Positions 1-64,000 of a DNA stretch of 64,000 nucleotides are shown piece after piece. This DNA comes from Micromonospora purpureochromogenes (lineage in GTDB: Bacteria > Actinomycetota > Actinomycetes > Mycobacteriales > Micromonosporaceae), in the NCBI RefSeq assembly GCF_900091515.1, contig NZ_LT607410.1:5828001-5892000 (forward strand), in the 5' to 3' direction. How positions within the stretch are numbered: the stretch's first letter is position 1; each line of letters starts with the position of its first letter. A model generated the notes under the pieces. It was not told where the DNA came from. It saw only the letters and a program-made list of their open reading frames with translations, and made no database searches. A program made the translations under genes and the position numbers.

Positions 1-543
1 GATGGTGTCCCAGACGGAGACCACGGCCGGGGTCGAGGCGGTGATGACCTCGTAGCCCTCCTCGGTCTGCCGCTCGACGGACAGCGTGGCGCCGTCGACG
101 GTGAGCTTGCGGGCGCCGGTGAGCGCCGCGACGCCCAGCCGCTCGGCGATCATGTGCGGCATGACCTGGACCCGGCCGTCGGTGGACTCGGCACCGCAGA
201 TGACCAGGTCGGCGTTGAGCTGACCGAGGGCGGCGGCGAGCACCTTCGAGGTGGCGACGGCGCAGGACCCGTGCAGAGCGTCGTCCACCACGTGCACGGC
301 CTTGTCCGGGCCCATGGAGAGCGCCTTGCGGATCGACTCGGTCGCCCGGTCCGGACCCATGGTCAGGATGGTGACCTCGCCGCCGTGCGCCTCCTTGATC
401 TTCAACGCCTCTTCGATGGCGTACTCGTCCATCTCGTTGATGACGTTGTTCGCCGAACCGCGGTCGACGGTGTTGTCGTCAGGACGCAGGTTGCGGTCCG
501 CGCCCGAATCGGGCACCTGCTTGACGAGTACGACGATGTTCAT
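1..543 (-). CDS. etfB: Electron transfer flavoprotein subunit beta, 3' end cut by window
   Basis: The visible 181 residues start MNIVVLVKQVPDSGADRNL and carry the blocks typical of EtfB: the KQVPD start, NEMDEYAIEEALKIKE and the TMGPDRATESIRKAL region, followed by the GAESTDGR stretch. EtfB forms the FAD/AMP-binding heterodimer with EtfA and passes electrons from acyl-CoA and other flavin dehydrogenases to the membrane quinone pool. The start is the ATG at 543. The C-terminus, and probably etfA, lie beyond position 1. Reading is clean; only the missing end limits certainty. Confidence 0.95.
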   Translation of the reverse strand, partial: MNIVVLVKQVPDSGADRNLRPDDNTVDRGSANNVINEMDEYAIEEALKIKEAHGGEVTILTMGPDRATESIRKALSMGPDKAVHVVDDALHGSCAVATSKVLAAALGQLNADLVICGAESTDGRVQVMPHMIAERLGVAALTGARKLTVDGATLSVERQTEEGYEVITASTPAVVSVWDTI

Positions 544-761
544 CGCGTTTCGACGACCCTCCTGTTGGTGTGGCGATCGCTCGCCCGGTCACGGGCGCAG
601 CCTCGCGCGTCCGTTGACGCCCGGTCAACCGCGGGCGCTTGTGCAGTTGCCCACGGCGCAATGTTACCTGCCAGTAGGTTCGGCTTCCCGGGCACTCAGA
701 GTGACACAGCTCACCGGAGCCGCGCGCCCGGCTAGACTCACAAACCGGGAGGTGTCACGAC

Positions 762-968
762 ATGTCGGGACAGGATGCGGGGCGTCCGATCGGCGCGAAG
801 ACCGGCGGCGACCGCGCACCGGAGCGCTGCGGCCGCCCGGCGACGCAGCAGGCGTACCGGTGCGCGTGCGGCCGGGTCCGCGACCTCTGCGTCCGTGACA
901 CCGTGCACACCGTCTGGACCGCGCCCGGCGGCGACCCGGCGGGCGGGCCGCCCCCGGCGGGCGGATAG
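762..968 (+). CDS. Small hypothetical protein (68 aa)
   Basis: No family recognised. A good ribosome-binding site (GGGAGGTG) sits before the ATG at 762. The protein is Arg/Gly/Pro-rich with four cysteines in the middle, two of them as a CAC pair around residues 34-36, ending in a Gly/Pro-rich tail. It lies alone between divergent etfB and a convergent gene. The cysteines could bind metal, but that is a guess; a chance ORF in GC-rich DNA cannot be excluded. Confidence 0.4.
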   Translation: MSGQDAGRPIGAKTGGDRAPERCGRPATQQAYRCACGRVRDLCVRDTVHTVWTAPGGDPAGGPPPAGG

Positions 969-972
969 GCGG

Positions 973-1383
973 TCACGCCGGTTCGGCGAGGGCTCCCCTG
1001 ATCCGTTCGATCACGGCCGCCTCGGCCGGTGCGACGCCCCGGTGCGCCCGGGCCACCCGGTCGGCCGCCGCCAGCACCACGTCCCGGTACACGGTCAGGT
1101 CCTGCGGCGACTTCTCCCGCAGGATGTCGACCGCCCGGCCGAGCGCCGGCAGCACCACGGACTCGACCTCCAGCGCGGAGTCCCGGGGCAACCTGGGCAG
1201 CGGCCCGGTGGTGAGCGCCTCCTTCACCACCCCGCTGGCGCCGTTGAGCGCCCCGGACGCGGCGATGCTCTCCCGGATCATGGCGAACATGCCCGGATCG
1301 GCGTTCGACACCAGGAAGACCGCCCCGAACGCGCCGGTCTTGAGGGTGAGCCGCTCGTCGTCCGTCAGCCGCTGCTCCATCAT
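973..1383 (-). CDS. Conserved hypothetical protein (136 aa)
   Basis: A mostly alpha-helical soluble protein beginning MMEQRLTDDERLTLKTGAFG and containing AVFLVSNADPGMFAMIRES. No function recognised. It is translationally coupled to the upstream acetyltransferase: the stop and start share one base (TGATG), with a second in-frame ATG directly after, so the true first Met is either 1383 or 1380. The coupling suggests the two proteins are made together and may act together. Confidence 0.75.
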   Translation of the reverse strand: MMEQRLTDDERLTLKTGAFGAVFLVSNADPGMFAMIRESIAASGALNGASGVVKEALTTGPLPRLPRDSALEVESVVLPALGRAVDILREKSPQDLTVYRDVVLAAADRVARAHRGVAPAEAAVIERIRGALAEPA

Positions 1384-2180
1384 CACGGAGTGTAGACGTA
1401 CGGGGTGGTCGTGGTGACCGGTACGAAGCCGAGCCGCTGAAGGATCGGCCGGCTGTCCTCCGAGGCGTCCACCTGGAGCAACGCCTTGCCCCGCTGGTCC
1501 GCCAGGCGCGCCCGGTACGCCACCAGCGCCCGGTAGATGCCCCGGTGCCGCCACTGCTCCAACGTCGAGCCGCCCCACAGGCTGGCGAAGCCGGTGTTCG
1601 CCAGGTAGCGGACCCAGCCGGCGCTGACCACCCGGTCCCCCGCCTCGGCCACCACCACGGTGATCGACTGCGGGTCGGCGGCGATCTCCTTCTCCAGCCC
1701 GGTCACCAGGTGGCTGCGGTCGGCCTGCCACACCTCCTGCTCCATCGCGGCGATCCGCTCCAGGTCCGCCCGGGAGGTGACCTCGCGCAGGCGTACCCCC
1801 TCGGGCAGCACCGGGACGGCGCCGGCCAGCGGCGCGACCGGTCCGATCAGGACGGTCTCCCGGTCCTCCGGCACGAATCCGGCGGCGCGCAGCCGGTCGG
1901 CCAGGTCGGCCGGCTCGTCGTGGGCGTTCAGCTTCCACTCCACCGACTCGCCCCGCTGCCGGAACAGCTCGACCTGCCGGGCGATCAGCGCGTCCAGCTC
2001 CGCGCCGGCCAGCCCGTCCAGCGTCCGGTAGGTGAGGAAGCCGCCGTGGTCGAGGCCGAGGATCCGGACCAGCGGGCCGTCCCGTTCGACGGTCACCCCG
2101 GCCGGCACCGGGTCCGGGATCTCCGGGCGGATCTGGCTGTCGTACGCGGCGCGCAGCGCGCCAGGCTCAAGATCGGTCAT
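1383..2180 (-). CDS. GNAT family N-acetyltransferase
   Basis: 265 residues. The C-terminal half has the GNAT core: a beta-strand VVSAGWVRYL, then the acetyl-CoA loop region STLEQWRHRGIYRALVAYRA (an RxxGxY variant of Q/RxxGxG/A) near residues 207-226, and a closing LQRLGFVPV strand. The N-terminal half (residues 1-120) is a second, degenerate alpha/beta unit seen in two-domain GNATs. The substrate is not predictable. It leads a two-gene unit with the 136-aa protein and starts very close to the divergent DUF202 gene. Confidence 0.85.
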   Translation of the reverse strand: MTDLEPGALRAAYDSQIRPEIPDPVPAGVTVERDGPLVRILGLDHGGFLTYRTLDGLAGAELDALIARQVELFRQRGESVEWKLNAHDEPADLADRLRAAGFVPEDRETVLIGPVAPLAGAVPVLPEGVRLREVTSRADLERIAAMEQEVWQADRSHLVTGLEKEIAADPQSITVVVAEAGDRVVSAGWVRYLANTGFASLWGGSTLEQWRHRGIYRALVAYRARLADQRGKALLQVDASEDSRPILQRLGFVPVTTTTPYVYTP

Positions 2181-2208
2181 CCGTCCAGGCTATGCCCGGC
2201 ACAAAGCG

Positions 2209-2222
2209 GATAATCGACGCCG
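2209..2222 (+). promoter_or_regulatory. Candidate leaderless promoter -10 element
   Basis: GATAAT at 2209-2214 is an excellent -10 hexamer and is followed, after exactly 7 bases, by the GTG at 2222. This spacing is typical of actinobacterial leaderless transcripts. No good -35 is visible. It favours GTG 2222 over ATG 2192 as the start of the DUF202 gene and gives the divergent pair a more reasonable intergenic gap. Confidence 0.45.
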
Positions 2223-2614
2223 TGTGGCAGGCGATCAGGCGGTGGTTCGACCCGTCGGAGCTCAGGTCGGTCGGCACCGCCCCCGACTACCGCTTCTCGC
2301 TGGCCAACGAACGCACCTTCCTGGCCTGGCTGCGCACCGGGCTGGCGCTGATCGCCGGCGGGCTGGCCGCCGCCCAGTTCCTGCCACCGATGCCGGTGCG
2401 CCATCTGCGCGAGGCGATCGCGGTCGGGCTGCTGCTGCTCGGCGGCACCGTGGCGGTGCGGGCGGTGGACCACTGGGCACGTACCGAACGGGCCATCCGG
2501 CTCGGCGAGGAACTGCCGGTCTCCCGATTCCCCGCCGTGCTCGCCCTGATCGTCGGGCTGGGCGCGCTGCTGCTGGTGGTCGCGGTGCTGGCGAGGGGGG
2601 TCGGCGGCCGGTGA
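2222..2614 (+). CDS. DUF202 (YidH-type) membrane protein
   Basis: About 130 residues. The family signature PDYRFSLANERTFLAWLRTG lies near the N-terminus, followed by three membrane segments (GLALIAGGLAAAQFL, AIAVGLLLLGGTVAVRAV, FPAVLALIVGLGALLLVVAV). The family is of unknown function in the cytoplasmic membrane. GTG 2222 was preferred because of the GATAAT element 7 bases upstream; ATG 2192 would add ten residues and leave only 11 bp to the divergent gene. Its stop overlaps the next DUF202 gene by GTGA, so the two form an operon. Confidence 0.8.
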   Translation: MWQAIRRWFDPSELRSVGTAPDYRFSLANERTFLAWLRTGLALIAGGLAAAQFLPPMPVRHLREAIAVGLLLLGGTVAVRAVDHWARTERAIRLGEELPVSRFPAVLALIVGLGALLLVVAVLARGVGGR

Positions 2615-2910
2615 CCGGCGACCCGGGGCTGCAACCGGAGCGCACCCGGCTGGCCTGGCGGCGCACCGCCCTGGCGCTCACCGTGGTGACGGTGCTGGCG
2701 GTCCGGCTCGCCCTCACCGGGGACGTGCCCGGCGCGCTGCTCGCCGCAGCCGTGGTGCTGGTCTGGGCCGGGGCGCTGGCGGCCTGCTGGCGGCGGGCCG
2801 CGGGCAGCGGGCCGATCCCGGTCGGCTCGCCGGCCCTGCCCTCGGTCGCCCTGGCCACCGCCGTGCTGGCGCTGCTCGCCGTGCCGCTGGTCCTACGCGG
2901 GATGTGGTGA
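2611..2910 (+). CDS. Second DUF202 membrane protein
   Basis: 99 residues starting at the GTG that overlaps the preceding stop (GTGA). The diagnostic PERTRLAWRRTALALTVVTV block corresponds to the DUF202 first helix; two further hydrophobic helices follow (GALLAAAVVLVWAGALAACW, ALATAVLALLAVPLVL). Tandem short DUF202 proteins are common in actinobacteria and may form a hetero-oligomer in the membrane; that last point is inference. Function unknown. Confidence 0.8.
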   Translation: MTGDPGLQPERTRLAWRRTALALTVVTVLAVRLALTGDVPGALLAAAVVLVWAGALAACWRRAAGSGPIPVGSPALPSVALATAVLALLAVPLVLRGMW

Positions 2911-2937
2911 CGGGCCGCGGTGCGCCATCATGGGGGC

Positions 2938-3348
2938 ATGGCCCGGTTGTCCCTCCTGCTCTTCGCGGTCCAGATCGTCCTGGCCGTCTGCGCGCTGATC
3001 AGCTGTCTCTCCGCCGACGAGGAGGACATCCGTGCGCTGCCCCGCATCGCGTGGGTGCTGATCATCTTGTTCTTCCCGCTGGTCGGCTCGATCGCCTGGT
3101 TCCTCGCCGGCCGCAAGACCACCCCCGCCCGGCCCGGCCCGGCCGGCCCCGCCCCCACCGGACGGGACCGGCACCGACCGGTCGCGCCCGACGACGACCG
3201 GGAGTTCCTCGACTCCATCGCCGAACGCTCCCGTCGCAACGACGAGGAACTGTTCCGCCGCTGGGAGGAGGACCTGCGCCGGCGGGAGGACGACCTGCGC
3301 CACCGCGAGGGCGACCCGCCGCGCGAGGAGGATCGCCCGGAGGTCTAG
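2938..3348 (+). CDS. PLDc_N-domain membrane protein
   Basis: 136 residues. Two N-terminal membrane segments (LSLLLFAVQIVLAVCALISC and WVLIILFFPLVGSIAWFLAG) match the phospholipase D nuclease N-terminal (PLDc_N) domain, with the family's FPLVGSIAWFL ending. The rest is a charged cytoplasmic tail with repeated R-R-x-x-D-L-R-x-R-E units (about 105-130), likely a short coiled coil. There is no catalytic HKD domain. ATG 2938 follows a GGGGG Shine-Dalgarno-like run; an upstream in-frame ATG at 2920 is less likely. Confidence 0.75.
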   Translation: MARLSLLLFAVQIVLAVCALISCLSADEEDIRALPRIAWVLIILFFPLVGSIAWFLAGRKTTPARPGPAGPAPTGRDRHRPVAPDDDREFLDSIAERSRRNDEELFRRWEEDLRRREDDLRHREGDPPREEDRPEV

Positions 3349-3469
3349 GCGGGCCCCGCTCGCGCGTCCCCGGTGACGGCCGCCCGCAGCGGCCCGGACG
3401 CCGCCCGCCCGGCGCTCTGCGGAAGCCTTCGCCGAGGTGTACCGGAGCCGGCCGGGGAGGCCGTCCGGG

Positions 3470-4282
3470 TCACACTCGACGCTTGAGCGCGCGCAGGGAC
3501 AGCGGCGCGAAGAGCACCGCGATGCCGGCGCCCCAGAGCAGGGTCTGCAGCACCGGGCCGGCCACCGGGCCGCTGACCAGCAGCCCCCGCAGCGCGTCGG
3601 CGACGACGGTGACCGGGTTGATCTCGACCCAGTTCTGCAACCAGCCGGGCATCCGGTCGGTGGGCACGAAGATGTTGCTGGTGAAGGTGAGCGGGAAGAT
3701 CACCATGAAGCCGAAGATCTGCACCTTCTCCGGCTCGCTGACCAGCACCCCGACCAGCACCGAGATCCACGACGCGGCCAGCGTGAACGCCAGCAGCAGG
3801 GCGAACGCGGCCAGCACGCCGAGCAGACCGTTGCCGACCCGGAAGCCGAGGATCATCCCGACGCCGAGCAGCAGCGCGATCGACCAGGCCTGCTTGACCG
3901 TGTCGGCGAGGATCCGGCCGGCCAGCGGCGCCCAGCGGGCGATCGGCAGTGCCCGGAGCCGGTCGAAGACCCCCTTGGTCAGGTCGTTGTTCAACCCGAA
4001 CCCGGTGGTCATGGTGGCGAAGAGCGCGTTCTGCACCATGATGCCGGGCAGCATGAAGGTCAGGTACTCGCCGGACGAGCCGGCGATGGCGGTGCCGAAG
4101 ACGTAGGTGAAGAGCAGCACGAACATCACCGGCTGGATGCTCAGGTCGAGCAGCTCCATCGGGTTGTGCTTGATCTGCACCAGGCTGCGCCAGGCGAGGG
4201 TGAGGGTGTGCCGCAGGCCGGCGCCGACGCCGAGCCGGCGGGCCGGGGCGAGCGCGGTAGCGGGCGCGGTGACGGCGGTCAT
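3470..4282 (-). CDS. ABC-2 type exporter permease (DrrB-like)
   Basis: 270 residues with six predicted membrane helices and the ABC-2 membrane family pattern: an N-terminal cytoplasmic stretch, the LPGIMVQNALFATMTTGFGL segment and the late PGWLQNWVEINPVTVVADAL motif. Such permeases pair with a DrrA-type ATPase to export drugs or lipids. Its ATG overlaps the ATPase stop by ATGA, proving coupling. The substrate is unknown; daunorubicin-type annotation reflects the family only. Confidence 0.9.
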   Translation of the reverse strand: MTAVTAPATALAPARRLGVGAGLRHTLTLAWRSLVQIKHNPMELLDLSIQPVMFVLLFTYVFGTAIAGSSGEYLTFMLPGIMVQNALFATMTTGFGLNNDLTKGVFDRLRALPIARWAPLAGRILADTVKQAWSIALLLGVGMILGFRVGNGLLGVLAAFALLLAFTLAASWISVLVGVLVSEPEKVQIFGFMVIFPLTFTSNIFVPTDRMPGWLQNWVEINPVTVVADALRGLLVSGPVAGPVLQTLLWGAGIAVLFAPLSLRALKRRV

Positions 4283-5250
4283 GCCGGGGTCCCTTCGAGT
4301 ACGTCGGCGGAGGCGTCCTGCTCGGCCCGGTGGCCGGTGAGGGAGAGGAAGACCTCGTCCAGACTGGAACCGCGCAGGGCCAGCTCCGCCACCTGGACCT
4401 CGGCGGCGTCGAGCCGGCGGACCACCGCGGGCAGCACGTCCGGGTCGTTCACCGGCACGGTGACGGTGGTCTGGGCGACCTCCGGCGTCGCCCGGGCCAC
4501 CTCGCCGGCGATGGCCCGCACGGTCGGCAGGTCGGCCGGGTCGACCGGGCGCACGGTGAGCACCTGTCCGCCGGTCTTCGCCTTCAGCTCCTCGGGGGTG
4601 CCCTGGGCGATCACCCGCCCGTGGTCGACCACCGCGATCTGCCCGGCGAGCTGGTCGGCCTCCTCCAGGTACTGCGTGGTGAGCAGCACGGTCACCCCGT
4701 CGGCGACCAGGGTGCGCACGATGTCCCACAGCTCGTTGCGGCTGCGCGGGTCGAGCCCGGTGGTCGGCTCGTCGAGGAAGAGCACCTGCGGCCGCCCGAC
4801 CAGGCTGGCCGCCAGGTCCAGCCGGCGGCGCATGCCACCGGAGTAGGTCTTGGCCGCCCGGCCGGCGGCGTCGGTGAGCTGGAAGTCGGCGAGCAGCTCC
4901 GCGGCGCGGGCCCGCGCCTGGGCCCGGCCGAGCCCGAGCAGCCGGCCGATGAGCAGCAGGTTCTCGGTGCCGGTCAGGGTCTCGTCGACCGAGGCGTACT
5001 GGCCGGTCAGACCGATCAGCTGGCGCACCCGGTGGGCGTCGCGGCCGACGTCGTACCCGCCGACCGTGGCGTGCCCCTCGTCCGGGGCGAGCAGGGTGGC
5101 CAGCACCCGTACCGCGGTGGTCTTTCCGGCGCCGTTGGGGCCGAGCAACCCGAATACCGTCCCCGTGGGAACCTCCAGGTCGACCCCGGCGAGAGCGGTG
5201 GTGGCGCCGAAGCGGCGCACCAGCCCCTCGGCGCGGATCGCGTATGTCAT
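4279..5250 (-). CDS. ABC exporter ATP-binding protein (DrrA-like)
   Basis: 323 residues. Walker A GPNGAGKTT, Q-loop region GLTGQYASVDE, signature YSGGMRRRLDLA, Walker B VLFLDEPTTGLD and the H-loop position replaced by Q (LLTTQYLEEAD), as is usual in the DrrA group. A C-terminal regulatory extension follows (about 225-315). The start chosen is MTYAIRAEGL at 5250; the 25 in-frame codons upstream look non-coding. It powers the permease immediately downstream. Confidence 0.92.
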   Translation of the reverse strand: MTYAIRAEGLVRRFGATTALAGVDLEVPTGTVFGLLGPNGAGKTTAVRVLATLLAPDEGHATVGGYDVGRDAHRVRQLIGLTGQYASVDETLTGTENLLLIGRLLGLGRAQARARAAELLADFQLTDAAGRAAKTYSGGMRRRLDLAASLVGRPQVLFLDEPTTGLDPRSRNELWDIVRTLVADGVTVLLTTQYLEEADQLAGQIAVVDHGRVIAQGTPEELKAKTGGQVLTVRPVDPADLPTVRAIAGEVARATPEVAQTTVTVPVNDPDVLPAVVRRLDAAEVQVAELALRGSSLDEVFLSLTGHRAEQDASADVLEGTPA

Positions 5251-5350
5251 CAGAACTCCGATCGTTATCGCTGGTCGCCCAACGATGCGCGAGGGGTCTG
5301 ACGTTACGACGACGGCCGCTGACATTCCGCTGATTTAGCTGCTGACAGAA

Positions 5351-5390
5351 CGCGACCGCCGCCGCCGGTCACCCGGCTGCGGCGGTCGCG
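5351..5390 (-). terminator. Stem-loop terminator after the ThDP-enzyme gene
   Basis: A perfect 12-bp stem, CGCGACCGCCGC pairing with GCGGCGGTCGCG, sits 10 bases beyond the stop of the gene ending at 5400. There is no U-tract, as is common for high-GC actinobacterial terminators. Confidence 0.65.
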
Positions 5391-5399
5391 ACGTCGTGC

Positions 5400-7022
5400 T
5401 CAGGCCAGGTTCGACGAGCGCGGGTACGCATCCGTCGGGTCGGTGAGCACGTTGACCAGGTACGGCACCCCGGCGTCGAAGGCGCGGGCCAGGGCCGGCC
5501 CGAGGTCGGCGGCCTTGGCCACCGTCTCGCCGGCCCCGCCCAGCGCCTCGACCACCTTGTCGTAGCGCAGCTCCGGCTGGAGGTCGGCGGCGACGTCGTA
5601 GCCGTACATGGCCCGCATCGGGTGCTTCTCCAGCCCCCAGATGCCGTTGTTGCCGACCACGATGACCACCGGCAGCCGCTGCCGGACCAGGGACTCCACG
5701 TCCATCAGCGAGAAGCCGGCCGCGCCGTCGCCCATCAGCACGCAGATCTGCCGGTCCGGGTGGCTGACCCGGGCGCCCATCGCGTAGCCCATGCCGGTGC
5801 CCAGGCACCCGTACGGACCGGGGTCGAGCCAGGTGCCCGGCTGGGCCGGCTCCAGGTAGCGGCCGGCGTACGAGACGAAGTCGCCGCCGTCGCCGATGGT
5901 GATCGCGTCGGGGGCGAGCACCCGGCGCAGCTCGCCGTAGACCCGGGCCGGCCGGATCGGGTCGGTGTCGGCGGCCATCTCCTCGGCGTCGCGGGCCTTC
6001 GCGGCGTCCTCGGCGGTGCGCAGCTGGGCGATCCAGTCGGCGTGGTCGACCCGGTCGCCGCTCTGCCCGGCCAGCGCGGAGAGAATCAGCCGCAGGTCGC
6101 CGGCGGGGCTGACGGCGGGCTGAACGTGCCCGGCCCGCTGGCTGGGGGCGTCGACGATGTGCACCACCGCCGCGTCGCCGAAGTCGCCGAAGCTGAGCCG
6201 GAAGTCCAGCGGGGTGCCGATGACGACGACCACGTCGGCGTTCTTCAGGGCGACCCGGCGGGCCTTGGCGAAGGCGAGCGGGTGCTCCGGCGGCAGCGAT
6301 CCGCGTCCCATGCCGTTGGTGAAGACCGGCACCCCGAGCGCCTCGGCGGCCTCGCGGAGGGCGGCGACCGCGTCGCCGGCGTACACGTCGGAGCCGGCGA
6401 TGAACACCGGGCGCTGCGCGCCAGCGATCAGCCGGCCGGCGCGGGCCACCTCGTCCGGGTCCGGCTCGACCGGCGCGACGGCGACCGGCGCGGGCAGCTC
6501 GGCGTCGCCGACGCTGAAGACCGCCTCCAGCGGGAAGTCCAGGAAGGCCGGGCCCCGGTGCGGGGTGAGCGCGCTGGTCAGGGCGGCGGTGACGGCGCGC
6601 GGGATGTCGTCGGTGCTGAACACCGTCTCGGCGTGCTTGGTGACCGGGGCGACCAGCGGCAGGTGGTCCATCTCCTGGAGGCTGCCCGAGCCCCAGCGGA
6701 ACTGCGGCGCCCGCCCGCCCAGCACCAGCACCGGAGAGGCGTTGAAGAACGCGCTGGTCAGCCCGGAGACGCCGTTGGTGACGCCGGGGCCGGCGGTGAG
6801 CACGGCCAGGCCGGGACGGCGGTTGAGCTTGGCCACCGCTTCGGCGGCGAACACCGCCGACTGCTCGTGCCGCACGTCGTAGATCGGGAACCCGTGCTTG
6901 TGGGCGGCGTCGTAGAGCGGGAAGACGTGCCCGCCGGAGAGGGTGAACATCTCCCGTACGCCGTTGGCGCGCAGCGCCGCCAGCGCGAGCTCCCCGCCGT
7001 GGCCCTCGACCCGTTCCGTCAT
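5400..7022 (-). CDS. Thiamine-diphosphate-dependent enzyme, acetolactate synthase-like
   Basis: 540 residues with the three-domain ThDP fold. The catalytic glutamate lies in RHEQSA (E53), the central domain spans about 190-330, and the ThDP/Mg motif runs GDG (431) to NN (459). The family includes acetolactate synthase, oxalyl-CoA decarboxylase and related lyases. No regulatory ilvN-type gene is adjacent, so a biosynthetic ALS role is doubtful. Start 7022 is supported by GAGGGGAG six bases upstream; an upstream ATG at 7040 lacks this. A neighbouring enoyl-CoA hydratase on the same strand hints at acyl-CoA metabolism. Confidence 0.82.
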   Translation of the reverse strand: MTERVEGHGGELALAALRANGVREMFTLSGGHVFPLYDAAHKHGFPIYDVRHEQSAVFAAEAVAKLNRRPGLAVLTAGPGVTNGVSGLTSAFFNASPVLVLGGRAPQFRWGSGSLQEMDHLPLVAPVTKHAETVFSTDDIPRAVTAALTSALTPHRGPAFLDFPLEAVFSVGDAELPAPVAVAPVEPDPDEVARAGRLIAGAQRPVFIAGSDVYAGDAVAALREAAEALGVPVFTNGMGRGSLPPEHPLAFAKARRVALKNADVVVVIGTPLDFRLSFGDFGDAAVVHIVDAPSQRAGHVQPAVSPAGDLRLILSALAGQSGDRVDHADWIAQLRTAEDAAKARDAEEMAADTDPIRPARVYGELRRVLAPDAITIGDGGDFVSYAGRYLEPAQPGTWLDPGPYGCLGTGMGYAMGARVSHPDRQICVLMGDGAAGFSLMDVESLVRQRLPVVIVVGNNGIWGLEKHPMRAMYGYDVAADLQPELRYDKVVEALGGAGETVAKAADLGPALARAFDAGVPYLVNVLTDPTDAYPRSSNLA

Positions 7023-7104
7023 CGCCGCTCCCCTCGTCACATGACCGGTGTCACAGGCTACTGGCCGGTACGGAAGATGTGAACACTTCTCGGTTCACCT
7101 GGGC

Positions 7105-7133
7105 GGGCCGGCGACCACGCGGGTCGCCGGCCC
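7105..7133 (-). terminator. Stem-loop terminator after enoyl-CoA hydratase
   Basis: GGGCCGGCGACC pairs perfectly with GGTCGCCGGCCC (12 bp, 5-base loop) just past the stop at 7144 and before the promoter region of the ThDP-enzyme gene. Confidence 0.6.
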
Positions 7134-7143
7134 GGGCCGACGG

Positions 7144-7917
7144 TCAGCGGCCGGTGAAGTCCGGCTTGCGCTTCGCCACGAAGGCGGCCATGCCCTCGCG
7201 CCGGTCGTCAGTGGCGAAGAGCGCCGCGAAGAGCTGGCTCTCCCAGGCCAGACCGGAGTTGAGGTCCATGTCCAGGCCGCCGTCGACGGCGAGCTTCGCC
7301 GCGCGCAACGCCTGCACCGGGCCGGTCAGGTACGGCGTCACCAGCTCGACGGCCGTGTCGTAGACCTGCGCGGCCGGGGCGACCCGGTCGGCCAGGCCGA
7401 TCCGCAGCGCCTCCTGGGCGTCCACCATCCGGCCGGACATGATCAGATCCTTCGCGCGGGCCGGGCCGACCAGGCGGGCCAGCCGCTGGGTGCCGCCGGC
7501 GCCGGGGATGATGCCGAGCTTGATCTCCGGCTGGCCGAGCTTGGCGTCCTCGGCCACCACCCGCCAGTCACAGGCCAGGGCCAGCTCGCAGCCGCCGCCG
7601 AGGGCGTACCCGGTGATCGCGGCGACCACCGGCTTGGGGATCCGGGCGATGGCGCCGAGGGCGCTGGACAGGTCCGCGGCCCGCTCCGCCATGTCCACGT
7701 AGGACATGTCGGCCATCTCCTTGATGTCCGCGCCGGCGGCGAAGACCTTCTCCCCGCCGTACACGATGACGGCGCGGACGCCGGCGTCGGCGGTGGCCGC
7801 CGCGGCCGCGGCGCGCAACTCCTCCTGCACCTGGGTGTTGAGCGCGTTCATCGGCGGCCGCTCCAGCCGGATGGTGCCGATGCCGTCCTTGGTCTCCAGC
7901 CGCACGAACTCGCTCAC
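7144..7917 (-). CDS. Enoyl-CoA hydratase/isomerase
   Basis: 257 residues of the crotonase fold. The oxyanion-hole alanine/glycine strand is AAGADIKEMA (60-69); the two hydratase catalytic glutamates are present as E111 (GGGCELALACD) and E131 (GQPEIKLGIIPGAGGTQRL). It hydrates trans-2-enoyl-CoA in fatty-acid beta-oxidation; with both glutamates it is a genuine hydratase rather than an isomerase. GTG 7917 was chosen because protein similarity to the family starts there (VSEFVRLE) and a GAGG lies upstream. Confidence 0.92.
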   Translation of the reverse strand: MSEFVRLETKDGIGTIRLERPPMNALNTQVQEELRAAAAAATADAGVRAVIVYGGEKVFAAGADIKEMADMSYVDMAERAADLSSALGAIARIPKPVVAAITGYALGGGCELALACDWRVVAEDAKLGQPEIKLGIIPGAGGTQRLARLVGPARAKDLIMSGRMVDAQEALRIGLADRVAPAAQVYDTAVELVTPYLTGPVQALRAAKLAVDGGLDMDLNSGLAWESQLFAALFATDDRREGMAAFVAKRKPDFTGR

Positions 7918-8014
7918 GCTGCCCTCACTTCCTCGTCGAAGTCGCGTGCCAACCTTACGGCCCGGTCGTTGGGGTACGTAGGCTGGTGTCAGCCCCGCCA
8001 CCGGGAGTACCGCC

Positions 8015-8536
8015 ATGATCACTTACTACGACGACAGGTCGGTGCAGGTCACCTCCACCGCGATCCGGGTGGACGGGCGCACCTTCCCGCTCGCCGAGAT
8101 CGGCATGGTCTGGCACCAGCGGGGCAGCCGTTCGTGGCGGGTGCTCGCCGGACGCGGCGCCCTGGGCGTGGCGCTGGCCGGCCCCCTGGTCGCCGCCGTG
8201 CTGGGGGTGGCGCTGGCCGTCTGGCTGCACCGCTCGCTCACCGTCACCGTCGCCATCGTGGGCGCCTCGGTGCTGGTCGGGCTCGCCGTCGGCCCGCTCG
8301 CCGACTTCCTCTTCGAACACCTCGACCGCTCGTACGCCCGGGGCAGTCGGCAGTGGGAGATGTGGGCCCGCTGGCGGGGCCGGCCGGTGCTGCTGCTGCG
8401 CACCGGTGACGCGCTGCGCTTCGGCCAGGTCTACCGGGCGGTGCAGCGGGCGATGGAGAGCCGCCGCCCGATGCTCGGCCCTCAGAACTCGATCGGCCCG
8501 TCGGGCACCATCTCCAGCCCCCGCAGCAGGCCGTAG
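8015..8536 (+). CDS. DUF6232 family membrane protein (copy 1)
   Basis: 173 residues. N-terminal soluble strands (MITYYDDRSVQVTSTAIRV), two central membrane helices (about 50-90), then the conserved soluble block FEHLDRSYARGSRQWEMWA and a DALRFGQVYRAVQRAME ending. It is clearly paralogous to the protein at 9421. Function unknown. The last ~55 bases overlap the convergent SnoaL-like gene, and the final ~20 residues have no counterpart in the paralogue. Confidence 0.8.
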   Translation: MITYYDDRSVQVTSTAIRVDGRTFPLAEIGMVWHQRGSRSWRVLAGRGALGVALAGPLVAAVLGVALAVWLHRSLTVTVAIVGASVLVGLAVGPLADFLFEHLDRSYARGSRQWEMWARWRGRPVLLLRTGDALRFGQVYRAVQRAMESRRPMLGPQNSIGPSGTISSPRSRP

Positions 8537-8883
8537 AGATCCTGCTCGCCCCAGAACTGAACGATCCGGCCGCCGGCCAACCGGTACATCTTGCAGGCGC
8601 TCTGCACGGCCGTGGCGCCGGTGGCGTCCCGCCGGTAGGTCTGCGCCATCGAGACGACCACCCGGTCGCCCGCCGCGAAGAGTTCCCGGATCTCCTGGTC
8701 GAGCACGGTCAGCCCCGGCGCGGCGACGGCCCCTTCGACGAAGTGCCGGCCCCGGACGGCCCGGCCGGACCCGTAGATCTCCACGTCCTCGGCGACCACC
8801 GCCCGCAGCTCGGCCAGGTCCCGGGTGACGAACGTGCGCAGGTACCGGCGGACCACCTCGACGTTGCGCTCGCTGTCGACCAT
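8482..8883 (-). CDS. SnoaL-like/NTF2-fold protein
   Basis: 133 residues with the cone-shaped alpha+beta fold expected of SnoaL/NTF2-like proteins: an N-terminal helix NVEVVRRYLRTFVTRDL, the DVEIYGSGRAVRGRHFVEG strand-helix, and strands VVVSMAQTYRRD and KMYRLAGGRIVQFWGEQD. Members act as polyketide cyclases, isomerases or binding domains; nothing here fixes the substrate. Its 3' end overlaps the convergent DUF6232 gene. Confidence 0.8.
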   Translation of the reverse strand: MVDSERNVEVVRRYLRTFVTRDLAELRAVVAEDVEIYGSGRAVRGRHFVEGAVAAPGLTVLDQEIRELFAAGDRVVVSMAQTYRRDATGATAVQSACKMYRLAGGRIVQFWGEQDLYGLLRGLEMVPDGPIEF

Positions 8884-9010
8884 GCGCCCGCACGGTACGC
8901 CGCCCGGCCCCTTCCCGCCGTCCCGCCGGCGACGCCGCCGCTCCCCCGGTCCGCGCTCCCTTGAGCACTGGGCCCCGTGCCGGCTCCCGGCGGTGGCGGG
9001 CGCCCCCTCG

Positions 9011-9317
9011 GACGCTGTGGAGCTGATGTCGTCAACGACTCAGCCGCAGTGGTGCCCCTCCACTGCCCACAACCCACCGTCCCCGAGCCTCCCCCCCCAC
9101 TCCCCCCTGCGCCACCGGTTCGGGCCACCGGTGGAACCCCACGGGTGTCACCGCCGCCTTTCGACACCCATGACGTTCCACTCGTCGACGTCGAGCCATT
9201 CGTCGTGCGTTGCGCGAAGGCCGGACTCGCCACCGTTGCAGACACGGCTCGACACCGCACCGCACGCCGGGCATGCCCGGCCGGGTGAGTCGTTGACGAC
9301 ATCAGCTCGACAGCGTC
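9011..9317. mobile_element. Putative MITE-like element with 32-bp terminal inverted repeats
   Basis: The left end 9011-9042 (starting GACGCTGTGGAGCTGATGTC) and right end 9286-9317 are reverse complements over 32 bases with one mismatch, enclosing 243 bp. A weaker extension of the repeat (GGGYGCCC) may reach about 8998 and 9330. No convincing protein is encoded inside; the interior includes a C8 tract. No clear target duplication is seen. It fills most of the 537-bp gene-free gap between the SnoaL-like gene and DUF6232 copy 2. A large regulatory hairpin is the alternative. Confidence 0.55.
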
Positions 9318-9420
9318 CAGCAGGGCACCCTGGACCCCGGGCGGACGCGCGGACCGGAGGGGCGACCGGCTGCCGGAGCGACGGGGGCCGGTCCGGTCCA
9401 CGGATGGTTAGGGTCTAGTG

Positions 9421-9903
9421 ATGACCCTCTATTACCGGGACGACACCGTCCAGGTGACCTCGGAGTCGATCCGGGCCGGTGGGCAGGCGGTCCGGATCGC
9501 CGACGTGACGTACGTCTGGCACGCGCGGGGTGCGACGACGCTGGCCGTCCGGGGGCGGGTGCTGGGCCGCGGCGTACTCGTGCTGCTGCTCTCGCTGCCA
9601 CCACTGGTGGCGCTGGTCTGCGTGATCTCGCTGGCCTGGTCGGCGCAGGACCGGGGCAACTGGAAGCTGGCGCTGGTGATCGTGGCCGGTTGCGCGGTCG
9701 GCGCGCTGGCCCTGACCCCGTTCCTGGAGCTGCCGCTGAGCTGGCTGGACCGCTCCTACGAGCGCGGCAACCGGGTGCACGAGCTGTGGGTGCAGCACCA
9801 CGGGCAGGAGGTGATGTTGGTGCGCACCCCGGACGCCTTACGGTTCGGGCAGATCTACCGGGCCGTGCAGCGCGCCGTCGAACACCAGGGGGAGCACCGA
9901 TGA
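9421..9903 (+). CDS. DUF6232 family membrane protein (copy 2)
   Basis: 160 residues, paralogous to the protein at 8015: the same start (MTLYYRDDTVQVTSESIRAG), two membrane helices (about 47-70 and 78-97), then LDRSYERGNRVHELWVQ and PDALRFGQIYRAVQRAVE. ATG 9421 was preferred over the GTG directly before it because it matches the paralogue's start. The right end of the inverted-repeat element lies about 100 bp upstream, so its promoter may lie near or in that element. Confidence 0.82.
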   Translation: MTLYYRDDTVQVTSESIRAGGQAVRIADVTYVWHARGATTLAVRGRVLGRGVLVLLLSLPPLVALVCVISLAWSAQDRGNWKLALVIVAGCAVGALALTPFLELPLSWLDRSYERGNRVHELWVQHHGQEVMLVRTPDALRFGQIYRAVQRAVEHQGEHR

Positions 9904-9951
9904 CCACCCGTCGTGCCGAGGCCGCCGCCCACCCGGCGACCCGGCGGCGAC

Positions 9952-11457
9952 TCAACTCAACGGCAGGGTGGTGGCCATCGGCCAGGCCAGCAGCGCCGCA
10001 CCGACCAGGGCCGGCAGCCACCGGGGCGCGCCAGCCCGACGCAGCACCGCCGCCCAGGCCGCCTGCCAGCCGACCAGCACCGCGAACAGCGGCACCACCA
10101 GCAGCACGAACCCGGGTGCCAGCCCCACCAGGGCCAAGGCGGTCAGGGCCAGCACGGCGATCCCGCCGACGGCCGCGTACCGCCAGCTCCGGCCGGCCGT
10201 CGCCAGCTCCGCGCCGGTGAGGAAGACCAGGCAGGCGGCGGCCACCACGGGCAGCAACCACCACCGGTCGCCGACCGGCAGCGCCGAGGTGAACCCGAGG
10301 TGGATCGGGACGGCGACGGCGGTCACCGCGTACCCGGTGAGCAGGACGGCGGCGATCACGGACCGCACCGGCGCGCGGCGGGCGACCGGCGCGGTCGCCC
10401 GGACCGGGGTCACGGTGGCGGCGGGCAGCGGCCACCACCGCGCGGCGGCGGCCAGCAGTACGCCGGTCACCAGCAGAAAACCGGTGACGTGGCCGCCCAC
10501 CGCGAGCGGGAGCCGGGTGGTCGGCGCCAGCGCGCCGACCAGCGCACCCAGGCCGGCGGCGGACGCCGCCACCGCCAGCACCACGGGGGTCGGGGCGGCC
10601 CGCCGGGACGGCCGGGGCCGGCGGCCGAGCAGCAGGATCGCCAGCGGGACGAAGCCGAGCCCGAACCCGAACAGCAGCAACCCGGCCGGCGCCAGCCGCG
10701 CGAGGGGTCGCGGCGGATCTCCACCGCCACCCACCCACGCCGCGACCTCGTCATGGGTACGACCGGCGAAGAGCACCGAGATGTGCTCGACGCCGGGTAC
10801 GACCACCAGCCGCCGCCCGACCCCCCGGCGGGACGTCGTTTCGGCGGTGTCGCGGAAGGCGGGGAACTCCGCGCCGCCGACGATCAGCAGCAGCCCGTCC
10901 GGCCGGCCGTCGGGCAGGTCGCCGGAGTCGGGCAGCGAGATGGCGACGGTGCGGGTGACGTCCGGGTGGCCGGCGGCGTAGCGGATGACCGCGCCGGCGC
11001 CCATCGAGTGTCCGACCAGGACGATCCGCGCCGGGTCGACGTCCGGCCGGGAACGCAGGTACGCGACGGCGACGGACAGGTCGTGCTCCAGGGTGGCGCG
11101 GGAGTCGGCGGCGTCCCGCCCGGCGCCGGGCAGCCGGGCCGGGTTGGCGCCGTGCCCGGCGACGTCGAGCAGCAGCGCGACCGCGCCCTGCCGGGCCACC
11201 GTGTCGGCGATCGGACGCATCAGCCGGGCCGAGCCGGCGAACCCGTGGGCGATCACCACGCCGGGTCGGCGGCCCGCCACGCCGGCGGCCCGCACCTCGG
11301 TCAACGGCACCCCGTCGACGGTCGCCCGTCGAGTGGTCAGCCCCCCGTCGGCCCGGGCCAGCCCGTACCCGCCGAACGCCAGGGCGAGCGCGGCGAGGAC
11401 CGCGAGGACCGCGACCCGGCCGGCGACCGGCGTGGCGCCGAGGGGGCGGACCGACAT
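9952..11457 (-). CDS. Membrane-anchored alpha/beta hydrolase
   Basis: 501 residues. An N-terminal membrane anchor (GRVAVLAVLAALALAFGGYG) precedes an alpha/beta-hydrolase domain (about 45-265) with HGFAGSARL (oxyanion region) and the nucleophile elbow GHSMGAGA; the acid and histidine probably lie in the GGAEFPAF and VEHISVLF segments. The C-terminal 230 residues are roughly seven membrane helices. The substrate is unknown; the layout suggests an esterase or lipase tethered outside or at the membrane. Confidence 0.8.
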   Translation of the reverse strand: MSVRPLGATPVAGRVAVLAVLAALALAFGGYGLARADGGLTTRRATVDGVPLTEVRAAGVAGRRPGVVIAHGFAGSARLMRPIADTVARQGAVALLLDVAGHGANPARLPGAGRDAADSRATLEHDLSVAVAYLRSRPDVDPARIVLVGHSMGAGAVIRYAAGHPDVTRTVAISLPDSGDLPDGRPDGLLLIVGGAEFPAFRDTAETTSRRGVGRRLVVVPGVEHISVLFAGRTHDEVAAWVGGGGDPPRPLARLAPAGLLLFGFGLGFVPLAILLLGRRPRPSRRAAPTPVVLAVAASAAGLGALVGALAPTTRLPLAVGGHVTGFLLVTGVLLAAAARWWPLPAATVTPVRATAPVARRAPVRSVIAAVLLTGYAVTAVAVPIHLGFTSALPVGDRWWLLPVVAAACLVFLTGAELATAGRSWRYAAVGGIAVLALTALALVGLAPGFVLLVVPLFAVLVGWQAAWAAVLRRAGAPRWLPALVGAALLAWPMATTLPLS

Positions 11458-11571
11458 GCCGGGCACCCTATCGCCCGAGCGCGCGGGCCGGTGCCCGCGC
11501 GACGCTGAGCCGGGCAGTGACCGGGACCGCGCCGTCGGGCGCCGGTGGCCGGGCCGACGCACACTGGTCAC

Positions 11572-12342
11572 ATGGCTATCCCCCTCCCCCGGCCGACCGC
11601 GGTCGTCGGCCTCACCCGCTCCGCCCTCGACCAGGCGTTCGGCTCGGCCGCCTCGTTCGCCGCCGTGCCGGCCCGCGCGTTCGCGGTGCTCGATGGGGTG
11701 GAGGCGCTGCTGGCCCGGATCAACGGGGTGGTGGACCGGATCGAGGGCACCCTGGACCGGACCGACCGGGTACTCACCGACGCCGAGGCGGCGGTCCGCG
11801 AGGTGGCGGTGATCAGCGCGGCGGCGACCACCGCGATCGAGACCGCCACCGAGGTCGCCGCGGCGGCCGCCGTGGTGGTCGGCGAGGCCGAGCAGGTGTC
11901 CGGCGCGGCGGCCGTGGTGGTCGGGGAGGCCGAGCGGGTGGCCCGGGCGGCCGGCACGGTGGTCGCCGAGGCGGACGCCGTGGCCGGCCGGGCCGCGGGC
12001 ACGATCGTCGCCGCCGAGCAGGCCACCGCCACGGCGGGCGAGCTGATGGCGGCGTACGAGCCGGCGCTGCGCCGGGCCGCGCCGATGGCGACCCGCTTCA
12101 TCGAGCAGCTCAGCCACGAGGAGGTGACCGCGGCGATCCGGCTGGTGGACGAGCTGCCCAAGCTCAAGGAGCACCTGACCGCCGACATCCTGCCGATCCT
12201 GGCCACCCTGGACCGGGTCGGCCCGGACCTGCACGACCTGCTCGACGTCACCCGCGACCTCAAGCTCGCCGTCGCCGGCATCCCCGGCCTCAACATGCTG
12301 CGCCGCCGCGGCGAGCGCCTCACCGACGACCCGACCGACTGA
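11572..12342 (+). CDS. Alanine-rich helical conserved protein
   Basis: 256 residues. The middle (about 75-170) is a long Ala/Val/Glu-rich amphipathic stretch in which the unit AAVVVGEAE(Q/R)V is repeated, predicted to form an extended helix or coiled coil; the C-terminus (EQLSHEEVTAAIRLVDEL to GIPGLNMLRRRGERL) is a more globular helical region. No enzymatic motif is visible. Similar actinobacterial proteins are hypothetical. ATG 11572 gives a natural start; an upstream in-frame start at 11545 is possible. Confidence 0.75.
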   Translation: MAIPLPRPTAVVGLTRSALDQAFGSAASFAAVPARAFAVLDGVEALLARINGVVDRIEGTLDRTDRVLTDAEAAVREVAVISAAATTAIETATEVAAAAAVVVGEAEQVSGAAAVVVGEAERVARAAGTVVAEADAVAGRAAGTIVAAEQATATAGELMAAYEPALRRAAPMATRFIEQLSHEEVTAAIRLVDELPKLKEHLTADILPILATLDRVGPDLHDLLDVTRDLKLAVAGIPGLNMLRRRGERLTDDPTD

Positions 12343-12353
12343 CCGGCCGGGGG

Positions 12354-12812
12354 TCAGCAGTCGCAGCGGACGGCCGTGCGCGGAGCCGTCAGGTCGTCGA
12401 CCGGCCGGCGGGTCTCCCCGGTCGGGGTACGCACCGGCAGCCCCTCCCGGACCCAGTACTCGTAGCCGCCCAGCATCTCCTTGACCCGGTAGCCGAGGCG
12501 GGCGAACTCCAGCGCCGCCCGGGTGGCGCCGTTGCACCCCGGCCCCCAGCAGTAGGTGACCACCGCCGCGCCGGCCGGCACCAGCCCGGCGGCACGAGTG
12601 GCGATCTCGGCCGTCGGCAGGTGCACCGCGCCGGGCAGGTGCCCCTGCCGCCAGGCGTCCGGCCCCCGTGAGTCCACCACCACCAGGCCGGACACCCGGG
12701 CGGTCAGGTCGGCGTGCACGTCGCTGACGTCGGTCTCGAAGCTCAGCCGGTCGAGGAAGTGGGCGGCGGCGGCGGCCGGGTCGGCCGGCGGCACCGAGAG
12801 CGTGTACGACAT
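12354..12812 (-). CDS. Rhodanese-like domain protein
   Basis: 152 residues, single rhodanese domain: VVVDSRGPDAWRQGHLPGAV (CH2A-like motif) and the active-site loop starting at C88 (TYCWGPGCNGATRAAL). The C88-WGPGCN loop matches single-domain rhodaneses that move persulfide sulfur. The C-terminal tail ends in CDC. It is divergent from the GlxA-type regulator 72 bp away, a recurring pairing in actinobacteria that suggests shared control. Confidence 0.88.
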   Translation of the reverse strand: MSYTLSVPPADPAAAAAHFLDRLSFETDVSDVHADLTARVSGLVVVDSRGPDAWRQGHLPGAVHLPTAEIATRAAGLVPAGAAVVTYCWGPGCNGATRAALEFARLGYRVKEMLGGYEYWVREGLPVRTPTGETRRPVDDLTAPRTAVRCDC

Positions 12813-12884
12813 GCCTCCGATCCTGGGTCGGCCACCGCCACCGGCGGGAGTGGCGGGAACGACGTCCTCCGCTAATATCCCGCC

Positions 12885-13844
12885 ATGACCCGTACGGTGG
12901 CCGTGCTGGCGTACCCGGGGATGTCGGTCTTCGAGACCGGCATCGTCACCGAGGTGTTCGGGCTGCCCCGCCCCGAGTTCGACGTCGACTGGTACGCGCT
13001 GACCGTCTGCGCGGAACGCCCCGGCCCGGTTCCGGTGGTCGGCGGCGCCGCCCTGCACACCCCGTACGGCCTCGACATGCTGGCCGGGGCCGGGACGGTG
13101 ATCGTCCCCGGCGTGCCCGACGTGACCGCCGACCCGTCACCGGAGCTGGTCACCGCGCTGCGCCGGGCGCACCGGGCCGGCGCGCGGATCATGTCGATCT
13201 GCTCCGGGGCGTTCGCGCTCGCCGGCGCCGGCCTGCTCGACGGCCGGCGGGCCACCACCCACTGGCGGTACGCCGACCTGCTGGCCCGGCGGTACCCGCG
13301 CGTCGAGGTCGACCCGGACGTGCTCTACCTCGACGACGGCGACGTGCTGACCAGCGCCGGCAGTGCCGCCGGCCTGGACCTCTGCGTGCACGTCGTCCGC
13401 CGGGACTTCGGCGCGGCGATCGCCAACGCGGTGGCCCGGCGGCTGGTGATCCCGCCGCACCGCGACGGCGGGCAGGCGCAGTTCATCGAGGCGCCGGTGC
13501 CGGCCGACCCGGGCGACGACCGGATCGCCCGCAGCATGGACTGGGCGCTGGCCCACCTCGCCGAGCCGCTGACCGTGCAGCGGCTGGCCCGGCAGGCGCA
13601 CATGTCCTCCCGCACCTACCTGCGGCAGTTCGCCCGGGCCGCGGGGACCAGCCCGATCCGCTGGCTGATCGACCAGCGGGTGCGGGCCAGCCTGGTGCTG
13701 CTGGAGTCGACCGGACTGCCGGTCGCCGAGGTGGCCCGGTCGGTCGGGTTCGACAGCGCGGTCACCTACCGGCACCACTTCGGCCGGGCGATGCGCACCT
13801 CGCCGTCGGCGTACCGCCGGGCGTTCCCCCGCGACGCCACCTGA
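12885..13844 (+). CDS. GlxA-family transcriptional regulator (DJ-1/PfpI plus AraC HTH)
   Basis: 319 residues. The N-terminal DJ-1/PfpI domain (1-185) has the nucleophile-elbow cysteine in SICSGAFALAGAGLLDG (C106) and the TTHW block; the C-terminal AraC/XylS domain (about 215-315) has two HTH units, LTVQRLARQAHMSSRTYLRQ and LPVAEVARSVGFDSAVTYRH. It probably senses a small molecule and controls itself and the divergent rhodanese gene. Confidence 0.92.
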   Translation: MTRTVAVLAYPGMSVFETGIVTEVFGLPRPEFDVDWYALTVCAERPGPVPVVGGAALHTPYGLDMLAGAGTVIVPGVPDVTADPSPELVTALRRAHRAGARIMSICSGAFALAGAGLLDGRRATTHWRYADLLARRYPRVEVDPDVLYLDDGDVLTSAGSAAGLDLCVHVVRRDFGAAIANAVARRLVIPPHRDGGQAQFIEAPVPADPGDDRIARSMDWALAHLAEPLTVQRLARQAHMSSRTYLRQFARAAGTSPIRWLIDQRVRASLVLLESTGLPVAEVARSVGFDSAVTYRHHFGRAMRTSPSAYRRAFPRDAT

Positions 13845-13902
13845 CCTGGCGGTCGCGGCTGACCGGGCGCTCCGGGGCGGCCGGGGTCGCGGGTGGGTGG
13901 TG

Positions 13903-14805
13903 TCAGCCGGCCGGCGGGGCGTAGAGCGCGTCGATCTCGTCCCGCCGGGGCAGCGCCACCGAGGCGCCGAGCCGGCGTACGCAGGCCGCGCCGGCCGCCG
14001 CGGCCCAGCGCACCGCGTCCAGCACCTCCCGGCCCTCGCCCCAGGCCACCGCCAGCGCGGCGGTGAACGCGTCGCCCGCGGCGGTGGTGTCGACGACGTC
14101 CACCTGGACCGCCGGCACGTGCACGTCCGCGCCGTCCCGGTCGCCGTACCAGGCGCCCTCGCCGCCGAGGGTCAGTACCGCGCGGGGCACCAGTTCCAGC
14201 AGCGCCCGCGGCTCGTCCCGGCCCCGGCCGGTGAGCGCCTGTGCCTCCGGCTCGTTGACCACGAGCAGGTTCACCGCGGCCAGCAGCTCGGCCGGCACCT
14301 GCCGGGCCGGCGCGGCGTTGAGGATGACCCGGGTGCCGGCCTCCCGGGCCGCCAGCGCCGCGGCGGTCACCGTCTCGACCGGGATCTCCAGCTGCGCGAC
14401 CAGCACGTCTGCCCCGCGTACGGCGTCCAGCTCGCCACCGGTGAGGCCGGTGAAGGCGGTGTTGGCGCCGGGGGTCACCAGGATGGCGTTCTCCCCGACG
14501 ACGTTGACCATGACCAGCGCCACCCCGGACGCGCCGTAGACCACCCGCAGCTGGCCGGTGTCCACCCCGGCGGCGGTGATCCGGGCGCGCAGGGTGACGC
14601 CGAAGGCGTCGGAGCCGATCGCGCCGAGGAAGGCGCAGGACGCGCCGGCCCGGACCGCGGCGATCGCCTGGTTGGCGCCCTTGCCGCCGGGCACCGTCAC
14701 GAAGTCGCTGCCGAGCACGGTCTCCCCGGGCCGCGGCAGCGTCGGGCCGGTGCCCACGAGGTCCATGTTCGCGCTGCCCACCACGACGACCCGGGTCTGC
14801 CGCAC
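13903..14805 (-). CDS. rbsK: Ribokinase
   Basis: 300 residues of the PfkB family: N-terminal VVVVGSANMDLVG, the substrate signature VPGGKGANQAIAAVRAGA, the NEPEAQALTG region, and the C-terminal DTTAAGDAFTAALAVAWGEG whose aspartate is the catalytic base. It phosphorylates D-ribose to ribose-5-phosphate. GTG 14805 has AGGAGG at a 5-base spacing; the GTG one codon upstream is too close. No ribose transporter is adjacent. Confidence 0.9.
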   Translation of the reverse strand: MRQTRVVVVGSANMDLVGTGPTLPRPGETVLGSDFVTVPGGKGANQAIAAVRAGASCAFLGAIGSDAFGVTLRARITAAGVDTGQLRVVYGASGVALVMVNVVGENAILVTPGANTAFTGLTGGELDAVRGADVLVAQLEIPVETVTAAALAAREAGTRVILNAAPARQVPAELLAAVNLLVVNEPEAQALTGRGRDEPRALLELVPRAVLTLGGEGAWYGDRDGADVHVPAVQVDVVDTTAAGDAFTAALAVAWGEGREVLDAVRWAAAAGAACVRRLGASVALPRRDEIDALYAPPAG

Positions 14806-14873
14806 CACGACCTCCTGCCGACCTGCACGTTGCGGCGAGTCTAGGACCAGCCGTCGGCCGGGAGCCGGCCGGC

Positions 14874-15716
14874 TCAGGCGGCCCGGGCGGTGTACCGCTC
14901 GCCGCGCCGCTCGACCACCAGCGGCAGGCCGAAGGTCTTGGAGAGGTTGTCGCCGCTGAGCGTCTCGGCGAGCAGCCCCTGGGCGACCACCCCGCCCTCG
15001 CGCAGCAGCAGCGCATGGGTGAAGCCCGGCGGGATCTCCTCGACGTGGTGGGTGACCAGGACGAGGGCGGGGGCGTCCGGGTCGTACGCCAGCTCGGCCA
15101 GCCGGGCCACCAGGTCCTCGCGCCCGCCCAGGTCGAGCCCGGCGGCCGGCTCGTCGAGGAGCAGCAGCTCGGGGTCGGTCATCAGGGCGCGGGCGATCTG
15201 CACCCGCTTGCGCTCGCCCTCGGAGAGCGTCCCGTACGCCCGCTCGGCGAGGTGCCCGACACCCAGCTGCCCGAGCAGCGCGCGGGCCCGGGACTCGTCG
15301 GTGCGGTCGTAGCTCTCCCGCCACCGGCCGACCACCGACCAGGCTGCGGTAACCACCACGTCGCTGACCCGCTCCTCGGCGGATACCCGCTCGGCCAGCG
15401 CGGAGGTGGAGAGGCCGATGCGCATCCGCAGCTCGTTGACGTCGGTGCGGCCGATCCGCTCGCCCAGCACGTGCGCGGTGCCGCTGGTCGGGTGCAGCCG
15501 GCCGGCGGCCAGGTTGAGCAGGGTGGTCTTGCCCGCGCCGTTGGGGCCGAGGACGACCCAGCGCTCGTCGAGCTCGACCCGCCAGTCCACGTCGTGCAGC
15601 AGCGCGGTGCCGGAGCGCCGGACGCCGACACCGTCGAGGCTGACCACCAGATCCTCGTCCACGGGTGCGGGGGCGGCGGGGGCGCCGGCGGCGCCGGGGA
15701 TCAGGTCACCAGTCAC
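14874..15716 (-). CDS. Stand-alone ABC transporter ATP-binding protein
   Basis: 280 residues: Walker A GPNGAGKTT, signature LSEGERKRVQIARAL, Walker B LLLLDEPAAGLDLGG and H-loop VTHHVEE. An Ala/Pro-rich N-terminus of about 25 residues precedes the domain. No permease is adjacent, so it either serves a distant permease or has a non-transport role. GTG 15716 has GGAG just upstream. Confidence 0.85.
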   Translation of the reverse strand: MTGDLIPGAAGAPAAPAPVDEDLVVSLDGVGVRRSGTALLHDVDWRVELDERWVVLGPNGAGKTTLLNLAAGRLHPTSGTAHVLGERIGRTDVNELRMRIGLSTSALAERVSAEERVSDVVVTAAWSVVGRWRESYDRTDESRARALLGQLGVGHLAERAYGTLSEGERKRVQIARALMTDPELLLLDEPAAGLDLGGREDLVARLAELAYDPDAPALVLVTHHVEEIPPGFTHALLLREGGVVAQGLLAETLSGDNLSKTFGLPLVVERRGERYTARAA

Positions 15717-15848
15717 CGCTCCATCCAACCACGCAGCCCGCGGGGTGCCCCCCATGGGCGGCGGCCTCGCCTTAGGGTGAGGCCCCGTGTCGTTGGTCAC
15801 CATCTCCGGAGGACGTCACATGCCCGATCGAGGTCAGGAGCGCTGCGG

Positions 15849-16868
15849 ATGAGCGCGGTCGTCGAGATCGAGGGCCTACACAAGACGTTCCACACGCTGC
15901 GGCAGGGGCGCCGGGTCGCGGTGGACGGCTTCGACATGGTGGTCGAGGCGGGGCAGGTGCACGGGTTCCTCGGCCCGAACGGCTCCGGCAAGACCACCAC
16001 CCTGCGCGCGCTGCTGGGCCTGGTGAGCGCCGACGGCGGCCGGATGAGCGTGCTCGGCGCCCCCGCGCCGGAACAGCTGGCCCGGGTGGCCGGCCGGGTC
16101 GGCGCGATCGTGGAGAGCCCGCAGTTCTTCGGAAACTTCACCGGTCACCGCACGCTGCGGCTGCTCGCGCTGGCCGGCGGGGTGCCGACCGGCCGGGTCG
16201 ACGAGGTGCTGGAGCAGGTCGGGCTGCGCGACCGCGGCCAGGACCGGGTCAAGGGCTACTCGCTGGGCATGAAGCAGCGCCTGGCGGTGGCCTCCGCCCT
16301 GCTCAAGGATCCCGAGCTGCTGATCCTGGACGAGCCGGCGAACGGGCTGGACCCGGCCGGCATCCGCGAGATGCGGGACCTGATGCGGTCGCTGGCCGAG
16401 GCGGGGGTGACGGTGCTGGTCTCCAGCCACATCCTGGCCGAGATCCAGCTGATCTGCGACCACGTCACGATCATCTCCCGGGGTCGCCGGGTGGCGGCGG
16501 GCCGGGTCGAGGAGGTGCTGGCCGGCTACGACCAGCACGAGTGGCAGGTACGGGTGGCGGAGCCGGGCCGGGCCGCCGACCTGCTGGGGGCGGCCGGCCT
16601 GTCGGTCACCGACCACGACGGGCGGCTGGTGGTCACCGGCGCGGAGGATCCCGAGCTGATCGCCCGCACGCTGGGCGAGCAGGGCGTCTGGGTACGCGAG
16701 CTGACCCCGATCCGCCCCGACCTGGAGAGCGTCTTCCTGGAGCTGACCGGCACCCCACCACATCCGACACTGCCGCGGCAGGTGGGCGAGGCCGCCCTGC
16801 CCGGGGAGGGACCTGACGCACCCATGATCGACATCGACGTGACCGCCGGCCGGGGGGTGCAGGCGTGA
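15849..16868 (+). CDS. ABC transporter ATP-binding protein
   Basis: 339 residues: Walker A GPNGSGKTTT, signature YSLGMKQRLAVASALL, Walker B LLILDEPANGLDPAG, H-loop VSSHILAE, followed by a C-terminal domain ending in the PDLESVFLELTG motif of CcmA/BcrA-like exporters, plus a ~40-residue tail. Its stop overlaps the permease start by GTGA, so the two make one export system. Confidence 0.92.
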   Translation: MSAVVEIEGLHKTFHTLRQGRRVAVDGFDMVVEAGQVHGFLGPNGSGKTTTLRALLGLVSADGGRMSVLGAPAPEQLARVAGRVGAIVESPQFFGNFTGHRTLRLLALAGGVPTGRVDEVLEQVGLRDRGQDRVKGYSLGMKQRLAVASALLKDPELLILDEPANGLDPAGIREMRDLMRSLAEAGVTVLVSSHILAEIQLICDHVTIISRGRRVAAGRVEEVLAGYDQHEWQVRVAEPGRAADLLGAAGLSVTDHDGRLVVTGAEDPELIARTLGEQGVWVRELTPIRPDLESVFLELTGTPPHPTLPRQVGEAALPGEGPDAPMIDIDVTAGRGVQA

Positions 16869-17878
16869 ACCTCGTCCGTGCCGAGGCGGAGCGGCTCGCC
16901 GCCCGCCGTTTCGTCCAGCTGATGCTGGTGCTGCTGGCCCTGGCCTTCGCCATCACCACGGCGACCACCCTGGTCGGGTCGCACCAGCCGTCGGCGAGCG
17001 AGGTCGCCGCGGCGGAGGCGCAGCTCGCCCAGGTGATCCGCGGCATGGAGGCCGACCATCAGTACTGCCTGAAGGTCAAGGCGGGCGAGTTGCCGGTCGA
17101 CGAGAACAGCTACCTGCCGGCCGACTGCAGCGAGGTGGACCCGGTGCTCCGGGACCAACTGCCGGTGGTCGCCGACTACCTCTCCGGCGTCTTCGTCTTC
17201 GGCCAGCAGGCGGGTCCGCTGCTCTACTTCCTGATCGCCTTCCTGGTGCTCTTCGGTTTCCTGGTCGGGGCCTCCTACATCGGCGCCGACCTGAACTCCG
17301 GCGGGGTGGTCAACCTGCTGCTGTGGCGGCCGCGCCGGCTCACCGTGCTCGGCGCGAAGCTGGGCACGCTGCTCGGGGTGGTGACGCTGCTGTCGCTGGT
17401 GGCGACGGTGGTCTACCTCGGCACGTTCTGGACGATCGCGCAGGCCGCCGGGCTGCCGGGCCGGCTGGACGCGGCGTTCTGGCAGGACCTGGGCGGCCGC
17501 TACGGGCGCGGCCTGGTGCTGGTGCTGCTCGCCACCGCGCTGGGCTTCGGCATCGCCACGCTGGGCCGGCACACCTCGGCGGCGCTCGGCGCGGTGGCCG
17601 CGTACGCGGTGGTCTGGGAGCTGGGCGCGCGGCTGGTGTTCGAGATCCTCGACGTGGCCCGACCGGACCAGCTGATGCTCTCCACCTACATCGGTGCCTG
17701 GCTCAACGGCCGGATGGAGCTCTACGACGACCAGGTCTGCCGGAACTCGACCGGTTTCGGCTTCTGCGACGGCACGTACACGATCACCTGGGCCCCGGCG
17801 CTGCTGGTGCTGGTGGCCCTGGCCGGCGCGGTGACGGCGGCCGCGTTCGCGGTGTTCCGCCGGCGCGACCTGATCTGA
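16865..17878 (+). CDS. ABC-2 transporter permease
   Basis: 337 residues. The first helix (FVQLMLVLLALAFAITTATT) is followed by an external loop of about 90 residues with two cysteines (YCLKVK and ADCSEVD), then five further helices and a second external loop with CRNSTGFGFC. This matches the ABC-2 (NatB/BcrB-like) group. The paired cysteines suggest disulfides outside the membrane. Substrate unknown; partner ATPase overlaps upstream. Confidence 0.87.
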   Translation: MNLVRAEAERLAARRFVQLMLVLLALAFAITTATTLVGSHQPSASEVAAAEAQLAQVIRGMEADHQYCLKVKAGELPVDENSYLPADCSEVDPVLRDQLPVVADYLSGVFVFGQQAGPLLYFLIAFLVLFGFLVGASYIGADLNSGGVVNLLLWRPRRLTVLGAKLGTLLGVVTLLSLVATVVYLGTFWTIAQAAGLPGRLDAAFWQDLGGRYGRGLVLVLLATALGFGIATLGRHTSAALGAVAAYAVVWELGARLVFEILDVARPDQLMLSTYIGAWLNGRMELYDDQVCRNSTGFGFCDGTYTITWAPALLVLVALAGAVTAAAFAVFRRRDLI

Positions 17879-17917
17879 GCGGTCGTCGGGCCGGGCGCCC
17901 GGCACGACGACGGCGCC

Positions 17918-17961
17918 CACCGGCCCGGCCTCGGCAGGATCTTGCCGAGGTCGGGCCGGTG
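17918..17961. terminator. Bidirectional terminator between convergent genes
   Basis: A 19-bp stem with one mismatch (CACCGGCCCG.. against ..CGGGCCGGTG) and a 6-base loop sits between the permease and the convergent ROK gene. No long U-tract on either side. Confidence 0.65.
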
Positions 17962-18005
17962 GTGAAGAATTCCTTCACATGGCGGGTGGCGTACGGCGAC
18001 GGGGG

Positions 18006-19181
18006 TCAGCCGACCGTCGACCCGAAGACCTCGTCCCGGACGGCGTCCAGCGCCGTACGCAGCGCGCCGCGCAGGATCGGCTCCTCGGTCAGCCCGGTCG
18101 GCACCACCCGGGGCCGGACCAGCGTGATCGCGGCGACCTCCTGCTGCACCCGCTCGGCCAGCGCCGCCCCGCCGGCCTGCCCGACCTCGCCGGCGAGCAC
18201 CACCAGCGGCGGGTCCAGCACCACGCAGGTGCTGGCCACGCCGAGGGCCAGCCGCCGGGCCAGCTCGTCGAGCATCGGGGCGCCGGCCGTACCGGCGGCG
18301 ACGGCGTCGCGCACCGCGTCGGCCGCGCAGCCGGCGTCGAAGCCGTGCTCACGGGCCACCGCGCGAACGGCGTCCGCCCCGGCGAGCTGCTGGAACGCCG
18401 GCTTGGCCCGGCGGGAGACGTCGCGCGGGATCGGCACCCCGGGCACCGGCAGGTAGCCGATCTCACCAGCCGCGCCGGTGCTGCCGTGGTGCAGCCGCCC
18501 GCCCAGCATGATCGCCAGACCGACGCCGGCGCCCACCCAGACCAGCACGAAGTCCGCCAGCCCCTGGGCCGCGCCGGACTGCGCCTCGGCGACGGCGGCG
18601 AGGTTGACGTCGTTCTCGAAGACCACCGGGGTGTGCAGGTCCTCGCGGAGCGCGGCGAGCAGGCCGCGGTGCCAGCGCGGCAGGTTGAAGGCGAAGGTGA
18701 TGTCGCCGGTGCCCGGGTCCACCAGGCCGGGGGTGCCCAGCACCACCCGCCGCACGCTGGACAGCTCCGCGCCGGCGCTGCTCGCCGCCCGCACCACGGC
18801 GTTGTGCACCACGCCGACCGGGTCGTCGGTGTCCCGGGTGGACTGCTCCACCCGGCCGATGACGGCTCCGGTGATGTCGGCGCAGGCCGCCACCACCCGC
18901 TCCGCGCCGACGTCCACCCCGACCACGTGCGCGCTGCCCGGGCGTACCGCGTAGAGCTGGGCGTTCGGGCCCCGCCCGCCGGCCTGCTCACCGACCCGGG
19001 TGACCAGCCCGCGCTCCTCCAGCCGCTCGACCAGCTGCGAGGCGGTGACCTTGGACAGGCCGGTCAGCTCGCCGAGCCGGGCCCGGGTCAGCGGGCCCCG
19101 TTCGAGCAGCAGCTCCAGTGCCGCTCGGTCGTTGAGCGCCCGCAACAGGCGGGGTGTGCCGGGCAGCCGGGTCGCACTCAT
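18006..19181 (-). CDS. ROK family transcriptional regulator
   Basis: 391 residues. An N-terminal winged HTH (LTRARLGELTGLSKVTASQL, about 31-50) precedes a ROK sugar-kinase fold: VVGVDVGAERVVAA (phosphate 1), DVNLAAVAEA, and the G-x-G region GAGVGLAIMLGGRLHHGSTGAAGEIGY (quoted in parts). The canonical zinc-site cysteines of ROK kinases are not obvious, fitting a regulator. It is divergent from the GH3 glycosidase; the intergenic GTTTCCGTAAAC dyad at 19195 is a possible operator. An amino-sugar inducer is inferred from the neighbour. Confidence 0.88.
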   Translation of the reverse strand: MSATRLPGTPRLLRALNDRAALELLLERGPLTRARLGELTGLSKVTASQLVERLEERGLVTRVGEQAGGRGPNAQLYAVRPGSAHVVGVDVGAERVVAACADITGAVIGRVEQSTRDTDDPVGVVHNAVVRAASSAGAELSSVRRVVLGTPGLVDPGTGDITFAFNLPRWHRGLLAALREDLHTPVVFENDVNLAAVAEAQSGAAQGLADFVLVWVGAGVGLAIMLGGRLHHGSTGAAGEIGYLPVPGVPIPRDVSRRAKPAFQQLAGADAVRAVAREHGFDAGCAADAVRDAVAAGTAGAPMLDELARRLALGVASTCVVLDPPLVVLAGEVGQAGGAALAERVQQEVAAITLVRPRVVPTGLTEEPILRGALRTALDAVRDEVFGSTVG

Positions 19182-19334
19182 GCCACGTCCTCTGGTTTCC
19201 GTAAACTTCGCCAACCGAATCGACCTGCGGGCGGGTGCCCGTAGCGTATCGGCCACCCCGTACCCGGGAACTCGGACGACCGACCGCTCCCGGTGCGACA
19301 CTCGTGCCGTCCGGCACCGAAGGGGGAAAGACAC

Positions 19335-20786
19335 GTGGGGCTGGATCCAGGACTGCGCCGGCTCGCGCTGGGCACGCTGCTCGCCGCGTACCCGGGGCCG
19401 GTGCCGCCGCAGTGGGCCGTCGACCTGGTCGCCGAGGGGCTGGCCGGGCACACCCTGTTCGGCACCAACGTCCACGATCCCGCGCAGGTGGCCGCGAGCA
19501 CCCTCGCGCTGCGCACCGGCCGGCCGGACGTGCTGATCGCCATCGACGAGGAGGGCGGCGACGTCACCCGGCTGGCGCACGCCACCGGCAGCCCGTACCC
19601 GGGCAACGCGGCGCTCGGCGCGGTCGACGACACCGCGCTCACCGGCCGGGTCTACGCGGCCATCGGCGCCGAGCTGGCCGCCCTCGGCATCACCGTCGAC
19701 CTGGCCCCGACCGTCGACGTCAACACCGCCGACGAGAACCCGGTGATCGGCACCCGGTCGTTCGGCGCCGATCCGGCCCGGGTCGCCGCGCACTCCGCCG
19801 CCGCCGTCGAGGGTCTCCAGTCGGTCGGGGTCGCCGCCTGCGCCAAGCACTTCCCCGGGCACGGCGCCACCGTGGCCGACTCGCACCACGAGCTGCCCAC
19901 CGTGGACGTGTCCCCGGCCCTGCTGCGCGAGCGCGACCTGCCGCCGTTCGCGGCGGTCGTCGAGGCGGGCACCCGGGCCGTGATGACCGCGCACATCCGG
20001 GTGCCGGCGCTGACCGGGGACGGGCCGGCCACGTTCAGCCGGGCCGTCCTGGTCGACCTGCTCCGCGGCGAGTACGGCTTCACCGGCACGGTGATCACCG
20101 ACGCGCTGGAGATGCAGGGCGCCGCGCTGGCCGCCGGCGGGGTCGGCCCGGCCGCCGTGCGCGCGCTGGCCGCCGGCGCGGACCTGCTCTGCATCGGCGC
20201 GAAGGTCGACGCCGCGCTGGTCGAGCACGTGGCCGGCGAGATCGTCGCGGCGATCGGCGACGGCCGGCTGGACCGCGCCCGGGTCGAGGAGGCGGCCGAC
20301 CGCACCGCCGCGCTCGCCGCCTGGACCCGGGCCGCCGGCATCCCGCCGACCATCCCCACCGACCTCGGGTACGCCGCCGCGCGCCGGGCGGTCCGCGTCG
20401 AGGGCGTGGTCGACGGGCTGGCCCGGCCGCTGGTGGTGCAGCTGCACGCCACCGCCACCATGGCCGAGGGGCGGGTGCCCTGGGGTCTGGGCCCGCACCT
20501 GGACGGCCTGGAGGAGGTACGCGTCGTCGCCACCGAGACCGATCCCGCCGCGCTGGGGCGGCTCGCCGACGGCCGGCCGATCGTGCTGGTCGGGCGGCAC
20601 CTGCACCGGCTGCCCGGCGGCGCCGCGCTGGTCGACGCGCTGGCCGCCGCGTACCCGGTGACCGTGGTGGAGATGGGCTGGCCGGGGCGCTGGCGGCCGA
20701 CCGGCGTACGCGCCTTCGTCACCACCTACGGGGCGAGCCACGCCAACGGCCGGGCGGCGGCGGAGGCGCTGGGGCTGATCGGCTGA
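19335..20786 (+). CDS. Glycoside hydrolase family 3 beta-N-acetylhexosaminidase (NagZ-like)
   Basis: 483 residues. The NagZ-type motif KHFPGHG (171-177) followed by DSH (182-184, general acid/base His) and the nucleophile D256 in VITDALEMQG are all present. The C-terminal ~150 residues form the extra domain of two-domain GH3 enzymes. It likely cleaves GlcNAc from chitooligosaccharides or muropeptides; no signal peptide is seen, so it acts in the cytoplasm. GTG 19335 has AGGGGG at good spacing. ROK regulator divergent. Confidence 0.9.
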   Translation: MGLDPGLRRLALGTLLAAYPGPVPPQWAVDLVAEGLAGHTLFGTNVHDPAQVAASTLALRTGRPDVLIAIDEEGGDVTRLAHATGSPYPGNAALGAVDDTALTGRVYAAIGAELAALGITVDLAPTVDVNTADENPVIGTRSFGADPARVAAHSAAAVEGLQSVGVAACAKHFPGHGATVADSHHELPTVDVSPALLRERDLPPFAAVVEAGTRAVMTAHIRVPALTGDGPATFSRAVLVDLLRGEYGFTGTVITDALEMQGAALAAGGVGPAAVRALAAGADLLCIGAKVDAALVEHVAGEIVAAIGDGRLDRARVEEAADRTAALAAWTRAAGIPPTIPTDLGYAAARRAVRVEGVVDGLARPLVVQLHATATMAEGRVPWGLGPHLDGLEEVRVVATETDPAALGRLADGRPIVLVGRHLHRLPGGAALVDALAAAYPVTVVEMGWPGRWRPTGVRAFVTTYGASHANGRAAAEALGLIG

Positions 20787-20835
20787 GGCCTGGTTGCGGC
20801 GCTGCCGCCGGCCAGCGGTGGCCGGGGCGCTACAG

Positions 20836-21192
20836 CTAGGCGGCAGGGGCGTCGGGGTCGACGGCGGACGGGCTCTGGTGCCGGGGCGCGAGCCCGATCA
20901 GGCTGTCGACGCCGGTGATCCGCAGCACCCGGGCCACCACCGGCTGCGGGTCGACCACCCGGAACCTGGCACCCCGACCGACGGCCTCGGCGGCCCCGCG
21001 CAGCAGGGCGGCGACCCCGGTCGAGTCCAGGAAGGGCACCTCGGCGAGGTCCACCACCAGCTCCACCGTGTCCGGCAGGTCGAGGGCGGCGTCCAGAGCG
21101 TCCTGCACCACGGCGGCGGTGGCGATGTCCAGGTCGCCGACGGGCCGCAGCACGATCCGCCCGCCGTCCTCGTGCCGCCTGTCCACCCGCAT
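20836..21192 (-). CDS. STAS-domain anti-sigma factor antagonist
   Basis: 118 residues, a single STAS domain: VLRPVGDLDIATAAVVQDAL at the start and the phosphorylatable serine S57 in VPFLDSTGVAALLRG. Such proteins bind an anti-sigma kinase when unphosphorylated and free its sigma factor. No partner kinase or sigma gene is adjacent, so it works with distant partners. ATG 21192 has GAGGAG upstream. The last ~15 residues are a disordered tail. Confidence 0.9.
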   Translation of the reverse strand: MRVDRRHEDGGRIVLRPVGDLDIATAAVVQDALDAALDLPDTVELVVDLAEVPFLDSTGVAALLRGAAEAVGRGARFRVVDPQPVVARVLRITGVDSLIGLAPRHQSPSAVDPDAPAA

Positions 21193-21458
21193 GTCCCGCT
21201 CCTCGCCGCCGTCGCGGCACGACGATACCCGCCGGACGGCGCGACAGCCCGGACCCGGTCCGCCGCCCGCCCCGCCCCGCACGCTCCGTCACCATCGCCG
21301 CCCACCGGGTCGACGACTCTTGCCGCAGCTCAAGTCCACTACTGGACACGCCGAAACGGTCGGTTACCTCTTGCTCACGGGCCGATCCGTACGTAGCGTC
21401 ACCATCAGCGGGACCGGTCGGCGGGTCCGCCGACGCACAGAGGGCCTGGGGGAAGGCT

Positions 21459-21494
21459 GCGGACCGTGGATTCGGCCCGGAATCCACGGTCCGC
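21459..21494 (-). terminator. Strong terminator hairpin after GNAT gene
   Basis: GCGGACCGTGGATTC pairs perfectly with GAATCCACGGTCCGC (15 bp, 6-base loop), about 30 bases past the acetyltransferase stop at 21525. Confidence 0.7.
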
Positions 21495-21524
21495 GCCCTG
21501 CCACCACAACGCGGCACGGCGCGG

Positions 21525-22187
21525 TCAGCGGGGATAGACGCCGTACGATCGCCAGCCCCGGTCCGGGAAGCCGGCCGCGTCGGCCACCAGGGCGGAGGCG
21601 ACGTTGGCCGGATCATGCCGGTACGTCGGGACGGCGCCCTCGTCGAGCACCCGCCGGGCGGCCTGGGCGACCAGCTTGCGGGCCAGGCCCCGGCCACGCG
21701 CGGCCGGCGCCGTACCCACCGCCAGCTCGTGTCCGTGCTTGTCGTGCCGCTTGATCCCGACACCGGCGAGGTAGCCGCCGTCGGCGTCCCGGACCACCAG
21801 CACCTCCCGGTCGAACAGCCGCAGCCAGGGCGGGAACGCCGAGTCGGTCGGTGGGACCCACTGCCCCACCTCGGGCAGCGGGGCCGGGTCCAGGCACCAG
21901 CGGAAGACGTCGTCGGCCAGCATCCAGTCCGGTTGGCCGACGGCGGCGGGCAGCGCCGCGAGCAGTTCGGCCTCCGGCCCGCGGGCCAGCGCGCGGATCG
22001 CCTCCACCCGCTCCGGCGGCACCGAGAGCACGGTGCTGCCGGCGGACTGCACGGCGATCGCCGGTCGCAGCCGCCCGTCCCAGGCCGGTCGCCCGCGCCG
22101 GCGGGAGCCGACGACGTGCAGGCCGGGGCCGGCCGGCCACTGGCCCAGCCAGGTGACCAGGTGCAGGTAGAGCCGGCGGTCGAGCAC
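21525..22187 (-). CDS. GNAT family N-acetyltransferase
   Basis: 220 residues. The C-terminal half has the GNAT core: ELAVGTAPAARGRGLARKLV (acetyl-CoA loop R-G-R-G-L-A near residue 165) and VLDEGAVPTYRHDPANVASA, a pattern common in acetyltransferases that add 'abundant' Asn-x-x-S motifs. The N-terminal 90 residues are a separate domain. GTG 22187 with GGGAGG upstream was chosen over distant in-frame ATGs whose codons look random. Substrate unknown. Confidence 0.82.
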   Translation of the reverse strand: MLDRRLYLHLVTWLGQWPAGPGLHVVGSRRRGRPAWDGRLRPAIAVQSAGSTVLSVPPERVEAIRALARGPEAELLAALPAAVGQPDWMLADDVFRWCLDPAPLPEVGQWVPPTDSAFPPWLRLFDREVLVVRDADGGYLAGVGIKRHDKHGHELAVGTAPAARGRGLARKLVAQAARRVLDEGAVPTYRHDPANVASALVADAAGFPDRGWRSYGVYPR

Positions 22188-22408
22188 CGGACACCTCCCT
22201 CGCCCGCTCGGGTACGACCACCTCGTCGTGATCACCGTACGCCGTGCCGGCCGGGCCGACCGCACGTTGCGCCGGACGTGGGCCGGTTGACGGCCTGACC
22301 GCCCGGGTAGACGTACCGAGTGAGGCCGATGCCCGGGAACCCGAGACATCGATCGACCGTCATATTCATTTCCATACATGTACAACTTCTTTTGGGACGG
22401 TAATGGTC

Positions 22409-22609
22409 ATGCCGAATCAGCCGAATGACCGGTACCAGCAGGACACCGCGAGGATCTGGCGGGCGGCCGAGGCCGCCGGGCGATTTCCGGCCCAAGCGCC
22501 GTACCGGGAGGCGCGGACCGGGCGCGGGGTGAACGCCGCGCTCTCCTGGGGCGACCTCAACAGCCTTCCCGCGGGCGTCTCCTCCCGCCGGGGCCTCACC
22601 GCCCGCTGA
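22409..22609 (+). CDS. Small hypothetical protein (66 aa)
   Basis: Unrecognised. MPNQPNDRYQQDTARIWRAA begins a hydrophilic protein with an amphipathic helix (about 13-27). The 60 bases upstream are unusually AT-rich for this genome (22365-22400), which fits a promoter. ATG 22403 two codons earlier is an alternative start. Coding status is plausible, not proven. Confidence 0.4.
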   Translation: MPNQPNDRYQQDTARIWRAAEAAGRFPAQAPYREARTGRGVNAALSWGDLNSLPAGVSSRRGLTAR

Positions 22610-22723
22610 CCCGCGCCGGAGAAAGCGGCGACACACCCGGGGCGTCCAGCCGGGGCTTTCGCACACCTGTCGGGTAGCGTCTTGTGGTCCGAAACTCGGC
22701 CTACGACAGGAGAAGCTCCGCGC

Positions 22724-23245
22724 ATGGGCAAGAAGACGATCCACGTCTCCGACTTCAGTGGCACGGTACTGCGGGCCGACGACGAGGTGGTCAAGGTCGT
22801 CGTGCTGGAGCACCCTGACCTGGTGGCCGGGCCCGTGCAGCTGGACGCCACCCCGATCGAGGTGGAGAGCATCGACGACGCGGCGCTGGACGTGGCGGTG
22901 GTGGAGATCCACGACCGGCACGGCGGCGGCGAGCCGCGCCGGGTGGTGCTGACCGCCAGCGAGTTCGACGCGATGGCCACCGACGTACCGATGGCCCAAC
23001 TGCTGCGCACCGCCGAACGGGTACGCCCGCCGAAGGCGCGCAAGAGCGCGGAAAAGATCGACTACGGCACCATCGAGCACGCCGGCCGGCCGCACCGCGG
23101 CCGGGTCACCGAGGAGGAGGCCCGACTGGTCCGCGAGCAGCTGGACGAGGTGAACAAGCGCCTCGCCGACGCCGGCATCCGGCAGGTCGACCCGACCGAC
23201 CCGGAGCACGCCGCCCGCTACGGCTTCCCCGTCGCCGTCGCCTGA
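22724..23245 (+). CDS. Conserved actinobacterial hypothetical protein (173 aa)
   Basis: Starts MGKKTIHVSDFSGTVL; the N-terminal half is beta-rich (strands KVVVLEHPDL, PIEVESIDDA, DVAVVEIHD, PRRVVLTASEFD), followed by a Lys/Arg linker RPPKARKSAEKIDYGTIEHA and a C-terminal helix (RVTEEEARLVREQLDEVNKR). The middle segment 'KIDYGTIEHAGRPHRGRVT' resembles the linker of Lsr2-like proteins, but the DNA-binding signature is absent, so no function is claimed. AGGAGA precedes ATG 22724. Confidence 0.78.
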   Translation: MGKKTIHVSDFSGTVLRADDEVVKVVVLEHPDLVAGPVQLDATPIEVESIDDAALDVAVVEIHDRHGGGEPRRVVLTASEFDAMATDVPMAQLLRTAERVRPPKARKSAEKIDYGTIEHAGRPHRGRVTEEEARLVREQLDEVNKRLADAGIRQVDPTDPEHAARYGFPVAVA

Positions 23246-23253
23246 CCCCGTAC

Positions 23254-23302
23254 CCGTCGATGGCCGGGGCGTCCCCCCGTGCCGCGCCCCGGCCACCGAC
23301 GG
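23254..23302. terminator. Terminator hairpin
   Basis: An 18-bp stem with a single mismatch (CCGTCGATGGCCGGGGCG against CGCCCCGGCCACCGACGG) lies 9 bases after the stop of the hypothetical gene at 23245. Confidence 0.7.
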
Positions 23303-23419
23303 ACCGTCACCACCCCCGCGCCGGCCGGGCGCGACAATGGGACGGTCCATCTGGGACTCTGCCGACATCCGGAGGGCGGGAACTCCCCGGTGCGGGGGAC
23401 ATCGCGTCCCCCGCGAGGG

Positions 23420-24139
23420 TCACCGGTACAGCGCCAGGGCGGCCATGATCCGTTCCTCGACACCGTCCTTGCCCAGTCCCAGCCCGGAGAGCACGCCCGA
23501 GCCGTCCTCCAGTTCCAGCAGGGCGAGCAGGATGTGCTCGGTGCCGATGTAGTTGTGCCCGAGGCGCAGCGCCTCCCGGAAGGTCAGTTCGAGGGCCTTC
23601 TTGCCCTGCGCGTCGTAGGGGATCAGGTCGGGCACCTGGTCGGCGGGGGGCGGGAGCGCCGCCGTCGCCGCCTGCCGCACGTCGTCCAGCGACACGCCCT
23701 CCTCGACGATCGCCTTGGCGGCCAGCGCCTCCGGCTCGGCCAGCAGCCCCAGCACCAGGTGCTCGGCGCGGATCTCCGCGTGCCCGGTGGCGCGGGCCTC
23801 GTTCTGCGAGGCCATGACCACGTTGCGGGCCCGCGGGGTGAAGCGGCCGAAGCCGGCGCTCGGGTCGAGGGCGGCGGCCGCGTCGACCTTCGCGGCCGAG
23901 CGCTTCTGGGCGGCCTGCTTGCTGACCCCCATGCTCTTGCCGATCTCGGTCCACGAGGCACCGGAGCGCCGGGCCTGGTCCACGAAGTGGCCGATCAGGT
24001 GGTCGGCCAGCTCGTCCAGGTGGTCGGCCGCGATGACCGCGTCGCTGAGCTGGTCGAGCGCGTCGGGATGGGCCTTCTTGATGGCCTGGATGAGGTCGTC
24101 GAGGCGTACCGGGTTGGCCATCTGGATGGGATCCGTCAT
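23420..24139 (-). CDS. Clp_N-domain protein with N-terminal HTH
   Basis: 239 residues. An N-terminal helical part holds an HTH-like segment SWTEIGKSMGVSKQAAQKR (62-80), followed by a double Clp_N repeat (about 98-235; FGRFTPRARNVVMASQNEAR, AEHLVLGLL, and GTEHILLALLELEDG). There is no AAA domain, so it is not an unfoldase. Such proteins are thought to act as Clp adaptors or stress regulators. The ATG sits exactly where transcription should begin from the TTGACG/TATGGT promoter, suggesting a leaderless mRNA. Self-regulation through the HTH is an inference from the dyads in its promoter. Confidence 0.87.
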   Translation of the reverse strand: MTDPIQMANPVRLDDLIQAIKKAHPDALDQLSDAVIAADHLDELADHLIGHFVDQARRSGASWTEIGKSMGVSKQAAQKRSAAKVDAAAALDPSAGFGRFTPRARNVVMASQNEARATGHAEIRAEHLVLGLLAEPEALAAKAIVEEGVSLDDVRQAATAALPPPADQVPDLIPYDAQGKKALELTFREALRLGHNYIGTEHILLALLELEDGSGVLSGLGLGKDGVEERIMAALALYR

Positions 24140-24140
24140 G

Positions 24141-24188
24141 CGTCAACCATAGGTTGACGAGCCTTCGTCGTCAACGACAAGTTGACGA
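24141..24188 (-). promoter_or_regulatory. Leaderless promoter embedded in two GTCAAC/GTTGAC dyads
   Basis: On the minus strand, TTGACG (24174-24169), a 17-bp spacer and TATGGT (24151-24146) precede the ATG at 24139 by 6 bases. Two dyads overlap these boxes: CGTCAACC-ATA-GGTTGACG (24141-24159, perfect 8-bp arms, over the -10) and TCGTCAAC-GACAA-GTTGACGA (24168-24188, perfect 8-bp arms, over the -35). Centres are 28 bp apart. This looks like an autorepressor operator pair for the Clp_N/HTH gene. Confidence 0.65.
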
Positions 24189-24214
24189 TCTACCGTCGGT
24201 CCACGGACGCGGCA

Positions 24215-24250
24215 GGCCGCGCGCCCCCGTCCGGACGGGGGCGCGCGGCC
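24215..24250 (-). terminator. 36-bp perfect palindrome, terminator of MFS gene
   Basis: GGCCGCGCGCCCCCGTCC followed directly by its exact reverse complement. It lies 19 bases past the MFS stop at 24269 and just upstream of the Clp_N promoter region, insulating the two. Confidence 0.65.
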
Positions 24251-24268
24251 GAGCGTGCGCCGGGCGAA

Positions 24269-25711
24269 TCAGCGGCCCGCGGGGACCGTCACCAGCTCCG
24301 GCACGGGGGCCGGCCGGCGGTCGGCCGACGCGCGCCGCCCGGACGGGACGGCGAGCGCCGCCACCGCGGCCGCCAGGGCCAGCCCGGTGAGGACCAGGAA
24401 GCCCAGGGTGAAGCCGGCCTCCCGGGGCAGCCCGTTCGCCTGCGGGTGGGCGGTGATCACGCCGCTGACCACGGCCGCGCCGACGGCGCCGCCAATGGTG
24501 CGGATGTTGGCGTTCATGCCGGTCGCCACCCCGGTCTGCCCGGCCGGGACGGTGCCGACGATGAGGTTGGCCATCGAGGCGAAGGCCAGCCCGATGCCGA
24601 GGCCGACGAGGGCGCCGGCCACCCCGATCTCCCAGCGGGTGTCGTGCGCGACCGTCAGCATCGCGGAGGCGAGCACGTTGAAGGCCGCGCCGGTGGCGAG
24701 CTGCGCCTTGGCGCTGAAGCGCGACTCCAGCCGGCCGGCGAGGAGGCCGGCAACGAACATGCCGACCAGCATGGGCAGCATCAGCAGGCCGGCCTGGGTG
24801 ACGGTCGCGCCGAAGCCGTAGCCGGCCACCGTCGGGGTCTGCACGAACTGCGGCAGGAACGCGTAGACGGAGAACATGGACGCGCCGTAGAGCAGGGCGA
24901 CCAGGTTGGTCGTCCAGACTCCGGGCAGACGCATCATCCGCATGTCGATCAGCGGGTTGCTGGAGCGGATCTCGGCGACCAGCCAACCGGACAGCAGCAC
25001 CGCGGCGAGCGCCAGCAGGCCCATCACCCGAGCCGAGGTCCAGCCCCAGGCGACGCCCTTGCTGATCGGCAGCAGCAGGGCGACCAGCCAGCCGGACAGC
25101 AGCAGGGTGGCCCGCCAGTCGATCCGGCCGGGGGTACGCACCGGCGACGCCGGCACGACGAAGTACGCGGCGACGGCGGTCAGCCCGACGACGACCATCG
25201 GGATCCAGAACAGCCACCGGTAGTCGAGGGCGCCGACGATCGGGCCGGCGAGCACGACCCCCAGGCCGCCCCCGGCCGCGACGATCGCCGAGATGGCGGC
25301 CACCGCGGAGGAGACGCGCGCGGCGGGGAACTCGTCGCGGATGATCCCGAACGACAGCGGGAAGACGGCGCCGCCGACACCCTGGACGATCCGGGCGACG
25401 ATGAGCACGCCGATGCTCGGCGCGACGGCGGCCAGCAGGCAGCCGAGAGCAAGCGCGCCGAGGGAGACGACGAGCATCCGTTCCTTGCCCACCATGTCGC
25501 CGACGCGGCCCAGGATCGGCGTGAAGATGGACGCGGAGAGCAGGTAGGCCGTCAGCACCCAGGTGACGGTGTTCTGGGACGTGTGCAGGTCGTGCTGGAT
25601 GGTCGGCAGCACGGGGGTGATCAGCGACTGGAGCATCGCGAAGAACCCGGTGCCGGCCGCCAGGACGAGGAAGGTGAGCCGGCGGGAGCCGCGACGGACG
25701 GTCTCTGTCAT
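24269..25711 (-). CDS. MFS multidrug efflux transporter (DHA2, 14-TMS type)
   Basis: 480 residues with about 14 membrane helices. Typical motifs: motif A GRVGDMVGKERML between helices 2 and 3, motif C-like ISAIVAAGGGLGVVLAGPIV in helix 5, and TWVLTAYLLSASIFTPILGR in helix 2. It should export drugs or toxic metabolites by proton antiport. It is divergent from a TetR regulator over three inverted repeats, so expression is probably TetR-controlled and ligand-induced. Confidence 0.9.
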   Translation of the reverse strand: MTETVRRGSRRLTFLVLAAGTGFFAMLQSLITPVLPTIQHDLHTSQNTVTWVLTAYLLSASIFTPILGRVGDMVGKERMLVVSLGALALGCLLAAVAPSIGVLIVARIVQGVGGAVFPLSFGIIRDEFPAARVSSAVAAISAIVAAGGGLGVVLAGPIVGALDYRWLFWIPMVVVGLTAVAAYFVVPASPVRTPGRIDWRATLLLSGWLVALLLPISKGVAWGWTSARVMGLLALAAVLLSGWLVAEIRSSNPLIDMRMMRLPGVWTTNLVALLYGASMFSVYAFLPQFVQTPTVAGYGFGATVTQAGLLMLPMLVGMFVAGLLAGRLESRFSAKAQLATGAAFNVLASAMLTVAHDTRWEIGVAGALVGLGIGLAFASMANLIVGTVPAGQTGVATGMNANIRTIGGAVGAAVVSGVITAHPQANGLPREAGFTLGFLVLTGLALAAAVAALAVPSGRRASADRRPAPVPELVTVPAGR

Positions 25712-25834
25712 GCGGGAAACTCCAATTCCGCGTACGGAGAGGACGACGGGCAGGTGCGCTCGTCAGGGCTTCGGGGCGGCGCCGGTCGCCTGTTCGGCGG
25801 GATCGGCGCCGTGTGCCCGGGGAGGTAAGCTAAG

Positions 25835-25899
25835 CGGAGGCATGGCTCCGGACAGTTCCGGAGGAGTGCCTCCACTAAGCTAGCGGAGGGGTGCCTCCG
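25835..25899. promoter_or_regulatory. Three inverted-repeat operators between MFS and tetR
   Basis: Three related palindromes: CGGAGGCATGGCTCCG (25835-25850), GGAGGAGTGCCTCC (25860-25873) and CGGAGGGGTGCCTCCG (25884-25899), spaced about two turns apart. Two are preceded by a GCTA(A)GCGGAGG direct repeat that includes possible -10 boxes. Their location between divergent efflux and TetR genes makes them probable TetR operators. Confidence 0.6.
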
Positions 25900-25928
25900 G
25901 TTGCAACCGAGGTGAGGTGACGCACGTC

Positions 25929-26510
25929 ATGGCCAGCGCGGGACAGAAACCCGACGTCTTCGCACGGCGCCCCAAGCGGGCCGACGCCCGGCGCAACTAC
26001 GAGTCGCTGATCGCGGCCGCGCGCGAGGCCTTCGCCGAGAACGGAGCGTCCGCCTCGCTCGAAGAGGTGGCCCGGCGCGCCGGGGTGGGCATCGGCACCC
26101 TCTACCGGAACTTCCCCACCCGGCAGGCCCTGTTCGAAGCCGTCTACGTCGAGGAGGTCCGGGCGCTGAGTCGCTCCGCCGCCGACCTGGCCGACCTGCC
26201 CCCGTGGGACGCGCTCGTCGCCTGGCTGCACCGGTTCGTCGGCTACGTCGCCACCAAGCGGGCCCTGGCCGAGGAACTGCTGCACGACTCCGAGATCTTC
26301 CGGAGTTGCCGCACGGAGATCTACACCGCGGGCGAGCCGCTGATGCGCCGCGCCCAGGGCGCCGGGGCGGTCCGCGCCGACATCAGCTTCGACGACGTGG
26401 TCCGGCTGCTCAGCGGCCTCACCATGGCCCAGTTCCCCGAGCCGGAGCAGCGCGAACGGGTGCTGGGCGTCGCCCTCGACGGACTACGCCCGCCAACCAG
26501 CCTGCGCTGA
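25929..26510 (+). CDS. TetR/AcrR family transcriptional regulator
   Basis: 193 residues. The N-terminal HTH (ASLEEVARRAGVGIGTLYRNFPTRQALFEAVY, given in parts, about 40-72) is typical TetR; the C-terminal ligand domain contains DLPPWDALVAWLHRFVGYVA. It likely represses the divergent MFS pump and itself. ATG 25929 has GAGGTG 9 bases upstream; GTG 25917 is an alternative. The last ~50 bases of this gene recur as an isolated fragment at 27.57 kb. Confidence 0.9.
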   Translation: MASAGQKPDVFARRPKRADARRNYESLIAAAREAFAENGASASLEEVARRAGVGIGTLYRNFPTRQALFEAVYVEEVRALSRSAADLADLPPWDALVAWLHRFVGYVATKRALAEELLHDSEIFRSCRTEIYTAGEPLMRRAQGAGAVRADISFDDVVRLLSGLTMAQFPEPEQRERVLGVALDGLRPPTSLR

Positions 26511-26619
26511 CGCGAGCTCGATGCTGACGGCGGCCCCAGCGCGGTACGGTCGCTGGTCCAAGCACACCCTCGCGGGCAGAACGGCCCCGACGCCTTGCGA
26601 GTCCGAGCCGCTCGCGACT

Positions 26620-27261
26620 TCACCACCCCGGCCACTTGTCGATTGCTTCAGCATTACATCCGGCAAAGATGCGATCGCACTCCCAACTACAACCTGACCA
26701 GTCATAGTTCGGATTCTCCCGCGAATTATCCGCACACGCCGCCTTGCAATTGAGCCAAGCCGCATTGCATCGTGAAGTGCCATACGGGTCGTCTTCCCAC
26801 ATCAATCCGGACGGCGAGACGTCCATGAATTGCGAGCCAAACCCGGGCGCTGGCCAAGGATTCCGGCCATACGCGAGCGGACGGGTCGGAGCAAAGTAGG
26901 GACGGCGGGCAACGGCGGAAGGTGCCGCGAAGTGCCCCGGCGGCGGCGAAGGCGGCGGGGTCCGTCGGTGCACCGCCGACGCGTGGACCTGCTGGAACAC
27001 AGAAGCGACCGTCTCGTTGACGAAAGAAATCTCGACCACTGGAAGTCGCTTGCCACAGCAGTCCCGCACCTCGTCGGTGACGGTCACCGCCTCGATCTCA
27101 TTCTTGGCAATGACGATGCTCCGGCCGCAGGCACATCCATTGCCGGACTGCACGGGTGTGACCCGCACCTGGTCGCTGGAGCCGGGGACGGATTCGACAC
27201 TTCCACGGATCGCACCCTGCGTTTCAAGCAGGGCGTCAAGGCTCAGTCGTTCCTTCGGCAT
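26620..27261 (-). CDS. Cysteine-rich hypothetical protein of lower GC
   Basis: 213 residues, unrecognised. The N-terminal third carries CACGRSIVIAK and RDCCGKRLPVVEI, a Pro-rich linker (PPPSPPPGH) follows, and the last 45 residues hold seven cysteines (RCNAAWLNCKAACAD, SGCSWECDRIFAGCN), suggesting disulfides or metal binding. No signal peptide is visible. Base composition is visibly more AT-rich than its neighbours, a sign of acquisition. Alone between tetR and DUF4331 genes. Confidence 0.65.
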   Translation of the reverse strand: MPKERLSLDALLETQGAIRGSVESVPGSSDQVRVTPVQSGNGCACGRSIVIAKNEIEAVTVTDEVRDCCGKRLPVVEISFVNETVASVFQQVHASAVHRRTPPPSPPPGHFAAPSAVARRPYFAPTRPLAYGRNPWPAPGFGSQFMDVSPSGLMWEDDPYGTSRCNAAWLNCKAACADNSRENPNYDWSGCSWECDRIFAGCNAEAIDKWPGW

Positions 27262-27568
27262 CGAATCTCCTCAGCGGCGATCAGGCACATTGGAGAAGGC
27301 TAGTGGGCACCGACCCCCAGCATGCCCAATTCGATGTTTTTGACCTTCTCGGCCGGTAGCGGTCAACGGCAGGCGTCTGCCCGGACGTGCACACCGCACC
27401 ACGGCGGCAGGTCGGCGCCCACACCCGCCGGCCGCCGGCGTCTCGGCGGGTCTCGAACCGCCACGGGAGGGCTGCCCCCGCTGAGGTGGGCCTGCTTGTT
27501 CCACCAGATTGGGTGGACCTGGACGGCCACCGTCGCGCGGTCGTGCAACAGTTGGTCCGGCTACGAAG
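27262..27568. other. Gene-free segment
   Basis: About 300 bases between the Cys-rich gene and the tetR-tail fragment. It should hold the promoter of the Cys-rich gene (the AT-rich part near 27290-27350 is a candidate). No gene or repeat is supported. Confidence 0.4.
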
Positions 27569-27620
27569 GGGTGCTGGGCGTCGCCCTCGACGGACTACGT
27601 CCGCCGCCACCCTGCGCTGA
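27569..27620 (+). pseudogene. Remnant of a tetR 3' end
   Basis: A run of about 31 bases encoding VLGVALDGLRPP is identical to the 3' end of the TetR gene (26458 onward), and the similarity continues with few changes to the stop codon (CTGCGCTGA in both). No other part of a tetR gene is seen here. It is either the tail of a lost paralogue or the footprint of a duplication or insertion that brought in the Cys-rich gene. Confidence 0.6.
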
Positions 27621-27675
27621 CCCGCAGCTCCGACCCGGTCCCGTGCGGCGCGACCTCCGGCGTGCGACCACCGCG

Positions 27676-28698
27676 TCAGGTGGCCACCACGTAGGGGAAC
27701 GTGCTGGAGCGGGCCCCCTGGGTCACGTCCGCGGTCAGACCCGAGGTCATCCCCGTGTTCAGCACCAGGGAGAACATCACCTCCGGGGCGTTGTCCAGCA
27801 TCGTGCGCCCGTTCCGCACGGCGAAGCCGTAGTTCGCCGGCGTCCCGACCCGGTACGACAGCAGATCGGGGTAGACCTGCCGGGCCACGCTCCAGCCGTA
27901 CGCGTTCGGATCGGGAGCGGTGCCGTTCGCGGCGACCACCCGCGCGACGGTCGAGGCGATGTTCTCGCCGTCCGCCTTCAGGTCGTCGCAGGGGTGCCGG
28001 ACGTTGGCGGGGTCGGAGAAATCGGTGTCGGTCGGCCAGAAGATCGGCCACATCATAGGGTGGCCGGCCCGGTTGATCGGCCGCCATCCGCCGGCGTCCG
28101 TCGCCAGCTTCGTGGTGCACCAGACGCCGATCTGCGACCCGTCGCGCAGCATCGGCTCGTCGTGCGACACCTCGAGGACGATCGACTCGACGGTGGTGCC
28201 GGCGAAGCTGTTCTTCGCGTTCTCCGGTCGCCACTTCGAGCGGTCCAGCTCGGCGCCGTTCTTGAAGGCGTCGTTGACGGTCGCGAGCTGGTCCAGGTCG
28301 ATGTAGAAGGGATCGGTGATCCGGCCGGCCCAGAGCCGCAGGACGTCGTTGCTCACCACCTCGCCGGTTCGCCCCTGGACGAGCAGTTCGCCGGTCGCCG
28401 CGTCGCTGCGCGCTTCGGTGCTGGTCAGAGCGTGCAGCGTCAGCGCCTGCCGCCCGTCGGCGTCCGGTTCACCGAAGGCCACCCGATAGGTGAGCTCCTC
28501 GAGATCGGCGCCATTGAAGTGAATCTTGAACTCGTACCGCGCCTCGTGGTGGAAGCCACGCTTGATGTCGGCCCGGGTCACCGAGCTGTTGACGTCCATG
28601 ACGAAGACCGTGCCGCGCTCGCCGTCGAAGACGTACAGGTCGTTCAGGTAGAGCTGACCGTTCTGCGCGGCGAGCGGGGTGTCGAGATGGTGCGACAT
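27676..28698 (-). CDS. DUF4331 family protein
   Basis: 340 residues starting MSHHLDTPLAAQNGQLYLND, the hallmark opening of DUF4331, with NDLYVFDGERGTVFVMDVN and later NRAGHPMMWPIFW. Many relatives are exported and found in metal or stress loci; this one has no signal peptide and would be cytoplasmic. Function unknown. It is monocistronic, with a 16-bp palindrome about 65 bp upstream of its start. Confidence 0.82.
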   Translation of the reverse strand: MSHHLDTPLAAQNGQLYLNDLYVFDGERGTVFVMDVNSSVTRADIKRGFHHEARYEFKIHFNGADLEELTYRVAFGEPDADGRQALTLHALTSTEARSDAATGELLVQGRTGEVVSNDVLRLWAGRITDPFYIDLDQLATVNDAFKNGAELDRSKWRPENAKNSFAGTTVESIVLEVSHDEPMLRDGSQIGVWCTTKLATDAGGWRPINRAGHPMMWPIFWPTDTDFSDPANVRHPCDDLKADGENIASTVARVVAANGTAPDPNAYGWSVARQVYPDLLSYRVGTPANYGFAVRNGRTMLDNAPEVMFSLVLNTGMTSGLTADVTQGARSSTFPYVVAT

Positions 28699-28762
28699 CG
28701 GCTGACTCCTCGAGGGATCCGGGCACGGCACCCTGAGACTAGGCGACATTTGCTCTGTTTTT

Positions 28763-28778
28763 AGGGCTTATGAGCCCT
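28763..28778. promoter_or_regulatory. Palindrome upstream of the DUF4331 gene
   Basis: AGGGCTTATGAGCCCT has 6-bp arms flanked by T-runs on one side and T3 on the other. It may be an operator for the DUF4331 gene or a small terminator from the right; the sequence does not decide. Confidence 0.3.
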
Positions 28779-29037
28779 TTTGCATGCCTTGCTGGGCACG
28801 TCATCGCGCAGCAGGAGACGACGGGCCCACATGACACCCGCCGTCGGTGTCTGCGTCCGGAACCCGCCCTCAAACACGTGGCTGGCGTAAGGCAGGCGGG
28901 TGCACGTGTCCACGATCACTGCACGGCGTCCACCGCCGGCCGGAACGGTCCCACCGCTCCCAAGCAGCCAGACCATCACAGAGACGCGAAGAAGGCTCCA
29001 GCCTGATGGAGAACCACCAGGCGGAGCCTTGATCACC
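28779..29037. other. Gene-free segment left of the first tRNA-Lys remnant
   Basis: Apart from the hairpin at 28992-29030, no gene is supported in this stretch: the short ORFs on both strands lack ribosome-binding sites and family features. It is the putative junction between the left flank and island 1. Confidence 0.4.
28992..29030 (-). terminator. Hairpin beside tRNA-Lys remnant A
   Basis: AAGGCTCC pairs with GGAGCCTT, extended by GCCTG/CAGGC with a one-base bulge. Its position relative to the tRNA 3' end is the same as that of the terminators beside the other three copies, so it is likely a retained tRNA terminator. Confidence 0.55.
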
Positions 29038-29081
29038 GGTGCGCCGCCAGGGACTCGAACCCCGAACCCGCGGACCAAGAG
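29038..29081 (-). repeat. tRNA-Lys 3'-half remnant A (att-like)
   Basis: GGTGCGCCGCCAGGGACTCG.. matches the 3' half of the tRNA-Lys genes at 31.6 and 47.4 kb without change up to the anticodon loop, then differs at two bases (CC for TT) before AAGAG and diverges. It is not a functional tRNA. Read as the distal attachment-site copy of an element integrated at tRNA-Lys. Confidence 0.75.
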
Positions 29082-29093
29082 GCATGTCCATAG

Positions 29094-30213
29094 TCACGGT
29101 CCGGCCAGCACGGTGGCTGCGGTGCTGGTAGCGATCAGCGGCGGCAGGCGGACCATCACCGGCGCCAAGCTGGCAAGCGCAAGAAGTCCGATGACCCGGG
29201 ACGCGGAAACCCGGGCGAACACCTCGTGCTCGAGACGGGACCGCCCGGCCAGGAACAGCGCGGGCCCACCCAGGATGACGGTGAGCCACAGCGGGTCCCC
29301 GTGTAGGACCGAATGGTGGATGACCAGTGCGTGGCCGACGCCGGTGGCGAGGATGCCGGTCACGATGAGCAGGTGGGTGTGGAACTCAGCCCGACCGAGG
29401 CGGGCTGGGCTGGGGATGGCCTCGATGGCGGCGGGCAACACCGTCCCAGCGCGGTGGAAGTAGATTCGCCACATCAGAATCGTGGTGGCGAAGGACACGA
29501 CGCTCGGCACTACCCGATCGGGGGTGAACTGCCCGGCGAACGTCAGTCCCGTGAGCAGGATCGTCTCGCCGAGCGCGATGACAACGAACTGCTGATAACG
29601 CTCGGCGAGGTGCTCGCCGGCGAGCTTCCAGTCCTCGATACGGGTGCGGCCAAGTCCCGGAACGGGCCAGCCGAGTATGAGTCCCGTGTAGTCCAGCACC
29701 AACGCCAGCGTCCACAGGACCCCCGCGCGCGGGACTCTGCGGGAAGAGGACCGCCCCAGCGATCCAGGGTAGGGCGGATGCCGCTGCCCAGCAGAGTGCC
29801 CGCGTGGGACTGTGCCGTTCAAGGTCGTACCGGGCGAGCAGGAGGACGAGGGGCTTGCCGAGTTGGATGGCGACGTAGGTGACCGCGAAGACCACGCCTC
29901 GATCGCCGAACGCAAAGGGCAGCGTAACCGCCATGATCATGCTGCCGAACATGACCAAGACGAGCACGAGCCGGATCGCCCATCTTCGCGGCTCGAAGGC
30001 GCTGGTCACGATCGCCGCGCGGACCCAGGTCAACCAGAGGGCCAGCAGCAACAACGCCGTCTGACCGAGTTCTGGCAGAACGACCCGCCGCTGTGTGGTG
30101 AAGTCCACGATCAGCCGCTCCGAGATCCGGGTGAGCGCGAAGACATAAACCAGGTCGAGTAGGAGCTCCCCCTCGCGGCCACGGAGCAGACCACGCAAGC
30201 CACCGACCGTCAT
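29094..30213 (-). pseudogene. Low temperature requirement A (LtrA)-like membrane protein, frameshifted
   Basis: Two overlapping frames together encode one LtrA-like polytopic protein. The N-terminal part (from 30213) has ELLLDLVYVFALTRISERL and helices up to FPQSPARG; the rest continues in another frame with GVLWTLALVLDYTGLILGWP and RYQQFVVIALGETILLTG, the conserved LtrA ALGE block. The switch is at a C5 run (29720-29724); one surplus base there explains it. Either a real inactivating mutation or a homopolymer sequencing error. Confidence 0.75.
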
Positions 30214-30587
30214 CTTCCGCCGTTTTCGTCCGCCTCGCGCCGCTATTGACGCAGTCGTACCACGCCGGTCAGGGCCTCCGGACGCGGATAGGCGGAACCC
30301 TAGGCGGCTGACTAATCCCCTGCTTCACCCTCTCGGCGGCCCCTGCCCGGCGTGCATGTCGCGCACCCTACAGGGCGACTCATCCGTCGTTCGGCCCACA
30401 AGTCGCGGCGTCCCGGTGAAGCGCCCATCTAGGCCCGCATCCGCGCTTAGCATCGGGAAGAGTGACCCGCGATCACGGTCCATGGGTGCCCGCTCCGGCA
30501 GCGGTTGCCGCAAGGCAGGTTCGGACGCGCCTGCCCCCGTCGTTCGCTCGCTCGCTCGCCACGAGCTCGACACATGGGAGCAACCGG
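30214..30587. other. Gene-free divergent intergenic region
   Basis: 374 bases between the ltrA-like pseudogene and the hydrolase. It should contain both promoters; a (CTCG)n-like run lies at 30546-30558. No supported gene. Confidence 0.4.
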
Positions 30588-31409
30588 ATGAGCTTCATCA
30601 CGACCAAGGACGGCACCGACATCTACTACAAGGACTGGGGTACCGGCCCCGTCGTGACCTTCTCCCACGGCTGGCCGCTGAACGCGGACGCCTGGGACGG
30701 GCAGATGCTCTTCCTCGTCCAGAACGGCTTCCGGGTGGTCGCGCACGACCGCCGTGGTCACGGCCGGTCGAGCCAGGCTCGCAGCCGTAACGACATGGAC
30801 GGGTACGCCGACGACCTAGCAGCGGTCATCGAGGCACTCGACCTACGCGACGCCACCCTGGTCGGCCACTCGACCGGCGGGGGTGAGGTCGCCCGGTACA
30901 TCGGTCGCCACGGCACCGGGCGGGTCGCCAAGGCGGTCCTCATCTCGGCCGTACCGCCGATCATGGTGCAGAGCCCGGACAACCCGGAGGGACTGCCGAT
31001 CAACGTCTTCGACGAGCTGCGCGCCAACCTGTTCGCTGACCGGTCGCAGTTCTACCAGGATCTGGCTCAGATGTTCTACGGCGCCAACCGACCGGGCGCC
31101 AAGGTCTCGAAGGGCATCCTCGACCAGTTCTGGCTGTGGAGCATGCAGGCCGGTCTGCTGAACGCGTACGAGAGCATCAAGGCGTTCTCCGAGACGGACT
31201 TCCGTGACGACCTGGCGAAGTTCGACGTCCCGACGCTCGTGCTGCACGGCGAGGACGACCAGATCGTCCCCGTGAAGGACTCGGCGCACAAGACCGCCCA
31301 GCTGGTCGCGAACGCGCAGGAGATCTACTACCGGGGCGCACCGCACGGCGTCACGTCGACCATGCAGGACCAGGTCAACAAGGACCTGCTCACGTTCCTG
31401 CAGAGCTGA
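30588..31409 (+). CDS. Alpha/beta hydrolase, non-heme chloroperoxidase type
   Basis: 273 residues. Oxyanion region [12 protein letters not shown], nucleophile elbow [12 protein letters not shown] with S95, acid in GEDDQIVPV (D223/D224) and H253 in GAPHGV: a full catalytic triad. The sequence pattern is that of bacterial cofactor-free perhydrolases/chloroperoxidases; the physiological reaction is more likely ester or lactone hydrolysis. Cytoplasmic. GGGAGC precedes ATG 30588; an in-frame upstream extension is not family-like. Confidence 0.9.
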
Positions 31410-31519
31410 CCGGACTCGTCGCCAGCGTCCGGTCAGACGTCCGGCGCGGGGCACTCGGCCGGGATCGGCGGCAGCGGCGGCCAGGTCCCGGCCGGCGTCG
31501 TCACTCACCCTGAAAACAA

Positions 31520-31557
31520 CATCTGGGCATCCACCCGCGAGGGTGGATGCCCAGATG
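31520..31557 (-). terminator. Intrinsic terminator of tRNA-Lys copy B
   Basis: A perfect 17-bp stem (CATCTGGGCATCCACCC with its complement), 4-base loop, followed on the minus strand by GTTGTTTTC. It sits 5 bases after the tRNA 3' end. Confidence 0.85.
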
Positions 31558-31562
31558 ATTGC

Positions 31563-31638
31563 TGGTGCGCCGCCAGGGACTCGAACCCCGAACCCGCGGA
31601 TTAAGAGTCCGCTGCTCTGCCAGTTGAGCTAGCGGCGC
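31563..31638 (-). tRNA. tRNA-Lys (CTT), copy B
   Basis: A full 76-nt cloverleaf including encoded CCA: acceptor GCGCCGC/GCGGCGC, D-arm AGCTCAACTGGCAGAGC, anticodon loop CTCTTAA (CTT) and T-loop GGTTCGAGTCC. The gene and about 15 upstream bases (CTCGCTGGCAACGGA on the plus strand) match copy D. Both copies look functional. Confidence 0.95.
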
Positions 31639-31735
31639 TCGCTGGCAACGGATGGGCACCCTACCTAACCGCCGATCGGGTCCGGAGACAGGTTCCCGCC
31701 GATCTCGCCGATGTGATCGGTAGCCCCTCCTCCTG

Positions 31736-32710
31736 TCACAACCACCCGCGCTGCGCCGCGTGCGCCCCGGCCTGGAAACGGCTGCGGGCCTGCAGGCGTT
31801 CCATGAGGGCGGCCGTGATCCGCCGTACGGTACGAAGCGACAGTCCGAGCTTGCGGGCCGCAGCCTCGTCCGTGTGGCCGGCCGCCAGGATCCGTAGCAC
31901 CTCCCGTTCGAACGGCTCGACGCCGTCCTCGGCGACCGGTGCCGCGACGCCGATCGGGTTCGCGGTGCGCCAGATCTGCTCGAACAGCGCGTAGATGGCG
32001 GCGACCACCCCGGCGTGTGTCACCTCGACGCCACCCCGGCTCGAATCGTTCGGGTCCAACGGCAACAACGCGGTACGTCGATCCACGACGACCATCAGCA
32101 TGGGGAGTGTCGGCGTCGTCCGTATCTGGCCGCCCAGGCCGGTCAGCCAGCGCGCGTAGGCCACCACGTCCGGGTCGTTGCGGTAGCTGTCCTGGTACAC
32201 GCAGCGGATGGCGACGCCCCGCTCGATGGCGAGCTGGTTGAGGGGCTTGCTCGACTCCCTTCCGGCCGGCGCCTGAGCACTGCCCGGATTGAGCGACACG
32301 CACTCGACCCGGGCGTCCATCGCCAGTTCCTCCAGCCGGAGCCGTACGGCGTCCACGTCCTCGTACCGTCGGACACCCTCCTGGGCGCGCGCCGCGTGCT
32401 GCTCGGCGGCGATGGACTTGATCGCCGCGCGGGTGGCCTCGACTTGGCGCTGGCGTTGCAGTACGTCCGCCTCGGCGCGGGCCAGCAGCGCCGCGAGCCC
32501 GACTTCCGGGGACACCGGCCGCATCGAGCCCGGCTGAACGGAGGACGGCCGGAGCAGGGCGAGATCGGCGAGTTCGTCGAGCGCGGCACGGACCGTGTCG
32601 TCCTCGATGGCGAGGTGTCCGGCCAGATCGGCGACCCCCATGTCGGGCAGCGCGAGCATCGCGCGATAAACCTGTTCGGCCTGTTCCGTGACGCCCAGTG
32701 GTTCGAGCAC
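31736..32710 (-). CDS. TrmB-like/LuxR hybrid transcriptional regulator
   Basis: 324 residues. The N-terminal winged HTH (about 5-60, EQAEQVYRAMLALPDMGVAD) resembles TrmB; a helical linker (85-110) and a central alpha/beta sensor-like domain (about 115-255) follow; the C-terminus is a LuxR/GerE HTH (HTDEAAARKLGLSLRTVRRI, about 277-296). There is no receiver domain. GTG 32710 has GGAGG upstream. It is divergent from a small secreted-type peptide gene, so control of that operon, possibly in response to the peptide, is inferred. Confidence 0.87.
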   Translation of the reverse strand: MLEPLGVTEQAEQVYRAMLALPDMGVADLAGHLAIEDDTVRAALDELADLALLRPSSVQPGSMRPVSPEVGLAALLARAEADVLQRQRQVEATRAAIKSIAAEQHAARAQEGVRRYEDVDAVRLRLEELAMDARVECVSLNPGSAQAPAGRESSKPLNQLAIERGVAIRCVYQDSYRNDPDVVAYARWLTGLGGQIRTTPTLPMLMVVVDRRTALLPLDPNDSSRGGVEVTHAGVVAAIYALFEQIWRTANPIGVAAPVAEDGVEPFEREVLRILAAGHTDEAAARKLGLSLRTVRRITAALMERLQARSRFQAGAHAAQRGWL

Positions 32711-32787
32711 CCCAACCTCCGCCCCCGTGGTGAGCCGAGTATCTGGACGGCTCTCTCGATGCGCAAGGCCGTGGGACGGAATGATGG

Positions 32788-32814
32788 GCTGCTGGCATCA
32801 AGGTGCCATGCAGC
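32788..32814. promoter_or_regulatory. Dyad in the LuxR/peptide divergent promoter
   Basis: GCTGC-TGGCA, 6-base spacer, TGCCA-T-GCAGC: 10-bp arms with one bulged base, roughly centred between the divergent starts (32710 and 32948). Candidate binding site for the hybrid regulator. Confidence 0.45.
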
Positions 32815-32947
32815 TTCGTGCCAGGCCGCGGATCGTGACATCACCGAACCGGGCCGGCAGGCTCTGCGCAGAGCCGGCGATCGATCTCCACACGGGGAAC
32901 CGCCGGACTCGAATTCACCGCATTCCCGCCACAGGACGGAGTTCGCC

Positions 32948-33154
32948 ATGAATCCATCGATGCGCATCATTTTTATCGTCGCCGCTACGGCGGCGGTCAC
33001 GATCGGCACGGGAACGCCCCACACGACGGGGCTCGGCGGAAGTGCGGTGACCTCCGTCGTGCCGGTGGCCGGCGGTTTCGAATGGGCCACAAGTCCCGCA
33101 GGCGCGTCCCTCATGGGCGGCGACGCCGTCGATGGCGGCTTCGAGTGGGCCTGA
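32948..33154 (+). CDS. Small secreted-type peptide with duplicated GGFEWA motif
   Basis: 68 residues. A short basic start and hydrophobic segment (IIFIVAATAAVTIG, 7-20) suggest export. The rest is small and Gly/Ala/Thr/Val-rich and carries GGFEWA twice: residues 42-47 and again as the exact C-terminus, 63-68. GGAG lies 7 bases before ATG 32948. It is divergent from the TrmB/LuxR regulator and followed two bases after its stop by the 81-aa gene. This architecture (exported precursor, repeated C-terminal aromatic motif, adjacent regulator) resembles peptide pheromone genes; function is inferred only. Confidence 0.7.
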   Translation: MNPSMRIIFIVAATAAVTIGTGTPHTTGLGGSAVTSVVPVAGGFEWATSPAGASLMGGDAVDGGFEWA

Positions 33155-33155
33155 C

Positions 33156-33401
33156 GTGCGGATGGCGGTCTTCACACTCCCCCGTCGGCAACGACCGCAC
33201 CCCACCGACGAGGAAATCCTTCGCGATCTGATCTGGGCGCACACACAACCGCCGGAGCAGGTCGAGCACGTTCGGGTACGGGCGGGTCCGGAACAAATTC
33301 GCGTGACCCTGTTCGTACTCGGCGCCGACTCCCTCGCGGCCGTGCAGGTGGCCGAGGCCATCCGCCGTCGCATCAGCGCCCTGCCGGCCTTCCGCGACTG
33401 A
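33156..33401 (+). CDS. Small conserved-type protein downstream of the peptide gene (81 aa)
   Basis: Sequence begins VRMAVFTLPRRQRPHPTDEE and contains EILRDLIWAHTQPPEQVEHV and LFVLGADSLAAVQVAEAIRR. No signal peptide or membrane segment; predicted alpha/beta. GTG 33156 (two bases after the peptide stop) or ATG 33162 may be the start. Its tight linkage to the peptide suggests a role in the peptide's production, immunity or sensing, but no family function is known to me. Confidence 0.65.
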   Translation: MRMAVFTLPRRQRPHPTDEEILRDLIWAHTQPPEQVEHVRVRAGPEQIRVTLFVLGADSLAAVQVAEAIRRRISALPAFRD

Positions 33402-33473
33402 CGAATCCCGCACCGCGCCAGGCGGCACGGCTGCCCGCGAATTCCCCGCAGACATCATCGACTCAAGAGATGA

Positions 33474-36400
33474 GTGACCACCCATATGATCACCACCGCG
33501 AGACGCAACCGCAGAACGCGATGGCGCGCGGCAACCACCGCCGTCCTCCTCACTCTCGGCATCGCCCCGGCCGTCAGCCCCGACCCTGCTCGGGCGGAGA
33601 CACCTCAGATCACCAGCATGTCGGCGGCCCAGCTCAACACCACGTTCAACGACTACGGCAACGCCGGCGGCCACTGGACCGGCGGCGACAGCACGGCGTC
33701 GGTGCCGCTGCCGGACGGCCGCACGGCCTGGCTGTTCTCGGACACCTTCCTCGGCACGGTCAACGCAGACGGTAGTCGCCCCACCGGCACCCCCCTGGTC
33801 AACAACACCATCGTGGTACAGAGCGGCACCTCCCTGGTCGACACGCTGCACGGCGGCACCAGCACCGCACCGCAGGCGCTGGTCAAGCCCAGCCAGACCG
33901 ACGAGTACTTCTGGGTCGCCGACGGCACCGTTGAGAACGGCGCCCTGAAGGTGCTCTACAACCGGTACCGCCGGTCCGGCACCGGCAACCTGGACTTCGA
34001 GATCACCGGCACCTCGTTGGCAACGTTCGCCCTGCCGGGTCTCACGCTGACCGGTGTCACCGACCTGCCCCTGAGCAACACCGTCGCCTGGGGTTCGGCG
34101 ATCCTCGAGGACGGTGCCTACACCTATGTGTACGGCTCGGAATCGTCGGACGGCCTGAGGTTCGCCAAGATCGCGCGCGTGCCGAGCGGCGGCCTCGGCG
34201 GCGCCTGGCAGTTCTGGACGGGCTTCGGCTGGTCGGCCACCGAGTCCTCGGCCGCCAGGGTGCTCAGCGGCGTCGGCACCGCGTACGGGGTGCAGAAGGT
34301 CGGCAACGAGTACGTCCTGCTCACGCACGAGAACAACCTCATCTTCGACGCGCAGTACCTGACGTACACGGCACCGTCGCCGACCGGCCCGTTCAACACC
34401 CCGCAGTACGTGTTCACGGCCCCGGAACAGGTGCCTGGCGAGCCGATCGTCAGCTACGACGCACGCCTGCATCCCCATCTGGCGCCGACCGGGAAGCTGC
34501 TGGTGTCATACAACGTGAACACGTTGGACGACGCGCGTACGTACGCCGACGCCAGCATCTACCGACCACGCTTCGTCGAGGTGACGTGGCCGCGGCCGAC
34601 ACCGGATCCGGCCACCCTGCCCGGCAGGCCGACCGGCCTGACCGTCGACATCGACAGCCTGGGTGTCGCGACCCTGAGTTGGCAGCCCGTCGCCGGCGCA
34701 ACCGGATACCGTGTCTACCAGCGGGACACCACCGCTGGCCAGACGCACTTCGCACGGTTGGCCAGCACGGTCACCGGAACCTCCGCAAAGCTCGACCGAC
34801 TGATGAGCGAGCACGTGTACGAGTTCAAGGTGACCGCTGTCGGCGCCGCCGGCGAGGGAGGCTTCTCGGACACGGTGAGCGCGACTCCGACCGTCAGCGC
34901 TCCTCCGGCACCCACCGCTGTCACTGCGACCGCCGACGACCAGGGCAGCATCACGCTCTCCTGGGCGCCTGTCCCGACCGCCTGGAACTACCAGGTGTAC
35001 CGCCGCGACGTCACCGCCGGTGAGACGGAACGCTCCTTCGTGACCCGGCTCGGCGGTACCGTCACGAGCCACACCATGCAATGGCTGGAGCCGGGCCACG
35101 TATACGAGTTCCACGTGGTGGCCTCCCACGGAGGCGGCGACTCGCCGGCGTCGGCGACGGCGACAGCCACCGCCCGCTACGCGCCACCCCCGGCCCCCAC
35201 CGGGCTGACCGCCACGGCGAATCCCGACGGCTCCATCGGAGTCTCCTGGACGGGCCTCGATACGAGCGTCTTCTACTGGGTCTACCAGCGGGACGTCACC
35301 GCCGGCGAGACGGAGTTCACGAAGCTGGACGTGCCGACCGAGGCGACCTCGATGACGGCCGCGTTCCTGACCCACGCCCACCGGTACGAGTTCAAAGTGG
35401 CCGCGTCCAACCGCGGTGGCGAGGGAGCCGCCTCCGCGCCGGCCAGCGCGACGTCCGCGTACCCGAAGCCGGCCCCGCCGTCGGGCCTGACCGCCACGGT
35501 GGGCGACGGCGAGGTCGTGCTGAACTGGTCCGCCAGCAGTACGCCCAACGTGTGGTACCTGGTGTACCAACGCGACGTGACGGCGGGCGAGAGCGCCTTC
35601 ACGCAGTTGCCGCTGCCGATCACCGAGTGCTGCACGGTCAAGGCCGCGTACCTGATGAACGGGCACCGTTACGAATTCAAGGTCACCACGACGAGTCAGG
35701 GCGGCGAGTCGACCGCGACCAATCTGGTGCAGGCCACCCCGCAGATGCCGCTGCCCGGCCAGGTGACCGGGCTGACCGCGACCGCGCAGAGCAACGGCAC
35801 GATCAAGCTCGCCTGGACCGCCCCCGGCGACAACCTGTGGTTCGACATCTACCAGCGCGACGTCACCGCCGGTCAGGCGTTCAGCAAGCTGCCACTGCCC
35901 GTCACCACCTGTTGCACATTCACCGCCGACGTCCTGACCCACGACCACATTTACGAGTTCAAGGTCACGGCGACGAACGCCGCCGGAGCGGGCCCGCAGT
36001 CCGCCGCGGCCCAGGCGACCGCTCACTACGACCCACCCGCGGCACCCACCAACCTCCGGGGCGAGTCGGCCGGGGACGGCACGATCCACCTGGACTGGGA
36101 TCCGCCCGCCGCCGGAAGCTTCTACTACTGGGTGTACTTCCGCGACGTGACCGCCGGGCAGGCCACCTTCACCAAGGGGCAGTTCCCGACCAACCGCACT
36201 GAGGTCGACCTGGCCTACCTGGCCTACGGCCACGTCTACGAGTACAAGGTCGCCGCCTCGAACGCGGGCGGAGAGGGGCCGACGTCGACGACCGTGCGGG
36301 TGACCGCCACCGGAGGGCTGCCAGCCGCCCCGACCGGGCTGACCGCCTCTGCCGGCGACGGTGAGGCACGGCTGTCCTGGACAGCCAGCTCCACCAGCGG

Positions 36401-37826
36401 CGTGACGTACGACGTCTACCAGCGCAACGCCTCCGCCGGGCAGTCCTGGCAGAAGTTGCCGCTGCCGGTCAGCGGCACCTCGATGACGGCGTCCTACCTG
36501 GCCAACGGCAGCACGTACGAGTTCAAGGTGACCGCCTCGAACTGGGCGGGCGCGAGCGGGGCCTCCAACGTCGCGTCGGCACGGCCGATGCCGCCGTTGC
36601 CCGCCGCCCCGAGCGGTCTGACCGCGAACCCGGGCGACGGTCAAGCGACGCTGCGCTGGACGGCGAGCCCGTCCAGCAACGTGAACTACATGATCGAGAT
36701 GCGTCCTGTCGGCGGCGTGTGGGACCAGCTGCCGATCGGTGTGTCCTGCTGCTCGTACACCGTGAAGCTGCTGCGGAACGGGACCACCTACGAGTTCCGG
36801 GTGCGGGCGCACAACATCTCCGGGGACTCCGCCGCCACCGGCGTCGCGAGCGCCCGGCCGATGCCGCCGTTCCCGCAACCCGCCTCGGGCCTGACCGCGA
36901 CCCCGGGCGACGGCCAGGCCACCCTCAAGTGGGCGGCCAGCTCCACCGCGGGCGTCTCGTACCGGATCGAAATGCGGGCCAGGGGTGGCAACTGGCAGGC
37001 CCTGCCCTTCGCGGTCCCCTGCTGCTCGTACACCGTCAAGCTCCTGCTGAACGGCACCACCTACGACTTCCGGGTGCTGGCCACGAACCTCACCGGTACC
37101 GCGGCCGCCACCAACACCGCGAGCGCCAGGCCGATGCCGCCGATGCCCTCCGAACCGGACGGTATCGTGGTGGACCCGGAACACTCCTGGGCCGTGATGG
37201 ACACCTGGGTGTCGTTGAGCTGGGCGCCGAACAAGACGCGGGGGGTCTGGTACTCGGTCCACCTCAGGAACGTCTCCACCGGTTCGTCGTGGTTCGAGGT
37301 GTACCGGAGGAACGCCCCCGACTCGACGTACGAGACCCTCTACAACCTCCCGGGCGGCACCTACGAGTTCAAGATCAGGGCCTTCAACATCACCGGCTCC
37401 GTGGAATCGGGGCCGTTGCGGGCCGAGGTCAAGAAGAGGAAACCCGACCTCTACCACTCCTTCACGGCGGCCACGACCACCAGCCGTGACGCGTGGAGTT
37501 CCGCGCGGGCGAGCCAGTCGGTCTGGAGCGAGTACTACTTCGACTGGTCCGCCGACGGATGCAGCTTCAAGCTCGGGGACCATCGCGCCGACTACATCGT
37601 GATCTACGACAACGACTTCTTCCGGAGGCCGTGCGAACGTCACGACTTCGGCTACCGCAACCACGGTTGGTGGGGCACAAAGGACTACATCGACTGGGCC
37701 TTCGCGTACGACATGCAGAAGAAGTGCCAGGCGGACGCCGCCTTCAAGCTCCAGTGCGAGCATGACGCCTCGATCTACTTCGCCGGGGTGCAGCTACTGG
37801 GTGGCAGCGCCTGGAACGGGCTGTAG
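33474..37826 (+). CDS. Secreted multi-FN3 protein with C-terminal phospholipase A2
   Basis: 1450 residues. A signal peptide (1-41, ending PARA) leads to a propeller-like domain of the DUF4185/DUF5005 kind (about 45-375; GGHWTGGDSTASVPLPDGRT, WLFSDTFLG). Ten fibronectin type III repeats follow (about 380-1325), several sharing VYQRDVTAG and YEFKV and some a CC pair. The last ~90 residues match prokaryotic secreted phospholipase A2: CERHDFGYRN with the His-Asp pair H1390/D1391 and four cysteines for two disulfides. It should act outside the cell, binding a surface or glycan and cleaving phospholipids. ATG 33486 is an alternative start. Confidence 0.87.
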   Translation: MTTHMITTARRNRRTRWRAATTAVLLTLGIAPAVSPDPARAETPQITSMSAAQLNTTFNDYGNAGGHWTGGDSTASVPLPDGRTAWLFSDTFLGTVNADGSRPTGTPLVNNTIVVQSGTSLVDTLHGGTSTAPQALVKPSQTDEYFWVADGTVENGALKVLYNRYRRSGTGNLDFEITGTSLATFALPGLTLTGVTDLPLSNTVAWGSAILEDGAYTYVYGSESSDGLRFAKIARVPSGGLGGAWQFWTGFGWSATESSAARVLSGVGTAYGVQKVGNEYVLLTHENNLIFDAQYLTYTAPSPTGPFNTPQYVFTAPEQVPGEPIVSYDARLHPHLAPTGKLLVSYNVNTLDDARTYADASIYRPRFVEVTWPRPTPDPATLPGRPTGLTVDIDSLGVATLSWQPVAGATGYRVYQRDTTAGQTHFARLASTVTGTSAKLDRLMSEHVYEFKVTAVGAAGEGGFSDTVSATPTVSAPPAPTAVTATADDQGSITLSWAPVPTAWNYQVYRRDVTAGETERSFVTRLGGTVTSHTMQWLEPGHVYEFHVVASHGGGDSPASATATATARYAPPPAPTGLTATANPDGSIGVSWTGLDTSVFYWVYQRDVTAGETEFTKLDVPTEATSMTAAFLTHAHRYEFKVAASNRGGEGAASAPASATSAYPKPAPPSGLTATVGDGEVVLNWSASSTPNVWYLVYQRDVTAGESAFTQLPLPITECCTVKAAYLMNGHRYEFKVTTTSQGGESTATNLVQATPQMPLPGQVTGLTATAQSNGTIKLAWTAPGDNLWFDIYQRDVTAGQAFSKLPLPVTTCCTFTADVLTHDHIYEFKVTATNAAGAGPQSAAAQATAHYDPPAAPTNLRGESAGDGTIHLDWDPPAAGSFYYWVYFRDVTAGQATFTKGQFPTNRTEVDLAYLAYGHVYEYKVAASNAGGEGPTSTTVRVTATGGLPAAPTGLTASAGDGEARLSWTASSTSGVTYDVYQRNASAGQSWQKLPLPVSGTSMTASYLANGSTYEFKVTASNWAGASGASNVASARPMPPLPAAPSGLTANPGDGQATLRWTASPSSNVNYMIEMRPVGGVWDQLPIGVSCCSYTVKLLRNGTTYEFRVRAHNISGDSAATGVASARPMPPFPQPASGLTATPGDGQATLKWAASSTAGVSYRIEMRARGGNWQALPFAVPCCSYTVKLLLNGTTYDFRVLATNLTGTAAATNTASARPMPPMPSEPDGIVVDPEHSWAVMDTWVSLSWAPNKTRGVWYSVHLRNVSTGSSWFEVYRRNAPDSTYETLYNLPGGTYEFKIRAFNITGSVESGPLRAEVKKRKPDLYHSFTAATTTSRDAWSSARASQSVWSEYYFDWSADGCSFKLGDHRADYIVIYDNDFFRRPCERHDFGYRNHGWWGTKDYIDWAFAYDMQKKCQADAAFKLQCEHDASIYFAGVQLLGGSAWNGL

Positions 37827-37845
37827 CCGCTCGGAGGCCATGGCC

Positions 37846-37882
37846 GGTGGCCGGTGACCCGTCTGTCGAGTCACCGGCCACC
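37846..37882 (+). terminator. Terminator of the FN3-PLA2 gene
   Basis: GGTGGCCGGTGAC pairs perfectly with GTCACCGGCCACC (13 bp, 11-base loop), 19 bases after the stop. Confidence 0.7.
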
Positions 37883-37895
37883 GCGCCGTCGGTCG

Positions 37896-37922
37896 CCCCC
37901 CCCCCCCCCCCCCCCCCCCCCC
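37896..37922. repeat. 27-base C homopolymer
   Basis: An uninterrupted run of 27 C between the FN3-PLA2 terminator and the next hairpin. So long a run is exceptional in a bacterial genome; it is either a real slippage-prone tract or an assembly or sequencing artefact. Confidence 0.9.
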
Positions 37923-38009
37923 GAGCGTGCGACGAGCTGCCGTGGCCAGGGGCCGGGATGATCTAGGTAGCTGTGCGTGCGGACCGGTCAAGACGGCCTG
38001 GACAGCGAA

Positions 38010-38039
38010 TCAGGCCCGGTCCATCCGGACCGGGCCTGA
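38010..38039 (-). terminator. Hairpin beside tRNA-Lys remnant C
   Basis: TCAGGCCCGGTCC pairs with GGACCGGGCCTGA (13 bp, ATCC loop), 12 bases beyond the tRNA 3' end on the minus strand; equivalent to the terminators of the other copies but different in sequence. Confidence 0.7.
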
Positions 38040-38051
38040 AGGTGTTACTGC

Positions 38052-38096
38052 TGGTGCGCCGCCAGGGACTCGAACCCCGAACCCGCGGATTAAGAG
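38052..38096 (-). repeat. tRNA-Lys 3'-half remnant C (att-like)
   Basis: 45 bases identical to the 3' half of tRNA-Lys copies B and D, including encoded CCA, ending at the anticodon (TTAAGAG on the plus strand), then unrelated sequence. This is the classic footprint of integration into the 3' half of a tRNA gene. Confidence 0.85.
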
Positions 38097-38167
38097 CTTG
38101 GTCTTGGTCGAGTCATTGCGTCCAGCCCCGTCGCATGAGTCCACCCGTTCGCCGTCCAGCCCCATCC

Positions 38168-38989
38168 TCATCGGGACGACGTCCCGCACAGTCCGCTGCG
38201 TGCTGGCCCGTCCATCGCGAGCACCCACGGAGCACCCCGCGATAAGCCGCGCGAATGGCCGCTGCCCTCACCAACCACATCGGCAGCCGCAAACGACAAA
38301 CGTCCAGCGACGTGCGTCAAACGAACCAGGGCAACGCGACCCGGGACCCATCGTTGGTGTCGTCCGCGAGTCAGACGGAGCAGCCAGCCGCCGGGAACAA
38401 GGGCCGCCACGAGCCCGCTGGTGTGCCACAGCAGCGGAACGCTGTTGTTAGGCACGGTGTCGAAGAAGACGACCAAGGCCGCTAGATCCCGATATCCCCG
38501 GCGGAACGCCTTGTTGATCTTCATTGGGCTGTCGCCGGCGGTGCAGAAGGCCGACAGCAGATGCCGGTGCTGCTCGTCGGTTATGATCTTGCTGCTCTCG
38601 GTGAAGCAGCGGTCGCGATCACCGAGCAACCGGTATGCGCCGATCTTCACTCGGTCCCGGAACTCCGAAAGATCGGCAACCACGTCCTGCAGCCCGGCCT
38701 GGAACGCCACGACGACGAGAATCCTCACCTTCGCGTCCGGGTATCGCCGGAGAAGCCGCTTCAGGGACGTGTGTTCCCCCTCCGTGCAGGCGCGCAATGA
38801 CCTGCCCGAGCCGACCATGTCGTCGGTGACGACGAACCACTCCGGCGGGCGGCCGTCGAAGTTTGGCCACGCTTCCTCCGCATCCTGCAGGTTCAGCTCG
38901 GCTTCGGAGTGCCAGTTGGCCTGGTTCTTGAGGGCGTTCGCAATGCGCGGGCCGCTGGCGCCGAGCTGCTGCCAGCGGCAGAACGACAC
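38168..38989 (-). CDS. PRTase-CE-type phosphoribosyltransferase-like protein, probably 5'-truncated
   Basis: 273 residues. The PRPP-binding loop [10 protein letters not shown] (53-62) is followed by [13 protein letters not shown] and the block [24 protein letters not shown], a pattern I associate with the phosphoribosyltransferase domains of bacterial conflict systems. Family members normally have a longer N-terminus; here the frame before GTG 38989 is random-looking, while an adjacent frame ([20 protein letters not shown]) could be the missing part, hinting at a frameshift near 38998. The last ~70 residues look like read-through. Divergent from a TIR gene. Confidence 0.6.
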
Positions 38990-39120
38990 TCGGCCGAGTC
39001 GCGGTGCATGCGAGCAGCCTCGACCGCCTCTACCCCTCGGGAAATCGCATCCTGCTGGAATGTGCCGGCGACCTCGGGCTACGCGTCAACGACATGGCTC
39101 CGGGGTCGCCGGACTACCAT

Positions 39121-39873
39121 GTGGTTGTGAGTTCATGTACGGCCCCGGTCCGGGGCCATCGGACCGCCAGCGCAGCCGCGGCGTGCCCTGCGTGCCGGCG
39201 CGGCGGCCGACGCTATGGGTACTCACCGCCCCGGCCCTACTACCCGCAGCCGGATAACACGCCGCGGAGCAGTAGCGGGGGCGGCGCGAGCAGTGGGGGC
39301 GGGTCCATGAGCGGCAGAACGCGGCCGCGTTGGTCGCCGAGGACCTCCTCCGTGACTTACACGCCCGCCGAGGTGCGGGCGCTGACTCCCGTTCGCCGCA
39401 CCGTCGAGTTGCGCGCGCGTCAGGAGCCAGACCTTTGCGATGTCTTCCTCTGCCACGCTTGGGATGACCGGCGCGGTGCTGCTACGGAGTTGCACAACCT
39501 GCTGGTAGCAGAGGGCGTGTCGGTCTGGTTCAGCGAGAAGGACATTGTGCTCGGCCAACCGTTCATGCGGGAAATCGACAGAGGCCTGGCAAAGTCGCGT
39601 ACGGGTCTCGTCCTGGTCACCCCTGCGCTACTGAAACGCGTCGACCGTCGGGGCGTCTCTGACAAGGAGCTCTCGGAGCTCCTTGCACGTGACCTGCTGA
39701 TCCCTGTCGTGCACGAGACGACCTACGACGAGCTCCGGAAGGTTAGCCCCTTGCTTGCCTCCCGCAACGGGTTGAACTCGGCGGATGATTCGATGGCAGA
39801 CATTGCCACCAAGATCGCCGAGCTGGTCGCCGTCGAGGACGACCTGACCGCGCCGCTCACATCGGCGAACTAG
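39121..39873 (+). CDS. TIR-domain protein with N-terminal zinc-ribbon-like segment
   Basis: 250 residues. The N-terminus has C6-x6-H13 and CPAC (22-25), possibly a zinc site, then a Ser/Gly-rich linker (50-62). The TIR domain (about 107-240) opens DVFLCHAWDD and has VSVWFSEKDIVLGQPFMREI with the acidic residue expected for NADase-type TIRs, and GLVLVTPALL. Such proteins often degrade NAD+ in antiphage defence. GTG 39121, GTG 39127 or ATG 39094 are possible starts. Its 3' end overlaps the P-loop fragment on the other strand. Confidence 0.83.
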   Translation: MVVSSCTAPVRGHRTASAAAACPACRRGGRRYGYSPPRPYYPQPDNTPRSSSGGGASSGGGSMSGRTRPRWSPRTSSVTYTPAEVRALTPVRRTVELRARQEPDLCDVFLCHAWDDRRGAATELHNLLVAEGVSVWFSEKDIVLGQPFMREIDRGLAKSRTGLVLVTPALLKRVDRRGVSDKELSELLARDLLIPVVHETTYDELRKVSPLLASRNGLNSADDSMADIATKIAELVAVEDDLTAPLTSAN

Positions 39874-40048
39874 GCATCCGGCGGGGGACGTCACGTATAC
39901 CAAGAGGACGGCGGGAAAGTTCGACCAGGGCGCAGCCACGGCCGTGACGACGTCGTAGCTCGCGGGCGATGCTGCTCTTGCCTGAGCCGGAGTTGCCCCG
40001 GATGCAGAAGAGGATCGTGTCCGGGCTGCCAGTGGGTTCAGCGAGCAC
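39857..40048 (-). pseudogene. N-terminal fragment of a P-loop kinase/AAA ATPase
   Basis: 63 residues: TILFCIRGNSGSGKSSIARE carries a clear Walker A, followed by GRGCALVE, after which the sequence departs from the family and stops. Only the first ~45 residues of a nucleoside-kinase-like ATPase remain; Walker B and substrate regions are absent. It lies just downstream of the pentapeptide-repeat gene and overlaps the TIR gene end. Confidence 0.6.
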
Positions 40049-40063
40049 GATGCCTCCTCGGCT

Positions 40064-40726
40064 TCAGTCGTTGCGCACGGTGAGGTTGAGGGCGGCGACG
40101 GTCAGCTGGGTGAGGTCAGGAAGTTGGTCCTCGCCGAGGGTGACGCCGCGCAGGTTGTCCAGCGGCGTCTTGAGGCCCTGGAGGCGGCTGCCCCGCAGGT
40201 CGGTGCCGTCGAGGTGGCAGGAGTCCAGTTCCAGACCGCTCAGGTCGCAGGATCGCAGCGCGATGCGCGGTAGTCGGCAGGAAGACCACGCGCCGTTGGT
40301 GAGAGTGCAGTCGGTGAACGCGATTGAGCCGGCGGCGGTGACGCGGTGGAAGGTGACGTAGTCGAAGCGGCAGCCGTCGAACAGGACGTCCTTGAGGCGG
40401 ACGTCGGTGAGTCTGGTGCCGGTGAACCGGGAGCCGGTGATCGCGCACCGTTCGATGGTGATGCCGGTCAGGGTCGCTCCGGAGAAGTCGGTGCGGGTGA
40501 AGTCGCAGCCGTAGAGGCTGCCCGCCTCCCAGGTGCTCCCGCTCAGGTCCACGCCGGTGATCAGACTGCTGCGGATGCTGACATCCTCAAGGTGCAACCC
40601 GTGCCACGCTGCGCCGTTGACGAGGGCCTCGGTGAGGCCGTCGGCGAGTTCCGTGGTGGTGTCGAGGTCGTCCGGTTCGAGGTCCGGCAGCAGGATCTTC
40701 ACGTCGCCGATCGTGGTGGTGCGCAT
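40064..40726 (-). CDS. Pentapeptide-repeat protein
   Basis: 220 residues. From about residue 50 the A(D/N)LxX-type pentapeptide pattern is evident in degenerate form (GVDLSGSTWEAGSLYGCDFT, TDFSGATLTGITIERCAITG, CDLSGLELDSCHLDGTDLRG), giving a right-handed quadrilateral beta-helix of roughly seven coils. Some relatives mimic DNA and protect gyrase; others have no known role. It follows the RiPP precursor with a gap of 61 bp and may be co-transcribed. Confidence 0.87.
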   Translation of the reverse strand: MRTTTIGDVKILLPDLEPDDLDTTTELADGLTEALVNGAAWHGLHLEDVSIRSSLITGVDLSGSTWEAGSLYGCDFTRTDFSGATLTGITIERCAITGSRFTGTRLTDVRLKDVLFDGCRFDYVTFHRVTAAGSIAFTDCTLTNGAWSSCRLPRIALRSCDLSGLELDSCHLDGTDLRGSRLQGLKTPLDNLRGVTLGEDQLPDLTQLTVAALNLTVRND

Positions 40727-40787
40727 GTGTCCTCAACCTGTGTGGGCGCGGGGTGGGCACGCCACCCCGCGCGTCCCGTGGTGGGGG

Positions 40788-40970
40788 CTACTTCTTCTTG
40801 TTCCAGTTGTCCCAGCCGGGTCGGCTGTCGAACTTACCCTTGTTATCCCAGGCGGGGCGGTTGTCGAACTTCGCCGCGTCGATCGACGCTACCGACCGCT
40901 GCGGGTCGACGCCGAGGCGGGCGAGTTGCTCGGGTGCGGCGTTGACAAGGGTCGCGAGAGCTTTGGTCAT
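40788..40970 (-). CDS. amcA: Cyclophane RiPP precursor peptide (AmcA-type)
   Basis: 60 residues. Leader (1-33) with the APEQLARLGVDPQRSVASID segment; core holds two near-repeats K-F-D-(N/S)-R-P-(A/G)-W-D-N, giving F35-D-N37, W41-D-N43, F47-D-S49, W53-D-N55 and W56-N-K58. Aromatic-x-Asn/Asp/Ser triplets are the substrates of three-residue-cyclophane-forming radical SAM enzymes. GGAGGA precedes ATG 40970, which overlaps the amcB stop (ATGA). The tail KKK has no protease site visible. Naming follows family resemblance. Confidence 0.82.
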   Translation of the reverse strand: MTKALATLVNAAPEQLARLGVDPQRSVASIDAAKFDNRPAWDNKGKFDSRPGWDNWNKKK

Positions 40971-42103
40971 GGTGCTCCTCCTTGAGGGGTGAGGTGGTCG
41001 GTGGCGGCGCGGACGAGGGCCTGTCGGGTGGTCCGGCAGTAGGTCGTTTCTCGGGCGGTGAACGTCGCGTGCTCGAAGTAGCGGTTGCCGGCCTGGGCGC
41101 CGCGGCAGAAGTCGTAGAAGGCGCAGTGGTCGGCGCAGTCGTTGAGGGCCGTGACGAACTCGGCGACGTAGTCCAGGTCGCCGGCGCGGGCGAGCATGGC
41201 GGTGATCGGCTGATGGAGGACGTTGCCGGCGATGAAGTCGCCGTATCGCGGCTCTGTGATGCCGAGCAGCTCCGGTGACAGCAGCACCACCTGCCCATCC
41301 CAAGAGACGGTCGGGATCGGCTCGTACGGCGCGTGGTCGACGTGTCCGGCGCGGGTGGCGGCGAGATAGTCGGCCAGCCGGTCCACGTCGCGGATCCGCA
41401 GCGGGCTGCCGCCGACGCGACGTGCGATGAGGTGCTTCCAGAACCGGTAGGCGGCATCCTCCGACACCGGTGCCCGGTCGGCGCCCTCCTGCTCTTCGAT
41501 GTTGAAGCCCACCGACTCGCAGCCGGGCAGGCCGATAAAGAAGTCGACGAGAGGTTCCGCGTGGTCGATGGTTTCCGGTGTGACCACACAGATCACCGAG
41601 TACCGAAGCCCGGCGTCGGCCAGGGTCTGCATGCCGCGCAGGGCTCGGGCATCTGTCGACGTGCCGGCCCGGTCGAGGCGGTTCCGATTCAACGCGCCCG
41701 GTCCGTCGATGCTGGCCCCGACCTCGAACCCGTAAGCGGTGAACAGCTCGCACCACTGTCGGTTGATCAGCGTCGCGTTCGTCTGGATCTCGTGACGCAC
41801 CATCCCCGCACGCCGCAGCTCCTCGAACGGGGCCAGCAGATCCCGGAACAGCCCGATGGGTGTGGCGGTGGGTTCGCCCCCGTGCCACACGACGCTCACC
41901 GGATGACCGCTGTTCTGCTGGGCGATCGACTCCGCGCAGGCCTGCGCGACCGCGTCGCTCATCAGGCGGAGGGATCTCCGGTCGGGCAGGTAGCAGTAGG
42001 TGCAGTCGAGGTTGCAGAAGCTCGTCGGCTGCACGACCAGGGTGTGGAAGCTGCCGGCGACCGCCGGCTGGCCGGTGGCGTTGATGAGGCCGATGCCGTT
42101 CAC
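40967..42103 (-). CDS. amcB: Cyclophane-forming radical SAM/SPASM-type maturase (AmcB-type)
   Basis: 378 residues. The radical SAM cluster motif is C30-x3-C34-x2-C37 (CNLDCTYCYLP); HGGEPTATP is the GGE motif contacting SAM. The C-terminal auxiliary-cluster region has C323-x3-C327-x5-C333 (CADHCAFYDFC) and C356, a SPASM-type arrangement. It should crosslink aromatic rings to the beta-carbon of the third residue in the precursor triplets. GTG 42103 overlaps the upstream stop (GTGA); the stop overlaps amcA (ATGA). Confidence 0.88.
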   Translation of the reverse strand: MNGIGLINATGQPAVAGSFHTLVVQPTSFCNLDCTYCYLPDRRSLRLMSDAVAQACAESIAQQNSGHPVSVVWHGGEPTATPIGLFRDLLAPFEELRRAGMVRHEIQTNATLINRQWCELFTAYGFEVGASIDGPGALNRNRLDRAGTSTDARALRGMQTLADAGLRYSVICVVTPETIDHAEPLVDFFIGLPGCESVGFNIEEQEGADRAPVSEDAAYRFWKHLIARRVGGSPLRIRDVDRLADYLAATRAGHVDHAPYEPIPTVSWDGQVVLLSPELLGITEPRYGDFIAGNVLHQPITAMLARAGDLDYVAEFVTALNDCADHCAFYDFCRGAQAGNRYFEHATFTARETTYCRTTRQALVRAATDHLTPQGGAP

Positions 42104-42447
42104 GAGGAGGCCTCCTCGATGCTGACGGCCGTGGTGGTGCTGACGCGGTAGGCGTGGGTGTGGCGGGCGGGCCAGCCGAGGAACCGGTCGAACATGTCGG
42201 CGGCGCTGCCCGTGACGCTCGGGTTGAGCCGGTGAAGGTCGTCGATCGCATCGTGCAGGCAGCCAGTCAGGTAGAGGAACAGGCTCACCGGCACTTCTCG
42301 GTACTCAGCTATGAGCGCGAGCTTCGCCGCGCCGCAAGGCCACCGCTGCCCGCACCGGCGGCACAGCCACAGGGGGCGCATCGGCAGATGTTCCACCTCG
42401 GCTGGCGCGAGCCGGTTCGCCGCGATACGGCGCTGCGGCCCGGTCAC
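42100..42447 (-). CDS. CxxC-type conserved protein of the RiPP operon
   Basis: 115 residues. PLWLCRRCGQRWPCGAAKLA has a C-x2-C-x5-C pattern typical of small actinobacterial proteins (sometimes labelled flavin reductase without evidence); the remaining part is helical (LIAEYREVPVSLFLYLTGCL). It may bind iron-sulfur or zinc and assist the radical SAM enzyme, an inference from linkage. GTG 42447 is fixed by the GTGA overlap with the upstream 54-aa gene. Confidence 0.78.
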   Translation of the reverse strand: MTGPQRRIAANRLAPAEVEHLPMRPLWLCRRCGQRWPCGAAKLALIAEYREVPVSLFLYLTGCLHDAIDDLHRLNPSVTGSAADMFDRFLGWPARHTHAYRVSTTTAVSIEEASS

Positions 42448-42608
42448 CGGCGACCGCCCTCGCGGGCTTGCTGCTCGAACAGCCGACGCCACACAAAGGT
42501 GAGCAGCGGCGGGTCAGCGGGCCACACCTGCCCCTGTGAGGACGTCCACCTGGACTCGGGGCGCCGGGACTGGCTGGCCATGGCGTTACGCGAGACGTAC
42601 ATCGTCAT
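42444..42608 (-). CDS. Small coupled protein of the RiPP operon (54 aa)
   Basis: Begins MTMYVSRNAMASQSRRPESR and includes WPADPPLLTFVWRRLFEQQA. Hydrophilic, basic, no cysteine. Shown to be real mainly by context: its start overlaps the stop of the upstream gene (ATGA at 42605-42608) and its stop overlaps the start of the downstream gene (GTGA at 42444-42447). GGGGGTGG lies before the ATG. Function unknown; a chaperone or leader-recognition role is only a guess. Confidence 0.65.
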   Translation of the reverse strand: MTMYVSRNAMASQSRRPESRWTSSQGQVWPADPPLLTFVWRRLFEQQAREGGRR

Positions 42609-42814
42609 GCCGCCACCCCCACCAGGGACGATGAGCGGCGGGCTCGCCGGAGGAAGGGCGAGCCCGCCGCCGCATCACGGCGGCGGGGAGCAGACCGCCG
42701 ATCACCCACCCGCGCAGCCCTCATGGCGGTACGCAGGCGGGGAAAGCGCCGAGACAGTTCGCTCCCAGACGGGCCGAGCCAGCGGCCCAAGCCGTGGTGT
42801 GGTGCGCCGCTCAT
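42605..42814 (-). CDS. Arg-rich small protein, first gene of the RiPP operon (69 aa)
   Basis: Begins MSGAPHHGLGRWLGPSGSEL and continues with an arginine-rich stretch, ending SSSLVGVAA. GGAGGG four bases before ATG 42814 and the ATGA overlap with the next gene support translation. No family recognised; the composition could allow nucleic-acid binding. It lies opposite the XRE gene across a 164-bp promoter region. Confidence 0.5.
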   Translation of the reverse strand: MSGAPHHGLGRWLGPSGSELSRRFPRLRTAMRAARVGDRRSAPRRRDAAAGSPFLRRARRSSSLVGVAA

Positions 42815-42978
42815 CGATCCCTCCATCTGCAGCTCCCTGTCTGTCATCCCCGACACCGGCATCGACACGCGCCGGTGATCTGGGGTGAACTGAACGTAGG
42901 GGCGGTCCGTACGGAGGACCGGGAAAATCCGTACCGGGTCCGGCGGCCTTCAGCGGGCAGGGTGATGGTGTGCGAGGG

Positions 42979-44205
42979 ATGACGGACGACATGACGATCG
43001 GCCAGCGCGTCGCCTTCTACCGGCGTCGGCGAGGGCTTTCCCAGGAGGTGCTGGCCGGTCTGGTCGGCAAGACGCAGGAGTGGTTACGCAAGGTCGAGAC
43101 GAACCGGGCCGACCTGGACCGGCTGTCGGTCATTCGCGCGATCGCCAAGGCCCTGGACGTGTCCCTCGGCGACCTGATCGGTGCACCGAGCCTGTTCCAG
43201 TGGTCGGACGACTCAGGGCGCGAGACGATCCCGGCCTTGCGGGCCGCGCTTCACGACTATCGTCACCTCGCGCCAGCGCTGGCCAGCACGGGGGACGTCG
43301 AGGCTCCCGCCCTGCGCGAGATCGAGAACGACGTCGCCGAGATCTGGACCGCCTACCAGCACTCGCGGTACGGCATCCTCGCCCGCCGGCTGCCCTACCT
43401 CATCCACGACTGCCTCACCGCCACCGAGGCGTACGACGGAGACGACGGCCAGCGCGCGCATGCGATGACCGCCTACGCCCATCAGCTCGCCGCATTGTTC
43501 CTTACCAAGCTGGGCGAAGGTGACCTCGCGTTGACCGCCGCCAGCCGAGGTCTGGCCGCCGCCAACGCCAGCCACGATCACGTCGTCATTGGCTCACTCA
43601 GCCGCTCCGCCGCGCACTCGCTGGCGTCCATCGGAGAGTACGGCCAAGCCCGCGGCCTCGCCGCCACGGCGGCGCAGTTCCTGGAGCCACGGCTCGTCAA
43701 GCCGACTCCGCAGCTGCTGTCGGTCTACGGGAGCCTGCACCTCGTCTGCGCGCTGGCCGCCGCTCGGGACGACGACCGCGCCTCGGCCGACACCCACATC
43801 GCCGAGGCCGATGCCGCCGCACAGCGGCTCGGTGCCGATGGCAACCACGTGTGGACCGCGTTCGGGCCGACTAACGTGTCGATCCACAAGACGACCGTGG
43901 CGATGGAACTCAGCGACGTGCAACGCGCCATCGCCATCGGCGCCCCACTCGACACCAGCACCGTGCCCGTCGAGCGGCAGGTTCGGCACGCCATCGAAAC
44001 CGCCCGAGCCCTTGCCCGGTGGAACCGCATCGACGACGCGCTCGCCGCGCTTCTGGACGCCGAGGTCATCGGCCCCGACCAGGTGCGCTACCACCGGCTC
44101 TCCCGCGACCTCGTCCGGGACATCCTCACCCGCCCCCGGCCACCCCGACTGGCCGTCGAACTCAGCGACCGAATGGGCGTCCGGTCGGGAGGGCCGCGCT
44201 CGTAG
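42979..44205 (+). CDS. XRE-family regulator with TPR-like C-terminus
   Basis: 408 residues. The HTH (about 7-62, RRRGLSQEVLAGLVGKTQEW) is a lambda-repressor/Cro fold; the rest is helical with TPR-like repeats (AHQLAALFLTKLGEGDLALT, HSLASIGEYGQARGLAATAA), the layout of actinobacterial XRE-TPR regulators. It is divergent from the amc operon and probably controls it. Starts at 42970 (GTG), 42979 and 42991 are all possible. Confidence 0.86.
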   Translation: MTDDMTIGQRVAFYRRRRGLSQEVLAGLVGKTQEWLRKVETNRADLDRLSVIRAIAKALDVSLGDLIGAPSLFQWSDDSGRETIPALRAALHDYRHLAPALASTGDVEAPALREIENDVAEIWTAYQHSRYGILARRLPYLIHDCLTATEAYDGDDGQRAHAMTAYAHQLAALFLTKLGEGDLALTAASRGLAAANASHDHVVIGSLSRSAAHSLASIGEYGQARGLAATAAQFLEPRLVKPTPQLLSVYGSLHLVCALAAARDDDRASADTHIAEADAAAQRLGADGNHVWTAFGPTNVSIHKTTVAMELSDVQRAIAIGAPLDTSTVPVERQVRHAIETARALARWNRIDDALAALLDAEVIGPDQVRYHRLSRDLVRDILTRPRPPRLAVELSDRMGVRSGGPRS

Positions 44206-44211
44206 CTGGGC

Positions 44212-44886
44212 TCAGATCAGCCGACTCGTGTAGCCAGCCGCCACCAGGCGACCGAAGGCCGCCCGTACCTCGTCCGACATCTCCTGCGGGATCGCGAACC
44301 CGCGCTCCGCGTACACCTCGATCCGCTGCGTGTCGCCCACCAGCATGTCCACCACCCGCCGCGGATCGCCGATGCTGCGCACGTAGTCGTCCAGTTCCAG
44401 AGGATTCGACGCGCACACCACATCGACCTCCGGCCACATCAGCCTGCACGTGGCGTAGGCCCGACGCTGCTGGTAGGGCCGCGACATGATCAGCACCGAC
44501 TTCACCGGGATCCGGTGTTTGGCCAGGAGCTGACGCGAGTACTCCAGGTTTTGGGCGGTGTTCGTGGCACGCGGCTCCACGAGAATCGCTTCCGCAGGTA
44601 CGCCCTGCTCGACGGCGTACTCGCGGTAGTGCACTGCTTCTCCACGCGGGAACCGCTCGACGGTCGTCGGGGCGTTCGCGCCGGTGAACACGATCCTTGG
44701 AAACAGGCCCTCGTGGAACAAGCGCGTTGCGATGACAGCCACGCCGAGGTCATGGCTGCCCAACCCGATCCCCACGTCGCACGGGCGCAACTCGTGGCGC
44801 ATGTCGTGGTAGCGCCACAACGTCTCCACGTCAGCCCGGACCTCCTCCGGGAGCACGTGAGTCGGCAGCGCCGCCTGCTGGTCCAT
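44212..44886 (-). CDS. YdcF/DUF218 family protein
   Basis: 224 residues, no signal or membrane segment. The DUF218 pattern is clear: GIGLGSHDLGVAVIATRLFH, IVFTGANAPTT (first conserved strand-loop), ILVEPRATNTAQNLEYSRQL (E/N motif) and VLIMSRPYQQRRAYAT. The family has a Rossmann-like fold and unknown biochemical role; cytosolic forms occur in accessory regions. It converges with the XRE gene, 6 bp apart. Confidence 0.85.
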   Translation of the reverse strand: MDQQAALPTHVLPEEVRADVETLWRYHDMRHELRPCDVGIGLGSHDLGVAVIATRLFHEGLFPRIVFTGANAPTTVERFPRGEAVHYREYAVEQGVPAEAILVEPRATNTAQNLEYSRQLLAKHRIPVKSVLIMSRPYQQRRAYATCRLMWPEVDVVCASNPLELDDYVRSIGDPRRVVDMLVGDTQRIEVYAERGFAIPQEMSDEVRAAFGRLVAAGYTSRLI

Positions 44887-45028
44887 CAGCGCCCGCCAGG
44901 TAGGGCCATCACCGGAGTCTGCTTCACGCCCCGTTCCCTCATGGCGTCAGCGTAGGCCAGGCCCGGTCGGTCCGAATCAGCTCTAGCTTCTCCGCCCACC
45001 GAGGGATATTCAGACAGAGCCGACGCCA

Positions 45029-45834
45029 TCAGCGCCATCGGCAGCCGCCTCGGGTAGGTCGATCAACCGATGACGCGTGGCGCCCATCCTCGGGTGCGCC
45101 ACACCTGCTCGTGGGCCAATGCTGGTGCAGCAGGTCGACGGTGGTGACCGCGACCGGCGCCCGCAACGGCCAGCTCACCAGATCCGCCAGCAGGTTGACC
45201 TCCCGGGCCGCGTCGCGGGCGATGACCAGCACCGCACCGACCGGCACGACGGGGTCGGTGCGGCGGTAACCGGCCAGGACCGCGCCGAGGCCTGCGGTGG
45301 ACTGCTCGCGCTCGGCGATGGCATCACCAACCGGACCGGGATCGACGTGCGCCAAGAACCGCACGCACCGGCCGTCCTCGAGCCACACTCCGTACCCGTC
45401 AGCACGTAGATGCGCCATGTCCCGCTCCCGCAACCACACCGACGTGTCCAACGTCGCCAACCACTGGAACAACCCACACCGGCCCGGATCCTGCCGAGAC
45501 ACCGCCAGCAACGGCAGGAACAACAGGTAATGCGCAGCACCCCACTGCCGCTGACCCAAGTGCAACGGCACCGGCCGCCCGGAGACTTCGAGGTCGCGGC
45601 CGAGCAGCTCGTGCCCTCCCCGGTGATCCGATACCACCACGCGTGCGCCCGGTCCTCCGCCGACCGCTCCCGGCCCACCAGCCCCGCAGCGTGCAGCCAC
45701 GTCAGGTCCCGGTGCGCGGTCAACCGAGACACCCCCAGCACCACCGCGACGTCATCCGTCGTGGCCACACCGTGCAACGCCAGGAACGACAGGATTCGCC
45801 ACCGCCGAGGCGTCACCTGCACACCGTCGGCCAC
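45029..45834 (-). pseudogene. Replication-relaxation family protein, frameshifted
   Basis: Two frames together give one protein: VTPRRWRILSFLALHGVATT with a winged HTH (DDVAVVLGVSRLTAHRDLTW) in the first, then HELLGRDLEVSGRPVPLHLG and WLATLDTSVWLRERDMAHLR in the second. This matches the replication-relaxation/plasmid-associated family of actinobacteria. The switch is at 45614-45616, where one C (G on the coding strand) is missing from GAGGG. Real decay in the island or a homopolymer sequencing error. Confidence 0.7.
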
Positions 45835-46109
45835 CCATCGATGGTCCCCTACCCATCAACGGCCGGCCATCCCGATCGAAGCCGGTGGCCCCTCGATGGA
45901 GCTCCCACACCCTCAAAACGGGGTTGTGAGACTTTTCCATGATCACTGTTCATGGATTCATATGAAAAGCTGATGATGGAAGCCGCAGAACCGGCATTCC
46001 GCCTATAGGCACGACCGGGCCGTCTCCGACGCCAAAGGACCGATAACCACGGCCAGCCGGGAACCCCGCTGGGCCGGACCCCGCCGCGTCCCCACCGACG
46101 CCAACCCCT

Positions 46110-46790
46110 TCAAGCTTCTCCCGCGGGTCTCTCGAGAGATGCACCGCTTTGATCGTCCAAACAATCTAGGAGAAACCGCCGGTACTGCCGAGCGTCCTGC
46201 GTGCGCAGCAGACGTGAGACGTGCGAGGGATACCAGCGTTCACCGCCACCCGGGGTTGGCGCCCCTCTCTCATTCAATTGCTCAGCGATATCGACTTGGC
46301 GGACGCCCAGCAGGGACTTCTCGACCACCGTCCGAAGCACGTCGTCCTTACAGCGCCTGGGCCGTCCGAGCCGTATGCCGATGGAACGGGCCTCGGCGAG
46401 ACCTTCTATGGTTCGCGCAGAGCGCAGGCCACTGCTGCCTACGTTATCGGCCTGATCGTCGAGCATGTCATCGAGGATTTCCAGCGCCCAGCCGAACTCG
46501 ATGGCGTGACGTCTGAGCCCTCCTGTGACGAAGTTGGTTGGGCCGAGCCGGTCCCACCGCGTGACGAACAGTGCTTGAGCAGCGCCCATCTCCAATCGCC
46601 GCAAGGCTTCCGGTAGTCGCTTGGGGTGTTCGGCCGCCTCATCGCGGATGGTCCACACGAGTTCGTACGGCACAGGAAGCTGGCGGGCGACGACTGCCCG
46701 GCGGATCGCTGCAGCCTGCGCGCTCAAGACCGCAGCGGACTCCTCCGGCAAAGAGCGTACGTAAGCAAGGACCGGCACCGTTCGGCGCAT
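46110..46790 (-). CDS. Serine recombinase/resolvase family protein
   Basis: 226 residues. The N-terminal resolvase fold has VLAYVRSLPEESAAVLSAQA with S13 where the catalytic serine is expected, though the usual YARVS spacing is one residue shorter, and ALFVTRWDRLGPTN for the conserved Arg helix. The C-terminus has GIRLGRPRR and an HTH (VRQVDIAEQLNERGAPTPGG). It is small and unlike large-serine integrases, so its part in tRNA-Lys integration is uncertain; inversion or resolution is equally possible. Confidence 0.8.
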   Translation of the reverse strand: MRRTVPVLAYVRSLPEESAAVLSAQAAAIRRAVVARQLPVPYELVWTIRDEAAEHPKRLPEALRRLEMGAAQALFVTRWDRLGPTNFVTGGLRRHAIEFGWALEILDDMLDDQADNVGSSGLRSARTIEGLAEARSIGIRLGRPRRCKDDVLRTVVEKSLLGVRQVDIAEQLNERGAPTPGGGERWYPSHVSRLLRTQDARQYRRFLLDCLDDQSGASLERPAGEA

Positions 46791-46822
46791 CGGCCCACGG
46801 TACGCGCTCCTCCGCGTTGACG

Positions 46823-47005
46823 TCACGGTGCACCACCCGTACGTCGAAACAGGCTGACCAGCAACGCAAGTACTCGAAAGGCATCGTTGCGTCGCTGCCG
46901 CTGCGGGTGCAGCACGGCCACCGCGGCTGCCAAGGCGGCCAGTGCCAGGAAGACAGCCAAGGCGATAGCTAGCAGGAAGCCACCCGGCAGGTCCCCCAAG
47001 ATCAT
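46823..47005 (-). CDS. Small membrane protein upstream of the recombinase (60 aa)
   Basis: MILGDLPGGFLLAIALAVFL starts a single long hydrophobic helix (about 8-31) followed by a basic tail HPQRQRRNDAFRVLALLVSL. GAGGGAGG lies 6 bases before ATG 47005. It ends 32 bp before the recombinase and is probably in the same transcript. Function unknown. Confidence 0.55.
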   Translation of the reverse strand: MILGDLPGGFLLAIALAVFLALAALAAAVAVLHPQRQRRNDAFRVLALLVSLFRRTGGAP

Positions 47006-47280
47006 ATTGCCCTCCCTCTCGTCGTGAAAGAAGAGAGGGAGACCGACGTGGACGACCGAATACAGGTTCGCCGGGCGATGGTCCGTTCCCACTAAACGAT
47101 CGCATCTTCCTTGTGCCCAATAGCAAACAGAACCGGCATAACTGGCCTATGGGGTCCTGCCGAGCCACGCTCCGACAGACGGCCGGCGGCTCGCCTGGCC
47201 GCATCGTCCCGGCCACGCTGGGCCGGTCCAACGGCTCCCGAGCACCCACCGAGCGACCACCCACCACCACCGGACACGAA
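47006..47280. other. Gene-free segment between recombinase operon and tRNA-Lys
   Basis: No supported gene. It should contain the recombinase-operon promoter. An ORF running from 47111 rightward crosses the tRNA gene and is spurious. Confidence 0.4.
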
Positions 47281-47320
47281 AAAGGCCCCGGCCCGGTGTG
47301 AACCACCAGGTGAGGGCCTT
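47281..47320 (-). terminator. Intrinsic terminator of tRNA-Lys copy D
   Basis: On the minus strand AAGGCCC pairs with GGGCCTT and is followed by TTTTCG; the loop region contains GGTGGTTCACACC. It starts 7 bases after the tRNA 3' end. Confidence 0.75.
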
Positions 47321-47326
47321 GATCGT

Positions 47327-47402
47327 TGGTGCGCCGCCAGGGACTCGAACCCCGAACCCGCGGATTAAGAGTCCGCTGCTCTGCCAGTTGAGCTAGCGGC
47401 GC
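47327..47402 (-). tRNA. tRNA-Lys (CTT), copy D
   Basis: 76 nt with encoded CCA, identical to copy B across the whole gene, with the same cloverleaf (acceptor GCGCCGC, anticodon CTT). The upstream (right-hand) flank CTCGTTGGCAACGGA shows it keeps its promoter side. As the rightmost copy next to core genes it is the best candidate for the original chromosomal integration target. Confidence 0.95.
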
Positions 47403-47586
47403 TCGTTGGCAACGGAGAGAACATTAGCAGGTCCCTGAGCCGGGTTCCAATCCGATACCCGGCTCCCCTGTTCGGCTGAGCTTAACGGGCAAAAGCCACA
47501 AGTCGCTCCGTCGACCGCTGGGCGGGACCAGGACGGCGGAGTCGATACGGCACCATGTCGCCAGGCACGCGAGAACTGAGGTGGGA

Positions 47587-48849
47587 ATGGGCAGGTTCAC
47601 GCGGGCCGGGGCGATGCTGGGTGCCCTGGCCCTGGTGGCGTCGTTGGCACTGACCGGGTGCGAAGACGACCAGAAGAAGGCCGCCGAGTTCGTCGGCGGC
47701 CGCACGGCTCCGGGTACGGGCGCGCCCGCGTCCCCGCAGGGGGCCGAGCCCTCCGCGCCGGCTGAGAGCCTGACGGTGAGCCCGGCCGACGGGGCGAAGA
47801 ACAAGCCGGTGAGCACCGAGATCAGCGCGAAGCTGCCGGGCGGCGGCACGGTGTCCTCGGTCACCCTCGCCTCCGCCGACGGCAAGCAGGTCGCGGGCAA
47901 GATGCGGCTGGACGGTTCCTCATGGGTGCCGGCGGCCCCGCTGAAGTACGGCACCGAGTACACCGCCACGGTGACCGGCACCGGCGCCGGCGGCGAGACC
48001 CGGCAGGGCACCAGCACCTTCACCACCATGGCCAAGCCGAAGTCGATGATCAGCTCCGGCCTCTACCTCTTCGACGACAAGACGTACGGCGTGGGCATGC
48101 CGGTGGTCGTCGAGTTCCGCCCGGGCATCCCGAAGAAAGACCGGGCGACGGTGCAGAAGCGGATGTTCGTCAAGACCGACCCGCCGCAGCCGGGCGCCTG
48201 GCACTGGGTCTACAACGGCACCCAGGCCTACTACCGGGCCCCGGAGTACTGGAAGCCGGGCACCACCCTCGACGTCCGGATCGCGCTGGCCGGCATGCCG
48301 CTGAGCAACGGCCGCTACGGCAACGTCGACCGGACGGCGACCGCCAAGATCGGCCGGTCCTTCGTGATGAAGGTCGACAACAGCACCAAGAAGATGACCG
48401 TGTACCAGGACGGCGAGGTGGTCCGCACCCTGCCGGTCAGCCTGGGCAAGAAGAGCACTCCCTCCTCCAGCGGCACCCTGGTGGTGATGGAGAAGAAGGA
48501 GAAGACGGTCTTCGACACCATGGACGACCCCGACCCGGACAACCGGTACCGCACCGAGATCGACTTCGCCCAGCGGTTGACCTGGGGTGGCGAGTACATC
48601 CACGCGGCGCCCTGGTCCGAGGGGGTGCAGGGTCGGCAGAACGTCTCGCACGGCTGCGTCAACGTCTCGATGGCGATGGGCCGCTGGCTCTTCGAGCAGA
48701 CGAAGATCGGCGACCCGATCACCATCAAGGGCACCGAGCGCCGCGTGGCCCCCGGCAACGGCTGGACGGCCTGGAGCCTGAGCTGGTCGGAGTTCGTCAA
48801 GGGCAGCGCCCTGCCCGTGCCGGACGGCGGCTCCGGTCCGCTGCTGTAA
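47587..48849 (+). CDS. L,D-transpeptidase lipoprotein (YkuD), copy 1
   Basis: 420 residues. A lipobox (LALTGC) ends the signal peptide at about residue 25, so it is membrane-anchored outside. Two Ig-like domains (about 55-145 and 155-260) precede the YkuD domain with HAAPWSEGVQG and the catalytic S354-H355-G356-C357. It makes 3-3 crosslinks in peptidoglycan. ATG 47587 has GAGG upstream. It is a tandem paralogue of the next gene. Confidence 0.93.
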   Translation: MGRFTRAGAMLGALALVASLALTGCEDDQKKAAEFVGGRTAPGTGAPASPQGAEPSAPAESLTVSPADGAKNKPVSTEISAKLPGGGTVSSVTLASADGKQVAGKMRLDGSSWVPAAPLKYGTEYTATVTGTGAGGETRQGTSTFTTMAKPKSMISSGLYLFDDKTYGVGMPVVVEFRPGIPKKDRATVQKRMFVKTDPPQPGAWHWVYNGTQAYYRAPEYWKPGTTLDVRIALAGMPLSNGRYGNVDRTATAKIGRSFVMKVDNSTKKMTVYQDGEVVRTLPVSLGKKSTPSSSGTLVVMEKKEKTVFDTMDDPDPDNRYRTEIDFAQRLTWGGEYIHAAPWSEGVQGRQNVSHGCVNVSMAMGRWLFEQTKIGDPITIKGTERRVAPGNGWTAWSLSWSEFVKGSALPVPDGGSGPLL

Positions 48850-49083
48850 CACCCACCCGGTCGGGTCGGCGGTCACGCCGGCCCGACCGGAGCGGGCCCG
48901 ACCCGCGCCGGTCACTGGAGCGTGGGGCCGGGAGGAACCGAGCAGCCCTCGCGAAAGCCCCACATTTTACCGGTATTCGCACCCCCCATCGGCGTGTTTC
49001 TGTTCACGGCCGGCAACCGACCGGCGCTCTCTCGCGTCAGTGGGAGAGGATGGGGCATCGGGGACCACGACTGTGAGGGAAAC

Positions 49084-50370
49084 ATGCGAGCTACCCACCA
49101 CCGGCTGAACCGGCACGCCGGGCGGCGCCGCGCACTCGCGGCGGGGCTCCTCGCCGCGACGCTGGCGCTCACCTCCGCCTGCACGGGCTCCGGCGACGAC
49201 AAGCCGTCGAGCTGGCAGGGCGGCGGCGAGAGCGCCCCGAAGGCCGCGGCCACCATCACCGAGCCCAGGGCCGACGCGACCGATGTCCCGGCCTCCACCG
49301 GCATCACCTTCACCACGAAGGACGCCAAGGAGACCAGCGTCGAACTCACGGACGCCAGCGGCAAGGCCGTCGAGGGCGAGCTCGCCGCGGACGGCAAGAG
49401 CTGGCTCCCCGCGGGCGCCCTGGAGTACGGCGAGAAGTACACCGCCACCGTCACGGCGACCGGTGACGACGGCAAGCCGGCCACCGCGACCAGCGCCTTC
49501 ACCGTGATGGCCAAGCCCGACAAGCAGGTACGGATCACCAGCTTCCTCGGCGACAACCAGGTGGTCGGGGTGGGCATGCCGCTGATCGTCCGGTTCGGCC
49601 GGGCCATCGGAGAGGACTACCGCGACGACGTCCAGCGTCGGATGACCGTCACCTCCACGCCGGCGCAGGAGGGGATCTGGCACTGGTCCAGCCCCACCGA
49701 GGTCCGCTACCGCCCGAAGGAGTTCTGGCAGTCGGGCACCACCGTGTCGTACCGGGTGCAGGCCGGCGGGTTGCCGATGGGCGACGGCTGGTACGGCCGC
49801 TCCGACCTGACCGTGGACGTCAAGATCGGCCCGTCGCTGGTGATGCAGGTGGACAACAAGACCAAGCGGATGACCGTCACCAGGGACGGCAAGGTCGTCA
49901 AGACGATCCTGGTCAGCCTCGGCAAGAAGACCACCCCCTCGTCCAGCGGGACCATGGTGGTGATCGAGAAGCTGCGCAAGACGGTCTTCGACACGCTGGA
50001 GGAGCTGGGCCCCGAGGACGGGTACCGGACGAAGATCGACTACGCCCAGCGGCTCACCTGGGGCGGCGAGTTCATCCACGCCGCGCCCTGGTCCGAGGGG
50101 AAGCAGGGCAGCGTCAACGTCTCGCACGGCTGCGTGAACGTCTCGATGGCCGACGGGAAGTGGCTGTTCGAGAACACCCGCATCGGCGACCCGATCACGG
50201 TCAAGGGCACCGAGCGGAAGCTCCAGAACGGCAACGGCTGGACCGACTGGAACATGAGCTGGGACGAGTACGTCAAGGGCAGCGCCGTGCCGTACGAGGA
50301 GCCGGAAGCCACCCCGAGCCCGGAGGCCACCCCCGGCGACGAGGCTCCCAGCGTGGACCCGACCCCCTGA
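49084..50370 (+). CDS. L,D-transpeptidase lipoprotein (YkuD), copy 2
   Basis: 428 residues with the same layout as copy 1: lipobox (LTSAC, about residue 33), two Ig-like domains, YkuD domain with FIHAAPWSEGKQG and S347-H348-G349-C350. A Pro/Glu/Ala-rich tail of ~25 residues is unique to this copy. ATG 49084 has GAGGG upstream. Tandem duplication suggests partly overlapping roles in peptidoglycan 3-3 crosslinking. Confidence 0.93.
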   Translation: MRATHHRLNRHAGRRRALAAGLLAATLALTSACTGSGDDKPSSWQGGGESAPKAAATITEPRADATDVPASTGITFTTKDAKETSVELTDASGKAVEGELAADGKSWLPAGALEYGEKYTATVTATGDDGKPATATSAFTVMAKPDKQVRITSFLGDNQVVGVGMPLIVRFGRAIGEDYRDDVQRRMTVTSTPAQEGIWHWSSPTEVRYRPKEFWQSGTTVSYRVQAGGLPMGDGWYGRSDLTVDVKIGPSLVMQVDNKTKRMTVTRDGKVVKTILVSLGKKTTPSSSGTMVVIEKLRKTVFDTLEELGPEDGYRTKIDYAQRLTWGGEFIHAAPWSEGKQGSVNVSHGCVNVSMADGKWLFENTRIGDPITVKGTERKLQNGNGWTDWNMSWDEYVKGSAVPYEEPEATPSPEATPGDEAPSVDPTP

Positions 50371-50378
50371 CCGGCCGG

Positions 50379-50420
50379 ACACGACGAAGGCCCCCTCCGC
50401 GAGGAGGGGGCCTTCGTGTC
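50379..50420. terminator. Terminator between L,D-transpeptidase 2 and tRNA-His
   Basis: GAAGGCCCCCTCC pairs perfectly with GGAGGGGGCCTTC (13 bp, GCGA loop), with flanking ACAC/GTGT. It can serve the transpeptidase gene on the plus strand and tRNA-His on the minus strand. Confidence 0.8.
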
Positions 50421-50497
50421 TGGGGTGACTGATGGGAATTGAACCCACGACAACCGGGACCACAACCCGGTGCTCTGCCAACTGAGCTACAGCCACC
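50421..50497 (-). tRNA. tRNA-His (GTG)
   Basis: Cloverleaf with acceptor GTGGCTG/CAGTCAC, anticodon loop TTGTGGT (GTG), T-loop GGTTCAATTCC, discriminator C73 and encoded CCA. The extra G at -1 needed by histidyl-tRNA synthetase is encoded at 50497. Confidence 0.95.
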
Positions 50498-50607
50498 ATG
50501 CCTTCCGCGCCGGTCGCCCAGGCGGTGCGGACTAATAATAGCCACACCCCCGCCGCACTCGTCCAGCGGGTTGCGCACCCCCCGCCCGCGCGGACCCACG
50601 CCCCGGT

Positions 50608-51198
50608 CTACAGCTGGGCGGCAATCCCCTTGGCCGTCTCCACGTCCGGTCCGGGCAGGGGTACGAAGATCGTCCGCCGGTAGTACTCCAGCTCGCGGAT
50701 GCTCTCCCGGATGTCGGCCAGCGCCCGGTGGGCGAGGCCCTTCTGCGGCTGGCCGAAGTACACCCGGGGGTACCAGCGCCGGGTCAGCTCCTTGATCGAG
50801 GACACGTCGATCATGCGGTAGTGCAGGTGGGCGTCGAGGCGGGGCATGTCCCGGGCGATGAAGCCCCGGTCGGTGGCGATCGAGTTGCCGCACAGCGGGG
50901 CGGTACGCGGGTCCTTGACGTGGCTGCTGACGTACTCCAGCACCATGTCCTCGGCCTCGGCCAGGGTGACGGTCGAGCGCCGCACCTCCTCGGTCAGCCC
51001 GGACTTGCCGTGCATCGTGCGCACGATCTCCGGCATTGCCGCGAGGGCCGCCTCGTCGGCGTGGATGACCACGTCGACCCCCTCACCCAGCACGTTGAGG
51101 TCGGGATCGGTGACGAGCGCGGCGACCTCGATCAGCGCGTCGCCGGCGAGATCCAGCCCGGTCATCTCACAGTCGATCCAGACGAGAAGGTCAGCCAC
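50608..51198 (-). CDS. orn: Oligoribonuclease
   Basis: 196 residues of the DEDDh exonuclease family: [11 protein letters not shown] (D9, E11), [20 protein letters not shown] (third acidic site) and the C-terminal [18 protein letters not shown] (H and D). It degrades 2-5 nt RNA fragments and linearised c-di-GMP (pGpG). Length and motifs are standard. Confidence 0.95.
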
Positions 51199-51270
51199 CG
51201 GGACAGACTAGCCGCAGCCCAGGTGTCGCGCCTCGGCACCGGTGGCGGAGCGGACCGCTAGGGTTTCCCC

Positions 51271-52521
51271 GTGCCAGCAGAACCGGTCGCGCCACCCGCC
51301 GTCAGCTCCGACGACCAGGGGGGCCGGACGGTCCGTCGGGTCGTCACGGTGCTGGCGCTGGCCGCCGTGCTGCCGGCCCTCTACCTGCCCGGCACGGTCC
51401 ACGACTTCTTCGACCTGAAGATCTACATGCGGGCGATGGATTGGTGGTCGTCCGGGCATCCGCTCTACGACTACGTGCAGCCGGACCGGGTCCAGGGCGA
51501 GCTGTACTTCACCTATCCGCCGTTCAGCGCGCTGCTGCTGCGGCCGTTCGCGCTGCTCCCGCTGGGCGTGACGATCGCCGTCTTCACCGTGCTGACCGCG
51601 ATCGGCGTGATCGTGACCACCCGTTGGCTGGTCGCCCCGGTGATCGAACGGCACGGGCTGCCCCGGACGTTCGCGCTCACGGTGGCGGTGCTGCTGGTGT
51701 TCGCGGTGGAGAGCACCCGGGAGACGATCACCTTCGGGCAGATCAACATGCTGCTGGTGGTGCTGATCCTGGCCGACCTGCTCTTCGCCGTACCCCGGGG
51801 GGGTCGCTGGGCCGGGGTGGGCGTGGGGCTGGCGACCGCGCTCAAGCTCTTTCCGGGCATCTTCATCGCCTACCTGCTGGTGAGCCGGCGGTGGCGGGCG
51901 GCGGTGGTGGCCGGTGTCACCGCGGCGGCGGCGACCCTGCTCGCCGCGGCGTTCGCGCCCCGGGACTCCTGGCGCTTCTGGACGCACGAGCTGTGGGCCA
52001 CCAACCGGGTCGGCCGCACCGACTACACCGGCAACCAGTCGTTGTTCGGACTGCTCAGCCGCATCGACGCACCGACCAGACCGAACCAGCTGCTCTGGCT
52101 GGCCCTGGTCGCGGTCGTCGCCGGCTACGGGTTGTGGCGGGCGGCCCGCGCCGCCCGGGCCGGCGACGAACTGACCGGGCTGACCCTCACCGGGCTGGTC
52201 GGCGGCCTGGTCAGCCCGATCACCTGGACCCACCACTTCTACTGGTTCATCCCGGCCGTGGTGGTGCTGGTGGACGCGGCGCTGCGCGCGGACCGGGACA
52301 CCGTGGCGGGGGCCCGGCGCCGCCGTCGGCTGCTCGCGCTCGCGATCGGCACGGCGTTCGTGATCATCTACGGGGTGGTGTCCTTCTTCGACTGGGGCGT
52401 CGCCCCGGCGCGTACCGACACCCCGGCGGAGTTCCTGGTGCGCAACGCCTACGTGCTGCTGGCCCTGCTGTTGCTGGTGACGCTCCCGGTGCGCCGCCGG
52501 GCGGAGCCGACCCACGGATAA
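51271..52521 (+). CDS. GT87-family polyprenol-phosphate mannosyltransferase-like membrane protein
   Basis: 416 residues, about 10 membrane helices. The early external loop has FFDLKIYMRAM with the conserved acidic residue of GT-C enzymes and HPLYDYVQPDRVQGELYFTY; later TFGQINMLLVVLILADLLF and SPITWTHHFYWFIPA, all marks of the DUF2029/GT87 family that includes PimE. It should use a lipid-linked mannose to modify a surface lipid or glycan; the acceptor is not predictable. Confidence 0.85.
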   Translation: MPAEPVAPPAVSSDDQGGRTVRRVVTVLALAAVLPALYLPGTVHDFFDLKIYMRAMDWWSSGHPLYDYVQPDRVQGELYFTYPPFSALLLRPFALLPLGVTIAVFTVLTAIGVIVTTRWLVAPVIERHGLPRTFALTVAVLLVFAVESTRETITFGQINMLLVVLILADLLFAVPRGGRWAGVGVGLATALKLFPGIFIAYLLVSRRWRAAVVAGVTAAAATLLAAAFAPRDSWRFWTHELWATNRVGRTDYTGNQSLFGLLSRIDAPTRPNQLLWLALVAVVAGYGLWRAARAARAGDELTGLTLTGLVGGLVSPITWTHHFYWFIPAVVVLVDAALRADRDTVAGARRRRRLLALAIGTAFVIIYGVVSFFDWGVAPARTDTPAEFLVRNAYVLLALLLLVTLPVRRRAEPTHG

Positions 52522-52622
52522 GTTGCGCCAAATGGACAGATCTTCCAGTGGCTTACTTTCGCCGCTAATCTGGCGACACCTACCGCAGACGTCTGTCGGG
52601 TAGCACCGATCCCCCGGTGAGG

Positions 52623-52655
52623 ACGGCCCTCCGCGTCGGCAGCGCGGCGGGCCGT
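52623..52655 (-). terminator. Terminator after the membrane-protein gene
   Basis: ACGGCCC-T-CCGCG pairs with CGCGG-C-GGGCCGT around a 7-base loop, 14 bases past the stop at 52669. Confidence 0.5.
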
Positions 52656-52668
52656 TCGCCGTGGCGGG

Positions 52669-53604
52669 TCAGTCCGCGCCGGCGGGCCGGGAGCTTCCGG
52701 GCACCGGTTCGGCCGTCTCCTCCGGACGCTCCGGCGGCCACGGTGGCAGGTCGGCGAGGGTCTCCGGACGCCGCGCCGGCACCGCGCCGATGGCGGCTCG
52801 GGACCGCTCGGGCGCCCCGACCGACACCAGCTGCCGCTCCGGCTCGGGTGCCGCGCCGAGGCCACTGAGCGAGCTGACGCCCAGCCGACCGGCGAGCACC
52901 GGGACCTGGTCCGGCTCGACCACGAAGACCACCTCGCGCGGGCGTACCGGGCGCAGCAGCACCAGCACTCCCAGCACGATCAGCAGGAGCCCGCCGGCCA
53001 GCGCACCCCAGGCCACCGGGCGGAACCAGTCCGACCGCAGCTCGGCCCGCAGGTCCAGGGCGAGGTCCGCGCCGCCGTCGGGGCGCATCACCACCAGGCT
53101 CAACCGGCGGCCGGTCAGCTCACCCGGGGTCCACTCGACCGCGCCGATCCCCTCGCGTACCCAGAAGGGCGCGTCGAGCGGGGCGGCCGGGACCGCGCCG
53201 GCGGGCCCGGCGGCCGGCGCGGCGCCGGCGTCGGTCAACCGGACCGGCAACGGCCCGCGGGCCAGCGCGATCCGGTCGACCGTGACGTGCGGGACCGGGG
53301 CGAGCCAGCGGCGGACCTCGTCGGCGGGCGCCAGGCCGACGAAGGCCGGCCCGTCGGCGGTACGCGCCGTCAGCCGCAGCCTCGCCTCGCCGACCCGGGT
53401 GAACGGCGCCTCCGCGCGCAGCAGCGCGTCCAGGTCCTCCACCACGACCGCCCGGCCCGCGGTGCGCACCGGCTCGAAGCGGGCGTTGAAGGTGCCGTCG
53501 GTGCTCGCGTGCCGGGCGACCAGGCTGAGGCCGCCCCCCGCCAGCAGGGCGGGAATCCCGACGACCAACAGCAGCATTCCGACGAGCGACCGCACGAACC
53601 GCAT
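52669..53604 (-). CDS. Hypothetical membrane protein
   Basis: 311 residues. An N-terminal helix (SLVGMLLLVVGIPALLAGGG) leads to an external region of ~165 residues rich in beta-strands, a second helix (WGALAGGLLLIVLGVLVLLR, about 197-216) and a Pro/Glu/Arg-rich cytoplasmic tail of about 90 residues. No family recognised. It is alone and divergent or convergent to its neighbours. Confidence 0.75.
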   Translation of the reverse strand: MRFVRSLVGMLLLVVGIPALLAGGGLSLVARHASTDGTFNARFEPVRTAGRAVVVEDLDALLRAEAPFTRVGEARLRLTARTADGPAFVGLAPADEVRRWLAPVPHVTVDRIALARGPLPVRLTDAGAAPAAGPAGAVPAAPLDAPFWVREGIGAVEWTPGELTGRRLSLVVMRPDGGADLALDLRAELRSDWFRPVAWGALAGGLLLIVLGVLVLLRPVRPREVVFVVEPDQVPVLAGRLGVSSLSGLGAAPEPERQLVSVGAPERSRAAIGAVPARRPETLADLPPWPPERPEETAEPVPGSSRPAGAD

Positions 53605-53691
53605 CCGTTCCGTCTCCTTTGGTGACCGGGTACCCGGCCGACCTTACCGACGAGACCGCCGTGATCTGCGCATATCGCTCGGGACGGACAG

Positions 53692-53728
53692 CCGTCGGCC
53701 CGCCGGAGCGACTCCGACGGGCCGACGG
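53692..53728 (-). terminator. Terminator after ycnI-like gene
   Basis: CCGTCGGCCCG-C-CGGAG pairs with CTCCG-A-CGGGCCGACGG (16 pairs, one mismatch, 3-base loop), 10 bases past the stop. Confidence 0.7.
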
Positions 53729-53738
53729 TCGCACCGGG

Positions 53739-54476
53739 TCACGCCTTCGGCGTCGCCTCCCGGCGGGTCCGGGCGAAGGCCAGTCCACCGAGGAGCAGAC
53801 CGGCCAGCCCGGCCACCAGACCGGCGATGGCCAGCCCGGTCGCCGTCCCGTCGGAGTCCTCGTCGTCATCGTCGTCGGCCGCGGCCGGCCCGGCCGGCGA
53901 CGCCCCCGGCGTGGCCGAGGCCGACGCCGAGGTCGGGGCCAGGGTGAGCACCGGCGCCGGGTTCTCCGGCTCCTCGGCGCCCGGCGTCGGCTCCTCGATC
54001 CACCGCGCGACGTTGCCGTCCGAGTACGTCTGCAACGTCTTGAAGACCATCCGGTCGACCTGCGGCAGCGGGCCCATCGAGACCGGGAACTCCTGGAACT
54101 GGCCGGGCTTCACCGCCGCGTCGCCGGTGGCCGTCCAGGTCAGCTTCGACACCGCCTCGGTGAGCTGGCTGCCGTGCACCTCGACCGGCGGGTCCACCTT
54201 CCGCTTCTCCACCGCCACCGTCCAGCCGGGCACCGGCATGGTGGAGACCGAGCCGACCGGCGCGTTCTCCGGCAGCACCACCTCGACCTTGGTGGTGGAG
54301 GCGCTGTCGCTCTCGTTCGGCACCCGGAACGCGAAGCGGCCGTAGGAACCCTGCGTCGCCTCCGTCGGGTTGACGGTGACGTGCGCCGAGGCGGGCCCGG
54401 CGAAGCCGAGCACCGCCGTGGTGACGGCGGCGAGTGCGAGAGCGGCGGCGGTTGCGGGACGCCGGAGACGGATCAT
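53739..54476 (-). CDS. YcnI-domain copper-associated protein
   Basis: 245 residues. Signal peptide (1-31) whose cleavage after PASA leaves H32 as the new N-terminus (HVTVNPTEATQGSY), as in copper-binding YcnI domains. The domain runs to about 180, then a Pro/Ala/Asp-rich linker with an acidic run (ADDDDDEDSD) and a C-terminal membrane helix (about 218-238). It likely binds copper at the cell surface. It is followed upstream on the same strand by the CopC-CopD gene, 20 bp away. Confidence 0.9.
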   Translation of the reverse strand: MIRLRRPATAAALALAAVTTAVLGFAGPASAHVTVNPTEATQGSYGRFAFRVPNESDSASTTKVEVVLPENAPVGSVSTMPVPGWTVAVEKRKVDPPVEVHGSQLTEAVSKLTWTATGDAAVKPGQFQEFPVSMGPLPQVDRMVFKTLQTYSDGNVARWIEEPTPGAEEPENPAPVLTLAPTSASASATPGASPAGPAAADDDDDEDSDGTATGLAIAGLVAGLAGLLLGGLAFARTRREATPKA

Positions 54477-54496
54477 CTGTGGGAGAGCCTTTCTGG

Positions 54497-56152
54497 TTAC
54501 CTGATCGGCACGGTGGCGGTCACCGTGGCCTGGTCGATGTCGGACGTGCGGGCGGTGACGCGCAGCTGCCACTCGCCGGCGCTCGGGAAGCTGATCTCCC
54601 CGGTCACGTGGTTGTCGGTCAGCGGCAGCAGCGGGATGTCGATCGGCTCGATGCCCGCCGACGGCAGCGCGGCGGTCACCTTCCACTCGGCCACCGGCTG
54701 CGGCCGGTTGTCTCTGGTGTACGCGTACAGGTGCAGCGAGTTGTTGCCCCGCTCGGCCGGATCCAGCTCCACCTGCAGCGAGTAGATCGGGCTGGTCAGT
54801 GTGGTCGAGAAGTAGCCGGCGGGGGCGCCGGCCACGTCATCGGCGGCGACCCGGGCCGGGGTGGTCTGCACCAGGGTGGCCGACACGCCGAGCACCACCG
54901 CGGTGATCGCCAGCTCGACCCAGATGGCCCGCCGCACCGACACCGGGCGCTGCGCGGCGCTGCGCCGCCGCACCAGCCGCCGGGAGTACGCGGCCACCGC
55001 CACCACCAGCACGAACAGCGCCACCTTCGCCAGCAGCAGCCGGCCGTACGTGGTGTCGACCAGGGGCCGCACGCCGCCCACCTCGATCAGCCCCTGCACG
55101 ATCCCGGCGAGCAGCAACGCCGCCACCGCCAGGGCCGCCCAGCGGGACCAGATCGGCAGGATCGCCGCCAGCTCCCGCTCGTCGGCGCGGCGCAGCAGGA
55201 AGACCGCCAGCATCACCAGCCCGCCCAGCCAGACCGCCATGCTGCCCAGGTGCACCGCGTCGACGGCCACCGACACGGCCGGCGCCGGGGAGGCCGCCGG
55301 GTGCCCGGCCAGCGGCCAGGTGAACAGCCCCGCCCCGCCCAGCACGGCCAGGATCAGCGCGTCGGTACGACCGACCGGGCCCCGGGTCAGCGGGCGCAGC
55401 AGGAACGCCGCCGCCGCGAGCAGACCCAGGCGGACCAGATGCGCGGTGCCGTACGTGCTGCCGACCATCTCGCTGAAGCCGGCCCCGGTGACGTCGGTCA
55501 GCCCACCCCCGGCGGTGTACGGCACCTGCAACCACAGCTCGGCCAGGGTGGCCAACGCGAGCAGCCCGACGCCCGCCCAGGCGAGCCGGGCCGGGCCGCG
55601 GCGGGACAGCCGGTGCGGCCAGAGGGCGGCGAGCACCAGCGCCGGACCCACCACCAGCAGCAGAGCCACGTAGCCCAGGTACTTCACCACCTTGACCGCG
55701 TTCTCCACCACCGGGTTCGCCCGGTTCTCCGCCCCCGAGTCGGTTGGGGGCGTCGAGGGAGCGCCGACCGAGTAGGTGAAGGCGCCGGACACCGGGTGGC
55801 TGTCGGCGGAGATCACCCGGTAGCTCACCAGGTAGGTGCCGCGCGGCCCGGACGGGTCCACCGGCACGGTCACCAGCGCACCCTCGAAGGTGGGCTCGCC
55901 CCGGTCGGCCCGGGAGCCGTCCGGGGCGATCACCCGGATCTTGCCGGTGACCTTGCGCACCGACTCGCTGAAGGTCAGCACCACCTCGGCCGGGGCGCTC
56001 GGCACCACGGCCGAGGCGACCGGGCTGCTGCTGGCCAGCACGGCGTGGGCGCTGGCCGGGGCGGCCGGGGCGAGCAGCAGCGCGACGAGGGTGACCAGCA
56101 GGCCGGCGGCGGTACCCAGCCGCGCGACCCAACGACGATCGACGACGTTCAT
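54497..56152 (-). CDS. CopC-CopD fusion copper-resistance protein with YtkA-like tail
   Basis: 551 residues. Signal peptide (1-36), CopC domain whose mature N-terminus is HAVLASSSP (copper-binding His) and which contains SADSHPVSGAFTYSVG (second site), then the CopD membrane part (about 160-420, eight helices) and a C-terminal YtkA-like beta domain (about 440-551). It should import or handle copper at the membrane. ATG 56152 or 56161 can start it. Operon with ycnI. Confidence 0.9.
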   Translation of the reverse strand: MNVVDRRWVARLGTAAGLLVTLVALLLAPAAPASAHAVLASSSPVASAVVPSAPAEVVLTFSESVRKVTGKIRVIAPDGSRADRGEPTFEGALVTVPVDPSGPRGTYLVSYRVISADSHPVSGAFTYSVGAPSTPPTDSGAENRANPVVENAVKVVKYLGYVALLLVVGPALVLAALWPHRLSRRGPARLAWAGVGLLALATLAELWLQVPYTAGGGLTDVTGAGFSEMVGSTYGTAHLVRLGLLAAAAFLLRPLTRGPVGRTDALILAVLGGAGLFTWPLAGHPAASPAPAVSVAVDAVHLGSMAVWLGGLVMLAVFLLRRADERELAAILPIWSRWAALAVAALLLAGIVQGLIEVGGVRPLVDTTYGRLLLAKVALFVLVVAVAAYSRRLVRRRSAAQRPVSVRRAIWVELAITAVVLGVSATLVQTTPARVAADDVAGAPAGYFSTTLTSPIYSLQVELDPAERGNNSLHLYAYTRDNRPQPVAEWKVTAALPSAGIEPIDIPLLPLTDNHVTGEISFPSAGEWQLRVTARTSDIDQATVTATVPIR

Positions 56153-56262
56153 GCCGGCCATGCTCGCCGACGCGACGCCCCCGCGCCGACCCGGCCCCGT
56201 ACCGGCGCCGGACCGGTCCGACCCCGGCCGGGTGGCGGCGGGCGGCCCGGGGACGGTCGGCC

Positions 56263-56907
56263 TCACCCGCGCCCCGCCACGACCGCGCGCGACCAGGGCC
56301 GGTCGGCCTCGCCGCTGACCCGGCCGAGCGCCCAGAGCAGGCCGGCCTGCACCACGGCGGCCAGGTGGCCGACCTCGTGCACCAGGGCGGTGGTGGAGTT
56401 GGCGATGTCGACCACGCTGGTGCCGGCCAGGCAGAGCGCCAGCACCAGCGCCACCGGCAGGAACGCCCGGGCCCGCTCCGGTCGCCACGCGGCCAGCGCG
56501 AAACCCACCGCGAGGGCCACGTCGAACGAGGCCATCTCCCGGCTGGTGTGCGGATCGGCGGCCACCCCGAGCCCGGCCAGCAGGATCGGCAGCGCGATGG
56601 CGAGCTGGGCCACCGCGGCCACCGCCACCGCGACCCGCAGCACCTGACGACGGGCGGCCCGCACGGCCGCCGGCGAACGCGCGGCCAGCACCGGGTCGGC
56701 GGCGACCGCCGCCAGCACCCGGGCGGTCAGGTCCGGCACCTGCACGGAGCGGACCCGGGTGAGCCGGGTCACCTGCTCGGCCCTGGCCAGCCAGGACCGG
56801 CAGTCGGGGCAGGACGCGGTGTGCGCGTCCAGCGCCGCGGCCGGTGCCTGCGGGTCCTCGCCGTCCAGCCGCGCCGACAGCGCCACGCGTACGTCGTCGC
56901 ACTTCAT
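56263..56907 (-). CDS. Anti-sigma-factor-like zf-HC2 membrane protein
   Basis: 214 residues. Zinc motif H29-x3-C33-x2-C36 (DAHTASCPDCRSWL) with C3 near the start, typical of ZAS anti-sigma factors, then a basic segment and four membrane helices (about 90-205). It is divergent from an ECF sigma gene only 108 bp away, its probable partner, and next to the copper genes. No good Shine-Dalgarno is seen before ATG 56907. Confidence 0.85.
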   Translation of the reverse strand: MKCDDVRVALSARLDGEDPQAPAAALDAHTASCPDCRSWLARAEQVTRLTRVRSVQVPDLTARVLAAVAADPVLAARSPAAVRAARRQVLRVAVAVAAVAQLAIALPILLAGLGVAADPHTSREMASFDVALAVGFALAAWRPERARAFLPVALVLALCLAGTSVVDIANSTTALVHEVGHLAAVVQAGLLWALGRVSGEADRPWSRAVVAGRG

Positions 56908-57015
56908 GAGGAGGTAGTCGGGTGGCAGGGCGGGAAAGTTCCCGACGTGGGCCGGGCCATAGAAAGGGCCGAACGGCCCTGCTCGCCCCGGATACGCCGC
57001 GTAACCTCGGGTGAC

Positions 57016-57603
57016 GTGATCCCCGCCCCGCGCGACACCACCGCCGGCCGCCCCGACGCGGCACCCGGCGCTGCGCGCGACACGGCGACGCACTGGGCGT
57101 TGCGCGCCCGCGACGGTGATCCACTCGCCCAGGCCGCCTTCGTCCGGGCCACCCAGGCCGAGGTGTGGCGGTTCACCGCCGCGCTGCTCGACCCGGACAC
57201 CGCCGACGACCTCACCCAGGAGACCTACCTGCGGGCGTTCCGGGCGCTGGCCGGCTTCGAGGGGCGGGCCAGCGCGCGTACCTGGCTGCTCGGCATCGCC
57301 CGGCGGGCCTGCGCGGACCACCTGCGCACCGTGGTCCGGCGGCGCCGGCTCGACGAGCGGCTCGCCGCCGACGCCCACACCGGTCGCCCGCACCCGGACC
57401 CGGCCGGGCACCTCGGCGCCGCCGACCTGGTCCGCCGGCTGCCGGCCGAGCGCCGCGAGGCGTTCGTGCTGACCCAGTTGCTCGGCCTCTCGTACGCCGA
57501 GGCGGCCGCCGTGGCCGGGGTGCCCGTCGGCACCATCCGCTCCCGGGTGGCCCGCGCCCGGCACGACCTGGTCGACGCGGTCGGCGACGCGCTGGCCGGC
57601 TGA
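57016..57603 (+). CDS. ECF sigma factor
   Basis: 195 residues. Region 2 contains DDLTQETYLRAFRALAGFEG (64-83, -10 recognition); region 4 has GLSYAEAAAVAGVPVGTIRS (157-176, HTH for -35). The N-terminal 25 residues are disordered. GTG 57016 lacks a clear ribosome-binding site and may be leaderless (TAACCT 12 bases upstream). It probably drives the redox genes downstream and is held by the zf-HC2 protein opposite. Confidence 0.9.
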   Translation: MIPAPRDTTAGRPDAAPGAARDTATHWALRARDGDPLAQAAFVRATQAEVWRFTAALLDPDTADDLTQETYLRAFRALAGFEGRASARTWLLGIARRACADHLRTVVRRRRLDERLAADAHTGRPHPDPAGHLGAADLVRRLPAERREAFVLTQLLGLSYAEAAAVAGVPVGTIRSRVARARHDLVDAVGDALAG

Positions 57604-57636
57604 CCGGTGGAACCAATCGGCCGGACGCGACGACCA

Positions 57637-58161
57637 ATGATCGTGACCGCACCCCGCAACCGGGCCACCCGCTGGCCCGCCGTCCGCCCCTGGGCCGGGC
57701 TGGCCGCCCGGCTCGGCCTGGCCACCGTCTGGCTCGTCGCCGGCGCCGCCAAGGTCGGTGACCTCGCCGCCTCCGGGCGCGCGGTGAACGCCTACCAGCT
57801 GCTGCCGTACGACGTGGCCACGGTGGTCGGCGCGGCGCTGCCCTTCGTGGAGCTGGCGCTCGGTGCGATCCTGCTGGTCGGCCTGGCCACCCGGCTCGCC
57901 GCCGGCGTCTCCGCCGCGCTGCTGGTGGTCTTCGTCGCCGGCATCGCCTCGGCCTGGAGCCGCGGCCTGGCCATCGACTGCGGCTGCTTCGGCAGCGGCG
58001 GTCAGCTCGCCGCCGGGCAGGCCCCGAGTTACCTCCCGGAGATCCTCCGGGACCTGGGATTCCTGGCGCTGGCCGGGTTCCTGCTGATCTGGCCCCGCAC
58101 CCCCGTCTCGGTGGACGGCTGGCTGACGGGCGAACCCGCCGTGGAGGACGACGATGAGTAG
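57637..58161 (+). CDS. MauE/DoxX-type redox membrane protein
   Basis: 174 residues, four to five membrane helices. VAGAAKVGDLAASGRAVNAY matches the MauE start and AIDCGCFGSGGQLAAGQ (about 105-121) is the family's conserved C-G-C loop. MauE-type proteins move reducing or oxidising power across the membrane to periplasmic thiol proteins. The stop overlaps the DsbA-like gene by 8 bp. GTG 57607 is an alternative start. Confidence 0.85.
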   Translation: MIVTAPRNRATRWPAVRPWAGLAARLGLATVWLVAGAAKVGDLAASGRAVNAYQLLPYDVATVVGAALPFVELALGAILLVGLATRLAAGVSAALLVVFVAGIASAWSRGLAIDCGCFGSGGQLAAGQAPSYLPEILRDLGFLALAGFLLIWPRTPVSVDGWLTGEPAVEDDDE

Positions 58162-58870
58162 TCGCAAGGGGCAGCGGGACGCCGCCCGGGTGGTCCGCGA
58201 GCAACTGGCCCGGGAGAGCCGGCGCAGGCGCACGCTCTGGGCGTCCGTCGCCGCGGTCGTCGTACTGGTGATCGCCGGCCTGATCGGCTGGAGTGTCTGG
58301 TCCAGCCAGCGCGCCGACGAGGTCACCGTGCCGCCCGGCGCCAACGACGCCGGCACCGGCATCGTGATCGGCGACGCCCCGGTCACCATCGACCTCTACG
58401 AGGACTACCTCTGCCCGGCCTGCAAGCAGTTCCAGCAGGTCAGCGGCGCCACCATCGACCAGCTCGTCAAGGACGGCAAGGCCCGGGTGGTCTTCCACCC
58501 GGTGGCCTACCTGAACCGCTTCTCCACCACGGAATACTCCACCCGCTCGTCGGCCGCCTCCGGCTGCGCGGCGAAGGGCGGCAAGTTCAAGGAGTTCACC
58601 GACACGCTCTTCGCGCGGCAGCCGGCGGAGGGCAGCGCCGGGCTCAGCAACGACGAGCTGATCGACATCGGCGCGGGCGTCGGCCTGAACCGGGACGAGT
58701 TCGGCTCCTGCGTGAAGGACGGGACCTTCAAGTCGTGGACCGAGAAGGTGACCGACGACGCCAGCAGGTCCGGCGTCACCGGCACGCCGACCATCAAGGT
58801 CAACGGCAGGCAGGTCGCCGACCGCACCCCGGCCGGGGTCACCGCGGCCGTGGAGGCGGCCGGCAAGTGA
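58154..58870 (+). CDS. DsbA-like membrane-anchored thioredoxin-fold protein
   Basis: 238 residues. A membrane anchor (31-50) exposes a thioredoxin-fold domain outside with C87-P-A-C90 (YEDYLCPACKQFQQ), an inserted helical region with two further cysteines, and a cis-Pro loop TGTPTIKVNG. It likely oxidises or isomerises disulfides of exported proteins, fed by the MauE-like partner. The gene overlaps both neighbours, so the set is coupled. Confidence 0.92.
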   Translation: MSSRKGQRDAARVVREQLARESRRRRTLWASVAAVVVLVIAGLIGWSVWSSQRADEVTVPPGANDAGTGIVIGDAPVTIDLYEDYLCPACKQFQQVSGATIDQLVKDGKARVVFHPVAYLNRFSTTEYSTRSSAASGCAAKGGKFKEFTDTLFARQPAEGSAGLSNDELIDIGAGVGLNRDEFGSCVKDGTFKSWTEKVTDDASRSGVTGTPTIKVNGRQVADRTPAGVTAAVEAAGK

Positions 58871-59964
58871 TCCTCGCCCTGCTCCGGCGGGCCGGCCTGG
58901 TCGCCACGGCCGCGCTGCTCGCCCTGCTCGCCCTCGCCACGCCGGCCGCCGCGCACGGCGCCGACGCCCCCGACGGCACCGACTACCGCACCGAGGCGAC
59001 CGGCCTCACCCCGGCCCGGCCCGGGCTGACGGTACGGGCCGTCGAGGCGGGCGCCCGGCTGGAGCTGGTCAACCGCACCGGCCGGGACGTCGAGGTGATC
59101 GGCTACTCGGGTGAGCCGTACCTGCGGGTGGGGCCGGCAGGCGCGTACGAGAACAGCCGCTCCCCGGCGACGTACCTGAACCGGACGCTGGCCGGCGACA
59201 CCACGCTGCCGCCCGAGGCGGACCCGGCCGCGCCGCCGCAGTGGCGGCGGATCGCCGACGAGCCCCGGGTGCGCTGGCACGACCAGCGGACCCAGTGGCG
59301 GGAGTCCGGGCCGCCGGCCCAGGCCGTCGCCGACCCGACCCGGACGCACCGGGTACGCGACTGGGCCGTGCCGGTCCGCGACGGCGCGGAGCAGGTGGAG
59401 ATCCGGGGCACCCTGGACTGGGTGCCGCCGCCGGACCCGTACCCCTGGTGGGTGGCCGCCACGCTCGGCTTCCTGGCCGTCGCGGGGGCAGGGCTGGTGC
59501 CGGCCGGCTCGGTCGCCGGGGACCGCGCGCTGCGCGCGGTCGGGGCGCTGCTGGCGCTCGGTGGCGCGGCGGCGGTGGTCCTGGTGGTCGGGCGGGAGCT
59601 GGACGCCGGCGCGGAGGGCGTCGGCGGGGTGCTGAGCGGGCTGCTCAGCGGACAGATCTGGCCACTGCTCACCGGGCTCGGGGCGCTCGCCGCGGGCGGC
59701 TACGCGCTGGCCCGCCGGCCGGCCGCGGCCGACTTCGCGCTGGCGCTCTCCGGCGCCTGCCTGGCGCTCTTCGCCGGCGTCACCAACCTCGGCGTCCTGT
59801 CCCGCGCGGTCGCCCCCGTCCCCTGGCCGGGCCAGTACGCCCGGCTGCTGCTCCTGGCGGTCCTGATCGGCGGGGCCGGCGCGGTCGGCGCGGGGATCCT
59901 CCGCCTGCACGCCGCCTCCCGCACCGCCCCGGCGGCGACGACCCACACCGAAGTCCCCGCCTGA
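58867..59964 (+). CDS. Exported membrane protein of the redox operon
   Basis: 365 residues. Signal peptide (1-30, ending AAA-HGADAP, a His near the mature N-terminus), an external beta-rich domain (about 35-190) containing RDVEVIGYSGEPYLRVG, then five membrane helices. Overlaps the DsbA-like stop (GTGA at 58867). No named family, but in context a thiol/copper role is possible. Confidence 0.78.
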   Translation: MILALLRRAGLVATAALLALLALATPAAAHGADAPDGTDYRTEATGLTPARPGLTVRAVEAGARLELVNRTGRDVEVIGYSGEPYLRVGPAGAYENSRSPATYLNRTLAGDTTLPPEADPAAPPQWRRIADEPRVRWHDQRTQWRESGPPAQAVADPTRTHRVRDWAVPVRDGAEQVEIRGTLDWVPPPDPYPWWVAATLGFLAVAGAGLVPAGSVAGDRALRAVGALLALGGAAAVVLVVGRELDAGAEGVGGVLSGLLSGQIWPLLTGLGALAAGGYALARRPAAADFALALSGACLALFAGVTNLGVLSRAVAPVPWPGQYARLLLLAVLIGGAGAVGAGILRLHAASRTAPAATTHTEVPA

Positions 59965-59966
59965 AC

Positions 59967-60038
59967 CGCCCGCGTCCTACCGGTCCCTGCCCTCGCCCGG
60001 CCTGGTTCGGTCCGCCGGTCCGAATCGGGACGCGGGCG
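59967..60038. terminator. Long stem between convergent genes
   Basis: CGCCCGCGTCC (59967-59977) pairs perfectly with GGACGCGGGCG (60028-60038) around a 50-base loop, spanning the whole gap between the redox operon and cbiO. The wide loop makes it a weak terminator call. Confidence 0.35.
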
Positions 60039-60809
60039 TCAGGGGCGGGGCAGGGAGTGCGGGGTGAAGCCGTAGGGCAGTTCGAGGCGGTGCCGGGCCA
60101 GGAGGTCGGCGTCGCCGAGGATCTGCCGGGTGGGGGCGTCGGCGACGATGCGGCCGGCATCCAGGATGACCGCGCGCTCGCAGAGCTCCGCCGCGTACGG
60201 CAGGTCGTGGGTCACCATCAGCAGGGTCACCGGCAGGCCGCGCAGGATCTCCGCCAGCTCCCGCCGGGCGGCCGGGTCGAGGTTGGACGAGGGCTCGTCG
60301 AGCACCAGGATCTCCGGGCGCATGGCGAGCACGGTGGCCACCGCCACCCGACGCCGCTGGCCGAACGAGAGGTGGTGCGGGGCCCGGTCGCGGTGCTCGC
60401 TCATCTTCACCGCGGCCAGCGCCTCGTCCACCCGCTCGGCCAGCTCGGCACCGCGCAGCCCCAGGTTGGCCGGGCCGAACGCCACGTCCTCGGCGACGGT
60501 GGGCAGGAAGAGCTGGTCGTCCGGATCCTGGAAGACGATGCCCACCCGACGCCGGACCTCGGCCAGCTCGGCCCGGTCCCGGCTGACCGTCAGGCCGCCG
60601 ACGCTGACCGTCCCCTGGGTCGGAGTGAGGATGCCGTTGAGGTGCAGCACCAGGGTGGTCTTGCCGGCGCCGTTCGGGCCGAGCAGCGCCACCCGCTCGC
60701 CGCGCGGCACCGTCAGGTCCACCCCGGCCAGGGCGAGGTGACCGTCCGGGTACGCGTACCGGACGCCACGGACGTCCAGGGAGACAGCGGTCTGCACGTA
60801 CCTGATCAT
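60039..60809 (-). CDS. cbiO: Cobalt/nickel ECF transporter ATPase
   Basis: 256 residues: Walker A GPNGAGKTT, Q-loop FQDPDDQLFLPTVAEDVAFG (the DPDDQ typical of ECF ATPases), signature LSFGQRRRVAVATVLA, Walker B ILVLDEPSSNLDPAA and H-loop VTHDLPYA. It powers metal uptake with CbiM and CbiQ. ATG 60809 overlaps the cbiQ stop (ATGA). Confidence 0.93.
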   Translation of the reverse strand: MIRYVQTAVSLDVRGVRYAYPDGHLALAGVDLTVPRGERVALLGPNGAGKTTLVLHLNGILTPTQGTVSVGGLTVSRDRAELAEVRRRVGIVFQDPDDQLFLPTVAEDVAFGPANLGLRGAELAERVDEALAAVKMSEHRDRAPHHLSFGQRRRVAVATVLAMRPEILVLDEPSSNLDPAARRELAEILRGLPVTLLMVTHDLPYAAELCERAVILDAGRIVADAPTRQILGDADLLARHRLELPYGFTPHSLPRP

Positions 60810-61576
60810 GTCAGGACCACGGCGGTGGCGGCGATGAAGACGGCCGCCAGCGGCACGGTCGCCGCGACCAGCCACTGCCCGGCGGTGGCCGCGCCCGCGC
60901 CCTGCCAGACCGGCGGCATCCGCCCGGAGTAGCCGCGCGACAGCATCGCCAGGTAGACCCGCTCCCCGCGCTCGAAGGCGCGCAGGAACAGCGCCCCCAC
61001 GCCGGCGGCGAAGCCGCGCAGCTGCCACAGGAAGCGCGGGTCGTCACCCCGGGACACCCGGGCCACCCGCATCCGGCGGGCCTCGCCGACCAGCACGTCC
61101 AGGTAGCGCAACATGAACGTGGCGATCTGGGTGAGGACCTGCGGGCAGCGCAGCCGGTCCAGGCCGAGGATCAGGTCACGGGTCGTGGTGGTCCCGGCCA
61201 GCAGGAGCGACGCGAGTACGCCCAGGGTGCCCTTGGCGAGGATGTTCCAGCCGCCGTAGAGGCCGTCGACGGAGAGGTTGAGCCCGACGAGCTGCACCCG
61301 CTCCCCCGCGCCCAGGAACGGCAGCGCGAACGCGAACAGCACGAACGGCAACTCGATCGTGGCGCGCAGCAGCAGCCAGCGCAGCCCGACCCGGGCCAGC
61401 ACGGCGACCCCGGTGACCAGCAGGGCGTACCCGCCGAAGGCCCAGAACGCCTCGCGCGGGGTGGCCACCACGGCCAGCGTGAAGAGCACCATCGCCGCGA
61501 TCTTGACCTCGGGCGCCAGCCGGTGCACCGGTGAGGCCGCGTCCCGGTAGAGCACGTGCGCGTGTCCCGCGCCCAT
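60806..61576 (-). CDS. cbiQ: Cobalt/nickel ECF transporter transmembrane protein
   Basis: 256 residues with about six helices and the two ATPase-coupling arginine motifs of EcfT proteins: EARRMRVARVSRG and AMLSRGYSGRMP. SPVHRLAPEVKIAAMVLFTL is the family start. It joins the ATPase to the substrate-binding CbiM. Start 61576. Confidence 0.93.
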   Translation of the reverse strand: MGAGHAHVLYRDAASPVHRLAPEVKIAAMVLFTLAVVATPREAFWAFGGYALLVTGVAVLARVGLRWLLLRATIELPFVLFAFALPFLGAGERVQLVGLNLSVDGLYGGWNILAKGTLGVLASLLLAGTTTTRDLILGLDRLRCPQVLTQIATFMLRYLDVLVGEARRMRVARVSRGDDPRFLWQLRGFAAGVGALFLRAFERGERVYLAMLSRGYSGRMPPVWQGAGAATAGQWLVAATVPLAAVFIAATAVVLT

Positions 61577-61590
61577 TCGCGTACCCCTGC

Positions 61591-61992
61591 TCAGCCGGCG
61601 GTGCCGGCCGGCTGCCGGTCCTCGCGCGGGCCGTCGCCGGCGTCGTCGGCGCGGGCCGGGCCACGCCGGCGCAGCAGCCAGAAGACGCCACCGCCGACGG
61701 CGAAGGTGAGCAGCACGCCGAGCACCCCGGACAGGCCGGTGGAGAGGAAGCCGTTGTCCACCCCCCGGATGCCGTAGTCGGCCAGCGGGCTGTCGGCCAG
61801 CTCGTGGTCCTTCGCCCGCTGGGCCGGGCAGGAGCCACCGGTGATCTCGCCGTCGGCGTCGACCGTGCAGCCCTTGAGCAGGGACGAGTCCAGCCCGTCC
61901 GGGTGCGCCGAGGCGTAGTTGCTCACCACGCCGGCGAGCAGCACCGCCACCAACAGGCCGACGGCCACGAAACCCCAGGAACGCTTCCTCAC
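61591..61992 (-). CDS. PDGLE-domain protein (CbiN-like)
   Basis: 133 residues: N-terminal helix (GFVAVGLLVAVLLAGVVSNY), then the family signature as ASAHPDGLDSSLLKG (PDGL-D in place of PDGLE), an external loop with two cysteines, and a second helix (LGVLLTFAVGGGVFWLL). Such proteins accompany CbiM in Co/Ni ECF systems in place of CbiN. GTG 61992 overlaps the cbiM stop (GTGA). Confidence 0.85.
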   Translation of the reverse strand: MRKRSWGFVAVGLLVAVLLAGVVSNYASAHPDGLDSSLLKGCTVDADGEITGGSCPAQRAKDHELADSPLADYGIRGVDNGFLSTGLSGVLGVLLTFAVGGGVFWLLRRRGPARADDAGDGPREDRQPAGTAG

Positions 61993-62705
61993 CGGACACC
62001 TCCGACGGCCGGGACGGACGCCGGCGCCGCCGGCTTCAGGGCGCGCAGCGCGTAGACCAGATCGGGCCGGACCTTGGCGACGGTGACCACGGTGGTCGCG
62101 GTGATCAGGCCCTCGCCGATGCCGATCAGCAGGTGGACCCCGGCCATCGTGCCGGCCAGGCCGGTGATGTTGCCGCCCAGGTCGGTGGTGCCGCCCAGCC
62201 AGTACTCGAAGACGAAGCCCTGGGCCGCCACCACCACGCTGACCAGCGCGGAGACGAACGCGGTCACCCCGAGCCCGGCCGGCGTGCGGGGCAGCACCCG
62301 CAGCAGCCCGGCGATCAGCAGGTACGCCGCGGCGGTGCCGAGGATCGCCATGTTGGTGATGTTCAGGCCGACCATCGCGACGCCGCCGTCGCCGAAGACC
62401 AGCGCCTGCACGACCAGCACCACCGCCACGCAGAGCGCGCCCACCCAGGGGCCGACCAGCAGCGCGGCCAGGGCGCCACCGAGCAGGTGGCCGCTCACCC
62501 CGGCGGTGAAGATCGGGAAGTTGAGCATCTGCACGGCGAAGATGAAGGCGGCGACCAGGCCGGCCATCGGGGCCAGCCGGTCGTCCAGGTCGCGCCGGCC
62601 GCGCAGCACGCAGAAGGTCAGCGCGGCGAGCGCGACGGCCGCGAAGATCCCCGCCACGGGACCGTTGATGATCCCGTTCGAGATGTGCATCGCCAGGGTG
62701 TCCAC
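61989..62705 (-). CDS. cbiM: Cobalt/nickel-binding S component
   Basis: 238 residues, about seven helices. After GTG 62705 the sequence is MDTLAMHISNGIINGPV; CbiM/NikM proteins need Met-His at the processed N-terminus as metal ligands (here MH at 6-7), so ATG 62690 may be the true start. Also GHLLGGALAALLVGPWVGAL with the conserved His. It is the metal-specific subunit; whether Co or Ni is not decided by sequence, though the upstream palindrome resembles a Nur box. Confidence 0.92.
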   Translation of the reverse strand: MDTLAMHISNGIINGPVAGIFAAVALAALTFCVLRGRRDLDDRLAPMAGLVAAFIFAVQMLNFPIFTAGVSGHLLGGALAALLVGPWVGALCVAVVLVVQALVFGDGGVAMVGLNITNMAILGTAAAYLLIAGLLRVLPRTPAGLGVTAFVSALVSVVVAAQGFVFEYWLGGTTDLGGNITGLAGTMAGVHLLIGIGEGLITATTVVTVAKVRPDLVYALRALKPAAPASVPAVGGVR

Positions 62706-62725
62706 ACCGCGCAGCCTATTTGGCA

Positions 62726-62764
62726 GACCATGTTGTTGCCAAGACTTGGCAACAAGCCATGGTC
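62726..62764 (-). promoter_or_regulatory. Large palindrome upstream of cbiM (Nur-like box)
   Basis: The core TTGTTGCCAAG-A-CTTGGCAACAA (62733-62755) has perfect 11-bp arms; GACCATG and CATGGTC extend it outward, with a two-base bulge on the right. It contains TTGCCA-N5-TGGCAA, close to the TTGCAA-N5-TTGCAA pattern known for the nickel-responsive Fur-family regulator Nur. It lies 21 bases before GTG 62705 and 65 before bcp, so it likely represses cbiM and perhaps bcp. Confidence 0.7.
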
Positions 62765-62828
62765 CTGATCACCACGCGGTCGGCGCGCGTCGCCCGACGC
62801 CGTCCCGGACGGCGGTAAGGTCGCTGCC

Positions 62829-63305
62829 ATGACCGCGCCCGACCGCCTCAACCCCGGCGACCCCGCCCCCGACTTCACCCTGCCGACCGACACCGGCGAG
62901 ACGCTCTCCCTGGCCGACCTGCGCGGCCGCCGGGTCATCCTGTACGCCTACCCGGCCGCGATGACCCCCGGCTGCACCAAGCAGGCCTGCGACTTCCGCG
63001 ACTCGCTCGCCTCGCTCCAGGCCGCCGGGTACGAGGTCGTCGGCATCTCCCCGGACAAGCCGGAGAAGCTGGCGAAGTTCCGCGAGCGCGACGCCATCAC
63101 CTTCCCGCTGGTCGCCGACGCCGACAAGGCGGTGCTCACCGCGTACGGCGCGTACGGCGAGAAGCAGATGTACGGCCGGACGGTGACCGGGGTGATCCGC
63201 TCCACGTTCGTCATCGACCCGGACGGGAAGATCGAGCGGGCGCTCTACAACGTGAAGGCCACCGGGCACGTGGCGAAGCTGCGGCGGGACCTCGGCCTCG
63301 ACTGA
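62829..63305 (+). CDS. bcp: Thiol peroxidase, BCP family peroxiredoxin
   Basis: 158 residues with peroxidatic C49 and resolving C54 (MTPGCTKQACDFRDSL), 5 apart as in atypical two-Cys Bcp enzymes, and the FRERDAITFPLVADAD and STFVIDPDGKI blocks. It reduces peroxides using thioredoxin in the cytoplasm. It faces the cbi operon, sharing the intergenic palindrome. Confidence 0.93.
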   Translation: MTAPDRLNPGDPAPDFTLPTDTGETLSLADLRGRRVILYAYPAAMTPGCTKQACDFRDSLASLQAAGYEVVGISPDKPEKLAKFRERDAITFPLVADADKAVLTAYGAYGEKQMYGRTVTGVIRSTFVIDPDGKIERALYNVKATGHVAKLRRDLGLD

Positions 63306-63335
63306 GGTGTCACACCCGGCCGCTACGGTCCGTGC

Positions 63336-64000
63336 GTGGTCCGATACAAGTACACGCCCGAGGCGCTCGCCGAGGCGGCCGCCGCCGCGCACTCCATCGC
63401 CGGGGTGATGCGGCTGCTCGGCGTCCGCATCAGCGGTGGGTCGCGCGCGCACATCAGCCGGCAGTTGAAGCGGTTCGGCATCGACACGTCGCACTTCACG
63501 GGCAGCGCACACAACAAGGGGCGTCAGGCGCCCCGCCGGAACCCTTTAGGAGTTCTGGTCAAGCTCCCAGCCGACACTCCGAGAACGCCAGGATTCCGCC
63601 TCAAGAGAGCCCTCGCATTCATTGGCCTTCCGGAGCAGTGTGAGATTTGCGGCGTCGGCCCGGTCTGGCAGGGCCTGCCACTCGTCCTGCATGTCGACCA
63701 CATCAACGGCGACTTCCTCGACAACCGTGCACCGAACCTGCGGCTCCTCTGCCCAAACTGCCACAGCCAGACGGCCACCTACGCCGGGCGGAAGAGGCAG
63801 GCAGCACCGACGTCGACTCACCACCTGCCCGGCCAGAGCGACGAGCCGTCCGATGGCTCGGCAGCGGACGGGAATCAGCTGAACACCTCCGCCGCGTCGA
63901 TCAGGGAGGAGGAAATCGAGCCGTTGATCCAGGCAGTGAGCTCAGGTGGACTGACGACTGCGGAGGCGGCTCAACGCCTTGGTTGCACCCGAGACCACGT
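63336..64000 (+). CDS. HNH endonuclease-domain protein, 3' end cut by window
   Basis: The visible 221 residues have an N-terminal HTH-like segment (LAEAAAAAHSIAGVMRLLGV), a central HNH zinc-finger nuclease (CEICGVGPVW, LVLHVDHINGDFLDNRAPNL, RLLCPNCHSQT; metal His in HVDHINGD, zinc cysteines in C-x2-C pairs), and a second HTH beginning LTTAEAAQRLGCTRDHV at the edge. Possibly a homing or defence nuclease; family unknown. GTG 63336 fits. Confidence 0.8.
   Translation, partial: MVRYKYTPEALAEAAAAAHSIAGVMRLLGVRISGGSRAHISRQLKRFGIDTSHFTGSAHNKGRQAPRRNPLGVLVKLPADTPRTPGFRLKRALAFIGLPEQCEICGVGPVWQGLPLVLHVDHINGDFLDNRAPNLRLLCPNCHSQTATYAGRKRQAAPTSTHHLPGQSDEPSDGSAADGNQLNTSAASIREEEIEPLIQAVSSGGLTTAEAAQRLGCTRDH

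Follow-up and report, generated by a model that had tools for sequence, protein, structure and literature searches.

The locus lies in a 64,000-nucleotide stretch of Micromonospora purpureochromogenes DNA (contig NZ_LT607410.1, positions 5,828,001 to 5,892,000; hereafter the window, in whose coordinates all positions are given). A regulator gene is divergent from a compact series of genes for a small peptide precursor, a partner protein and a phospholipase, with a dyad between the two transcription directions. The features are as follows.

31736-32710, minus strand: regulator of 324 aa with predicted TrmB-type winged helix, long helix, PLD-fold middle and LuxR HTH; proposed peptide receptor
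32793-32808: candidate operator, exact dyad core TGGCATCAAGGTGCCA
32818-32824: further GTGCCAG beside the candidate operator
32948-33154, plus strand: peptide precursor of 68 aa with an N-terminal hydrophobic segment
33071-33088, plus strand: GGFEWA copy 1, precursor residues 42-47
33134-33151, plus strand: GGFEWA copy 2, precursor residues 63-68, the exact C-terminus
33156-33401, plus strand: partner protein of 81 aa, GTG start at 33156, predicted beta-alpha-beta-beta-alpha fold
33474-37826, plus strand: protein of 1450 residues with FN3 repeats and a C-terminal prokaryotic phospholipase A2 domain; probable local output gene

This layout largely bears out the first-pass annotation, which had described a 68-aa ORF with two copies of GGFEWA, the second one C-terminal, and a 27-bp dyad at 32788-32814 between this ORF and the divergent regulator gene. 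The dyad is present and contains the exact core listed above. The 81-aa ORF is indeed next to the precursor gene, but the claimed gap of two bases is not there: its start is one base past the precursor stop. The FN3-phospholipase gene follows as described, separated from the 81-aa ORF by 72 bases; FN3 repeats were detected together with a phospholipase domain match in Pfam (PF09056, E 6.2e-13). Alternative starts exist for both genes: the database form of the partner (P0005) has 79 aa and begins at the ATG at 33162, and the phospholipase gene has an ATG at 33486. DNA encoding GGFEWA occurs at two sites in the 6.67-Mb genome, both in the 68-aa ORF. A simple scan found no terminator-like sites in 31600-38000. 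A run of more than 20 C occupies 37899-37922, just 3' of the phospholipase gene.

Tryptophan-motif peptides beside related regulators

Relatives of the regulator are common in the genus, with matches at E<=1e-20 in 90 of the 121 genomes searched. The profile of the partner protein, which we call the 85-aa family, matched in 30 of 160 genomes of the genus and in 18 of 296 genomes drawn across the class. We compared 41 genus loci: the window and 40 stretches around chosen matches. The order regulator-peptide-partner is the same in 23 of them (the window and L073-L094), and every peptide in these 23 contains G-[FYA]-x-W. The peptides of the Salinispora loci L087 and L088, whose regulator is 73% identical, end in GGGFEWS. 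Other arrangements are found among the remaining loci. A GGNEWG peptide with the partner occurs in L095, with no regulator of this family within 10 kb; in L104 a peptide with two GFGWD copies adjoins the partner and is convergent to the regulator; L096 has the partner and an ORF ending in SLIWD without the regulator. Regulator and partner occur without a Trp peptide in L097-L101 (regulator about 42% identical) and, differently arranged, in L102 and L106. L103 and L105 have a partner-like frame alone, and in L107-L112 the regulator is present and the partner was not found by this profile. The L097-L101 cassettes may represent a variant whose peptide was lost or changed. They precede TOMM-type RiPP genes, including a gene for a leader-binding/cyclodehydratase-like protein in L097.

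A scan of GTDB with the regulator alignment extended the comparison to 81 loci, namely the window and the best 80 of 220 relatives. These come from Streptomyces, Kitasatospora, Micromonospora, Salinispora, Catellatospora, Actinocrispum, Actinocrinis, Sphaerisporangium, Nonomuraea, Nocardiopsis, Longispora and others. From inspection of the sequences, we assigned a Trp-motif ORF at 61 of the 81 loci (the window and 60 of the best 80 of 220), with weak assignments at L115, L182 and L190. The motifs include GFEWA/S, GNEWG, GFGWG, GFSWG, TWGWG, VIGWD, SISWD and others. The F-E-W-(A/T/N) form proposed in the first pass therefore had the Trp motif beside regulators right and its residue range too narrow. 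Some precursors hold five or more motif copies, and several from Streptomyces and Kitasatospora are multi-copy with the final copy at the end. VIGWD is present three times in L131 and five times in L191, the S. lavendulae CCM 3239 locus, IGWD five times (L149), and SISWD from two to at least five times (L161, L188). No Trp peptide was found by reading at 20 of the 81 loci, and 13 of these 20 form a single Streptomyces clade on the regulator tree. Reading by eye likewise revealed no convincing Trp peptide beside the regulator paralogues in the window's own genome (L004-L007, 27-34% identical).

The excess of such ORFs over chance was assessed with a residue-free test, which replaced an earlier motif pattern that missed VIGWD. 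The test demands a hydrophobic start followed by a penultimate Trp or a repeated Trp-centred 4-mer, Trp being the sole residue used, and was run on the 81 homologous divergent regions (the window and the best 80 of 220 relatives), 1.1 kb each. It identified ORFs in 34 of the 81 regions, against a mean of 0.24 (maximum 1) in 100 dinucleotide shuffles of all regions, 2 of 81 antisense strands and 4 of 414 control windows taken 2.4-5.9 kb upstream. Upstream of more distant TrmB/LuxR paralogues in the genus (31-36% identical), the test identified such ORFs in 0 of 40 regions even with a looser motif included; the in-group genus loci gave 22 of 25 with the looser motif and 10 of 25 without it.

The 60 tabulated precursors mostly begin with a hydrophobic segment (56 of 60; those below the cut are L128, L174, L175 and L181) and have K or R within 15 residues (56 of 60). 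The Trp is penultimate in 40, and 25 contain two or more motif copies. The L115 and L190 precursors have unusual starts. Beyond the motif, precursor sequences barely align, and the 68-aa peptide by itself, used as a database query, returned two candidates, none at E<=1.

Codon comparisons point to selection on the motif. Across ten groups of related precursors (36 precursors), pairwise comparison gives 39 synonymous against 19 nonsynonymous differences in motif codons, and 320 against 993 in the other codons (odds ratio 6.4, Fisher p 2e-11, with pairs within a group not independent of one another). As judged from these sequences, purifying selection is much stronger on the motif codons than elsewhere in the precursor. 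Among six GFSWG-ending precursors from Streptomyces, no pair differs in its motif codons, and of 420 comparisons at other codons 275 are nonsynonymous; since the motif codons in this group lack synonymous changes, constraint on DNA and on protein look the same there. The L149/L155/L169 group runs contrary to the trend, with eight nonsynonymous and no synonymous differences in the motif window. The first-pass annotation had named two findings that would speak against it, regulators without a neighbouring small ORF and GGFEWA free of purifying selection; the relatives gave the opposite answer on both.

Peptide type largely tracks the regulator tree in these alignments. Mapping the types requires 18 changes, with L165 entered as having no peptide, compared with 53 for shuffled labels, and none of 200 shuffles was as low. 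The ISWD labels show no clustering on the tree (40 of 500 shuffles as low). Linked inheritance by itself might account for the agreement between peptide type and clade.

Regulator, partner, dyad and downstream genes

The first-pass description of the regulator held up in Pfam. Its C-terminus matches the LuxR/GerE HTH (PF00196, E 8.6e-8, 32.1 bits against a cutoff of 23.5), its N-terminus matches TrmB weakly and below cutoff (PF01978, E 0.0014), and no receiver domain was found. Neither an autoinducer-binding domain nor a TPR family gave a Pfam match at E<=1. An AlphaFold2 model built from 81 sequences (pLDDT 88.7, pTM 0.63) matches archaeal TrmBL2 (E 5.2e-13), TrmB (5.9e-9) and PLD-fold proteins; the full-length rmsd is large, and the domain arrangement in the model is therefore not reliable. 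On sequence and model together, the protein is probably a TrmB-type regulator with a predicted PLD-fold middle, plus a LuxR HTH. The PLD-fold domain of TrmB binds ligand (cf. the title of 2f5t).

The partner profile found its family at 60 of the 80 named loci (the best 80 of 220) after four rounds, 50 of them in the first, the latest matches being weak (for example L171 and L181). The partner model (pLDDT 92.5) has a beta-alpha-beta-beta-alpha order and gave no match at E<=0.001 in a fold search of the PDB. A match to PF00550 below its cutoff (E 0.0016) led us to consider a carrier protein. We rejected this reading because members of the family do not share the matched DSL stretch and the predicted fold is beta-alpha-beta-beta-alpha. 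Our guess is that the partner might be a co-regulator.

The dyad between the divergent genes is conserved. TGGCA-N6-TGCCA, a pattern derived from the same regions, is present with at least nine of its ten fixed bases in 32 of 81 intergenic 300-bp regions (the window and the best 80 of 220 relatives), compared with a mean of 0.9 and a maximum of 3 after shuffling and with 0 of 70 control windows. The window dyad is an exact copy. A wider regulon was not evident in the window's genome, which contains 12 matches against 14 for a reversed control.

Downstream genes vary: besides secreted FG-GAP proteins, some with wall-hydrolase domains, there are RiPP or NRPS genes and regulators. At 17 of 35 loci, the next genes include a member of one blastp-linked family of secreted proteins. 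In a scan of six members, FG-GAP repeats were present in four, one of which also has CHAP and another peptidase M23, and the other two have no Pfam match at E<=0.001; repeat-based linkage may join different enzymes. Secreted proteins of FG-GAP or tachylectin-like type occur at the Streptomyces loci, with a transglycosylase domain in that of L174. The window phospholipase joins no group among the next genes at the 35 loci, while the secreted family recurs; on these sequences, therefore, it is probably a local output and not a conserved part of the cassette.

A candidate peptide-pheromone cassette

We think it probable that the locus is a peptide-pheromone cassette with a receptor unrelated to RRNPP. 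A pheromone read by the regulator accounts most simply for a short Trp-centred motif that seems to be exported, is often multi-copy and is tied to one regulator clade and one candidate operator. The first-pass idea of a peptide-signalling locus is partly supported: it keeps its small-ORF co-occurrence and motif selection, and the phospholipase is probably no conserved component. Several observations count against signalling: the 20 of 81 loci in which no Trp peptide was found, L097-L101, the absence of the regulator in L095, the unclustered ISWD labels, the lack of a wider dyad regulon, and the codons of the FSWG and L149/L155/L169 groups.

From this arrangement we infer a course of export, cleavage, uptake and binding, a direction of control and a role for the 81-aa protein. 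The regulator would bind the TGGCA-N6-TGCCA dyad and control the divergent operon of peptide, 81-aa protein and output gene. The hydrophobic N-terminal segment, on whose hydrophobicity the prediction of export is based, would take the precursor out of the cell, where proteases would free short peptides ending at or just past the conserved Trp (here about GGFEWA). Released peptides would re-enter the cell, most simply via oligopeptide permeases, and bind the PLD-fold domain, switching the regulator. The 81-aa protein would serve as a cytosolic co-factor of this switch.

An unlikely alternative is that the peptide is a product instead of a signal, that is, the precursor of a ribosomal natural product or bacteriocin under control of the regulator. 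Multi-copy cores are known in some natural-product precursors. In L080, L083, L085, L086 and L089 the cassette is followed by a second LuxR regulator (about 213 aa, without the TrmB part as read by eye in L080) and then a DUF5825-type gene, and in four of these five loci by a homologue of RiPP radical SAM C-methyltransferases (family assignment by model for the L080 copies only). In the window, 3 kb past the cassette, lies an AmcA/AmcB pair at 40791-42103 on the minus strand, a multiple-cyclophane RiPP precursor (NF041721) with its radical SAM maturase (NF041718). However, no modifying enzyme is common to the next genes of the 35 loci, such enzymes being present in one sub-group, and the largest family among the next three genes is the secreted one (17 of 35). 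The constant neighbours of the peptide are the regulator and the 85-aa protein.

Slightly less probable still is a peptide acting inside the cell or membrane as a small partner or inhibitor of the regulator, with neither secretion nor signalling. The few precursors with weak or odd hydrophobic segments named above would suit it, but nearly all of the 60 clear the hydrophobicity threshold and nearly all carry K or R within 15 residues, and repeated copies with variable spacers fit release of each copy better. A peptide serving as chaperone, inhibitor or wall-targeting partner of a downstream secreted enzyme is very improbable: the secreted family does come next at 17 of 35 loci, some members combining FG-GAP with CHAP or M23, yet a Trp peptide is retained where the next gene encodes a response regulator (the Kitasatospora TWGWG locus L158), a carrier protein with an AMP-binding enzyme (Actinocrispum, L115) or a glycosyltransferase (L162), and peptide type tracks regulator clade.

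The pheromone reading invites comparison with the RRNPP/RRNPPA systems of Bacillota, such as PlcR-PapR, Rap-Phr, Rgg-SHP and ComR-ComS. Both have a small precursor, predicted here to be exported, beside a cytosolic DNA-binding regulator, and a short linear core near the precursor C-terminus; duplicated cores are described for Rap-Phr (PMC11343458). The cassette differs in its TrmB/PLD-fold/LuxR receptor, in which no TPR domain was found, its actinobacterial hosts, Trp-centred cores and 85-aa third component. As proposed, it would operate in the manner of RRNPP signalling; with no TPR match in its receptor, it falls outside that family. The regulator model resembles archaeal TrmB/TrmBL2 in its predicted winged helix at the N-terminus, its long helix and its PLD-fold domain, but adds the LuxR HTH and a linked peptide gene, and its PF01978 match is below cutoff. 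The regulator shares the C-terminal HTH of actinobacterial LuxR solos and LuxR-type regulators, and gave no autoinducer-binding or receiver domain match. None of the four window proteins matches an agr-type sensor kinase or AgrB-like membrane protease. A possible analogue of the 85-aa protein is the Aur1O/TylU/OvmZ group of co-activators, described in PMC8910723 as proteins with no known domain that work with a neighbouring activator; they act with other regulator families, and the likeness is one of description.

Many of the known antibiotics come from actinobacteria, whose signals, as far as described, are chiefly small molecules, for example gamma-butyrolactones. Peptide pheromones read by cytosolic receptors are described chiefly in Bacillota (PMC4748050). 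Our search of the open PMC literature found no published description of the peptide-regulator pair, and the strings VIGWD, SISWD, GFGWG, GFEWA, GFSWG and GIGWD occur there in contexts that seem unrelated from titles and abstract openings. The cassette may be an undescribed chemical "word" for cell-cell communication in actinobacteria. The chances are about even that it typifies a new actinobacterial class of peptide quorum sensing, in which a TrmB/PLD-fold/LuxR receptor responds to short Trp-centred linear peptides from single- or multi-copy precursors, with a dedicated 85-aa third component, and gates secreted wall hydrolases, lipases and antibiotic genes. As proposed, the class would span Streptomyces, Kitasatospora, Micromonospora/Salinispora, Catellatospora, Actinocrispum, Sphaerisporangium, Nocardiopsis and others, with GFEWA, GNEWG, GFGWG, GFSWG, TWGWG, VIGWD and SISWD as clade dialects. 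If so, a peptide system beside genes for exoenzymes and biosynthesis would supply inexpensive synthetic inducers of silent clusters, and peptide types would predict receptor-peptide matching.

No tRNA-Lys gene was found in the 49 related loci scanned. In the window, the cassette sits exactly between an intact tRNA-Lys(CTT) gene (31563-31638) and a 48-bp repeat (38049-38096) that is an identical copy of the 3' end of tRNA-Lys(CTT). A 90% copy of this 3' end occupies 29034-29081, and another intact tRNA-Lys gene is present at 47327-47402. The stretch 31560-38096 has the appearance of a tRNA-Lys island built up by accretion.
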